Assembly: GCA_037833965.1 (NCBI GenBank)
Contig: AP031352.1
Span: 22,858,501-22,922,500 of the forward strand
DNA length: 64,000 nt
Reading direction: 5' to 3'
DNA from: Marchantia polymorpha subsp. ruderalis
Taxonomy: Eukaryota; Streptophyta; Marchantiopsida; Marchantiales; Marchantiaceae
Shown: positions 1 to 64,000 of the stretch, piece by piece
Position numbering within the stretch: position 1 is the first letter of the stretch
How the letters are laid out: each line of letters opens with the position of its first letter
The notes under the pieces: generated by a model
Seen by the model: the letters and a program-made list of their open reading frames with translations, nothing else
Told to the model about the DNA's origin: nothing
The model's database searches: none
Translations under genes and position numbers: made by a program

Positions 1-363
1 TTGCAATATCAAAGCCTGAGTCCCTCTCTGAGCTTTGGATTATGATGACATTTTTGACAAAAATTTCTCTACAGACTTTACAGAAGACGCTTGCTTTGCT
101 AATGTACAAAGGGGAGGCTCCCCAGCAAGGTGTGGTTTTTACTAATGTACAAGCCAGGCCAGATCAATCTGGACTTTGAGAGCCTGTCCTCTTGGCCACT
201 TTCATTTCTGGCTGCTTGAACTGTGTGAGTCGTGTAGTCCTTTGAAGTAGTCGTAATGCCTGAAGGCTTTTTTAACATGATGTACGGTAGGTATGTACTT
301 GCCACCTGAAAGCTGCAACTTGGCATCTTTGCAGTTTTGAGACCTGTTTATGAGAAGATGACC
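1..363. other. Downstream flank of the propeller-like gene
   Basis: This is probably 3' untranslated and downstream sequence of the minus-strand propeller-like gene, whose stop codon is at 364-366. No further exon with coding character was seen here. Confidence 0.4.
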
Positions 364-3300
364 CTACGACTGTGGGCTCGTTGCAGCCCAGTAACTTGAT
401 TGGCATGAACTTGTCGGCGTGTCGTGGACTGAGACCCACTTCCAGTTCCCGTCGTCTAACTTCAAGCTAGCCACCTGCTCTCCATTGCAACAGTTGTCAA
501 GAACGTTTCTCAAGCTGGAATACTGAACGGTAATTCTACTTACATTCATAGGTTCAGAAACTCAAGCAGTTACAATTGAAACGACCTTGTGCTTAATTTA
601 GCAGCTGTCAAACTTACAGCTGGTTATGGATGAACTTTGAATTCTATTTTACAGAAGTAGCACGATAGCATACAATAAGAATCTCCATAGAGTTGAAAGG
701 GCAGAAATTACCCGTCCATCTTGTAGAACCACCATGACGATTGAATGAGACAGCGCTATTGGTCGTACTGGGGACACCTGAGGCACGCAACATTAACATA
801 CCATCTCAATAAGTTCGATCGTAAACAAAGGTTTAAATAATTCAGACCGTGTTTGATACAGTCAATGAACGACGGCAAGGCAGCCAAGCACAACTCTGGA
901 TATTGCATCCGTGACGGCATCCAAAGGTTCCTGGTTACCTCTAAGCTGCATTCACCGTTGAAAGAAACATAGACGTCCATGACCCCGAATTTAAGATTGC
1001 TGAAGACAGGATTTGGTTCGGTTTCATCGGCTACTCGTTCTATTCCGATGTGGTCAGGATCTACCATGCTTCGAATATCCCTCTCAGCCTGAAGCACGGT
1101 TTCTGGTTTGGGATGACCATGGTCGCACCAGGACCACCGAGTTTCGTCCCAGAACCTGCTGTATAGTTTTCCATCAGATCCAACCACAAACAACCTCTTG
1201 TTGCCGATATTTGGTCCCGGAGAAGTGGACAGTGTAACTTTATAATCAGGGAAGCTATGATCTGTCCACTTCCAACCTGCAAAGGTGTCCCAGTGAAACT
1301 CGACCAGTCCACCATCTTCACTTCTCATAAAGAGCGATCCTCTCGTACTTTGAATGTTGGGTCGGACCACAGTTCCGGTGATGGGTGAAAGCAGAACGTT
1401 GTTGGGTTGAAAGTGGGAGATCCATAATCTGGTCACTCGGTTGAAGTGATAAAGTTTTCCATCTGCACCCACAACGAAGACCACTCTGTAGCGCAAAGTT
1501 TCTTGATCCAGAATCGCTGCAACTTCTGTATTCGGTGGATGCCCGCAATCACGCCATGCAAACTGGCGCAATGCCACCTATTTAGCACCACACGCTGATG
1601 TAAGCTTGATGAGCACTTCACAAATCACGAGCGAATTAACAAACAGAGAAACGCCACTCTCACTATGTCATTTACTGTTGTCTAGGTTTCCTTCGTCAGT
1701 TTTACATCTCTCTCTCTCTCTCTCTCTTGAACAGCTGGTACGAAGATAGAGATACTTTCTTCAGAACGAGAATTGTCTTGATATGCATGTTATCCAAATT
1801 GGAGATTTTATATTGAGTTCCTGAACTGTAATTACCGATTTCTCGTGAACACTCAAAAGTATCAGGTTTTCTCTTTTTTCAAACACAACTTCTGCAGTAT
1901 TTCGATATATGCAATTTACTGATTAATGTAGCAAGTTTCCTTATTCACTCGTGGTCCGCCTTTTGAGACCATACCTGAAGTTTAGTGGAGCACCACTAGC
2001 GGAAAACTTACTCTTATAGAAGCTTACGAACTTCACTGAACAGCGGGTTCTCACAAGGATACTTTCCTACCATGCTGTGCAGATAAAGAGGGTAAATGGC
2101 AAGATACTTACAAGAAATTCCATCAAGTTACCAGCTTCATCGACCAAAAACAGGGCGTCTTCTACAGTGGCAGCATGTGCCTCGCCAAGTAAACCATGGT
2201 CCCAAGGTGGTCCAGAAACAACCTTCCTACCATCTTTCTCCGTGCAATTGAGCCAATGCAAAACATTACCGATTCTCTCGCGCAAAAAGAGATTATGTTC
2301 AGCATCTACAACAAATACACCTCCACTGTATATTCCCACAATTCCCGAAAGAGACAGCGAGTGCTCGTGCTTAAGCCACAGCCATGCTTCTCCGCTGAAA
2401 AACCTCTCAAAGGCTGCTCCATCTCTACCTACAAAGAATATGGATTTCTCGGCTTGCATTGTGCGGAGCATGAACTGGCTACTCACTGATCCATTCCAAG
2501 GAGCAGCTCTGAGAAGGGACGACGAACCCACGAATGATTTACTGTCCTTGACAACAGAAGCGGCTTCTGCTCGTGTTGCCGAAACGCCTCCTCCTCTTCG
2601 TCCTGTTCGTCCCTTCATTCCTGACCTCTTTCGTTGTGAAATATCCGTGCTGGAAACAGGGGGTTGCCATCCAGACTGACTATCTTTGATTCCCTCGAGA
2701 CAATTTGCCGGTCCTCTAACAGAAGTACAATACTCTGCATTTCCTCCTTCCGTTTCTGGTGCCTCTAATATCGACCACGTGTATGAACCACCCTGCTTTC
2801 TGTCCCTTACTGAAGGGCCACTAGAACCTCCAACTACAGGACCTACATTCCCGCCGCCTAGCCCTGGGACGTGGAGCTCCCCGACTCTACCATCAATTAA
2901 TGAGAAGAAAATTCTTCCTGGACTCAAAGAAACTCCTGGTACCGCTTTCACAATGGGAGTTTGGAATGGATGTCCGTGATCCAGCCACACGCCGCTCTCC
3001 GATGTCGTTCGACCGTTGCCTGAAATATTCATTGCAGTTGATATGCATCAAAACTCATGACGAGCTCTCCATCACTGCTACGAGATTAAATATTAGTTTG
3101 TATCTACCTACTCAACATAATATGAAAATAAGGCTAGACAGACGGTCATATCCGGAGTAATAAATCATACTAAAAGTAGAGTTGACATTATGTGTAAAAC
3201 CTCATCAAGGCTTTCAACATGGTCTCCTCCCGGCTGAAATTTGGTTAATATGAATACGCTAGATATGACTTTTGCAACTCTTGGGCTTCTATGATTATTC

Positions 3301-6300
3301 ATGTTATGAGTTGAGATGACTTGCAGAGATATGACAAAACAGGAGTACACAGGAATCTGACATCCGTTGTTAAAAAAAAGGGTCCCTACGGAAGCCAAAG
3401 ACAAGTCTTGTTTCTCATTGTATAAAAACATCTGTTCCAAAGAATGCTCCTTACCTTTGACAATTTTGTACTCCCAAAGAACACCGTTCTCAGACGTGAG
3501 GAATAAGGAGAACATTGGTCTGCCGGGATTATGTTCTGCATCGAGGAGCAGGGGACCAAGAGAACGGCTAAGCGGGTCATCCTCATCTGGTACTGGATGT
3601 AGAATCCATCTCCATTTATTCAAATGGAATCTTCGCTCCACTAGAAAGCTTTCCTGGAGATACCCGAAGGATGCATAAAACGATATATTATTTATATGAA
3701 GGTTGATATAAGAAGATAAAACTTGTAGGGCGTCGATTTCATTTTTGATTCACGGGAATCCTCGTGCCAATTATCTTGAATTCATTGCTAAGGTTATACA
3801 CAGGTATGAAAATGAAATTCTTTATTTGTACTTCCGTTGATGTCAAGAAGGATAAAGAGAATAATTGTAATAGAAATGCACAGAAAGATAGAGTGCATTC
3901 CTCTAAATGACATATCTCGACTCGATATACCTTCGTCAAAAGGAAGAGGGAGACACTAGCAGCCCCTGCAAGTCCATGCACAGCAACTCCGCTGGCTGGG
4001 GCTAGAGTCAAGTCCTCCACTGCAGATCCCTTTCTCACGTGCTTCTTCCATGCTGGCCTTGCTCGATAATCGTATTCGTACAAATCTCCGCTTGTGCTAC
4101 ACCATAGACATAGCAGTAAACATTGAGTATGTCAACAATTGCAAACAGAAGACAACATGTTTCTACCTTCAAATAACACACAAGACTGTATTATTGTTTT
4201 TTATACATGCATAAGAGCGTATCAAAAAAAGTACCTGATCGTGAAAGTGACTCCCGATCGAAGAGTGCCTGCATCTGCAACAGCCGCAATGTCTCCCCCA
4301 CGAGGATGATGGTGGTTTAGCCACCTGTGAACCCAGCATAACTCCAGTCATCAAACCAACGTCATAGGAACCAAAGCAGCTCAATTTGGTTTGAGACTCC
4401 TGTAAAACCCTTTTGAGCTGAAAACCCAATTCTACTAACTTATGTTGACACCTAGACTAGAAGTTCAGCTTCTGTTGTCTTCTTATCTTACATACTAGTG
4501 TTTGTCAAGTACAGTAGTACCTGCTCAGATCTCACTATCTTAAAGAGTTTGTATGAAAACATCAGAAGTTAGGGTCGTCAAGACGTCGGTTTAGTGTTTT
4601 CCGAACCTCAATATGATATTTATTAACTAGATAGACTGATTCGTCAGATGAGTTCCAGAGAGATCAACTTTGAATACTCCTAGATGGTTTTATAGTCGAA
4701 ACACGCAACTAAAGGTAGTAGGTAGAGAAAAATACCATGCACTTACTTCATAGGATGTAGAGTTTGGAGTTCAGTCAGCGATCCATCAGTTGTGGCGAAA
4801 TACACTGCACTGGTGAACATCAATTTCTGATTTAGATCAGGACTTCAACATTCTCATTCCTGTACCCAGAACTTCCTCGACAGGTTCATTTCAAATTATC
4901 AATAACCCGAATTGATCCAACACTGGTAACATTGATTCTTGAACAAAAGAAAAGATGTTTGGAACTCCAATAGGAATGCCAGTTGCTTATACAAGGTTAT
5001 GTATTTCTTTGAACTGATTTGATTGTATCAGATATCTTCAGACTTCAAAGTAGACATAATACACACGCAAGCATGGCTAAAAACTAAACCCCGCATACTG
5101 GAGATGGGTAATTGCATTAGAAAAACAAAACACTATTAATGTAAATGATAATAACACATCCAACAGAGGATCGTGGCAAAGACATTCTTATTCGATTCAC
5201 CGATCAAATACTACTGGCATAGTTTCGTCCGCAAATATATGACTTGTGAACATGAACGTAAGATCTATCTAAAAACATTTAATTGTTCTCGAAACATGTA
5301 TATTCGAAAGTCAAGGAGTAGAGAGAGAAAGCTACCTATCATCAGCAGAGACGAGGCCAGATTTTGTCAAGCTCACATTGCTAGAACTGACGCCCGAATC
5401 TTGAATGTTCGCTGGCAGCCATGGACCACAATTCACCCACAGCAGTTGCCCATTGCCGTCTATTTGAAGCTGGAGCAAATACCAAATTAGAATACAGCCC
5501 AGATGTTCATACGCAAGTCTCCTTATTCAAATTTCAACTTCCAGAGAAGACACAAGAGGAGGAAAAGAATCAATTTACAAAATCAATTTGTGATGATCGT
5601 TTTTAAGAAATTATTTAGCCGCAGCAATTTGTTCATATCTACAAAACGTACGTTTTAAAACCTGGGACACTACATGGCAATAATCTGTAGTAGGTTTGAA
5701 ATAATTCACAGTTCACAAAGGAGATGATGACTTGCATAGAATCTTCGGAAAATCCTTCCAATACTTTTCAAGTGCATGACCCTAAGTGTAATTCATAGGC
5801 TTGGGTGATCACTCCGAAGCAGAGAGAAGTTGGACATCTCACTGGTTGGAATATTCATAGAAAGATGGTAGAACGTGACCCAACAAAATGGATAGATGAT
5901 GTAGTAGATGGTTTCAGGGAGTCTTACACCTACTTCTCCAGATTTCATGGCACGATTCGTCGTTCAAGTGGTATCCTCGTTACCGTTTTAAATTAGGAAA
6001 ATCATGGACCCAAATCTACTGCAACCACATAACAACTGAGCCTGAAATGATGTTCTACCCACAAAGAGTTCTTTAACTCAACCCGCCAGAATCCTGACCC
6101 ACATCGGTGAAATAAAATTGAAACTAAAAAACAGGGAAGTGACGAGTAAGCTCTGGAAGCTCGAGGTTCAATGAGTGTAATTGAGAATAGATTTATGCGC
6201 TGGCCAGGAAAGACTGACATCATGTTGGTCAAAGTATAAAGTAGACTGCATCTACGGCTCTAATCGGCTGCTCTTCTCTGTGTATGTTGTACGTCCCTTT

Positions 6301-7367
6301 CAGTGACGAAAGTTCATACTCCTTACAGTCAATTTCGGAAATCACCAACTCTGATTAAAATCCGAGTTAGATGTCCCATATCCATGGCCCTTTACTTTAA
6401 TGAAAACACGTCACGCAGTCTTTCCAACATCGGTCAACCTTCACGCTGTTCAAAATTCAGCCGGATTGGATCGTTCAGTGCTATGATGGTATCCAGTTGG
6501 AGTGCTGCATGGCCTAAAATTCAGGAAGGAGAAGACGATCCGGGAGTCTGATAGAGAAATCATAGAGCCGGCTGCGAAACTGCCCATCCGGAACTTGGAA
6601 GGCAATTTCGGATCGAGGAGATTAAGTTCGTCAATCGCGCGAAGCAGGAGCTAAAATTGGGCTCAGAGGGCGTGGTTGAAACAAACCTGATAAAGGATGC
6701 CGGACTCGGACATTGCCACCATGGTGCGATTCACGCTGAGGACTCCGGTGGCGCGACCGGCAAAAGCAGGTAAGTCGTGGGGGATGACCACCCACTGGAC
6801 GCCGTTCCAGAACCTCTCGTAGATAGACCCGCTCTGCCCCGTGATCCACAGCGACACGTCCGAAAATCTGACCATCGAAATTCTCATCAGCGAAGTCAAT
6901 TCCTCTGGCGGCGGCGCTTCCGCTTCGGCTTCTGCCGCCGCACCACTGCTGCTGCTGCTGCTGCTGGCGCTCGTCTTGCCATCATGTGCCGATGATCCTC
7001 CATCAGAATTCGTGTGCTGAGGACTAGCCCCCGTGCCTCCCTTGGCGAAGTGGCCCGACGAGAATTCCAGAGGCTGCCCGGACGGAGACGAGGATGAGAC
7101 TCTGGTTTTGCGGCCCCCGCTGCACGAATGCCACCAGCTGCCATTATTGAAGAGGCACGAGATATCGGTCTCTGTCCAGGATTTGCTCACGCGATCATAC
7201 GCCCAGAACTTGTTGGACCGCTGGACGAACGCTGCAGCGGGAGGATTGTGGGCGAGCTGTGCTTGCGCGAAGTTCGTGGACAGCGCCGAGAGGGCTATGG
7301 CCTCGTGGATGACGGCCAGTACCCAGAGTACTCCCAGAAGTTTTGACCCTGCCATAGCTTTCCTCAC
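364..7367 (-). CDS. Secreted multi-repeat beta-propeller-like protein, 10 exons
   Basis: Assembled exons in transcript order: 7367-6687, 5469-5336, 4809-4747, 4324-4235, 4096-3931, 3653-3455, 3019-2112, 1577-939, 777-712, 522-364. Every junction is GT-AG and phases agree, giving 1034 residues. The N-terminus is a signal peptide (hydrophobic core LLGVLWVLAVIHEAIAL); Met 1 at 7367 or Met 5 could start. Residues ~120-155 are a Ser/Ala/Glu low-complexity linker. The rest has about 14 repeats of ~40-60 residues: a hydrophobic strand, then DGxLY/F, then a Trp-rich strand and a turn like DHGHP (e.g. LFVVGSDGKLYSRFW followed by RWSWCDHGHP). This pattern resembles tectonin or fucose-lectin type propeller blades, and 14 would fit two seven-bladed propellers; that fold is my inference. 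No catalytic motif is seen. Likely extracellular or in the secretory pathway, possibly carbohydrate-binding. I do not recognise a named gene. Gene structure is well supported, function is not. Confidence 0.85.
1703..1729. repeat. (CT)n microsatellite in an intron
   Basis: A run of TC dinucleotides lies in the intron between the 908-nt exon (2112-3019) and the 639-nt exon (939-1577) of the propeller-like gene. It has no visible effect on the splice sites. Confidence 0.85.
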
Positions 7368-8700
7368 AGATCCGAGCTCCTCGTTGATGTCGATGTTGAT
7401 GCTGCTGCTGTTGCCGCCTCTCCCTCCAGCTGCGAAAACCTTTTGCTTGGATGTCCACGATCAGTAAGGCTCAGCGTGAGCTTCTCAGCCACCATCGCTC
7501 CTCGCTTGTGTCCTGGCTTGCTCCCTCCCCTGCCTCCGGTTATAATTTTGCAGAGGTTGTTTCAGTTTATCTGCCATGTCATTTGCAAAACACTTGCATA
7601 CGATTAGGAGAGGAAGACAGTTCCAAATTGGTTTGAGATGCAGTCGCAAAGCTCATACATGCGTGAATCTAAGACACATGGGAAGTCCCAGACATCATAG
7701 GTACGGGACAGGAGTCTATTGAGGTGCTTAATTCCCGAAGATGGGGCGGGAGGAGAGGTAGAAACAAATTACAGAGCGCAGAAAGTGTGGAAGATCCTAC
7801 AAACGCTCGACAGGTAAGGGGCAGGGAGGACATATGACGGCAATTCGACGTGAATATTTCTTTCACGTCAGAAATGCGAGTGTCCACATTTGCAACGATC
7901 AATCTGCACAAAATTGATTCGAGCTTCCTGCAGGCAGAGCTGATGCCTGGTACAGGTGTCGTCGGAATCAGAATATAGATGCCACTCCAAGTCGAGTGGA
8001 GGCCTTGCCAGGGCAGGCAAGACTAATCCCCGATCCAGCTCAATTTCTACCTCGACCTTCTCATAACCCCCAGTAAGAAACCATGAGCTGGGCCAGATCA
8101 CAAACCGGTGGAATTGCTCGATTCTCCCTGTCAAAGTACAGAGGCAGAACTTGATCCCACAAATTCGTTTTCACCTTAGCCCCAACGCCACCCAGCGCGT
8201 GGATCTGGTACGTTTCCGAACCCAGATAAGCTGTTAAGCCCCAAGATCTATGGAAATTAGATAGGGTGCCCTGGGGATGATTGTTGAATGGACTGACAAG
8301 CTGCGCAGGGGTAGAGAGGGAGAGAGAAAGAGAGAGGGTGGGGGAGAAGAGAAGAGAAGAGAAGAAAGAGCCCACAACTTCGCCCTTCGTAATTGAAGCG
8401 ATGGGAGGCAGTGTCGGAGTAGACTAGTAGACTTGCTGACACAAGAGCAAGCTAGAGAGAGAGAGGGAGGGAAGGAATAGAAGACAGGAGAGGAGAGGCG
8501 GAGCGAGGGGTGGGACGCCGCAGCCAACGAGGAGTGCTCCCGAAAGGGAGAGGCGGGCAGACAAGAAAAACGAACAGATTATTTTGCAGAAAAAGACACA
8601 GACAGTAACAGCCTCGCCCTCTCTCGCTCGCTCCCTGTTTCTGTAGGAGAGGGGTCAGGCTGAGCCTGAATGCTTGATTACCAGCACCACCACCGTTGCC
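7368..8700 (-). promoter_or_regulatory. Probable 5' leader and promoter of the propeller-like gene
   Basis: No coding exon could be joined upstream of the signal-peptide exon. Read on the minus strand, the stretch contains CT-rich tracts (opposite the GA runs at about 8310-8370 and 8453-8475), which are typical of plant 5' leaders and Y-patch promoters. Short open frames here (for example 8375-8061, minus) are possible upstream ORFs or chance. The transcription start cannot be fixed from sequence alone. Confidence 0.4.
8310..8475. repeat. GA/CT-rich low-complexity tracts
   Basis: Two purine runs on the plus strand (about 8310-8370 and 8453-8475) are dominated by GA, GGGA and GAA units. They lie upstream of the minus-strand gene, so they read as CT-rich in its transcript direction. 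Confidence 0.75.
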
Positions 8701-10365
8701 ATGCCAACGAGAAGATGCTCCGGAGGGCCCACGTGCTTTCGTTGGGTTCGCAAAATCGCTCACAAATCTCCACACTACTACTTCTACTACTCTAACTTCT
8801 CATGTCTTCCATTCCATTCCCTTCCCCTCTGTTCCAACAATTCACTCTCCTCCCACCGCGCAGCCCAATGGGCCCCTCCATCCCACAACTAAAACAAAGC
8901 CCCCCTTCCTGTAGCTGCAGCAGCAGCTGCTCCTCTACCTTACCGCTGCTCTACACTGCACTCCCTCCCCATCCATCGAATCGAATCCCCTCCCCTCCGC
9001 TCCCACCTCCCTCACATCACATCCCCCACTGCAACAACAGCACCACATTTTCATTCTTTCCTATCATTCGGCTCTCAAAGCTGCCTCATCTGCTGCCCCC
9101 TGTCTGCCCCTGCCACTGCAACACCTCGCTCCCATCCCATCCCAACCCAACCCAACCACGCCAGTGGACCGCTCTCGATGTTCTTCATCCTCGCTGCAAC
9201 AGCAGCAGCACTAACAGCGACGACGACGACGACGACAACTGTGGGCTTCCACTTCGCAGCCTCAGATCCCAACTGTCCCCGAGTCTGAAAAACAGAGTCG
9301 CAGGTTCCACACAGCAGCCACAGCAACAGCAACAACAGCAGCTGCAGCTGCTGCAGCGGCACCGCACGCTTCCCCACCCAGTGCCCCCCCAACATTCACA
9401 GCTCCTGCTCCGCCCCTCTGACCACTGTCAATTCGCCATCATCAAGCTCCCGTCCGCTCTCTCGCTCGTCCCCACATCACGTATTCGTGATTCCCTTCGC
9501 GATCTCGGTCGCGATATTCTTCTGCCGACGCGAATAATAGACGGCTGCCGCCAAAGCGAGACGCGAACGCCCCTCCTCATCCGTTCAGCGCCGTCATGAC
9601 CTTTGACCCGTCGCAGATCAAAGTCCTCCCCGCCCTTCGTTCATCTCTTGAAGTCCTTGCCCCCTTACTCACCCTCCTCCATAGCGCTCGACGGCGGTGG
9701 CAGATTTATTCAGATCAAATCGAAATCTAGCACCACCGACGTTGAGAAATTCGCGAATTCGCTCACAATCATTGTTCCATATCCGATCAGCGCGTTGTGC
9801 CGGTTGCCCCGTCTCCGGGAACCTCGCTAAAGCTGTTCCCGGCGTACTTACTTACTTCTTCGGCGGAAAGTCCAGACTTACTTACTGTGGTTAGTGTTCA
9901 CTCTTACCGGAGTGGCGCGATTATTAGTACCGCGTAGGACGGCCGCGCACTTCGGTCAACCCAACCCAACCCAACCCAACCGGGTAATCGGACCTACTAC
10001 AGTACGTGACTGTGCCGCGGGACATTGTACTGTGGCCTGTACCTGGTACTGCTGTCTGTTTCCTGTGCGCGGCACTGGACTGGCCCCCAGAGACTGCGGC
10101 CTCGATGCATTTAATGCAACAGGAATGGCGATGATGCAAAATTCCACGGTGCAGCTTTCGAGCCCGCGAGCTGGGAATTCGGTGCTTTCCGTTCACCGGC
10201 ACTGTGGTCACACTATTCGCACACCTTACAAGGGGTTCGCTCACTTGTATCTATGCGCCATCGCTCTTCCTCGCCGCCGACGACGAGAGCGAGTGGTCAA
10301 AGAGGCGAGCTTCCTAATTATTATCGTCCTAAGCTCATTTCAACAACTGAGGATCGGGTGGTGAT
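8700..10365. other. C-rich, CAG-rich region without a convincing gene
   Basis: The plus strand is strongly C-rich from 8800 to 9600, with CAG/GCA clusters at ~9195-9215 and ~9315-9360. Long frames exist on both strands (265 codons plus, 106 codons minus), but the plus-strand product is Ser/Pro/His/Gln low complexity with no domain. The lack of stops is explained by C-rich composition. This could be the leader or promoter of an unseen transcript. A (CCCAA)n array lies at about 9957-9983. Confidence 0.4.
9957..9983 (+). repeat. Short (CCCAA)n tandem array
   Basis: About five uninterrupted pentamers of CCAAC/CCCAA occur here. The unit is not the plant telomere heptamer CCCTAAA, so this is an ordinary microsatellite. 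Confidence 0.85.
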
Positions 10366-10371
10366 TTAGAT

Positions 10372-10409
10372 CCATTGAACCCATCACTTTCATGTGATGA
10401 GTTCAATGG
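10372..10409. repeat. Near-perfect inverted repeat (hairpin, 16-bp stem)
   Basis: CCATTGAACCCATCAC at 10372-10387 faces GTGATGAGTTCAATGG at 10394-10409. One mismatch interrupts the 16-bp stem, and the loop TTTCAT is 6 nt. It lies in sequence with no recognised gene. It may be a tiny transposon footprint or a structured RNA element; the sequence does not decide. Confidence 0.75.
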
Positions 10410-13390
10410 CTACCCTTCTTGTGAACTGTAGTTACGTGATTGTTTGCAAGTGAGTGAGTGGGTCAATTCGAGACGTATTTGGGGGGCACATCAACTCTCG
10501 TGCGCTGACTGCAATTCATGTTTGGCTTGAGAGCCTCGAGATCTGGATTAGCTCACAGTGCGACGGGGCAGCCTTGAGTGAACCTCCGCATGAAATATAA
10601 GACGTCAGAAGAACGTCAGCTGGATGAATCTCTTCCACTCTCTAAGATGGTAAACCCGTCAAACGCGTTTGAATACTACACGTCCTCCTCACTCGTCTAC
10701 CGTAAATAGTCCTCCATCCACTCTGCAAGTGGTTCGCACGCACACAAGATATGGTTGCTAAAATACAAGAGTGATGTTTGTAACGCAGTGTCCCAGATTC
10801 TAACCTTCCTTGCCTTTTATCCCAAACTGGTGTTCTTATCTTATCGTGTCTCACTCTGATCGCAGCATTTACCACAATAGTGGAGATCTCGACCTGCCAC
10901 TCGACTCGAACAGATTGTTCTGTCGGCAGGGCCCGTTTCTCAAGTTAACCACAAAGACGTGACTCATAGAGATACAAATTCCAACCATTTAACTTTTGTT
11001 TACGCGAATCTGCTCGGGATGTGGTGTGTGTGCCACCCCTACCCCATGTAAAAAAGATTCTATTTGCTACTGGAGGATATTCTCGCCATTTTGCCATCTA
11101 AATGTGAACTTAGGCTGGATCTCCAGCAGTGGCCGAGGTCAACAGGTGTTTGGCCGAACGTGGAATTTGGAAACTATCAATTGCAAGAGTTTGCCTCAAA
11201 ACTTTCTTGGTCTCCACTCGCTGCATGTTGTGATGCACATTAACTGTCCTCTCATCGAGGACTCGACATCACGATGTCGATCACGTTGGCCTTCGCGCTG
11301 CGATCAGGTTGGAGGTAGTGATCAGTATTCGGGAGGTGGCTGGATGGAGGTTGCCCCGCCTCAACAACACATCCGAAGACAACTGCCGACTGTAATCCTG
11401 TTCAACCGGATTAAACATAATAATCATTGTGTGACAGAGAGCACTGACGAATGTTGTACGGGGACGTGCTCGAGCTATTTTCCGGACTATAAAGTCTCCA
11501 CTTTTTGAAGGAGACCGATAACGACAGAGGAAAGGACTCATGTCTGCACATGAGTCACTCCACTCATTGCCATACCAATGGACATTTTGACGATACCTCT
11601 TGCTCGCCTCAAACGGAACCAACATAGAAAGTTTGGTTCAAAAATGCTTAAGATGAGTGCTGTACTGGACATTAAGAGACCATCTCTATGTTAGTTTGCA
11701 CCTACTACCTACTCCACAACCATGAGTTTCCACATTGGCTTGGACGGCCATCATTCACATGTGAATTATGAAGATGTAGATAGATGTCACTAAGATAGCT
11801 GAAGTAGGGATTCACGTGACTATGTAGCTCATTTGACATGCATATGAGAGTTACGTGTTATGCCACTAGAGATTAGAGATATGATTTTTGCTATGGCTCA
11901 GGGTGCTGGATGTATGGTGTAGAACAAGGTTGGCATTTCTTGCAAACAGTTTGAGTTCGGGTAGCTTGTATTTGGTCCAAAAGTATCATCTAATTCTTGT
12001 AAAAAGTTAAGGATCTTTACTAAATTGGATGCGTGATTATCCATCAACTTGGATGGATGTCATGGGTGTTCGTGTGGATCAACGCAAGCGAATGTATCCA
12101 AGTATAAGGATATTTAGAGACATAATCTCTGTAATTCTTCGAGCTTGGGTTGACTCTCAGCTATATGCGTTACATTCACAAGTTTGCAAGCGACTAGGAA
12201 ACATATGAAGCATGCAGTATCCCTCCATTAATTATAGAGCCTATTTTAGGCTGCATGTACAAATTGATCAATCCCAACTTAATCACGTTATGTTCTGATT
12301 CTTTGGATTCATACACTAGAATCCGTTAGACCATGATAGTTAATATAGACTCTGTGAAATAAGAGTGCTATGGAGCCTAGCCCATCTTAACCTCCTGGAC
12401 TATCCTTCTCTGACTTGATGGGATCTTCCCATCGTATTCGCTACATTACTCGGTGGCTATAATTTCGTACTATGATTAGGCCGACAAGATACTATCAGTC
12501 ATAGTTCAGCTCTTGATTATCAAGGTAAGCTCAAGCTAGTGCTTATGATGGTAAACGCCCTCCGACTTTCGCCATAGTATGTAGCCACTGTCGGTCATGA
12601 CTGATGATGGAACTGTGGCGGCTGTAGCCAAATTGCCGTCACAGTTTGCAATTTGCAAGCCTTATCTGATCGTTTACTGGCAGTTTGCGGTACAGTAGGG
12701 TCTCCACTCGTAGCCCCACCGCAGGAGCTCTAACTCCACGCTTCGAACATCGCTTTCGATATCCTCGTTGCCAGATTCTCGAGCGCTTTACCATAGTCCT
12801 ACCACAGGGTGCAGTCAAAAATTCATCAATGACGAGGGAAGCCTAGACTACAGCCATGACTCCAGAACAACTCAGAGTAGATGTCTAGCCTTTATTGCTT
12901 CTCATTATTCTTCTTCTTCTTCTTCCACCCTTTTCTTTTGCTTCCGAAGCCAACTTGTTGTCTGCAGGATCATCTCCATGGAAAGCTCGATGATGTAATT
13001 TCTCTTACCCTTTGGAGCTCTCGTTCTCCCAGTTAAATAATCTACCAGGTATTGTAAGAGGAAAAATAAAACGAAATACTGAAAAAATGTGTACAACAAA
13101 TGTCTACGTCGTTTTTTGATAAAAAGTCCGGAGAATTTCCATATTGCTGTGGCTTTGCTTTTCCATTCAATTGTATCTTCGATGGGGACTTTTGGTCAAC
13201 AAGAGATTGTCACTTGAGAGCAGAGACCACCGAAGGATGCCGTCTGTGCTGAGAACAAAGGCTAATGGACTTGGCAGCAAAGTGCTTAGCGTGCAACAAA
13301 GGCCAGAGGGCACAATGCACGCAACGCATAGCGAACATGCAAATTAGGCCAAATTAAGTTGAAACCCGGGGAAATGTTTGGGAACAAACA
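10410..13390. other. Intergenic, no gene recognised
   Basis: Composition is balanced with scattered short frames on both strands. The longest (10996-11508, plus, 170 codons) has no recognisable domain and no splice partners. A short (TTC)n run is present near 12908-12925. Nothing else could be supported. Confidence 0.4.
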
Positions 13391-15215
13391 TCGATGCCTT
13401 GGGCTCGTGGCATCGCACTCACTAATTTTAGTGGCCTTGGATCCCCATATTTGAGGCTCCATGGAGAGTATCTGGTGGAGAGTGGGCCCGACGGCGACCA
13501 TGTTGTGGGCAGCATGTCTAACGATGCACACAATACATCGAAAGAGACGTGGTTTGTGGGGGCAGCGCGGGCCCCCGTGGGCAGGGGTCCAAGAATTCGG
13601 GGAGCAGCGGTTTTAGGTCACATCCAAAAGATTCAAATTCCACTCGAGTCAATCATTTGGACCAGCTTTTTCCCGATTCGCAACCCCAGCCCGCCCAGAT
13701 CGCCATGTTCTTGTCCGAAATCCCCCTCCAGTTCTTGTAGCCTCGGAAAGTGCAGTCCTGCCCTTTCTTCCACAACTGAGCAGCCACGAAACCGACGGAT
13801 CTTCTTCCCCGCTTCGTCCCCCTTCTTCCTCCCCCCCACCATGCTGATTCTTATTTCCAGTCGCCGACGTGCCTCTCTCCCCCTTGGGGATGGAGGGGTT
13901 CCAAATACGAAGCATACAGCACTTCTCCGTATCTTGCTATCCACCTGCTCCTCCTCCAGTTCCATGACTCCAGAGTCCAGACGTACGTCCGAGCAGAGAA
14001 GCCCTTCTGAGCTCTTATCTGTCCTGGACACGTAAAAGGATAGAGGGTGAATGTAAAGAGGAGTTTTCAGCTGCCACTCGAAGCAATAGATATATATCTC
14101 TGCACGAACGAAGCCTGAAAATGAATTGTGTAAATACGTGTACCTGATTGGAAAAGGGGGGGAGTTGGGATGAGATGTCGCCCATCAAAAGACTCCCCAT
14201 GCCTGACGGGCCAATAGGGAAGAAGGTGTAAGAGATGGTAGCCCATCCATGATCGACGTTCTACATGTAGGAGCTGAAGTTATCATTTCTGCGGGACATT
14301 TGCATGAGCGAATGAGTAGAAAGTGGATGTGGGAGAGATCGAGAGGATTAGGAGAGAGAGAGAGAGAGAGGGAGAGAGGGAGGTCTTCCCACCCTTTTCT
14401 GTTATCCACTTGGCCCCCTTGCTCAGAGAGCATTGTACGTGTTTTCTTTTGGCGATGTCGTAGAGACCAATTATGATTTTGCAGTTGCGCTTACACCTTT
14501 TCGCCTGTCTACGGGATGGAAAAGACGACTCTAGCTGGACACGGATCAGTGACTGTTGTTGTGTGTCGTGCTCGGTTCCTACGAGACGAAAGGGGTAGAC
14601 TCGGTGGAGCCATTTTATCTGAACCCCTCCATTGCCAGGCCAGAATTAGCAGGGGGCTGCACCTTCCCTCTGGCGATGGCCGAGCGGGGTCAAACACGCA
14701 CAGTGAGGAACGGAACACACTGCAAATGTTTCTGCGCGCGCACGAGTGCGAGAGCTCCAGTGAGGAGTTTGCTTCATGTGCGATGATCGGCCTCGGCTTC
14801 GATCCCGGAAATGGACAGGGAAGCGCCAAGTCCGACGATTCGTTTGAGAACGAGCGTTTCCCACTGCTCACTCGCTTTGCAGTTTGATTCGCGTGACGGG
14901 AATACTGAATTTTATTGTATTCGCATGTCGATAGTGTGGGATCTTCTCCGATTTATATACCGGCTGCGTGAGCTTGGTCCTCACTGAGATATGCCTTGCG
15001 TCTGTGAGTTGACAGAATCTCCACCAGACAAAAATCTTTTTGTGAGGTCCATCGCCGGCTCGAAACCGGATTCTGTGCGAAGCTCGAACCTTTATTCTCG
15101 GGATGATGGACGAATTATTTGTGTGAAACTCAAGCTCGCCGAATCTCATCGATTAATGAGTTGGGTCTTGCACCTGTCTCAGAAGTTGTGTGTGGATCTC
15201 TGCAACTGAGATTCT
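13390..15215. other. GC-richer intergenic block, possible leader or promoter
   Basis: GC content rises and overlapping frames of 60-213 codons open on both strands, all Ser/Pro/Arg-rich and without recognised domains. A GA microsatellite lies at ~14355-14382. The look is that of a promoter or noncoding-RNA region; no coding exon is claimed. Confidence 0.35.
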
Positions 15216-18180
15216 CCTCTCCAGGCAATAGCCTCGCCGGAAACCAGATTAAAGAATGTGACTAGAAATCTCCTCCACCACCCGAAGCGCAACCATCTGA
15301 TTCCTTTCGATTTCATCAAAAAATATGATCAGCTGCTTGAATCATGGTTAGCTTAGCTTACTCTCTGATCAGGACAAAACCTCCCACTCGTAAATGAAAG
15401 GACCTTCCATTGACCGGAAAAGCTGGCATCTTTCAGAAAGTGTGCTTGAGCTACGTCTTGAAGCATTGACCGATTGATGAGCTCGCATCGATTGATTCAT
15501 TAATTTCTGGTATCTTGAAGAAAGATGATGTACACCCCTTAAAATAGTTTCTCTGCTAGTCGATCTATCGATGGATCGATCGATAGATCGATTGATATCG
15601 ACCCTGCATTGTACTCCGTAGACAATTTCATCATTTTAATTTTTTTAATAAAAGAATTTTCTTTGTACTAGTCTTTGTCCTTGATGCGTTCTAACTTCTT
15701 GCTTTGTTGGGGGAAGGTTTGGACTTTCTGGAGTAGATGTGGACTAACGTAGGATGTCTTCTTCTCGCGTGCGAAGTTCATCGGACTGGTTGGTAAAAAC
15801 GAATTTGCTTACGTGATCCCTCAGTGAGTACAATGACTCGAGGTGACTTTCTCTCGAATGAGGAGGTGTATTTCTGCGGTCAAAAAGCACTACCGTCGAT
15901 TCAAATCACCGTCTTTTCAGCCACTGGTCACATCTAAAAAGCCCTTTCCGGTTTACACGATCAAGAGAATATTGATGAATTTGATATTCATTAAGCTGCT
16001 ATATTGATCTAGGAAATTGACATGAACCGACAGATCTTGAGAGACTTTCTTTGTTCATAGCTAGGACTATCTTAAAATTTCGTCAAAACCCTCTCAAGTA
16101 GAATTCTCTACCTCCAGTATAATGTATTACGAAAATCAAGTTCGAATTTAACCATTTTCATCCTGATACACAATCGATTTTGGGGAAAAATCACAAGCTA
16201 AAAGAAGAAAAGCATGAACAAAGTTTCACAAATGACTTTTCCGTTCGTATGTAACATGTTTGAAAAAGGGTTGGGTTTAAGTCTTTGATCTGAAGCCGTT
16301 GTATTAGCTTTATCACTTGGCGTGGCTAAAACAAGCTATAGGTGTTTGGAGGTAGACTTGAACAAGTATATTAAACTGATTTCCAGCACATTAACGTGAT
16401 TAAGTTGTGGTACTTTAGCTCTCTTTGCCCCTCATTTCTCAACACTAGCACCCATAGTTACAGAGAAGCATGCTCTTATAAGAGTTTGAAATAAGAATTT
16501 GGATTATTTGCTTCTACACTGAAATCCCTTGCAGATTACACACATCGTAGAATTGTCACTTGAAGATTTCTTCTCATGACTACATGCCCTCGCCAATGAG
16601 TAGCATGAGCACCAGAGTATCTACGAGACTGTACCTTGAGAAAGGCAAGTTATATCATTCTTCTTGTCTGTCTTTCCTGCTATTTGGAAACAAATTGTGT
16701 TCCAAAATTGGCCTATTCACAATATTTTAACTATTTTCCCCGAGATTTTGTGGAATATGCGCTTAAAGGAGTATATGTGAGTTATAGGGACCTCGCGGGT
16801 TTGAGAAGCTCATCTTTATGTTTTACTATGGCCTTACTCCATTACTAACTTGCATTGTATCAAGCACTATCAAAGTTCATTCTCCATCCACTAAGAAACA
16901 TTTCTCTACAGTATTCGTACGTGAAACTTATATAGATACAAAATAAAGTTGTACATAGATGTAAATCTTCAATGTTGATCGACTTATCATGCCTTTACAG
17001 TTCTTCTGCGATGATATGGTCAATTTTATACTTATTTTCTTGGATTTGTTTTTCTATCTAAAATTTTTGAAGGCCAAGAATTTCGAAGAAATTTTTTTCC
17101 CACAGAATTTTCTTCTTTACTATAAAGAATGGGTTCACTTTATTTTTCTTGTATTTTATTATCTCTTATATTTTTTTTGATATGTATGAAATTAATCATT
17201 CATACTGCTCACATTACGTCTTTTATTACAACATTCGGTGAGCAATTTTTATCTTTTAATGAAACCTAGCATTGTTTCTTTTCCTTTGATCTCTATCATA
17301 ACGAGATCTACAAATCTGGACCATCATTTCACAATTATCAACTACTTCGATTAAGAAAAACTACTACAGGTAACGTATTAAATATGTAATAAAGTTCCCA
17401 CTACATTAAAATCAAACATCATCATTTGTTAAACCGGTTCTAAACATGACCGGGTGATCTATAGAAGCGCGCACACACATCCAAAAAAAAGTTTGAATTA
17501 TTACAAACACAATATTTTTTTCTCTAGCTAGGTAAATGTAATAAGTTGTCTACTTTTTCTTAGCTATATTTTACGTTACATATATCATTTCATGCATGAA
17601 GCCTCAAGCTTGTTGTTATCGCAAGTGTATCAAGGAAGAATTTCTCGGCATTATTTGCACGAGAAATTACGAGTCACTAAAATGAAATTATATCAATTTC
17701 ATGTGAATACTATGTTTGTTTATTGTGAGCAAAGATAATTACTTGCGGAGATCTTTACAACTTTATCATATTATTTTTCGACATAGAACATTTTCTTATA
17801 GTCTTGGAAGGGCAATGGTTGAACATTGATAGGAATGAACGTGTTTGTAGGCTATGTGATGGAAGAAAAGTTGAGTATAAATAAAATTTGTTTGTTACTT
17901 GTATTGAATGTATAGGGATTAGAGTGTCTCATAAAGTTGTTGTTGAGAATTTTTTTTGTTTACTACATTTTGAACCTTAAGATTTACGTAGTTTTATGAA
18001 TTATATTATTAGTTTTCGTTCTAGTGCTATGGGCACTAGCTAGGATGGTCTTTTGGTTCTCTCCTGGTTTGGAGTTTGTTTGTACTGTGATTTTTTAGCC
18101 TTTTGACACTTTGGGTCCCACAGGCTTGATCTATTTACCATTTGTAGCTTCCCTTCGTTTGGAGTCCAAATTATTCATGT
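15216..18180. other. AT-rich, gene-free region
   Basis: The sequence becomes strongly AT-rich, especially 16900-18000, with many short homopolymer runs and only small open frames. It looks like old, decayed noncoding or transposon-derived DNA, but no element family can be named. Confidence 0.4.
15561..15590. repeat. ATCGAT-rich inverted repeat
   Basis: CGATCTATCGAT at 15561-15572 pairs perfectly with ATCGATAGATCG at 15579-15590 around a 6-nt loop, giving a 12-bp hairpin. It sits in a gene-free stretch. Confidence 0.75.
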
Positions 18181-20035
18181 CAAGCACGAAAGGAAGTTCT
18201 CGCATGCGTCCACACACAGATACACCTGGAGTCTGAAAGCCACAGCAGTGTAGTCAGCTCGATAAGTCACAAGTCAAGTTCAGAAGAGTTCAGAACACTT
18301 TGTCTAGAATGAAGCACTGCTATGCGGACAATGCTGTTGACATGTTCATGGACATCTCCTCCAACTGCAAGGATATGTCTTCTTTCACTCGAACATCAAG
18401 GACATTGCTAAATATGACCCCAAAATCAAGAGCGGCCAATAACACACAAATAGTCACATGAGTACAGTGAGGGGCACCCTTCCAGAAGACCTCAACTCTG
18501 AAACATGAATGCAGATGACATGAATGACAACTAATATCTTTGTGTGTGACAAATGACAACTAACAATCTAGTTCCATGTTCGCCTTGATATTTTGAGAGT
18601 CTTGAGCTAGTGACAGCACCACAGCATCTGTTTTCAGATTTTGTTCGCTCTACATACAATTTGGGTACTTCCAAAGAAACTGCATGAATTTGTGATCTTC
18701 ACACTTTCCATGTTTGTCCCTTATGAGCTCAAGTATGCTTGACCCTACAGCTTTAGAGTCATCGAGCGAAAGCCATGTATCTACATACATGCAGTTGTGA
18801 AGTCCACATACGGATTATGCATCAGGTAATAAAGAGCGAGGATTGGAAGATGAGTTCGTAAAAGCAAATGTTATTCATGGGAATAAAACTCCCATTTTCA
18901 CAATAAGTTCGATTTAGCAAAATATATATTATATATCTATCTATTTGAAGCAGCCATGCTGCTTAATCGCTTCGACTCTCTGCTCATAATTTTTTCACAA
19001 TTAAAAGACCAGTCTCTGGTTTGGATTCGTGTCAGCTAAACCAATGAACAGCAGAATCAGAATCACGAATTCACCAGCAAGAAAGTTGAGACTCACTATT
19101 GGTCCACGAGTCGGAAAGTGTTCAAGGATTGGACATGTCAAACGCCAAACCTGGACCTCATTCCGCTCGATGCAGCACAACTTGTACAAGCGAGTCGGTT
19201 GGTGAAGGTGGGACCAACCCCAAGCATGGCCATATGGGCTGAAATCTACGAGCCCATAACTAAGTCGTTGAGAATGTACACCTACAATCGTCTTTACCTA
19301 CAAATTCTGCGCCTGGATGTTTGACAGCAGCAAAAACTGGTAAAACTGATTGGAATTTCAATATGACTTCGGCCTCAAAATTGCCATAAACTTGTAGAAT
19401 CCGCCATCGCTCTCTTGTTGACGATGCGGGGCTTGCTGTGCTTTCAACTATGGTGAGACCCAGCGTGATCGGAAAAGGGAGGATCTTGAAGCTCTCCTTC
19501 CATCTCAGCCAACAGTTCTGGGTATCACTGAATGCATTTTCCAAGACAGCAAGTGTGACACTTGCTCTTCTGCTTTTAATGTTTTGGCTGAAACGAGCAA
19601 TCGAGACACATCACCAATTTCCAAGATTCACTCGACCAGATTCATACATGCAATAAAGATGCAGGATCTCGTGATTCGGGTGAGGACTTTCTCCCACTTC
19701 TTCCAGAGGAGATGGATCGAATCAGAACGCTGCCGAATTGCGGGCTGTTGCAGCTCGGAGCTCAAAGGTCCAACACAAATTCAACACAGTGGACACATCT
19801 TTAGAATCAAGCTCTTTCTCGGTGGAAAAAGCTTTGTAGGTTGACCGCTCGGTTCGTAGCATCTCCCATCACCAGAACTCGGTGCGTCATGGGGAAAAGT
19901 GGTCACAACAAGTGTCCCAATCCAGAAGCCACACCCGCAAAGTGTCAACGAGTACAAGGGATATGGCAGAAAGCATGGGACGAGCTCGTCAATCGATGAA
20001 CACAAAGGATGACGATGAGCTATGATCCAATATCA
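18181..20035. other. GC-richer block inside AT-rich DNA, no gene recognised
   Basis: Between two AT-rich stretches, about 1.85 kb has more balanced composition and somewhat longer frames (e.g. 19260-19544 minus, 19584-19844 plus). None matches a family I know. The abrupt composition change suggests a younger insertion or a remnant of a gene-like element. No terminal repeats were found. Confidence 0.3.
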
Positions 20036-21950
20036 CCATCACAATGAAAAATAAGTTTTCACACCTAAACTATTTAAACTCCCTGGATAAGACAATCTAT
20101 ACTCGAAAAGAGCATACAAATAAACATCACATGTCGTTGATCTCCTATGCATTAGACCAATCGGTGTTTTTTAGATAGCAAAATGTTACTAAAATGCTAT
20201 ACCAAATGGAAAATAAGTTAATATCCATGTCAACTCATTTGATAGAAAGACTATCAAGTATTGCACGAACTCATGAACCCAATCTTCGTAACTGCTTAAA
20301 ATCTCAAAGCTAGAGGGGAATATATTTTACCTATGCACACATCTTTACTTGTACACAGGCGCTTTCAAATCCAGTAATGTAAATATCAAGAGTAAAATAA
20401 TAATCACCACTTCATCACATTGTGATAATATATCCACTGGTAGTAGACATAACTATAATGTCTGCACTATTAACCTTCACCCTTGATGCATTGGTCTGGC
20501 TAGCTCAAGTTGATACCAGAATTTTTTGTTCAATCATAATTTTTTGTTAAATATATGTATTGTTATTAACTAAAAAATTAATGAAGTAAAAAATCTAACA
20601 GTAAAAACTCATAATATTCCATTGGAATTTTTAAAAATCATATCAGTTTTCAAACGCTATTTTTAAATATAAGCTCTTTCATGATATTGTTATGAGAGTT
20701 TAAAATATCATGTCTTTACTTCTTTCTCAAATTTGAACCTCAGAGAGTAATTAATCAGCAAATAAATGCAGTTAATATAAAAAATTATAACAAAGATGTG
20801 AGGTTTATAACACATTTTTTACGATTAGAAAAAAATCTTCATTAGATTTACAAATATACGCATATATTGTATATTTTTATGGAAAAAAAATTCATATTAA
20901 AGTTTTAAATAACTAATGAAAGTAACAGTTAAAGCGGTCACAAATCATGAAATCACTACTGGTGTGTTTTCATCAGATCAAATTCAAATAGTTTGAAACT
21001 TAAATTTTAGTAAAATAAAAAAATATTCATGTTTATCATTATTCAATTTAATATGATTGATATAGATTTATAATACCTATGTTTAAAAACAAGTCACCTT
21101 TGATATAAAAATGGAATTTAAAATATGTTCAATACCTCTTCACTAAACTTTTATCATCAAAACTACTTATCAAATATATTATTACATTCAACTTCATAGT
21201 TCAATTCTTAGAACATAAGCATATAGAAGTCATTCATTTAGTATCTAAATCTCGGCATTTCTTGCAACACAAGGAACTAACTGTAGAAGGTTTGTAGTAA
21301 TAGAATCTGTGAAGTCTTCAAATGTGTTTTGCACCCTGTTCGGGATACGTCCGGAGGAAAAGGGCTAAGGACCTACGAGGACTGTTCAAGCTCACTATCT
21401 ACGAAGATTATCTCTTTCCCCTAGTCTAGAAAAATATATTAAACCCGAGTTAATGAATCCTTCCTTGTAGACCATGAACTTTCTACCCTCGTATGAATCT
21501 GTCTTGTCTTAGACCTTCGGACTGTACTTAAGCTGATCTTAAAGTTGGGAATTACCTTGTTACACACATCCAATGTTTTCTTTTACCTTGCAAGTTCTGC
21601 TACCAGTAACTCCAGCATAGATTCTCACTTCAAACGCATTTATTATTAAGATCAGATTACTAACATTATTAGTAAGAATGGAACTCCGAAGTGTGAGATA
21701 CTCACTCCACTGCTTTACATTCTTTAGACCTGAAACTATGGTCACGATTCTCATTGTTATATTCATGAAGAGGAGCAGCTGATAATAGATTTCTAATTAC
21801 TCAGTGTCACACAAAAGTCCAGCATCTCAATGACTCATGTCGATCTTGTCGCCCGTGCACGCTTGATTTCCACAACCTTGACACTCAATCTCAAGATGTC
21901 AACTCTCCTTGGACATGCTACTGCGATCAGAAACATCACACCTTGGAAGA
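20036..21950. other. AT-rich, gene-free region
   Basis: This is very AT-rich DNA (20500-21200 in particular) with no frame of note. The composition fits long-decayed repeats. Nothing specific can be named. Confidence 0.4.
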
Positions 21951-24500
21951 TCCGCTGAACTCGAGCTGCAGCAGTCAGCAGGAAGAACTGCAGAACGTCG
22001 ACCGAGGTTCATTTGTTCAAGACGTACGTGACAGAGGTACATAAGTCGACGCCCTTCGACATATTTTTACGGAGGAAAAATCCGAAAGCTAGAGTACTTC
22101 GCGCTTGCAAGAGTGTCGAATTGTGTGCCGATGATCGAATCAGCTGAAAACTCCACTGAATTATTGCATCCATGTCTCCCGGACCTCGGTGGTGTGATCG
22201 GGACACCATCGATCGGATCACCAGAGCCTTCGGAATCTGGAACCAGGCGAGGTGTACAAAGAAAAGAAAGGAGCGAAGATGCTCATGAGGCGAAAATTCT
22301 GAGCTGGACGAAGAATTTCCCGAGGGACTGGGATCGGTGATCGAGAAGTTATTAATTGTGTTCCTATCGTCAAGCAGGCGAGAAGTGCGCGAGGAATCGA
22401 GCGATTCGAGATGCGACCGGATGTGCCGGTGACGACCCCCCAAAGCGCCACGCTCGTCGTGACGTCGACAAAAGAGAGAGGGAGAGCGAGAGAAGACTTT
22501 TCGCCGGTCGGCCACCGGTCCCGAGTGCCTGGGCCCTCAAAAGGAAACCGGGTACAACGACCGGCAGCCGGGGCGGTAGCGTGAGCCGTCTTCGCCCGCA
22601 AGAAACTCGCGGCCATAATCGCCGGCACTGCAGGACCTTCGGTCCTTCGCTGGCAGCAAGCCGAGCAGCAGCCCCTCTCTCGCACCACGCCACGTGCCCC
22701 CTTCTCCAAAGAGCTGGGAGATTCCCGCCACGTCTGCCACTACGGCAGCTCCCCCCGGAGTCAGGGCTGCTTTGGACTGACAGTTGTTTGGACAGTGTCC
22801 GGTGGTCTGCTGCTCGTTCGCAGTCCACACTCGAGCTTTACAGGATTCACTCACTAATCTGGTCTCGATTTGGCCTTAACAATGCACTTGATTCTCAAGT
22901 CAACTGGTCCATGTTGATCGATTCCTCGAGCTGAGGTGGTTTTACTTCTGGACTCGATCCCAGATACTTACATCAAAAGCAGAAGGGAACATTTCACGCG
23001 TTAAAGCCTGGAGAATATTTGTGACATGGGGCCTGCTCTTGCACAGATATTAGCGAAGAAAATGAGTATAAAATGTGTCGTTCGCTTTTTGCATGTTACG
23101 GTGGTACTCGTATTGTTGTTGGCCACCAGGTCAACCTCGGGGCCAGAGACTGCGTTCCAGTGATCGTGGGTGTCACAAGGTCAAAGGGTGGGAGATTCTG
23201 CATAACATGTTGAGCTCATCGGTAGCCAGATTCAAAGTGCACTGGAACATTCGAGCGAGCGAGAGCACGAATATGGCAGTCGTAGACGACAAAGGTGAGT
23301 GCCACGGAGCTGGAAAAGTGGTAATGCAGAAAGGGAGGGTGCGATTTGAGTGAAGTGTTTGCATAAAATTAAGGTGACGGTTTTGCAGGAGCATGAGAAA
23401 GGGATTATTGCCTGTGCTCATACTCCAATCATGCAGTGCAAGTGGGAGTCGGCAGAAGAGCCTGACCGGATTGTGCTCTCGCTCTTCATAACTGAAACGA
23501 ACGCTCGCTCGAGCACGATGGATGAAGAGGCCGCATGTTCTGAGGTATTGATTTCGGAAAAGAGAATCCAGCGACCAGTGTAGCACATTGCAGAAAAGTG
23601 CGAAGTATCTCGCATTTGTTTGAAGTGCATCTGTAGACTCTGCGGGAGAAGGCTCTTTTTTGTCGAAAAGCGATGTTGGAAAGTGCCGTTTGTAGTCCAC
23701 GTGATACGTTCGATCGACTTCTTTCGCACCAAATCTTTCTTTCCTTCGTGGTAGTTTCTTCAGCTTTTACTGCTCCGTACTCTTCTGAGACGGACCTCTG
23801 AGATTCTCTCCACCTGTTCCGCATGAAACCTCACAGCTTGAATTTCCTGCTCTTGTTATATCATGCCAGCTCGAAAGGATCAGAATCATTCAACATCAAC
23901 GTCCTTCTAAGTTGCTTGTTTTAAAGTTCTCTAATCTTCACAACTGAAGATAACTGAGCAGCTGTATATTGTGCTTTATCGATCCAACCCTTGGTCGATA
24001 TAAAATCGAATTAAAGGGCTCCAAAATCACACAACGAAATCAAATGCCCTAATTGGCATCACAGTTGAGGAAGTCAAACAAAATCAGGTCGATAAGATGA
24101 AGTCAGTCAGGCCATGATGATCGGAAGTACATGCAATGAGGTTTTGAACAACACGGTTTAGCGTTTGTTACTTGCCCGACTCAACTCTGCACGATCCTTG
24201 AGAACACGACTACATACGTGTACGGATGATTGGAGCTTCATCCTCGCAGTACAACATCATTGTCATTGGTGTCGTAATCGGTGGGCATGCTTGAACGCTG
24301 CAGCAGCATGATACTGTAGTAGGTAGTAAAAAATACAGTATACAAAGATATAGCGACGAACCCAAGCAGCATGATGGGTGGATATGCTTACCGGCGGTTG
24401 ATTTGATGCTGCAGATTCTTCGTTTCGGCTTTGGACTGGTCCGTTGCAACATGGTTGACTCCGTGTGTCCATCGTCTGTTTTGCCCGCCTTAATATAATC
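21951..24500. other. CpG-rich block and flank, no gene recognised
   Basis: From ~22000 to 22900 the sequence is GC- and CpG-rich, and overlapping frames open on both strands (192 codons plus at 22356-22934; 163 and 152 codons minus). The products are Arg/Ser/Pro-rich without domains. This is typical of a promoter or CpG-rich leader. A transcript may start here, but neither direction nor product is clear. Confidence 0.35.
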
Positions 24501-26054
24501 GTTACATGTCCTTCATAAATGCTCCGCAAAGTACGAATTGATAGATGCGTCTCATGAACAAAACGGTAAGTGAATTAATAGCATGACACTTCCTGGAAGT
24601 ACACCCTCACGCTGGGATTTGCAAACTTGTGACTTGGATTGGTCTCAACAGCGGTAAGGGCTTTTTAGTCCTCATTGCACACTCATGTCGTTTAGTACGA
24701 AATTACAGTAGAAAGCTATGCTGTTAAGAAAGAGAAATGACTACTACAAACGTGACCACCATACCTTTGTCCGATATGAGGACAAAATGAGAAGTAAGAA
24801 TTCAATTTAGCACGGAAGCCGAGATATCTAGGCGACTTGTTGGTCGTAAATGGATAAAAAGAGAACGTGCAGCTGATTTGCGTTTCATCTTATCGATGGA
24901 GTTCTGCTGCTGAATTTCACGACGGGACTGATTTCACATCCGACCATGTAGATAGACATTTTTATACGTACGATCTTTTTGCTGTGTTATGTTAATAGTC
25001 AGCTAAGAGTCTATCTACGTCTAGGTTGGGTCCAGTCCTACAATAATTTTGTCGCAAAGTGAGTGGCCCTCACCACACTGTCAGAGAAAGAGGATGTTTG
25101 GACCTCGAAACCATTTGTTCTACTCTATTCCCGATACTACGCCTAGGCTACATACACAGGAACTGAGGTACATGTACAAACTATATTCCTGAAAAGCACG
25201 GATATGGCTTCAATCACCTCGTTTCAGCGTTGGCGTATGAGAGAAATGTGCGAAGGAAAAGTCCAACGCATGTGCAGAGGAAATGAATAAACTATACAAA
25301 GTAAGCTATCCGGTGTCCAGAAGTCTGCAAATGCATGCATTAGTTTTAGTTTGACACGGTTCCGTTCTTCAAGTCTCTCGTGAGTCTCACTATGAAGCAA
25401 AGATGTATCGGATGATGTGTACATATATAAGAATTAAAAAAACAAAAAACAAAAAAAACCTTCCCGAAGAAATTTCGTTGTTTAGACACTTGAAAGCCTC
25501 CAGGAAGCTTCCTTCTTCCAACTCCTAGGGTTATGGGTACATCAGCTTCTGACAATCAGGACAGCTTCAGATGAAGTCGAGGCGTGCACAGTCCAACGTG
25601 TTATAATGTGGAATAAAAGAAGTTCGAAAAGCCGAACAGGCTTCACTTTGGAACCATACTGCAACATCTCTAAATCAATCCACAATCGTCTTTGTCAAGT
25701 TCTTCCTACCGTCTATCATATGTAAAAAATATGTCATTAGGTAGATAGCTATGCTGTGAAGTCAACTTGATTGACTTAAATGTCAATATTGATTATCATA
25801 GCTATGATACTAAACTCTAAGACCAAGGAGTTGAATCCCATGTGATATTCAATCATCAAAGTGCTACACATTGATGTTCTAGATTGAGAAAGTTGAGTAG
25901 CCATTGAATTTCGCAAGTTATCAACAAAGAAGAGGAAAGCCCCACTTTCCTACAATTAATCTTCCTGACTGAAAATACACAGACGTGCTGATGACAGAAG
26001 ATTCATCTCCTAGTCACATACATTAAACTGAGTGCCGATTGTGCTCCTTCACCA
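24501..26054. other. Downstream flank of ureG, no gene recognised
   Basis: The part nearest 26054 should hold the 3' untranslated region of the minus-strand ureG gene. Only short frames are seen in the rest. Confidence 0.35.
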
Positions 26055-29000
26055 TTACCGCCTTTTATGATGAGTAGCTTCTTCCCAAGCTGACAAGATG
26101 TGATTTACGATTTCAGAAACTCCAATGTTGTGCTTCACCTGTCCCAAATCACCAACGTCCGGTAAACTGGCTTTAGAAGGCAGAACGCTGAAAAGAGATG
26201 CATTCTCTTCAATCTCTTGGAAATGATTGTCGTGCTCTAAAAATCCACACCAGACTCAAACTTCTGACAAATCGGTTAAGCCCCCGCTTAGCGCAGCGTC
26301 TGAGCAATCTGATATGCAGCTTTATCATCAAAGTTGATGTACCGAGATCTTTATTTCATAACTGCTGTATACTTCCATTTTTTAAATGCTGGGTTGTCAC
26401 TTATGCGGATTGTTTGTTTCAGGCAGTTAAGAAACACTGTTTGTACTATGCCACTGCCAATTCCATTAGATTTTGCATTTAAAACACCGGCTATACCTCA
26501 GATAGAGAAGACGGGGTCAAATAACTTCTGAAATTGAGCAAGAAAAGATCTACAATCTTAGTCTTTGTATAATTCGAGGGCATGCGTGTTCTAGTTGAGT
26601 CAGCCTTGAGAAGTGATGTAAAAACTAATCCCAGTAGGTACAGTTCTAGGGCTTTCTGTTCGATCTGTAAGTTCAGAAGCAAGTATTAAAGATATTACAG
26701 TTCGAGAAAAAGTTCCCTATTAAGTTTAAGTAGTTGTACATATATGTTTAGTTGGGAAGATCGTGTACAAGTACTCGTTATGGACTGGAATTAAAAGGTC
26801 TGCCGTACAGTGATGTTCCATTGTGAGCTCTAGCTTAGCAAGATGATGACAAACAAATTTCTTCGGACGTGAAAGAGGTATACTGCAAACAACTTGAATG
26901 AAACTCGAAGAAAAGAACTCTTATGCATTCCGTCGTGACATACGTTGAACGTAGTTGAGGGCAAATGAAAAATCGATGAGGTTCAAGCAAATATGAAGCT
27001 ATGAAGAAAATGACTAAGAAACTGGAAAAAAAGGTGTGAACGGGTACCATGACGAACCCAGGAAGGGATGTTCAAGCTTGGACTCTACACCTACTACATA
27101 GATATCCAGGGGTTTTAGTCAACACAATCGTGTATCAATCCGCGTCGGCCATTAAATACATCAATCTGCGCTATTATACACCTTAAGAGTTTAGTAAGAA
27201 ACTTACTTGAGCAAAAACGAATGGTCCACCGTCACGCATGCGGAGCGAATCTTGCTCCATTACTTTCAGGTTTGCTCCAACTGCTTCTGCCAGATCCGTC
27301 TTATTGATCACCTGTGTAAAACATCTCCAATCAGTTTCAGGACTCTTCACGTTCCAGTACTTATGGTGTAACACCTTTTTTTCAAATCCGCCCCTGATGG
27401 TATCTTCCCTGAAAAGATTTCCCTTTTCTAATTCATATATGTGCGGTCAGCTACCCCATGACTTGGTAGTATTCTTAATTTACTCTCATAAGAACAACTA
27501 TTGTTTTCAGATCTGGATGTTCTAGAATATGTTACATTGAGTCCCAAAAGTGCTCCACTCATTTGCAGTACTAGACTTATTCGCAAGATCAGACTATCGT
27601 TTCTTTCTCTTACATATCAGCAGCACGCGAGCGACGACACAAGGTCTCTGCTGCTGTTAACTTACTCAGAGTGGTTCAACTGACGGGGAAGCTTCGATGG
27701 ACAGTGGAATCTAGACAGAGTCTTCATCGTGTTTGGTTATGTTGTGAACTATTATCAGAGTCAGACAACGGCAGTAACTCAGTAGCAGTAAAGGCGAATG
27801 TTGACAAACCTAGAAGCTGAAAATACATGAGGCAAAGCAACAAGATCAGAAGAAAGCCTTATAGAATGGAGACCTAGAGGAAAAATCTACATGGATGTAA
27901 AATATTGTTACTCCATCTCAAATGAGAAATTTTGATTCCTCAAAAAAGCTGTCTACGGGCTAGAGCAAGTCCCTAGAAGTCCATACAAGAAGCTTGATGG
28001 TTCAACTTTCAAAGAAACTACTTAGAGTCAATTGCAACTTAGGCTTGAAGAGCGCAGTCAGACTTGATTTCCGTGATAGACGTGATTCTATGGATCACAC
28101 TCAAGAACAGGTTTTCAAAAAGTCATTATAACCTCATGGTCATTGGTAGCAAAGAGTGGCGCTTTCATTCGCTGCCTTTGTAGTTGATCTCAAAATGAAC
28201 AGTGATTAATAGCCTTTATTCACCTATTTGAACTTTCAAATACAATACATACAAGAATTCCCTTATATATTTATGACTTAGTCAGCGAGGTACAGGAGAA
28301 AAGCATACGCACCAAAAGATCTGCCTGCGTTATGCCGGGACCACCCTTGCGAGGAATTTTATCACCTCCAGAAACATCTATGATGTAGATGATGTAGTCT
28401 GCTAGCTCTCTGCTGAAGTTCGCAGCCAGATTGTCTGACAATTGCATATAGTGACAGTGACGGAAGAGAACAGAAACTGATCAGATGCGGTCAAGTGAGA
28501 GTTGTCTTTTGCAACTTCAAAGTTCAGGTTAACAAGGATGGGTAAAACGAATGGGGGTTGATACCAACACAACGTAATCCACCTAATCCTCTCGGTTAAG
28601 TCAATACTACTGACGAAAAGTCTTCGATCTCACATTCAATCATTTAAAGGAAGCAGAGATGATACATATTTTTTCCTAGATATGTACTCCTCATCTTGGA
28701 ACAAGAATTTCCAATGATGGACTTTCTGATTATTACCTCCTCCAGACTCGCAAAGTAAAATTTCTGCTGAAAACAGGTGGGACAGCTCTTCTAGGGGTCC
28801 CAAATTGATACTTATATCTTCACGAATAGCAGCGTGTGGACATCCTCCTGTCTCCACTGCACGAATCCTCTCTGGAGGAAGGGCACCGTTTTTCACCAGA
28901 AATTCACCATCCTCTTTTGTAAAAATGTCGTTTGTAACCTTCACATGACATACAGGGGTAAGCACATCATTGTAGGATAACTCTGTTTCTGTAATACACT

Positions 29001-30387
29001 GGGTAAACACTAATTTCAAAAAAGGTGCTTCTTTTGAGCGTTGTGGAAAATCTTTCTTTTGTTTAAGTAAAGGAAGCCAAGCTCATAAGGTTTTGCTGAT
29101 AGTAATATGTCTTCATTTTCTGTTGAATTTTGTCCATGCAGTCTAAACGTAGAACCTCCACATCCCTAATTGACTTGTACAGTTACGGAGTTTCCATCTT
29201 CACGTCTGTTTCTTTCGTATATTTCAGGATTGAGCTTCATCGTGCATTTGTCAATGAATACATTCATGAAGAAGGGACCGATCGTTACAAAAGTGGATAA
29301 AGATTTCCTACTGCAGCTATGCTGTACTTGTCTCTCAACTCTCGACACAACGCAAGCATAAGCGCAGTTTTCCTGCATCGGACAGTGTATATGCGACGTC
29401 AGAAAATTGGACTGCGCACTGGACAAACTAGTTCTGTTGCCAAATTGAAAAGAATGTGATTGCGACGAGTACTGCAATAGGAAAGCAAAGGACATACTGA
29501 GGGAAGTTGACAACCTTACCCTGTGCCAACAGGTCCGCCAATGCCAATGGTGAAAGCACGCTCCTTGAAGTCCCGAGACGTTATAGGACGCGCTCGTCGA
29601 CTAAAAAATCCTGGTGACTCTAATGGTTCATGGGTGTGTGGAGCTAAACCATCGTGTGAGTGGTATATCTTTCCGTCAGCACCTTTCCATTCATCCTTCC
29701 TGCACAAGGCCCAAGGCAATCAACGATCAGAATTCGCAGTCAGAAGTAGGCAGGAGAACAAAACAGCTGCTTTCACGTAATCAGTCTCGGGGTGATATCA
29801 ATAAGAAAAGGTGCTAGTTACCACGTTCATGAGGTCCGAATAGAGATCTTCCATCGGGCATACATCATGCTTATATGCCAATTCTGGTAAATAAAAGAAA
29901 ACAAATGGCAGCTGATGAACATGCTTTTAACGCTTCTAAAGTGGTTCCAAAGAAAGGAAGAGAAGTATTTGATGTCTTTCTTTAAACTCAGGAACTATCA
30001 CATTTGATCTGAAAGTTCCATTTTAGACTAGACGATGAATTTGTAAAGTCACATGCCAAAGTCTGGGGGAGCTCCGCCGGCGAGCTACTGATTGTGAAAA
30101 CTGTGAAATTTCGCCCAAAAACCCAAAGAAAATTGAAAAATGGATGCGTGAATATACAAACGACTGAGAGTCGAATAAGAAAATCCAAGCGCCAGTAGGC
30201 TCGATCTGACCATGTCATCATGAGCCCACTACATCGACCTGAATCACAGCCAAACTGATGAAAAAACGATGACATACGAGGAATGGTCGTGTTCATGATG
30301 ATGGTGCTCTTGCTCATCGTGGGTGTGCTCGTGAGGGTGCATGTCTGTGTCATGAGAGTGGAAATGCGGTGCACCGTGGTCTGCCAT
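26055..30387 (-). CDS. ureG: Urease accessory protein UreG (GTPase), 7 exons
   Basis: UreG is the nickel-binding GTPase that delivers Ni to urease with UreD/UreF in the cytosol. Exons in transcript order: 30387-30278, 29699-29520, 29372-29312, 28938-28737, 28434-28313, 27311-27207, 26138-26055. All introns are GT-AG with matching phases, giving 287 residues, close to the plant family length (~275). Residues 1-37 are His-rich (14 His in the first 35), the plant-type metal-binding tail. The P-loop GPVGTGKT lies near residues 91-99, the conserved metal motif CPH at ~150-152, the CESGGD segment follows, and NKTD (G4, guanine specificity) is at ~228-231. The C-terminus ends [17 protein letters not shown]. 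All key motifs are intact, so the gene looks functional. The 61-nt third exon would be missed by simple frame finding. Confidence 0.96.
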
Positions 30388-31930
30388 CGCCCTCTACTCG
30401 AAGCCTCCAAAATTCAGTAAGATCTGTAAACAAACGAAAATTTGCACCCAAAAAAAAACTCAAAATTCCTTACGGCCCGATTCAATGCCAGCAAGCCATA
30501 GACAAGATCAAAGTTCTTCGAAACCTGCGGGAATTCTCCAACAAAGCTCTCCGAATTGAAACCTCGTCTCTCACCGTCGGACTCAAACTTCTTCGCTGCT
30601 GCTGCAGAGCATTGACAATGAAACTCTGGCTGAAGGATCTTTCCTCCGCGAGATCGAGAGAATCGAATCTTCAAGGAAAGCAGCGAAACGTCCTTTCTGC
30701 CCCACGGGCGTACAAATGGACGATCTAAATTTAGCTCCTTTGACAATCGACAGGTTCGATGGGAGAAACTTGTTCTGCGCCCCCCGCTGGCTGCCACTTC
30801 ACTTCCATTCCGATAACGAGTTCTTTTCCTTTGATTAAATTATTATTATTTCCTTCGATTCAAGTAGACTTGTTCATAATATAATCACGTATTAAACACA
30901 CTTTATATGCTTACACCTTTTCCCTAGTTACAAACTGGATCTTACGTTATCCATATAGTAATCATATAACAAGTTTATGACAATGTATTAGGTTGATGGT
31001 TTCTTTGTAGAATACTAAAAAAGTTTACCCTTGTATCATTCTTTATAGTTTTCAAGATGATGAAGATTCATTAATTGCATTCTAATATATTAGAAGCTTA
31101 TATATAAAAATAGTATGAGTCAAGTTCAATGAGCAAATATGAAAAGTATGTAAACAAAATGATGAGCCATAACCAATCCTATGTAGATTAGTTATATGCT
31201 TATTTCTACCAAATCAAAGCAAATTAGGTACAAATCTTTAATGAAATTAGTCATGATTAGAGTCATTGCTTAATAAAAACCCAAGATAGATATTCTATCA
31301 ATTTTAATTTAATTTTGTAGAGGAATTATTCAATCTCAAATTTTACAAGAAAAGAATTCTATGCTAAACTTATTTTATCAATTTTAATCAGAGCTTCTCA
31401 CAAAAATAACTCGACATAAGAAATTTCAGATCTAAGTAAATTTTTCTCAATACCTTGTTCTTGATAGCATCATACGCGAGTGGGTCTATTTTCAATTTTC
31501 CGTAATCCCAAGTTCGGCGATTCAGCTCAATTCACTCCATGAACTCTTCTAATATGTATCTTGAGCTTATACAATCCCCACTATTTGAACAACTCTCTCT
31601 TTCTCGGTAACTATGAGCTAACGTAATAGACAGTAGATCGGCAAGGTTACGTACAACCACGCGAATGCAAGATTCATTCACCTTCAACCACGCGAATGAT
31701 TCTTGCATGTATCTGAAGCATGAATTTTCTCAGAAAACATAACTTCCTTGTTTTATTGCTTCAAAATGCGCAACAGATTACATTGCTTACATTGCAGAAA
31801 TCCATCTAGAAAAAAATGAGTGGATGACATGTTAAAAACATACTTCCTGAATTTCAACATTGAAAAATTATTCTTGACAGGCGTTGTACTCGGAAACGGT
31901 GAACCTAGTACGCCGACAAAATCTACTAGA
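30388..31930. other. ureG upstream region and AT-rich flank
   Basis: The first ~450 bases upstream of the ureG start should hold its leader and promoter; the plus-strand frame at 30369-30728 is only partly antisense to exon 1 and has no domain. Beyond ~30830 the DNA is AT-rich. Direct copies of CAACCACGCGAATG occur near 31655 and 31686, overlapped by an inverted pair (ATGCAAGATTCATTC and GAATGATTCTTGCAT). Confidence 0.4.
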
Positions 31931-31946
31931 TTATTGAAAGAGTCGG

Positions 31947-34308
31947 TTAAACATGGAAGTGATCACGCATGATCAAACGATCACGGGAATCTATGACTTC
32001 CTTACAAGCCGTGACATTTTTGCACATGGTACAAAGCTCTTCAATTTGGTATCCAATTTCGTCAATTTCAGAGGAAGACCAACTACAATCAAAACGAGAC
32101 TTCAATTGGATAATAAGGTGGTTAATATCATGACCTTTAAGTTTCACGAATTCAAAAGTATACACGGGCAAACAGTCCAAATTGCTGCTTGATCGATGTT
32201 CATCTCGCAACGCTACGCAGTTTATAAATCCATCGACAATGTCAAATATAAATAACGCAACATTCTAAATATTACTTGCCGAATTAGTTTATTGGATTGT
32301 TGATTGTAGTCAAAGCAATATGCCCAAGATCTTCAATGAAACCAAAGATGTCAATATAAAAAGTTAAAGAATTGTTGCAAATGACATAAGTGAATTCGCC
32401 TACATTTTCAAAGTTGGAATTGCGAATTGCACTGATTTTGAGTAGTAACACATTAATTAGTGGTTTAACATATGTTTGTTGTTGGCTAATATAATATTAG
32501 GGTTTAGAGAGAAATTCACTCGAAGATAGAAATGTAAACTCTGAGGATAAGAGATACCAACAATGGTTCTCATTTCCTTTATATAACTCTCACCAACAAG
32601 TACAAGGAGATAAAATCTTATACTCAACATACATCCCACTCCAAGTGGATGGATGACGTGGCGGATAACACTAACAAGCACACGGATCGATGATGTAGCG
32701 CTCCAAACTAACACACTCAATCCTTACCTACAAGCACACGGATTGCTGATGTGGCACTGTCAACTAACACATCCACTATGTACCTACCAAACCAAGCGCA
32801 CCGATCGCTGATGTGGCAACTATGACTAGTGCAAAATAAAGTATCTATCTCAATATTTAGAGTAACCTCTACTTTAGTTCTAACTAACTAAAGATGGTTA
32901 CAGCTAAGCATCAATTGATGACCTTGAAGTCGCATCACCGTCGTATGTACAACATTTGTGATGCTCCTTGTGATAGCATTTAGAGACCACCAAATATCAT
33001 TTTCACGTTGAGATGCACGCCGAGAAAAGCTTATTAGAATTTCAAAATAATGGGCACTGATTTTCTATTGATAATTATCGAGCTAGCTTGTAGCACTGAA
33101 CATGGCATGTCATCTAGTCGTAGATGTCTTGGAACTTGATTTCATATTGAAAATAAGCTTCAGCTGTCAATGCAATTGCGAGATCATAGATATATGTGTT
33201 GTGTACCATGCATCCCATCTAGCTTCAAGTATGACTCTTGTAGCCTAATGTCCAATTGATGGAAAATACACCACACTTGAATGAACAATTCTAGTGAAGA
33301 TGTGTGATAACACTTGCAACATGAACTGTCATGTTTTGAGCTACGTCTGACAATACACCAATTAATTGATTTTTCCAACTGAGAGAAAATAAATCTAATA
33401 ATTTACACAAAGTTTCAAATTGTGACAAACTAGTAAGAGATACGTAAAACAGATTGATATAAGATGCAAATTATAAAGCTGGCATCATCAAATAAAACGA
33501 GCACGAATATCTATGTATAAAATACCCATGCAAGTTGTTACATCCAGTGCGATTTAGAACGTCAACACCATGCATAAGATATTAAAATTTTCTGAAAATT
33601 GACATTGCATAGGATGCGTACAAATGTAGCAATTTTCAAATTACTCATCCCACCTAACTTGAAGATCATGACAACTTACTTTGTTGCTTGAAGTGACAAC
33701 GCAATCTACTTGAGAGTAATACCAATGCCAATGTACTTAATTGCAAGTTGGTATGCCATTGGAGTTTTGATAGTCACAGAAAAGTTAGCCGTGTGAAAAT
33801 GTAGTGTGAATTCACGCATTGCGTTCTCATAGATTTGGACTTCAAAATCTTCAGTATCCCATAACATTTCTTCAATGATGAAATCAACTATGCTCTTGTC
33901 AATGTTGTAGGTTACATGGTCAGTATCTCTGTCCAGATGTGACAAAATTGTGTTCATGAAGTTTACTTCAATGTCAAAATAAATCATCTTACTTTCTTTA
34001 GAGAGTGTTTGATATTCTTCCTAACAAATTGGATGCTCGCTTTTGAGATGAATGCGGTGTTTCTTGGAACAAAACGTTGGATCAAGCGGCTTTTGTCTAA
34101 TCAATTTTTGACCTTTTGCACCATTTTTGCTCTCCCGACCAAATGATGTACAAAATCTACATGCAATTGCAATGATCCAACTCGTAGCAACATCTTGTTT
34201 TGAAATCTCAAGACCATAATCTTGTTGATGCAATGAATTGGAAGATGTCATGTGTGTTGGCATCGCAATCAACCGATTTGCTGTTCTATTTATTTTAAAT
34301 TTTTTCAA
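31947..34308 (-). mobile_element. Decayed hAT-like DNA transposon with BED-type zinc finger
   Basis: Minus-strand fragments read in order like a hAT-related transposase family common in bryophytes and oomycetes. 34308-34021 has a BED-like finger: YGLEISKQDVATSWIIAIAC, then CRFC, and a distal HLKSEHP. 33987-33706 has the IVDFIIEEMLWDTED segment. Around 33550-33500 lies ALDVTTCMGILYIDIRARF, and 33378-33184 has VWCIFHQLDIRLQESYLKLD. 32210-31947 has the C-terminal part with EIDEIGYQIEELCTMCKN. Many stops and shifts separate the fragments, so it is an old inactive copy. A ~430-bp LTR-like insertion (32473-32902) lies between the middle and C-terminal parts. Terminal inverted repeats were not found, so the true ends are unknown. 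Family assignment rests on remembered motif similarity. Confidence 0.7.
32473..32902 (-). mobile_element. Lone Copia-type LTR (fossil)
   Basis: Read on the minus strand this ~430-bp segment starts TGTAACC and ends AACAAACA. It carries a TATA-like box (GTTATATAAAGG) about two thirds along and ends with the CTCTAAACCCTAATATTA type of sequence common in plant Copia LTRs. Its upstream half has three related copies of a CACACGGAT/TGATGTGGC unit about 65 bp apart, like U3 enhancer repeats. No internal coding region or partner LTR flanks it, so it looks like a solo LTR. It sits inside the hAT-like relic and is therefore younger than that element. One alternative right-hand boundary (32490) would give a 5-bp direct repeat, TTAGC. 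Confidence 0.5.
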
Positions 34309-34458
34309 TCTGAAAATTTTTCAAATAAATAGATTTTAATTTGATATTATGGATTCAAGAAATTTGAAATTAAAGATATTATGCATCTTTTTTAGAATGC
34401 CCAATGTACAAAAGCCTGGCCATAACTCTTTCCCCATACTAAATCTTGGCTTGGATTA

Positions 34459-34482
34459 TGGGATCTTTACAAAAGCGGGGGC
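34459..34482 (+). repeat. Left terminal inverted repeat of outer Harbinger
   Basis: About 24 bp matching the inverted right end at 41347-41370 with a few mismatches and one single-base gap. The shared core is TTTACAAAA followed by a G-rich end. It is preceded by the TTA duplication at 34456-34458. Confidence 0.75.
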
Positions 34483-35657
34483 TAAAAATTATTCTTGAAA
34501 TCGCGCATCTGCAGGAAGGAGAACTGTCTGATCTTCAGAATTAGTATTTTTTTGCTTTACAAACGCCGGAGCACCAAAGACTAAAACAAAGTCTCATCTT
34601 AAATGCTCGATGACTTGGCGCTGAGAGTAAAATAACATATCATATTACAATACTACTCCACGTCGTAGAAAAAAACAACAAGAATTTAATGAGAGTCATA
34701 TGGTACTTCGTCCCAAATCGCTAAATTATCTAAAGAGATGCTCTTGGAATATGGCTTTGAATTGCATTTATTAGCCTCCACGTAGTTGCCAAGTACTTCC
34801 GTGCGCAGAAGGTGAAGTGGTATCGAAAGGAGTCATCATTCAACAATCAAATTGTTATTTCAAGGAAGACACCATGAATAATTTTTTGTCTTGGAGATCA
34901 ATGCTTCAAAATGATCGGATTGATAGATCAAGCAGTCAGGCTAAAATTGACAGATTGCTTGATTTCCAGCCCAAAGATTTAGACTCTGAAATTCAATTTT
35001 GGAGCTTACTGTATGGGCACTGTTCACAGCAACCTTGTCCAATGGCAAGGAGTGAGAATGTAGCGTTCAATTACGGGTGGTTAGGTGTACTCCTGCCTTA
35101 GAATCGAGAGTTACGTCAAATTTTACTTTCCCGGTGGAATCTTCATTTCAGGAACCACACTGCATGAATGTACAAAAATTAACTAAACGTAACATGGGAG
35201 TTCAGAACAGTGGGAAAGTTTTGAAGTAAGACAACCAATTGGAGGAGCAAGCACTGACTGAGACTTTGGAGAAGAGACAAAGAGATAAAGAAGGTTCACA
35301 AAGAAGAAAGAAGCTAAATCCTCCCAAAACGTTAAAAGGCAATAGAAGAAGGCGAAGCAAGTGATGGTTTTGGACGAGAATGACGATGATCTTAACATCA
35401 AGGTCCCATAGACTGACAAACAGATGAGAACTTTGATTTCACTAAAACAAGAGATGGAATCGGAGTTTAAAGCAGCCTCTACAAGCAAGCAAGGTAATTT
35501 CAAACATTCTTTTCTCGAGATAATGTTCATTCTGCAGTCTCGCAAATGTAAATGATAAGTTATTTCTTAAAGAGTTTAGAAATTTATGTAGTTAAATGGG
35601 CTTGGTATAATTGAATTGAGTCTGTAGAGGTGTTCTGCTTGCGAATCAAGAGTCTTA

Positions 35658-35688
35658 GGGCCTTACCACACGACCGGCAGCCGGCAAT
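35658..35688 (+). repeat. Left terminal inverted repeat of inner Harbinger
   Basis: About 31 bp that begin GGGCCTTACCACACGACCGG, with TTA immediately before. A further copy of its ACCACACGAYCGGCA core lies ~96 bp inward at 35761-35775. Confidence 0.9.
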
Positions 35689-36261
35689 TAGCTCCTGGCT
35701 AGTGAATGAAGAAATCTTCGTAGGTCTCCCTCGTCCACATGGACATTATCCACTAACAGTTACCACACGATCGGCAATGACAGGAATGAAAAGAGAACTC
35801 TAAAGTACAGCTATCGGAAAGAAGAGAATACTATCACTTCAAAAATTTTCCTTTCTTTCCTCTAATTTCAAATCCCTAAACTTCATTGTTCATTTTCTTT
35901 CACTTTCACAGTAGACTTTTGCATCCTAAATCTACATCCATCTTGCATTCAATCTTCACTTTCTTTCCATAGATTCCCACAATGGACAATGACGTCCAAG
36001 GTCTCATTTTTCTTTTTTTATTGCAGTTCACACTGTTTTGCACGATGGAATGTCTTGATACAGATCAAAGTATCATTTTGATGTGGAATTGACAACAAAC
36101 CTATTGCATATCGATTATGGTGCAAAGATTTATGCTCTCAAGAGTCACAATATCTCAACATTTATGGTTCCATGACAGAAGGTTAGGGTAACCCGGGTTT
36201 TTTGATCCAAACTTCCTCGGATCATTCAATGCGAGTGAGTTCAAAAGTCGCAAGCGGATGA

Positions 36262-37399
36262 ATGTTTTTCACTTTTGAGTTCTTGTGTTTCACTCTTGCG
36301 CCTTCATTGCAGATACAAGATACCAATATGCGCTCAGCTATACCGATTCAAGTGAAGGTGACGGTCTCCATCTCAAGATTGGCCACAAGTAATTTCATGC
36401 AGAGTATTGCGGATTTATATAGGATTCATCTTTCAACAAGTCAACAGATTGTTAATCAGTTCACTCATGTCGTGAAATTGCTACTTCTCAAGAGATTCAT
36501 TCGGTGGCCTTCCACCACCACTATGGATAAATTTGCTAGAAAGTTTGAAGATATTCATGGAATATCATATGTGGTTGGTGCGGTGGATGGTTCTCAAATA
36601 CCAACCGTGGCACCTAATCTACATGCGACTGATTATTACAATCGTAAGGGATTTCATTCTATACTATTGCAGGGTGTTGTATCTAGCAAGTGCTTATTCT
36701 GGGATTTTGACATAGGATGGGCCGGATCCATGCATGACGCTAACCTATGGGGAAGAACCGCAATTATACAATTTTGCGAAGTTGGAAAGCTTGTGCCTTA
36801 TGCTTTGGTTGGGGATGCGACCTATCCATGCCGCCCTTGGATGTTAGCTCCCTTCAGAGGTCACAAAGACGGATTTACTCAAGAGGAATACAACTGGAAC
36901 TTTGTTTAAAGTTCCACTCGTATGTGCATTGAGCGAGCATTTGAAATGCTTAAGCGTATGTGGCAAAAATTGTTAAAAAGGGTTGACGTGAAACTTAAGA
37001 ACATGTCTTAGTTAGAGAGTACTTGCCTTGTGTTATATGACATATGCATCATCCTAGAAGACAACTTCTGGAAAACAGAGTGATTGCAAGAGGCATCAGA
37101 TGAAGTCAACAATGGATTGTCACTTATGACACCTTCGGGTCCTGTGAGAGAAGAGAAGCTTGCGTTGGCTAACCATGCTTTACTCAGCTTTGTTGGAATT
37201 GAAGACAACTCCTGAGAAACATTGGAGTACTTCAAACAGGATATTGCAAGAGAATTTCAAATTTCAATGACAATTGGAGGTAAAACTACAAAAGAGTTGT
37301 CTGCAAAACGAAAGGGCATTGCCAAGAATTTATGGATGGCAAAAATAAGAGACTGTGTGGCGAAAACATTTCCCATGACGTTGAGTAGCCTAGCTTAGT
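36262..37399 (+). pseudogene. Harbinger DDE transposase of the inner element, broken
   Basis: The frame encodes a HARBI1-like (DDE superfamily 4) transposase: first Asp in VGAVDGSQIP, second Asp in GWAGSMHDANLW, and the Glu in CIERAFEMLKRMW. The conserved YYNRKGFHSILLQGV and LVGDATYPCRPWML segments lie between. The first open frame ends at 36909; the same frame continues past four stops to a terminal TAG near 37399, ending in GIAKNLWMAKIRDCVAKTFP. Each stop (TAA, TAG, TGA, TGA) is one C-to-T change from CAA, CAG or CGA. The first is directly supported because the outer transposase has Gln there (NFVQS). The N-terminal part upstream of 36262 is also degraded. Confidence 0.85.
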
Positions 37400-37955
37400 A
37401 TTTGATGTCGATGCATTTTTTGAAGCTAGCAAGCAGTAAGGTTTTTAGTGAACTACTTAGACTTGTGGCCTTAGACATCTATTATGAGGATTTATGCAAT
37501 ATCTACATGTAATAAAATCCACATTTGATCCAAGTATATACTTCCTATTAAGCAAATTCTATTTTCACTTGAGATTTCATGCACAACTTAAGAAAACGGC
37601 GAAGTTGGAATGGTAGTACTACCCTGCGCATTGAATTTCGACCCCATAGCGGGAGAGTTGGAATCGGATGCATTATTCGTGAAGTCATACAGCGCAGTTC
37701 CTTGTGAATCCATCGTGTCGAGATAATGTCAAAAAATTTCCAATAGAGTGGGAAACTACCGTACTCCTCGAAGAAACTTGAAAAAAGTGTGAATATCCAC
37801 ATGAAGTTGAAGTTTTTGTAAAAACCGAGTTTACAGGCGGAAGTGCCTGGTACCCCGGAGCGATCAATTTTTTTGCCATCTGAGATTTTTCAAATCGCCG
37901 CTCTCTCCCGTGTGGAAAGGGGAGTAACCAGCCAACCAATGACAGGTGAGATTTC

Positions 37956-37985
37956 ATTGCCGCTGCCGGTCGTGTGGTTTGGCCC
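37956..37985 (-). repeat. Right terminal inverted repeat of inner Harbinger
   Basis: This is the inverted partner of 35658-35688: the plus strand reads GCTGCCGGTCGTGTGGTTTG then GCCC, followed by TTA at 37986-37988. Confidence 0.9.
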
Positions 37986-39527
37986 TTAGTGTTTGATTAG
38001 ATAATGATATACAATGCATTGCTGCAGCTTTCATCGTTCTCTCGGTTGTTGAACTTCTCATATAAGAAAGTTAATGCAACTAGCAGCAAACATATCTATT
38101 TTGGAAATTTAGTGGTTATTATTTTAATCATTCAGTCGCATAATTGGATGAGTTTTCTCCAAGAGACCGAAGACTGAAGACATTTGCTCAGAGCTCTGCA
38201 AACGGATAATGAAGTAATACACAGCACACATGAACACACTTCCAAAACTTTGTAGTCCCTTTTCTTTACTCCATGAAATTGAGCTGATAGCCTGTGTTAT
38301 TACTTGTAACGGTACTTGCATAGAAGCATAACATATATGAATCTAATGAAATTCATTCAAGAGTTTATTGCATATCAGATTTCCGGAAAAGTTCAACCTC
38401 CCATAGTTACCAGGTGACTTCGTAATTCTAAATGAGGAAAAACTTAGGTCTCAATGTTGTGAACGAGTGCTGATTGATGACATAGAACTTTAAACGTTTA
38501 TCTTTCCTTTCTTTAGCAATAGAGTTTAACATTATATGTAATGTGATGAAGTCAAAGACAAACAAATTTTGATGTGTTGTCGTTCTGGAGCGAGTTAAAG
38601 TTTATGTACAAATTCTTCATTATACATAGTTTCCAGAATTTTTGCTCAGTCTGTTCCAATATGATTAATTGTATTTAATTTTCAGAGAAAGAATCTGTAG
38701 CTTTCGTGGTTTGTTTACAAGATCTCGGTTTATTGAACTGAGTTGGTTGGATGGTCAGACTAATTTGTGTATTTGTTCTTATGGTCAGGAGTGAATACTT
38801 GGATCAAGCTGCAGAAAAAATGGTGATCAGTTGTCGCAATTTCACCAAGACTACAGAAGCTTGTAAGAAGAAGTATTTAGCTGAGTTCACAAAGTACAAG
38901 AAAGACAAGTTGCACAATGTTGTAATTGGTGATGATCAAAAAATAACATGTAAGTTCCATGATGAGCTCAACCTCCATTCTAAAGTTCAAGTTTTTGTGC
39001 ATCCCATCCACCAGCAATGTTTGCACCCAACACAACATCCTAATAGTAGAACACATTTTAAGCACATGGAGCTCAGTCAAATAAGTGGTGGCCTAAGGAT
39101 CAGTGTATGTACCTGACAGGTAAAAACTCACAAAGAACAAAGATTTAATCAGAAAAGACGATGGGAAATGTTCTCAGCCAGAAAAACTTGGCAAATTGTG
39201 ATACATGGTATTCTCCTAACAAACATTATCGTCTGAATCCCAATAAATATCATAATCTCTTGTGTTTCGCATGACATGCTCTGTAAACAAAACTTTAGCT
39301 AAAACCCCATGCATATTTATACCTTCTCTTAACAAATGCATATATGTCTACTCTCTCATACTCACATTAGGAAAATACTCAATCTTCTCATTATCATTCT
39401 GTACTGAAGATGCATTTCGATTACCATCACTAACAGCATGTAGTTGTTGACTTTCATAATCTGCAATCCTTTGAATTGCCTCACTTCTCAACGGCCCATA
39501 CCAACCAACCCGATTTTGTTTCAGACA

Positions 39528-40506
39528 TTACTCTGCTTCTAAATGTAGATTAGTATTGACCCAATCTTTGTGCATTATACACAAATTGTGTAATAAAATG
39601 CACGCAACAACAATATCTGCAGTGTGTTGTAATGGCATCTCGATCCTGCGCAGAAGAATTCTCCACCGATCTTTTAGTAAACCAAACATCCAACCCACAC
39701 ACATTCGTGTAAACGACTGCACAAAATTCCAACGAGCTTTCCACCGTTCCAAGACCTCCTTAGTTCTCTTTTAAGAAACATACATGTATGGCCTCAGCTG
39801 ATAAGCTACATCTCCAATTAATTTGTGAGGAAAATATTTGCCTTCCATCACTCGTCTCCCTATTACAAAATTTTTGAAGATAGTATAATCATGTTGAGAA
39901 CCTGCCCAACCAAAATCAAAATCCCAAAAGACACACTCCATATCAACAACCTCATGCAAAAGGCATGAATCAAATTCTACCTTGTTGTAAAATACTTCCT
40001 TGTCTTGAAGTGAAGCAATTATTGCTATATGACTGCAATCTTTATATCCCATAATATTTGGAATCCCATGAATTTTTTCAAATCGACTGGCATCATCTTT
40101 AATACTACTTGCAGTCCACTTTGGCACAAACAGCGGAATTCCTATTCGTACAAGAATCGCACAGAATTCTCTTACAATAATAGAAGCAAGCCCTTCACTA
40201 ATATCGTACAAATCATCTCGTGAGATCATTTCCTGTTCCAATCGATTTAGAGCAACAACTATCATGTCTCGAACCAAACAACTAAGGGTTCCTTTGCAAA
40301 GTTCGTCCACGGAGAGTTAGTAAGGACGTAAGTAGTCGAACTTCAATTGCCCTACCTCGTGCATCCTTCTTCATCTCCGGACCTACTAATCCTATGATAA
40401 ATTCGAATGTCATTGGCAGAATTTGAAATCTTTTCACAAATTCCCGCTTTGAATATATTCCAAGAGTACAATATCTACAAATCTTCGGTGTCTTTTTCCA
40501 CGCCAA
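39528..40506 (-). pseudogene. Harbinger DDE transposase of the outer element, broken
   Basis: Minus-strand fragments 40506-40282, 40310-39771 and 39752-39528 cover the transposase. The first Asp (YKDCSHI) and second Asp (GSQHDYTIF) are present. The third acidic residue is lost: CVGWMFGLLKDRW stands where family members have V-E-R-x-F-G-x-L-K. A frameshift with missing residues lies near 40300, and an in-frame TAA lies at ~39771. The C-terminal CILLHNLCIMH segment is typical. It runs convergently to ORF2 (35363-39116), the usual PIF/Harbinger arrangement. Confidence 0.85.
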
Positions 40507-41346
40507 ATCTGTTTTGGAGCCCGACCGAAATTCCCAATTCTTTTACAACTGCTTCAACAATCCCTTGAACTCATAGAAGAATTGCAAAAACAGTTTCCTT
40601 CTACTCCATTTGTCTCTCAACAATGATACGAGATACCAACATACATATGAAAGCGAGAGGTATAACATTCTGCTTATCCATTGTGTAGAATTGCAAAGGA
40701 AAATCAAAAACTTGTTAGTGGTGATCTCACGTTGAGAAGCACGTTATGGCGGTAGTCGCAATACCCAACGTAGCTAACTAGCAGTAAACAAAAGCCAATC
40801 TTCCCATGCGATCAAAAGCAATCTTACAAGAAGAATAGTTGCGTCCATCCCCTAATTATTCGCTCATGCAATCACTATCCTTTCAAGCGGCGGGACCACT
40901 ATCCATTGTTCAAGCTGAAAATTCCTTGCTATGAAAATGTGAGGGAGAGTATACACTTTCTCACTGTCACCTCAAGTCAAAGCCACGTTGGTTTTTGAAG
41001 ATGCGAAAAATGTCATATAGCTCATTGCTCTCGAGCAAAAACCGCGATAGGGTTCATTTGATTGAATTTCTACGATTCTGGAAGACAGTTGTTTCGTTTG
41101 GAATGTAGATTCCCTGTTGTTCCACGAAAATAGCATATGCAATAGCACATGTGCCCAGAAAACTAATAACCTGAGCAAAGTACCAACTTTCTCATTGTCT
41201 GATAGTGGAATCAAGTTGTTAAGAAATGACATGCATTCTCTTTACAAGAAATGTCGTGGTACTTGATCCAACCTATCCGCTTGGAGTACTATCCTTGTCT
41301 AAATATGGCCCCAACTTGGCACGCAGATTATTTCGACGGTATGTGA

Positions 41347-41370
41347 CCCCCGGTTTTGTAAAAGAGCCCC
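41347..41370 (-). repeat. Right terminal inverted repeat of outer Harbinger
   Basis: This is the partner of the 34459-34482 repeat. It ends in AGAGCCCC and is followed directly by the TTA duplication at 41371-41373. Confidence 0.75.
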
Positions 41371-41373
41371 TTA

Positions 41374-42355
41374 TGCTAGGACATGAAACAGTTGATGATG
41401 TAAGGGATACAATGATCCAAGCTTTTACTTGATGTACTTACGAGACACATCAAAAGTAAGTATGTATGATATAATTATGAACATTTGACTTCCAATTAAA
41501 CATGAAGAATGAGACAAAATTTAACCATCAACATTAACTACTAACAAATGTCACAGTCACAATTGCAATAATTACAAACATAAATCTATAAGCTTTTACT
41601 TGAAAGAATAATCTTAAAAGATAATGTAAATATTTTCTCATCCAAATATATCAATCAATTTGTCCTTTTGATGTAATATCATATTATATTGAGTGTTATG
41701 ATAGTATTTGAAGAGATCTTAAATCATTAAAATATAAAATGTATGTATATATATTTCATCAATAAGATTCAAGGATATATTTACAAATAAGATATATTAT
41801 TATTCAAATTTTTAATGACATGAAATTGTTATATGAATGTAAAGTCATAAAGAACCTTTTCTTAAAAATTACACAGAAATGAATTAAAATATTATGAATA
41901 CAAGAATAGATTTAGACTGTCATCACGGTGGAAATCAGAATATAACACTAATTGAAACAATGAAAAATATGATCCAAAAGATGACATTACAGGACTCATT
42001 AAGCGAACATGATTAGTGTTGCTGGTTATGATCACGACGGCATGAGAGTGTCAGGTACGTAGTTCGAACTACGCAAGCCACAGTCGGGGTTTAGGCTGGC
42101 GAAAACCCCAAGCACCATCCCACGCTTCACTAACATTGCCTGACATGGCATTCGCTTCCCTTCCCTTCCCTTCCCAATTAATTGCCTCTCTGATTCGTTC
42201 GAGCTTCGCGGCTAGCGATCGCTCTCCCTTCCTCTGAATTCCGAGGACTCTGAATTGTTTTCTGCACTCGATGGCTTCAGTTCTGATGACCCTGCTCGAG
42301 AGCTCATTACAATCGCTTTGTTAGTCTTGTGAGCTGGATGCGATAGACGGAGAGA
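41374..42355. other. AT-rich flank and upstream region of the pseudouridine synthase gene
   Basis: 41450-41990 is AT-rich without frames. The last ~300 bases before the start codon are more GC-rich and probably hold the promoter and leader. A perfect 16-bp palindrome, CGTAGTTCGAACTACG, lies at 42058-42073. A short run of CCCTT units sits near 42157-42174. Confidence 0.4.
42058..42073. repeat. Perfect 16-bp palindrome upstream of the pseudouridine synthase gene
   Basis: CGTAGTTCGAACTACG is its own reverse complement and lies ~283 bp before the start codon. It could be a dimer-binding site or chance; it is not part of a tRNA. Confidence 0.6.
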
Positions 42356-45300
42356 ATGGCATCTCGACGGGTTTTCTCCTTTTCTGGATGGCGTGCTGCC
42401 ACGGCAAATAGTAGCTGCCCTCAGTTCCAAGATGGCCTCCAGCAGCTGCTCGGATTTCTCATTGCTCGACATGCTTCATCCTCGGCTGTACTGATTGAAG
42501 ATAAGGTACATTTTGTACTTTTCACTCCTCGACTCACTGCGTTTTATTTAAATTCTGGCCTAAATTGAGTTCATATGGTCGAAGATCATTCTCAATGATC
42601 CCTGCCAGCTTCATGACAGATCAGAGCATTTTGGTGAATGACAAATCAAACTCCATCGGAATTGTACTCGGAAACCTTTTTTGTTACAACGATTGCATCC
42701 TTCTTAACGAATCTCGACAGTCAAGAATATGAGCACTATCATAATTTATCATTTCTCTTCTTCATCACCTTTAACTTTCAGCATGTGGATGTAAAGCAGA
42801 ACTTGGAGAAAGCCCCTGTGACTTTAGAAAAATGGGTTGAGCTCCCTCCCGTACCAAAAGCAGTTCCAATGAGACCAACTTGGGGGGAAAAACTCTCAGA
42901 AGCTGATGGATCATATGAAGAAGACGAAAAGCACGAGATCGAGTTCGGAGCTCATGAGCTAACTGCTGTTCGGTGGGTGGCTAAATGTTGTCCAAGTGTT
43001 CCAAATAGTCTTATACAGAAGCTATTCCGTTTGCGCCAGGTGAGCATATACGTATATTCTGTTGAAACCAGCAGTGCGTGCAATACGTCTTTTAGTCTTT
43101 TAGTTTTTCACTTTGTTCCATCATGTGTTTCGGCTCTCTTGGTGCTCATATCTGAGTATGACCACAGGGCGTCGGTAGATTACTGCCTTGAGCTTTTTGG
43201 AGGACATTGTTCAAAAAAAAAAAAATCTATCACTGGAAGTGTGCTCTTATCTGACACAGAAGTGGATGTCAAACTGTCTGATATTGTCACAGATTCGTCA
43301 GCGTACTCCACAGAAGAATGACGGACTCACGCATTTACAGCTTCCAAACGACAGAGTAGATGTCCAGAACAAAGGAGGGGGTCTTAGAAGGGTATGTGTC
43401 TTCATTCGTGTTGTCCTCGTGGAGAAATGCGCATCTCACAGTTTCTGAGGTCTACTGAACTTAATCTATTTATTTCGTACTCTTATTTTTTCCTGCGGAA
43501 AGACTTCGTTGAGTTTTTCCTTTTGTTTTTATCATAAATGCAAATGACAAGCAAAACACTGGACGAGTGTTTTAGCTCCTACTAGCATAGATGATTATCG
43601 GTGCGTTGCAACAATAATTCTAGTGAGATCGTCTGTATGATATATGCTTGCTCAATTTTTGGCAGGTCTCGGGGAAAGCGATCGTAGAAGAAGGGACACT
43701 ACTCTATGTTCCCAAGAGTGTTTTCCAACTTGAAAAAAGTGAACTTCTCAAGTTTCAGCAGAAAAAGACTGAGCATAAACCAACACCTGACGAAGTCTCA
43801 TGGCTCCAAAGTCTTGTGCTACATAAGGCATGGCTGCCCCTTGACTTGCACGCTTCTTCTCATTTGACTTGTACGGACTCTCCTGAAAGTGCTCCTGTAG
43901 ATTTTGACCGATGAACACAAAAAGAGGCATGGGCCATCTGACGAGTGATATGTCGTTTTCTCTCTGAGTAGAATTACCGTAAATACTTGTGTTTCAAGCT
44001 CTCACATACGCTCATTTCTCTTGCATGTCTGACTGATCAATGTTTGTGCAATTCAGGATTCTCAGATTCTTGTAATCAATAAACCACCTGGACTACCAGT
44101 GCAGGTAAGGAAAATTAAATGGTATTTGATATTTTCTTGTTAAGACAAATGATTGTGGCAAACTTGCAGCAAATTTTATGGTATTTCCGTTAAGTCGCTC
44201 ATGTTAATCTGATAAAGCCTGCATGCTGACATTTTTGTTGAATATCATCGTTCCTGTCTTTACCCAACCTCTACGGGTCTGAGGCTCTGTGATTCGCAGC
44301 CTATGACAGGAAAGTTTAATAAGTACCGTGTATCTCAGCTTAACCTTCACATATAATGTGAATCTGGTTGTTTTCGTCAGGGCGGTAGTGACGTTAGGAG
44401 GAGCTTAGATTCTTTAATGGGGAATGCACTTCGATACGATTATAGCGATGGACCTAAATTGGTAAGCTGTCCAAATTCTTTGCCCAAATAACTTGCTTGA
44501 ATATAGCAGATAGAATCGGTTCGTATGTAAGAAATATAACCGTAGACCCTTTTGTTGGTCATTCGTTTCGAACGCTGCGAGATGCACTGACGAAATTGCA
44601 GTGTTGTGGGTCAAAATCAGGTACATAGGCTAGACAAGGAGACAAGTGGAGCAATGGTGCTGGCACGAACAGAAGAAAGTGCCACTTTTTTGCATGCTCT
44701 CTTTCGAAATAAGACAGCCTCCGCTTCTGCATCCTCTAGGGTATAGTCTCTTATGGTCTTTACGTTTTCTTACTCTCCCATGCTTCTTTAGAAATTTTCT
44801 AAATGGTTTCCTGCAACTTCCTTTTTCACCTTGATTGTTGGGCTTCGATTGATCCTCAGCCCGCACGGTACAGTGCAGAAACAGATGCACGTCGGTATCC
44901 ACTGATGAAGCAACCGAGACCAGTTGACAGAAATGTGACCCTCTTGTTCCAATATAGTTGATGGTCACCGGAGGATTTTCTTGTGTTGGACTGGTTTCTC
45001 CTTACTTCACAGTTAGTTCTCCTAGAACCGTCAGTTCGACAGTGGGTCTCGTCGCTGCCTTCCACGCTGCCTTCCACACTCTACCGTTCTCTGCTCCTTG
45101 TCTTCTTCCACTTACGCATTCATTTGTCTTTCATTCACTTGCTACTTCAGTTCATGCATGACAGGTCCCAGTTTTCCTATCATCGTCTTCTTATTCCTTT
45201 CCATCTATTTCATTTCGTTGGCACCTCTGAGAAGTAATATCAGAATTTGAGTAGCTTTGGTCTCTTGCATGCAAACTCCAGAGATTGATTATAGACTATC

Positions 45301-46885
45301 TTATCTGTAAATGATAGTATGCATTATCCAGTTGTAAATCTTGAAGAGATTTTGGGCTTTGGTGTATCAGTAAAGATGTGCTACTTACGTTTTATACATA
45401 ATAACGAGAGTTGGAACAGCTAGTGAGGCAGAGAAGAGTACCTGAAGTTCCGTGAATTGAACCACTCAACTACTTTAAAATGGGCATGCACACAGTAGAG
45501 ATGTCAGAATCTATACACACAAAATTGATGACGACGTTTGCACCTGCTCTTGCAGACAGATGATGTGACGAGTTCTATTGGACGTTCTTACATGGCTTTA
45601 GTCATGGGCACCCCTAGAAAACAACAAGGGAGAATTTCAGCTTCATTGATTAAGGTATAAACACTGGGAGAGATTGTAAAAAAGACTTGAAAAATTTTGA
45701 ACGGACTGTCTTCCTTCGTTTTGCAAGTCGTTTTTGTAGTCGCTCACGTCAAATTTTACTCTACGCTCAGCATTAGAACGTTTGCATTGAAGGGCACCCA
45801 ACCAGGATTGATGTTCTTTCCACGTGCAGACTACAATTCTTCTGATGTAACAATGCTTCAATATAGGTAGAAAGGATCGCGTGCTAGTCTGACCTTAAAG
45901 ACAATGTGAAACCTCTTTTCGAAGTATTTAACAAGAATAGGTCACTAATTACTGTTTCACCACGTTACAGATGGTTGTAGACAAAGGAAACTCTGAGAAG
46001 ATATTGGTTGCCGATGACGAGTCGAGTGCCGGTGCACAAGTTGCTATCACCGACTACAAAGTTGTGGGGTCTTCAAATTACGGTGAGCCAAGCATCATGC
46101 AATAGAACACAGCGGATAGATATTTCAAGTTGTTGATCTTGTATGTTTATTTAGTTCCCTTACATCTGTACTGCCTTGGTTTTTGTGTCCAGGCTGCACA
46201 TGGTTGGAGTTAAGACCTTTAACTGGCAGAAAACATCAGGTACGAAGGAAAGCCCAACCAATATTATTCTACTCTAATTTCATTCTAGCTGTTAGTTATT
46301 GGTGCCGACTATGGCTGAATCGCATTTGCTTGCATAACGTATCCAAAAATCTTTTCAATTGCAGTGCTTTGAGAACTTTTTTAAATATAATATTGTCGTA
46401 TTGGAAGAGATTTTAGGTTGACACGTCACATCTCTCAGCTATTGACTTGCCCACATTTCCTTCGGGCTTCCTTAAGACTGATAGTTGTATTCCTACCGAT
46501 TTTACAGCTGCGGGTTCACTGTGCGGAAGTACTTGGAACTCCTGTCGTTGGAGACTTCAAGTATGGCTGGAAATCTCACAGGAGCTGGAGTGAACATCAC
46601 CTGCTGCAAAATCCTGATACATGGTCCTTAGCAGAAGGTTTCATTGTAGAAGGATTGAACAACTCAGAGGCCATAGGCAATTTGAAGAAAGTGAAAGGAA
46701 GTGTTATGTCAAAAGATCCAATGCTTCATTTGCATTGTCACGAATTGACCATACCTGATCCAGCTAGATTACTAGAAATGGGCCGTAGTCAGATAGATGA
46801 AAATGATTGGGCTCAAAATCTTCGATTTGTTGCTCCTCTTCCTCCACACATGGCTGTGAGTAAAAGTGTGTTATCAGTTGTTTAA
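42356..46885 (+). CDS. RluA-family RNA pseudouridine synthase, probably organellar, 11 exons
   Basis: The enzyme isomerises uridine to pseudouridine in RNA. Exons: 42356-42505, 42782-43039, 43293-43391, 43666-43827, 44057-44104, 44381-44461, 44621-44740, 45556-45654, 45971-46082, 46193-46239, 46508-46885. Phases agree throughout, giving 517 residues. The first ~45 residues are rich in Arg, Ser and Ala with few acids, a likely mitochondrial or plastid transit peptide. An S4-like stretch (VPNSLIQKLFRLRQ) precedes the catalytic domain: ILVINKPPGLPVQ (~226-239), then HRLDKETSG with catalytic Asp ~271, then MALVMGTPRK, LRPLTGRKHQLRVHCA and GTPVVGDFKYG. The layout matches plant mitochondrial PUS3/PUS4-type proteins. 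The fourth intron seems to use a GC donor (43828) because LHK-DSQILVINKPPG then joins in the family pattern. A GT donor further on would add ~23 residues just before DSQILV. Confidence 0.93.
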
Positions 46886-48179
46886 ACCCCGACAAGGAAG
46901 GCATGAATCTTCTCCAGCGTAAGAGCATAACAAGGTTTTCGTGTCAGCTTATCTTTAAGCAGGAAACGACACAGGCCGTTAGGATATAGAAGGCCAGAAA
47001 CTGAATAACCCGGCTAACGCAGTGTGGAAAGTTGCAGTTTCTGTTTGACAACTTGGATATTCTCAAACAAAAAGTGACCTGAAGGTTCTACTTCCAATCA
47101 AACGCTCTAAATCCGCCTGCAAAAGTGTTCCTCCGGTGTCATTTCAGAAAATCGGATCGAATCGACTTCCTTTGACCACAAATTAACAATGTCATCGGTA
47201 TCACTCCAGCCGCACTTGTGGACCAAACAGTATTCGCTACGAGTCACGTGTAAGCCAAGTTTTAAAATGGCGAAGTTGGCTCACTTTATCTTTCTCGCTA
47301 AGATTTTCACTCACGTCCAACTCATGGTCTTTTACGAACCTTGATCTATATCTGGCTATCGTCTGGGTTGGAATTTCGATGAACACAATTTCCAATCTTA
47401 GGAAACTAAGGAACCTTTAATGACTTTGTTCCCCGCGTTTTGATCAAAGGGCTCGAGTTATTAGGCTTACATTAAGTGTGTACCCGTCTTTGCACTAAAG
47501 TGTCTGGCAATTCAGTAAAACTGAAGTATTTGTAGAGGATTTGTTTGTACTAACGTGATTACCAATCGTCGGTGCTCAGAGTTCCAAAATGAAAATATAA
47601 TGCTTCCGTATGTGTCTCACTCTGCTCACGTCACTATGGAGATCTTCTGTACAAGGTCATTGAGTGGAAATAATGTTGGCATAGTGCACAACAACAATCG
47701 AGGTGCAAAGTTCAAAGCTTGAAAGTACATTTGCTTTTGCCTCCAGTATAAGAAGGTGATAGGATTATGGCTGATCCAGAGCAGGTACCTACAAGAGTAG
47801 TACGAAGCGAGAACGTAGACCGTAGGGGACGTGGGTTTCGCCTTGGATTACATCCTCCGTACTTCAAAGCATCCAGCGAAATGAGAAATAAAAAAATTAA
47901 ACGAAAGCTGTTGTAGGCATGGGTTCAGGAGTGTCACAACAAACAATGAACCTACTACTACTGAAGCATCACATGGACATGTTGACGACAGCCCGTGGTG
48001 GCTACGATGTTAGACTCCACAGTGAGTGCCATCGAGAAATGATATACGTCCTCGTGGTCTGTAAGTACAAGGAGATTCTTTTGGAAAGGAAGGGCACCGG
48101 TACATGTAGCCACGACCTTCAGGAGCATACAAGTTGAGCTATTTTCTCTGGCCTGTACGTTGTGAACATGCACTAGACC

Positions 48180-48210
48180 AAGGGAGGGAGGGGAGGGAGG
48201 GAGGGGGAAA
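48180..48210 (+). repeat. (GGGA)n tract
   Basis: A G-rich run of GGGA units with several G3-G5 blocks. It could form a G-quadruplex on the plus strand. Confidence 0.75.
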
Positions 48211-48969
48211 CCGAGTGATAGAGCCAAAAGGATGGGATGATCCCATCAAGTCGATCCACTAGAGCTACGATGTGTAGACCCTCATTATCAGCGTGTAGAT
48301 CGAGCAAGTTACCAGGTTTTGCAGGTCGAACTCTAGAGAATGATTGGTACAGTTCGCTTCAGCTGGTGGCTTGGCTACCAGTAAGTACCCTGACGCTGAT
48401 GCTGCTTCTGTTGTGAGTTCCATCGTACCACTACTACCATAGCCCAAGCCTCAAGCTCTTACCAGTCCGAGGAGGATTGTAATCCAGGCTCTCATCAGGA
48501 CGTACGGTCGTGACAGCATGCTCTTTCGAGCAGCTCCAGTGAGAAAGTGGCATGTTCAGCTCGAAAGCATCGGTGGGAGGCTGAAATTCAAAACCTGACG
48601 CTTCTAATTCTACCCCCAGGTATTGACCCGTAGACCTCTGTATCGTGTACAGTAGTCGGGCCTCGTACATGATGAAATCACGAGAGTCTACTTGTATCGT
48701 TGAGCCGCCACCGATTCTCGGAAACATGACCTGTACAGGCTTCCCATCCCGGACACAGTCGACGACATCTCAGATCTAGCTCGCTCCTCCCTCGTACATA
48801 CCACGCCGTTACAACCAACAATTGATTATATTACTGTAGTTTGAATCTCGGTATGTTAACTAAGCATGTACAATCTGTTGGACTGGGACAGGTACGGTGT
48901 CAGATCGAGTCCTTAGAGGTCATAAGTTCCCACTCCATTTCCCAGCATCGTACTCCCAGTGAGCTGCAG

Positions 48970-49003
48970 CAGCACCAGCTGCTGCTGCTGCTGCTGCTGT
49001 TTC
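48970..49003. repeat. CTG/CAG trinucleotide run
   Basis: About seven CTG units plus interrupted copies on the plus strand, reading as poly-Gln in one minus-strand frame. No gene could be tied to it. Confidence 0.8.
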
Positions 49004-50650
49004 TCGGAGAATTGGCGTGAATAGGAGAGAGTTGAATCTTGGTTCCAGTCAAAGCGACAACGGCGAAGGTCCTCCGCCTTGCCTGGAAGCTCCAGCGTAT
49101 GATACCCACTGTCACATGAATTCAGGAGGTACGGTGCACAAATGTACAAGTACAGTGGGCAGGACTCGCGGGTACAGTTTAGAGCTGGGGGGAGGGATTG
49201 AGTGAGTGTGGAGCAGAAAGAGACAACTGACTGCTGGAGTTCTGCTTAACGAACGACTGAGCGCTAGATCTTTTCTCGAAACTTTACATGGATGTGCATG
49301 TAAGCCCAGCAGGCAATATTCACTACTCATTTCGATCCATGGTCGTAGTAGCATGAGCGGCCGATAGCAAATTGGTGTTGGATTTCAAGGTACTTGGCCG
49401 GGAAGTACTGGCTACTGGTCTAGTACTGCGGCTGGAGAGTCGGACCATGGCTTCCCTTCCCACATGTCTCCTGCAGCTGGCAAAAGGATGGATGTTGTGG
49501 AATACGTGGGTAGCCAGCGCCCCCAGCGACACAGCTCGCAATGGCGCCCGCCTTGTTTGGAGCATGTATCGTGAGACGCAATCGGAGGAGGTCCATTTTG
49601 GCAATGATCTATGAAAAGCAAATGACATATGGACTGCATGTACTTGGGTGAGATAGAGGCACTATAATTGGCTCGGGCACTGGTCCGCTGGATTGTACAA
49701 TCATGATAAAGCAAAAGTGTCCGCTTGCGCTCGTACATACCATGGGGGTCTAGCCCATAAGCATGACACAGGTCGAGTGACGATCTCTTCTTGTTCAGGT
49801 TGCTTGCATCACAACCGAATGGAATGGTAGCGAAGTAGGACTGGAATTCGGAAGTACTGAAGATGCCAAAAGTGGCTGTGAGAGGCTACAGCTATCGAGC
49901 AAGGACGATGGTGTATTCATGTCATTCTTGTCTTACTTACTTGTACTTGCGCGGTGCGAGCAGCAGCTAAGATAGACACAAATGCCCCATCGCTAGTTAT
50001 CAGCACCCCGCAAGGACTCTCTGCAAATGCTTCGACTGTGAGCGCACATGATCTTGGCAAGTGAGCAGCCGAGCGCTCGGTGTTGCCTCGTACTGCACTC
50101 TCTCCTCTTCGATCGCTGTCTGTTCGCTTGGCTACGATTCAGCTGATGCTACGCTACCAGTGTTATTGTGTTGTACATCTGATTTGTTGATAACGATTCC
50201 CCGGATTATGACTCACCCTCTGACCTGTGCATGAACCCGGCCGCTGTACTGAACCTCGAGTTCATGGCTAATATGATGCTGGACCATAATTTAATCCGGG
50301 CCCGGATCATGCTCGATCCTGCACAGAAAGCCATGCGACATCATACGTGCTCGAGCATGTTCTACTCTCAGCCGAGACCTTTATATATACAAACCGAGTT
50401 ATTAGCAAGCACGATTCCATCGAGCTTAGCAAAAGAGCGCAACAGTGGGAAAGAAGACGATGCGATTCCGAAATCCAGCACAAGACTCAATGTGAGAAGT
50501 CAAGCATCGAAGCCTCTGAATGTCTGACACGGCGAAGAAGACGCATGTGCAGATGCAGACGAGCTCGTGAACCCACAATTGACAATCAGAACTTGCTTTT
50601 GCGAGTGAGGAGGGAGTGAATGAGTCAATGAGTGGAGTTATTAATACCAG

Positions 50651-53600
50651 ATAATGAGGAGCAGATGAGCTCGACCCCGAGAGAGAGAGAGAGAGATGAG
50701 CCAAGTACGATTACCGCATTCATCGAAGTCGAGTCTCATGATCACAAAGCACATCATTCCGCCAGCAGTTAAAAAGTCCTCGAGAGAGTCCACAGACATA
50801 CACACTCACACACCACCACCACCAACAACAACAACGACGCACTCCCCCTCTTTCTCTTTGAATGGATCAAAAGGAAACAGAAGGAGAAGGAGTCACTCAT
50901 TTAGGCGAGCGTAAGCATGTTTATCCATCATGGAGTTAAGACTACGCCTTCTGACGAAACGAGCACAGTACAGCCCATGTGATTGATTCTCCTGTCTTTT
51001 ACTCCGAGGCGCCTGGCACACCACATTCTATACACACCGCAATGGAGGCCTATTTAGTAACACGTTTCTGCACTCACACAATGTCGTGTACACCAGTTGT
51101 TTCCTGTACTTTTGCAGAAGATTGTACATTGTACATCTGACCTGCCGGGTTGTCAAGTTTATGGTGTAGAGTACGACCCTGCGGCAGTAGCTGCGGCTGC
51201 TGAGCTCGGGCTGCTGCTGGGCTGCTGCTGCTCGGTCAAAAGTGGAGCACAAAAAAGATGTACTGTAAGTCCATGGATAAATGAAGACCAGCTGTATCAA
51301 GATTTCATATACTCCCCTCGCACGCGCACACGCACATACACGCACAGACGGCCAGAAAGACAGTCGGGTCCGAGAGGTATGCATTCGAGTCTGTGGCTAT
51401 GGGTGGTGAGACTCCTATCCATTGCGCTTTTCTCGGAAGGATTTATGCTCAGAATTAGATTAGACCGTAGTTTCTCCTTGCGTAGAGGAAATAAGACATC
51501 TGTTCTCATGGAGCCCCGTCTCCATCTGCTCCAGCAACAGCGAGAGGCAGTAGCAGCAGCCGCAGCTGATGATGCTGCTGCTGCTGTTGTCGAGATGAGA
51601 TGAGATGCGATGGTGATGGCGATTCATCACAATGCGTTCGTTCGGTACGTGGTCTTCAGAAAGTGCACCTCCTCCTCCTACACCGACATATATTCCTGTT
51701 ATGACATGCTGTAAAATATTGGTTACCGACTTCATTCGACATGGATTATTTCGCTCTGCCACCCTGTCAGCCGTGCTCTGCTTTATGCACCCCCAGGCCT
51801 CACTCATTCATCCTTCTTTATTGCTCTTCCAGGCCCTTGCAGCTTTTGGTCAATTGCTCTAGGCTCCCGCTGGCCCAGCCCACTTCTCTGCTCTCCTCCA
51901 TGCCTCCATCCCCACCCCCCAAACCCCAACCCCCGCCCTACTCGCTTCCTCATTTTCGTTATCTCTCATAAATCTTTAACATTTTATCCTTGTAGGATGA
52001 CATAATCTGCACATCCGCCATCTGATTCATGATTGTCACCTAAAAAGCCTCGAATTTTGCTGCCTACTTGACTTTTGGCACTACATGATGTTCGATTGTC
52101 TCGGCCTCTCGAAGAGCTGGTGCTCTTGTATTTTGGACGACATACTTTGCCCTCGGAGAAAGTGCCGATGAGAAAGATGTATCTTCAATTCCACGAGACG
52201 GATTGTTCGATGGGAATCGGAACTCGTGAAACTGGCAGTCACTTTTCTCGGTAAAGAGGGAAGAAAGTCAATGCGGCCAGCATCGCAAGCTCACCAGCAC
52301 CACCTGTGATGTTCTGGAGACTATGATTTCCTTCAGTGGCGAGGGTGGGCATTCATCAAAGATAGAATGTTCTTCTAATAATGCCCCGAGATATTTCCCA
52401 GAACCATCGTCCATAATCCAATTCTGGGTTATATACTGGAAAAATGAACGAGCGAAACATTTCGAAAGATTTTGGCTCGAGGAGAAGACGGGGGGCATCG
52501 AGCAGGGGAACCTTTTACGGGGAAGACCAAAAGAAGACACGGGCTGGGGGCTGGGGGCTCGGACAGGGGGCTGCAATTAGGAATGACGGGGCCTCGAGAT
52601 GCGTGCGCGGGTGAGGGATGGGGGCAGGGGCAGACAACTAGACTCAACTAGGGTCAGGGGGGTTGCCACTGTAGAGTCACGACGACCGAGCAGGTGTGCT
52701 AACAGTGATAGTCACGTTTGGGATTAGGACGACTTGAGAGGTCAAGCGGGGCTTAATTACGCCGGTCACGTTTAGCACCAGAGTAGGTCACGTTGGGGGC
52801 AGCGGAGTTTGGGGTTAAGTGAGTCGCCGGTCAACTCACATCAAGGGTCATGGTCGAACTCATGCTGGGTCATGCTGGGGTCTTCGCGTCAGGCCCGACG
52901 TGATCTTTTCGGCCGCGGCTGAGACGCACAGTCGACAGTCGGGACAGTCGAATCACACGTCACGCCACGACGATCGAGCATGTCGTCAGACTGGAACAGT
53001 GGGCTTAGGATAAGGTTCAAGAGGATCTTTGACAATATTCCCCACCTTCCACTTTCGAGCAAGCCCCGATCACCGCTTCCGGTCTCAGCCCCCAATAGAA
53101 AGAGAACCCCATGTTTCATAATTAGGAACCATAATTCCAGTCCCATGCTCTTGCATGAGCCTTGAGCCCCATCCCACTCCCTCCCTCTCTCGACCGGGCC
53201 AGCCGGTCATCAGCCCCAACCTCGTAGCCCCTCCCTTGTCCCCACTGCGTACTGAGCTCGCCTGTCAGTCTGTCAGTCCGTCAGTCATTCTCCATGATTG
53301 TACTCCTTCCTGGCCTTTTCCTTTGGGTGCATTCCTTCCCCCCACCTTGAAGTCAAGGTATTCATGTCTGGTGGTATTCAGATCCATCATGGATGACAAC
53401 TATACACGACAATAGAAGCAACAACTAGATGGTGAACGAGGGCAATCATGCGATGAATCGGTCGTTCATCCGGTCCGGTCTACTTCTACTCCAGATTGAT
53501 GTGGTGTGATCATCTGTTCAGTGAATGATAGTCTGAAGTTGGAGAGGGAAGTGGGCAATTGCACAGCATCGGTCTTCGTATGAAAGTCCTCATGAATCAG

Positions 53601-54392
53601 ACTCGTTCTTTCGCAGCCTGTCTGCAGAGCTGGGCGAGTTATAACCAGGCCCAGCTCACGACAGTAAATGACATCTTCAGTGGATTTCGGGCCTTCTCTG
53701 AGACCATTGAGTGCCGTCAGCACAGAAAAGGTCTGCAGACGTAGAATACCTTGTCGATGTGTATACTGGACTCTCTCCACACTGAAGACTTCGTGCTGCT
53801 TTTACCTCGATCGGCAGTATGTGTAAGTTCATGTACATGTATATGTTCTGAGATAAAGCGAGGGATAAAAAAACAGTGTCGTGGATTTGCTTCTAACTCG
53901 TACTTGCAGTCTTTCCTCGCATACAGCTTTTGCCAAGCAGCAGAACAAAACTTTGTTTGATTCGGACAGTTAAGCGACCTTTCCGTGCAACTTGAGGAAC
54001 CGGAGACTCCATAGAGCACTTAGTGTTCGGACTTCTGGGTAGAGTAAGCCCAGCAGAGCTGTCAAGTAACAGAAACTGGTGGCTGGCTGGCTCGCTGGCG
54101 GGCAAGCGGGCGGGGGCGGGCTGCTGGCTGTGTACATTCGAAGGAATACATGTCGAGACATGTCGTTACCATGTGCTAAGCATTTCTCGAAAAGTGCATC
54201 AATTATTCTGCATAGCAGCGAACATGAGTGATGAAATTTCCTATCTCTCCCGCAACGACTCACACTCTGCGCAAATTCTCCTCTTCCCCCAATCCCAGCT
54301 ACGACGACCGGTCTTCTCCCCTGGAGTATAGAAGCTGCGAGTTATGACTGGTGACGGGTGAATGTACGTGACATGCGCTGCCTGTGTCCAGT
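50651..54392. other. Low-complexity and intergenic sequence, no gene recognised
   Basis: Contains a GA run (~50681-50697), ACA/CACC tracts (~50805-50840), CTG clusters (~51190-51235 and ~51565-51590) and C- or G-rich blocks. The longest frame (51097-51603 plus, 168 codons) is Ala/Leu/Arg-rich around the CTG clusters and has no domain. Nothing coding can be supported. Confidence 0.35.
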
Positions 54393-55640
54393 CATGCGAC
54401 TTCAGATTCGTTTGAAATGGTCCCTCGATGCAGTCCCAAAAAAATCCCCAAAAAGTTAGCCTCTCCTCTCAATGCAGTCATGCGACTTCGGATTCATTTG
54501 AAATCGTCCCTCGATGCAGTCCCAAAAATTCCCAAAAAAGTTAGCCACTCCTCTTACCGCAGGCATGCGACTTCAGATTCATTTGAAATGGTCCCTCGAT
54601 GCAGTCCCAAACAAATCCCCAAAAAGTTAGCCTCTCCTCTCAATGCAGTCATGCGACTTCAGATTCATTTGAAATGGTCCCTCGATGCAGTCCCAAAAAA
54701 ATCCCCAAAAAGTTAGCCTCTCTTCTCAATGCAGTCATGCGACTTCAGATTCATTTGAAATGGTCCCTCGATGCAGTCCCAAAAATTCCCAAAAAAGTTA
54801 GCCACTCCTCTTACCGCAGGCATGCGACTTCAGATTCAATTGAAATGGTCCCTCGATGCAGTCCCAAAAAAATCCCCGAAAAGTTAGCCTCTCCTCTCAC
54901 TGCAGTCATGCGACTTCGGATTCATTTGAAATGGTCCCTCGATGCAGTCCCAAAAATTCCCAAAAAAGTTAGCCACTCCTCTTACCGCAGGCATGCGACT
55001 TCAGATTCATTTGAAATGGTCCCTCGATGCAGTCCCAAAAAAATCCCCAAAAAGTTAGCCTCTCTTCTCAATGCAGTCATGCGACTTCAGATTCATTTGA
55101 AATGGTCCCTCGATGCAGTCCCAAAAATTCCCAAAAAAGTTAGCCACTCCTCTTACCGCAGGCATGCGACTTCAGATTCAATTGAAATGGTCCCTCGATG
55201 CAGTCCCAAAAAAATCCCCGAAAAGTTAGCCTCTCCTCTCACTGCAGTCATGCGACTTCGGATTCATTTGAAATGGTCCCTCGATGCAGTCCCAAAAATT
55301 CCCAAAAAGTTAGCCACTCCTCTTACCGCAGGCATGCGACTTCAGATTCATTTGAAATGGTCCCTCGATGCAGTCCCAAAAAATTCCCAAAAAGTTAGCC
55401 TCTCCTCTCAATGCAGTCATGCGACTTCGGATTCATTTGAAATGGTCCCTCAATGCAGTCCCAAAAGTTCCCAAAAAATTTAGCCACTCCTCTTACCGCA
55501 GGCATGCGACTTCAGATTCATTTGAAATGGTCCCTCGATGCAGTCCCAAAAAAATCCCCAAAAAGTTCGCCTCTCCTCTCAATGCAGTCATGCGACTTCG
55601 GATTCATTAGAAATGATCCCTCGATGCAGTCCCAAAAAAT
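54393..55640 (+). repeat. Tandem satellite, 15 copies of an 85/86-bp unit with higher-order structure
   Basis: Units start at 54393, 54479, 54564, 54650, 54736, 54821, 54907, 54992, 55078, 55163, 55249, 55333, 55418, 55503 and 55589; the last is partial. Each starts CATGCGACTTC and holds the core GAAATGGTCCCTCGATGCAG. Two subtypes mostly alternate: one ends CTCTTACCGCAGG (85 bp), the other CTCTCAATGCAGT (86 bp). A 342-bp block of four units (54736-55077) is repeated almost exactly at 55078-55417, shown by the shared variant ATTCAATTGAA at 54836 and 55178. Because 85+86=171, the reading frame is kept over each pair, so long plus-strand frames stay open, including one of 294 codons (54599-55483). 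Whether it is transcribed is unknown. Confidence 0.97.
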
Positions 55641-57662
55641 TCCCCGAGTGTAAAATCGGCAACCAGACACAATATTTCATTCAAGGGGTTTGACTCTTTC
55701 TTGTAAAGAAATATTTGACTTTCATTCACGTGGCCATTTGGGTAGAAGAGCCTGTGGAAATAGATTTGGCTTTCATTCATCTGCAAGGGGGCTTGGCCCT
55801 TTCCTTATTACCATTTGGGTCAAGGGGCCTGTGACGTTTGGCCTTGGTGACTGCGCAGGCTCACCACGAGGGTTGTATATTTCCATGATAAGGTTGAGCT
55901 AAGAGTGACAGACATGCTCGTCTGAGCTGGAGGGCACGTATTCCAAATTCGGTGCGTTACAGGGTCGGTGTCATCGCTCGACTCGTGTCACGAGACGGGG
56001 CTTGGGGTGGAACTTGGGGTTGCCCTGGCTAGGGGTCGGGATGGCAATCGCCCGTGCTGCGGGCCTTCACATCCGGCCGCATTTCGGCCGGATTGAGGAA
56101 GTGGGCTAACACTGGCTGCTGGAATCCGGCCACGAACTAACCGACGCAAGAGAGTATGTGTGCAGACACAATTACATTCCCATAACATCGGGTCCACGGT
56201 GGGCAGAGTCGTGGCGGTGGCTGTGGCCAGAGGTAGTGGGGTGCAGACAATCCTGTGAGCAATGTTGTGAGACAGTGTAACGACAAGTCTTGGGCGACAA
56301 TTCCTCCCTGTCTCCAGCAGAACCTGGAGCGAGGCGAGGCGTCGAGGGCAGGGAAGCTAACACTCTTTTTGTCGAAATCGACGTCGAGGTTCACCCACGG
56401 ATATAAAGAACGCTCGACGCACAACACGGAATGGCATGCAGACAAGAGAATGTGAGGAAGGGAGGAAGGAAGGAAGGAAGGAAGGAAGCAAGGACAAACG
56501 GCAGAACCGAGTCAGTTCCAATCAGCACGTGAATTTTCACACCTGTGTTCAATTTAGTTACAAACAAGTATGTGCACTACCTAAAACGTAGCTCTATAGT
56601 GTCTTGGGACTCAACACCCTCAAAATTTGATTCTTCAGCTGAAGGGAGAAGAGACTCGTACATACCATTGGTGGCCGTTCTGAGAACCCATCATTACATC
56701 CATCACCCTACAATGCTAAACTGGCCCTACCTAACGCTAACTACCTTGTTGCTTTGCATAAGCACGCTACAAAAGTCATCAAAAATGGGATCAGCCAGCA
56801 GCCTGGTCTCTGCACTTAGTGCAATTCTATGACAAGACTTGTGGCCTACTTCGACAATCATTACAGCACAGCATGTACATGTGTGGTCAGACAGACCTGC
56901 CCACTAGGGTCTAGCAATAAAGTGGAACCCTACTCTCCACACCATTGAAGTCATGTTTCCCCAACGGACCTGCCAACTACTACCTTGATTTCTCTTATGA
57001 GTGCTGAAAAGAATGATGTATGGATGAACTATGAAAAGAAACAAACACTGCTCACATACCCTAGTAATTTCCGCCATTGAACCTGTTTTGACGGTGAAGA
57101 AGTCACATCTAAATCAGAGTACGAGCATTGATTCACAACCATCCACCTTAAAAATGTGACATAGCTTTGGGTACTTTCATAGTCCTGTCACAAGTACAAC
57201 CACGACCTCTGCATCAGCATCCGTGTCAGACGAGATAGTCCACACCGACAGTCCAGATGAACACCCTATTCCAGCAACGATCGACAGTTGTGAGATAATC
57301 TGCAAAACTTGCTCTGAAATCTCCTTAAGAATTGTGTATATGCACGTACCTGTAATTATTTCACAATAAGCTGACTAGAGCATTCCACCAAAAGCGACGA
57401 AGAACAACTTCTTCAGGTTGCCTGTAATCAAATGACGAGTAATCATAACCGATTAGAAATGGGAAGGCTAATACGTATATTCGAGAGCTATTAAGGCACA
57501 GTAGCAGGCAAGCAGTCCACTCAAGAGATGGACTACATCTTCGGCAAGCACCAGCGAATGGAAAGGGCACGGGAATTCACGCAAATCCAAGACCTAGAAA
57601 TGCAGTGACACAAGGGATCCTCTCAAGCAGCTTTGGCAGGATGACAATTCAGAGTTCCTTAC
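55641..57662. other. Satellite flank and downstream region of the trehalose-phosphate synthase gene
   Basis: Short degenerate direct repeats follow the satellite: CATTTGGGT...CCTGTG occurs near 55733 and 55811. A (GGAA)n run lies at 56455-56491. The part near 57662 should hold the 3' untranslated region of the minus-strand gene. No coding exon was recognised. Confidence 0.4.
56455..56491 (+). repeat. (GGAA)n microsatellite
   Basis: About eight GGAA units with one or two interruptions, in gene-free DNA. Confidence 0.85.
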
Positions 57663-60600
57663 TTAAATATGTAGGAGGGACATTTCCAATGTAGCTTGAG
57701 AAGTGTGAGTTGAATAAGCACTCAGCGCAGTCGCTGATCCCGGATCAGACGCTATAGCTAAACCTTGCAACATATTTAGGACATTCGATGTGTCATCCAG
57801 GTAGTATTTCGCCTTGCTGGGCTTCTGTCCTACGGTGCACGCAAAAACTTCCGCCATCGAGGACTGCGGAGGGAGTGACATGGTCGTCGCAATGCTTTCG
57901 AACATGTCTTCATCCGACCTATCGTCTCCAACGCATAAAACAAAATCGGGAGGTGATCCTCGTTCTGCCATCATAGAAAGCAGCTTCTCCACAATAACAC
58001 CTTTGCTCACACCCTGCAAAATTACAGGCCCTGTCAGAGAAGAGCACAGCAGCACACAACGGCGTTCTCGCTGAACGGAAGAACCAACAGCAGACTGTAA
58101 GCCCCATCGAGTGGCGGGGGCCACTCCTTACCTGCGGTTTGACTTCCACAATGTGTTGACCACTTTTTACAGCGACAGGCTCGTTAGCTAACACGCTCTC
58201 GAGATGGTCCAGTAGCTCCTTCGCTTGCCACGATCCGAAGTCCGGATCTGCATCTCGATAATGCCACACTATAGCGCTTTCCTTTTCTTCGATTATAGAG
58301 CCATCTGTGCTCTCGGTGTACAAGTTCATCACCGGAGCGGCGACTTCCTTCCACTCAAAATCCTGTACCGACACACAGGTGGTCCACTCCTCGTCCTTTC
58401 TCCACCTGAATCCCAAGTTCGAGGCACGGCCTCGTCAGAACGGAAAAACGCTTCCTCTCCAGAACCCACAAAAATTACCCACCCTCGGCTAGCAACATCA
58501 GCTCCACAGAACCCTCAGAATACCTGAAACCAGCAGATCCATGACTGTCCTCCCAGACATCGCCCAACCCTAAAAACATACCCCTCCCAAAAACGTAAGC
58601 ACCACGCCTGAATTTTCGAGGTCCGAATTCTCGTGCGAGGGCGGCAATCCGAGACATACAAAAATTCGTTCGGAGCGGAATTGTCTCCCACGGCGTCGAT
58701 CATGGCGTGGGGAAATCGGATGGGGAGGAAGGGACTCACCTGTAGTAGTAGCCGTGCTCGGCAGCAATTCCCAGTCGCTCGCACGGAGAGAACCAATCCG
58801 AAAGGGTTTTGCGGCCTCGGCCGCTGACGATGAAAACGGAATTCTTGGGGTCGTTGCAGAGCGTGTTCAGAAGGGTGATCACGTCTTGATTCGGGGTCTT
58901 GTTGTGAGATGTCTGCGTGATCATGGTGCCGTCGTAATCCAGCAGAATGGCCCTCTTCTGGCTGCGGCCGTAGGCGGACACAATGTGCTCGGTGAGGAGC
59001 TTGCGGAAGTTGGGGTCCAGGGCCACGACCTTGAAGCTCAATCCGAATCCGATGCCGTAGGATCGCCGCCGCTGGTGGTCTCGGCAGGTGCGCTCGAGGT
59101 CCCCCATGAAACTCTGAGCCCAGTATGCGACATCGTGCGTGCTCACGTACTTGAAGTGCTTCTCGTGCCGCATGTGCTTCTCGGCCGTAGGCATCGTGAT
59201 CGCTGTGTTCAAGGCATCCGCCATCGTTTCGATGTTCCAGGGGTTGACCCGAATGGCGCCGCTCAGCGAGGGCGAGCACCCAATGAACTCCGACACCACC
59301 AGCATGCTCTGGCGGGCGGTCTCGGCGCTAGCGCCATTGGCAGGCTCGGCCGCGACGCAGCCCTGCCTCGCCACAATGTACTCGTACGGGTGCAGATTCA
59401 TGCCGTCGCGCACCGCCGTGACTACGCAGCACTCGGCGATAGCGTAGAAGGCCAGGCGCTCGTACAGCGGGACCGACCGCTCGAGCAGCACCACGGGCTG
59501 GTAGCCCTCCCACCCGAACTCGCGGTTGATTCGCCTGGCGATGGTGCTGGCCTCGTTCTGAATTTCCAGCACGTCCTTGCCCCGGCCCCGGGCGGGCTTG
59601 ACGATTTGCACCAGCACCACCTTGCCCCTGCGCTGCGGGTGCTGCTTGAGCAGCTGCTCCATCGCCAGCAGCTTCAGCCCGATGCCCTTGAAAATGTCCA
59701 TGTCGTCCACGCCGAGCAGCACCGTCTTGCCCGCATACTCGGCCCGCAGCTCGCCTATTCGCCACTCGGTGTCGTGGCGCTTCAACCTCGTGTTCAGCTG
59801 GCCCATGTGGATGCCCACGGGCATGATCTTGATGCCCACAGTGCGCCCGTAGTACTCCAACCCCATGTAGCCACGGCGCGACTCGTACACGAGGCCGAGC
59901 ATGCGGCTGCAGCACGAGAGGAAGTGGCGCGCGTAGTCGAAGGTGTGGAATCCGACCAGATCCGCGTTGAGCAGGGCGCGGAGGATTTCGTCGCGCACGG
60001 GGAGAGTGCGGTAAATCTCCGAGGACGGGAAGGGGCTGTGCAGGAAGAATCCGAGCTTGATTTTGTTGAAGCGCCGGCGCAGGAAGGTGGGCAGCACGAG
60101 CAGGTGGTAGTCGTGCACCCAGACGAAATCGTCCTCGGGGCTGATCACCTCCATCACCTTGTCGGCGAACAATTTGTTGGCGCTCACGTACGCCTGCCAG
60201 AGCGAGCGATCGAAGCGGCCGCCGTGATCGGGCGCCAGCGGCAGCATGTAGTGGAAGAGCGGCCAGAGCAGCTGCTTGCAGAAGCCGTGGTAGAAATTGA
60301 CTTGCACGTGGGCGGGCAGGAAGGCCGGCACGCAATTGAAGGTCTCGAGCAGCGCGCTGGCCACCTCGTCCTGCTCGCTCGGCTCCACCTCCACTTTCAG
60401 GCACCCGATGTAAATTACCTCCATGTCCTCGGGCAGCCCATCCTTGAGCTGCAGCACCAGCGAGTCCTCGTCCCAGCTGAAGGTCCAGCCGGTGTCGTCC
60501 GCCTTCCTCTGGGCCAGGAGCGGCAGCATGTGCGCCACGATAATTATGCGCTCGGTCGAGAGCGACGACGGCGCCTCGGACGTGACGCTGTTGCTGTTAT

Positions 60601-60733
60601 CGTCGTCCCGGCCTTCCGCCGAGACAATGCCGGCCACCGTCATCACTCTGGGCAGGCGCCTGCTGCTGCGCGGAGCGACGCCCATGTCCCCCGCCGAGAG
60701 ATCTAACAAATTTGCGTACGATCTTGACACCAT
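57663..60733 (-). CDS. Class II trehalose-6-phosphate synthase/phosphatase-like protein, 3 exons
   Basis: Exons 60733-58740, 58405-58132 and 58013-57663 join in phase to 872 residues, the usual class II length (~860). I start at MVSRSYANLLDLS, the conserved plant TPS N-terminus; an upstream in-frame Met at 60763 would add ten residues. The GT20 synthase-like domain covers ~residues 55-545 (FVWVHDYHL, FFLHSPFPSSEIYRTLP, AVRDGMNLHPYEYI). The loop that is GVDRLDYIKG in active class I enzymes reads GVDDMDIFKG, the class II form lacking the substrate-binding Arg. The C-terminal HAD phosphatase-like domain has LLDYDGTMI (~597-605), SGRGRKTLSDWF, the motif III Lys region and GDDRSDEDMFE (~785). Class II proteins are thought to act mainly as trehalose-phosphate/SnRK1 signalling regulators rather than synthases. 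The 1994-nt first coding exon without introns is typical. Its high GC leaves long shadow frames on the opposite strand. Confidence 0.96.
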
Positions 60734-61680
60734 CTTCGCCCCTACTTTCGTCTTCCGTTCCAATTGCTGGTAGTTTCAACTTGGGATGCGGACTGATTTG
60801 CAACATTGATTCGCTCCTCGCCCTGCCTCACGTCATCGAGAACTCCCTCTCCCCTCGGGGCTCCCACTCCTCGCTCACAATTTTCCCTCCCTCTCTCTCT
60901 CTCTTTCTACCGCGCTCTCGCTCCTTCTCCCGCTCGTCCTCGTCCTCCTGCTCTCCGCTCGCAAAACCTGCTTCGCCTTGCCTTGCCTTACCTTTCCTTG
61001 CCTGGCCTTGCCCCCGAGCTTCTCAGCTCAAGCCCATCCACGAACGCGGCGCTAGGCAGTCCCAGGAGGGCTGCACGTCAATGTCCGCAATTCCACTCTA
61101 CGAGGTCAAAAGCGAGAGTGCGGAATTCCATCCTCGGGAAATCAGATGCGCTCCATTCCTACGTCGTCGGGTGTTTCCTCCCTCCCCTGCCAATCTTTTC
61201 TGCGAAAGAGCTGTCACAAAACCACCTGCTGCTCTTCTCTTCGTCTGGCGCACGTCAACAACTCGACGCTATCCGAATCCGCCGTCGTCCAGGTCACCTC
61301 ACCTCACCTCACCTCACCTACCGCAAAAGCGAGGAATCTCGAACTCCGGGGAGCGCCTAAAATCTACCACCTGCTCGTTCACTCGCTCGCTCCTGCCTGC
61401 CTCCCTGCCCACGGCGGAGCACTCCGACTCCGCTCGGTGCTCGGTGCTTCCCCCGTCGAGACACGGGCGAGCGAGAGAATGGATGGGGCACGCGATCAGG
61501 GCACACAGCCCCTCGCAGAGAAACGAGAGCAGCAAAATTTGGGATTTGATCCCCGCGGGAATTCGCCCCGCGCAGCAGCAGCAGCAGCAGTGGATAGGGA
61601 AGTAGATAAGCGACGGCCGCTTCCGCGGATTAACGTGGCAGCGGCGAATGCGAGCGAGCGAGAGGAGTGGGCACGAAGGA

Positions 61681-61715
<35 letters not shown>

Positions 61716-62320
61716 TGGGGCTGGGGGTGGGGCTGCGAGGGGGCAAGGGAGGGAGAGAGGGAGAGAGAGAGAGAGAGGGGATGAGAGTGGTACAGCTGAC
61801 ACTGAAGGCGAGCGAGAAGCGGGGAAGATGGTGGGCGGGCAGCGAGGAAAGAAGAAGAAGAAGGCGAACAAGTGGTAAGAGGAGGAGTAGTGGTGGTGGT
61901 GGTGGTGGTGGTAGAAGGACAGTGCGCTAGCTCAGCCGAATTGACTCGCGACCTTTCCACGCACGGAAGAGAGAGAGAGAGTGAGAGAGAGAGAAGGATG
62001 ACACAGAGAGACAGAGGAGAGAGAAAGCGCCAGATGGGGGGAAAGACAGTAGGAGAGAGAGAAGAGCGGAAAAGGGGAAAAGCAGAAAGAAGAGGAGGGA
62101 GCGAGGGGGAGCGTGAGTATCAAACAGATAGAATCGAATGATGCCTGCGCGCTTTGAAGTTGAGTGGATTAGCTTTGAAAGAGTGGGCGACTCGCGAAGA
62201 ATGAATGCGTGAATCGAAGGGCGGAAGCACGGACAGGGGGAGGGGGGAAGGGGAAGGGAAGAGAGGAAGAGAGAGAGAGAGAGAGAGAGAGAAAGAAAAG
62301 ATGATCTGCGCTGCAGCTGC
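60734..62320 (-). promoter_or_regulatory. Leader and promoter-like region of the class II TPS gene
   Basis: Upstream of the TPS start the plus strand is pyrimidine-rich (~60885-61000) and then switches to purine-rich (~61650-62300), with GA microsatellites at ~61687-61712, ~61755-61780, ~61970-61995 and ~62270-62292. In transcript direction this means CT-rich promoter-side sequence followed by a GA-rich leader. Plant class II TPS leaders are often long with upstream frames, and several short frames are present here. Start site and any leader intron cannot be fixed from sequence. Confidence 0.45.
61687..62292 (+). repeat. Clustered (GA)n microsatellites
   Basis: Four or more GA runs of about 20-26 bp lie within 600 bp, plus a (GGT)n run at ~61890-61912. 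They make low-complexity frames (Arg/Glu or Ser/Leu) on both strands that are not genes. Confidence 0.85.
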
Positions 62321-64000
62321 GGCTGTGCTGCTGCTGCTGCTGCGGTTCAGTTGTGCGCTGTGTTGTGCTGATGGGCTTCGCTTGCTTGCGACGCTCGCTC
62401 GCTCGCTCACTCACTCGCTCACTTCTCTTCACTCAAGCCTCCGCCTGCCGGTGCTCGCTGCTGCTGCCCCGCGGCTGCTGCTGCTGCCTGCCTGCCTCGC
62501 TCCGAGCCAGCCAGCCACTGCCTGCCTGGCGAATTGCTGGCTCGCGTTCATGGAACAGAGCACTCAGACAACCAACGCCGCAACGACGACGACGACGACG
62601 CCCCAGTGCCCGTCGCCCCTCCGCGCTCGCCCGCCCCGCCTGCCTGCCTGCTGTGCCTGTGCCTGCCTGCCTGCTGTGCCTGCCTGCGACGTTAAGAGCG
62701 GCTGCTAGAAGATTAGATTGTACGCGGTTAGAGAGGTAGCGCGAGCGAGCGAGCGAGCGAGCAAGCAAGCAAGCGCGCACGAAAGAGCGAAGCGGGCGAC
62801 CCGACCACCAGCTGCTGCAGCCCACCACCAGCCAGCCAACCATCCCCCAGCCAGCCGAGCAAGCCCAGCCCCCGCAGCAGAAGCAATGAAATATGAAATG
62901 TAATGAAATCCGAATCCACTCAGTGACAGCCCGGACCGCACTCCCACCCTCACCTCACCTCCCCTACTACTACTTCTATCCCCCTCGCCCCTCCCCACTC
63001 TTCACTTCACCCCCCGCCCCCGTGCCCCTGCCTGCCTGCCTGCCTGCTGGCCCCCCTTCGGCGTCCCGCCCCCCCTCCCTCGGCCTCCTCAATTCTCCCT
63101 CGATCCGCTTGCCCCCCCCTTTACTGCTATTCGCCCAGCCAGCCCACCACGCGAAATGTAATGAAGGACGGGGGGTAAAAGAAAGTTGGCGGTACGGGCC
63201 AAAGTCGTCGTAGGGCAGATGCCGACGGGTCGGCCATGAACCAACGAGAAACGCTCCGATAGGCACCACTTCCGGAGTGGGGTGTGGGCGAAGCGAGCCC
63301 CAGCCCCAGCGCCTCTGTAGATTCAGCAGCTCCTCCGTGAGCTCGAAGGCCAAGCCCCAAGCCAAGCCCAGGCCCTGCTCCAGCCCCTGGAGGTAGGGGG
63401 AGGGAGGCAGGCAGGCAAGGCCGGGGAAGCTCCCCCCGAGTCGCGAGCCCCGGCCGGACGGACGGAAGGACGGCCATCTAGCCTGTCACCATCACCGGCC
63501 GGGAAAGTGGGGCTGTTCTCCGATAGGGACAAGGGGGCAAGCGGCGGGCAGGGCAGACGGGGGGGGGAGAAGACGGGGCAGAGGAAGCGGATAAGGGCGG
63601 GTAGGGCCAGGTTGGCACCACGCTCGCCAGCCTGGCGGGCCGAGAGGACAAGAGGAGTTTTATGGGGGGTGTGTTTTCTGGCGCAATTACAAACCCGAGT
63701 TGTGGAAATCCGCACCAAATGTAGCGAGGACTTTAGTTATTGCGACCTTTTGTTTTTAAGATTATGGTAGGGTTGTATACTGGCCTCCTGCACACTCACT
63801 TCGCGGTTATGGTCAACACGTGCAACCCTCTTGCTTTGGACCAAGCGCAATAAAATCTGGATCTCCTCTCGAAAATGTCCTAATCCTTCACATAAAGGTG
63901 ATTTATGATTTCCCCCTTCCCCTCCTTCTTATACTCTCACTCTCTTTTCCATCTCTCCTCCCTTCTTCTATTCCTTCCGTCTCTTCTGAGGGCTATGATC
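62321..64000. other. Low-complexity region to the window edge, no gene recognised
   Basis: CTG runs (~62320-62342), TGCC/GCCT tetramer runs (~62480-62530, 62635-62690, 63030-63050), a GAGC run (~62745-62765) and C- or G-rich tracts dominate. Overlapping frames of 60-167 codons occur on both strands without domains. It may include the promoter of a gene beyond the window. Confidence 0.4.

What the first reader, a model, noticed from the sequence alone, without database searches (positions are those of the whole stretch)
34459..41370. Harbinger transposon nested in the intron of another Harbinger's ORF2
Two independent sets of terminal inverted repeats, each with TTA duplications, define an outer element (34459-41370) and an inner one (35658-37985). 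The inner one lies between two exons of the outer ORF2 whose splice phases match (donor after 35493, acceptor before 38789). The insertion orders the two events in time and shows that plant Harbinger ORF2 can carry an intron that tolerates a 2.3-kb insert.
Basis: partly seen in the sequence, partly recalled or inferred. Interest (0 to 1): 0.72.

Follow-up and report, generated by a model that had tools for sequence, protein, structure and literature searches.

The report
One dead Harbinger transposon inside another
In a liverwort chromosome, one cut-and-paste transposon jumped long ago into the intron of a gene carried by another transposon of the same superfamily; the nesting is real and well proven, but it is an ordinary event between two broken copies and does not show that the intron 'tolerates' the insert.

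Summary
The nested insertion is real and exact. The outer element is 34459-41370, the inner 35658-37985, each flanked by TTA. Both belong to repeated families of this genome. In 9 of 9 other outer-family copies that align at the inner insertion point, the site is uninterrupted with one TTA. The genome is Marchantia polymorpha or a very close relative (PYL1 identical over 189 residues to PDB 9tb5). Both transposases match DDE_Tnp_4. The split '+' gene is the Myb/SANT-like accessory gene; the outer transposase lies on the minus strand. Joined exons of a sister copy match Myb_DNA-bind_4 across the junction, just under cut-off. The acceptor is better placed after 38791 than after 38788. 'Tolerates' is not supported: the outer copy also carries an inversion, a stop, a frameshift, a deletion and a 61-bp insertion, and the inner lacks its accessory gene. 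Terminal branches (0.084 outer, 0.075 inner) fit the order. Nested insertions, inversions and a two-exon accessory gene are already published for PIF/Harbinger. More interesting in passing: four young sisters of the inner element share a piece of a host alpha-amylase gene.

The parts
34456..34458 (.). outer target-site duplication TTA, left
   Evidence: sequence
34459..41370 (+). outer PIF/Harbinger element (interrupted by the inner one)
   Evidence: TIRs and TSDs; family ends
34459..34481 (+). outer left TIR
   Evidence: pairs with the right end
34625..34791 (-). block inverted in this copy relative to 11 of 11 sister copies that match there and 3 of 3 short derivatives; about 120 bp next to it missing
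35250..35493 (+). exon 1 part of the outer Myb/SANT-like accessory gene (in-frame stops in this copy; 5' limit not determined)
35494..38791 (+). intron of the accessory gene, now holding the inner element (acceptor after 38791, or after 38788)
35655..35657 (.). inner target-site duplication TTA, left
   Evidence: single TTA in 9 of 9 informative sister copies
35658..37985 (+). inner PIF/Harbinger element, internally deleted
36262..36909 (+). inner transposase fragment, DDE_Tnp_4
   Evidence: E 3.7e-15
37585..37593 (+). deletion junction in the inner element; the C4:19701720 sister copy has about 1.86 kb here, including the accessory gene
37986..37988 (.). inner target-site duplication TTA, right
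38792..38984 (+). exon 2 part of the outer accessory gene (frameshifted, 3' part deleted)
38984..38991 (+). deletion junction in the outer element; five sister copies aligned close on both sides have 0.46-1.5 kb here
39528..40310 (-). outer transposase remnants, DDE_Tnp_4 in two pieces
   Evidence: E 6.1e-7 and 1.2e-5
40275..40335 (.). 61-bp insertion inside the outer transposase region, absent from 5 of 5 sister copies aligned
41347..41370 (-). outer right TIR
41371..41373 (.). outer target-site duplication TTA, right

Best explanation
Two different cut-and-paste transposons of the PIF/Harbinger superfamily are nested. The outer one inserted at a TTA, apparently in an old burst of its family. 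Later an element of a second family inserted at a TTA in the roughly 1-kb intron of the outer element's Myb/SANT-like accessory gene. Whether the inner was already internally deleted and moved in trans by a full-length relative, or lost that part afterwards, is not known. The outer copy is almost certainly inactive now. Its inversion, stop, frameshift, deletion and 61-bp insertion cannot be dated relative to the nesting. Shown: the ends, duplications, empty sites, families and transposase domains. Inferred: splicing, trans-mobilisation, and the timing of the decay.
For: Duplications and ends; empty site in 9 of 9 informative copies; families; transposase domains; the two transposase pieces share 36% identity over 163 positions, so two families of one superfamily; joined exons of the C1 copy match Myb_DNA-bind_4 across the junction, 26.6 bits against 20.3 for exon 2 alone; terminal branches 0.084 outer, 0.075 inner; decay.
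Against: The Myb_DNA-bind_4 match lies just under Pfam's cut-off (26.6 against 27), and the window's own exon-2 frame gave no Myb match, only a chance-level one to another family (E 0.069). The branch lengths are close and no error was computed; alone they do not prove the order (the nesting does). No empty site for the outer element was found in this genome. No RNA evidence.
Confidence: 0.95

Rival explanations
1. The nesting was tolerated: the inner element was spliced out with the intron and the outer element stayed functional for a time.
For: The insert lies inside the intron. Branch lengths are close (0.084 and 0.075), so the outer copy may have been young when hit.
Against: The copy is broken in both genes and rearranged in its 5' region. 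None of 9 sister copies readable at the site carries the inner element, so no spread of the composite is seen. No RNA data.
Confidence: 0.08
2. One mosaic element or an assembly chimera rather than two insertions.
For: Both are PIF/Harbinger with TTA duplications.
Against: The two families occur separately many times, and the empty site is seen in 9 of 9 informative copies.
Confidence: 0.02

Closest known systems
PIF/Harbinger-like MtPH families of Medicago truncatula (PMC2213677)
   Same: Two genes per element (transposase and orf1), 3-bp duplications, internal deletion derivatives, inversions and nested insertions, links to MITEs, and one composite of two related elements (passages and section 7 read).
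   Different: Apart from that composite, the nested elements described in section 7 are gypsy-like retrotransposons and an unidentified element with a 5-bp duplication; here a second PIF/Harbinger family sits in the intron of the accessory gene, in a liverwort.
PePIF1 of Phalaenopsis (PMC6327408)
   Same: ORF1 is a Myb/SANT protein in two exons, TTA duplication (passages read).
   Different: Orchid element; the passages seen mention no insert in that intron.
Pack-PIF elements of maize and rice (PMC8903248)
   Same: PIF elements that carry host DNA (passages read), like the young sisters of the inner element.
   Different: The Marchantia copies keep long transposase frames; their right ends were not located here.

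Membership tests
PIF/Harbinger (outer element) | 3-bp TWA target-site duplication | tested here: met
   TTA on both sides; left triplet TTA or TAA in only 4 of 10 sister copies read
PIF/Harbinger (outer element) | terminal inverted repeats that are ends of a repeated family | tested here: met
PIF/Harbinger (outer element) | DDE_Tnp_4 transposase | tested here: met
   39771-40310 E 1.2e-5 (25.4 bits, cut-off 24.8), 39528-39752 E 6.1e-7 (29.6 bits), minus strand; interrupted in this copy
PIF/Harbinger (outer element) | Myb/SANT-like accessory gene | tested here: inconclusive
   C1 sister copy, PF13837 E 8.3e-6, 26.6 bits against a cut-off of 27; the window's exon-2 frame alone gave no match
PIF/Harbinger (inner element) | 3-bp TWA duplication and TIRs | tested here: met
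   left triplet TTA or TAA in 11 of 19 sister copies read
PIF/Harbinger (inner element) | DDE_Tnp_4 transposase | tested here: met
   E 3.7e-15; frame cut short in this copy
PIF/Harbinger (inner element) | Myb/SANT-like accessory gene | tested here: not met
   missing from the window copy by deletion; present in sister copies, PF13837 at 20.7 bits, under the cut-off of 27. A loss in this copy, not a mark against the family
PIF/Harbinger (both) | mobility catalysed by the encoded proteins | not testable with these tools
   needs an assay

The most novel reading that the evidence does not exclude
The family of the inner element includes a recently, perhaps still, mobile Harbinger lineage in Marchantia with long open transposase frames, which has picked up a piece of the host alpha-amylase gene and then a second block found on C5; the nested copy in the window would be an old, internally deleted cousin of that lineage.
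Probability: 0.35. Interest if true: 0.45.

Novelty: new member of a known kind. Interest (0 to 1): 0.2.

Why it matters
It is a clean worked example of ordered transposon nesting in a liverwort, with nine natural empty sites. It does not change what is known of PIF/Harbinger elements. If the young sister lineage is active and gene-carrying, it could give Marchantia, a laboratory plant, an endogenous Harbinger system to study.

Tried and rejected
Tolerance of the insert: looked for other copies of the composite (none among the 9 copies readable at the site) and at the state of the host copy (broken). Empty site of the outer element: no match of the joined 400-nt flank query runs across the site anywhere; the two flanks match the window itself, and 28 other places match parts of the left flank only (query 2-176). 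A host-gene reading of the two '+' exons was dropped because both exons recur within the outer family. An intron starting at the GTAAG near 38956 was considered and dropped, because the exon-2 frame of sister copies runs through it. Exon 1 of the inner family's accessory gene was not found in held sequence, so a shared intron position is only suggested: exon 2 begins G-V-x-x-W in the inner family and V-x-x-W, or G-V-x-x-W with the other acceptor, in the outer. The right TIR of the young inner copies was not found. 5S and 5.8S rRNA searches did not settle the organism; the PYL1 match did. The first receptor candidate fetched, at C2:2245159, I judged by eye not to be a PYL. I saw no report of this locus in the listings; those listings are capped and the library is partial.

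Full report
Observation. The sequence shows both elements as described. Outer: 34459-41370, TIRs TGGGATCTTTACAAAAGCGGGGG / (reverse complement) GGGGCTCTTTTACAAAACCGGGGG, TTA on both sides. Inner: 35658-37985, TIRs GGGCCTTACCACACGACCGGCAGC / (reverse complement) GGGCCAAACCACACGACCGGCAGC, TTA on both sides.

Genome. The window is G000:C3:22858501-22922500 of a 241-Mb genome in 9 contigs. A predicted protein from C9 (L070, 224 aa) is identical over all 189 aligned residues (36-224) to PDB 9tb5, named MpPYL1 receptor; 9tb6 is named as from Marchantia polymorpha. I take the genome as Marchantia polymorpha or a very close relative. That contig C1 (5.6 Mb) is a sex chromosome is a guess from size.

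Families. DNA searches of the own genome gave 74 matching pieces for the outer left 542 bases, 60 for 37989-41373, 24 for the right 574 bases and 52 for the inner element, the window itself included each time; one copy can give several pieces, and the tool calls such counts lower bounds. Three of three short ~600-bp derivatives fetched (L075-L077) carry both outer ends; by eye L075 (TTA) and L077 (TAA) show matching duplications, L076 does not clearly. At the left ends of sister copies the triplet before the element is TTA or TAA in 4 of 10 (outer) and 11 of 19 (inner); the rest are TCA, TGA or unlike.

Empty site. Window flanks of the inner element joined with one TTA align without a gap at the join to 9 held copies, 9 of 9 with a single TTA. 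Other outer-type loci are uninformative there: two lack the middle of the intron, one does not match over the stretch, six start beyond it.

Genes. The inner transposase fragment (36262-36909 +) matches DDE_Tnp_4 at 3.7e-15; the outer transposase is on the minus strand, in pieces at 39771-40310 (1.2e-5) and 39528-39752 (6.1e-7). The two are 36% identical over 163 positions. The split '+' gene is an accessory gene: joined exons from the C1 sister copy match Myb_DNA-bind_4 at 26.6 bits (cut-off 27) with the junction inside the matched stretch, and exon 2 alone gives 20.3 bits. The window's own exon-2 frame (38751-39116) gave no Myb match at E 0.1. In the alignments the donor GT is kept in 9 of 11 other copies; AG is kept before 38792 in 9 of 10 and before 38789 in 4 of 10 (my counts). 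Both acceptors keep the frame. Of seven sister copies tried by pattern, four have an intron of 965-1000 bp and two of 280-305 bp; in the seventh the acceptor pattern was not found.

Decay. In the window copy the block 34625-34791 is inverted compared with 11 of 11 sister copies that match there (the C1 copy has no match there) and 3 of 3 short derivatives, with about 120 bp lost beside it; the junctions show short matching bases (read by eye). The accessory gene has a premature stop and a frameshift and lacks its 3' part. Five sister copies aligned close on both sides have 0.46-1.5 kb where the window jumps from 38984 to 38991; a sixth, C8:15650495, aligned less closely, differs by only about 0.15 kb net. 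A 61-bp insertion sits in the transposase region and is absent from 5 of 5 sister copies aligned. The inner copy lacks about 1.86 kb relative to the C4:19701720 copy, the part where that copy carries the accessory gene. In the seven outer loci whose frames of 90 codons or more I listed, the transposase region is open only in short pieces (introns were not modelled), so the outer family looks dead as far as seen.

Timing. In trees of 9 outer and 17 inner sequences, window included, the window copies have terminal branches of 0.084 and 0.075 substitutions per site; the other outer branches run from 0.068 to 0.101, a star-like shape that suggests a burst. The order inner-after-outer is proven by the nesting; the branch lengths agree but no error was computed. 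The insert may have come while the outer copy was young, which leaves the tolerance idea open but unsupported.

Known background. PIF/Harbinger elements with nested insertions and inversions, and a composite of two related elements, are reported in Medicago (PMC2213677, passages and section 7). A two-exon Myb/SANT ORF1 is reported in Phalaenopsis (PMC6327408, passages). The finding is therefore a new, cleanly documented case of a known kind.

Beyond the finding. A young subclade of the inner family (C3, C4, C7, C9) differs by 0.85-2.78% pairwise. Three of the four copies have 471-codon transposase frames and the fourth has 434, counted from stop to stop. The C7 and C9 copies match the C4 copy at 99% for at least another 2.2 kb. 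In it lies an exon-like piece whose peptide matches barley alpha-amylase (E 8.4e-20; that the chain is barley's is named in the table for 1amy); the longer broken frame around it gave no Pfam match. The same piece occurs at six places, among them places beside all four young copies. One, C2:16573750-16574046, lies next to an alpha-amylase domain at C2:16574929-16575351 on the matching strand, so it is the likely source gene. A further 860-bp block, seen in the C4, C7 and C9 copies, is 96% identical to C5:29248839-29249698. This looks like gene capture, a known habit of PIF elements (PMC8903248, passages), but the right ends of these copies were not found, so that the piece lies inside the element is inferred from its recurrence beside the young copies.

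Noticed in passing
G000 C4:21988707, C7:1325334-1327224, C9:4676889-4678778, C3:14826233-14828168 (L012, L013, L014, L015): Young sisters of the inner element: 0.85-2.78% pairwise divergence and 434-471-codon stop-to-stop transposase frames; recent movement is likely.
   Followed up: partly
L078:316-605 and C2:16573750-16574046: A piece with an alpha-amylase exon sits beside all four young inner-family copies; the likely source gene is on C2.
   Followed up: partly
L078:602-1460 and C5:29248839-29249698 (L079): An 860-bp block in three young copies is 96% identical to one other locus on C5, beside the end of a reading frame there.
   Followed up: partly
34625-34791: Micro-inversion with about 120 bp lost, seen only in the window copy among 11 sister copies and 3 short derivatives that match there.
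   Followed up: yes
40275-40335: 61-bp insertion flanked by a short TCGAAC-like repeat, with no other full copy in the held sequence searched.
   Followed up: partly
L075, L076, L077: About 600-bp MITE-like derivatives of the outer family; matching 3-bp duplications read in L075 and L077, not in L076.
   Followed up: partly
34259-34435: The left flank of the outer element overlaps a dispersed AT-rich repeat, 28 partial matches elsewhere.
   Followed up: no
54599-55483: A 294-codon frame made of near-identical repeated units, probably a tandem repeat rather than a gene.
   Followed up: no
58736-60763: A trehalose-6-phosphate-synthase-like gene on the minus strand (Glyco_transf_20, E 1.2e-179, and a Trehalose_PPase match).
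   Followed up: no
G000 C1:20895-44404 and contig ends: 5S rRNA copies lie 7.8 kb apart on part of C1, and at least one lies near an end of each of the nine contigs.
   Followed up: no
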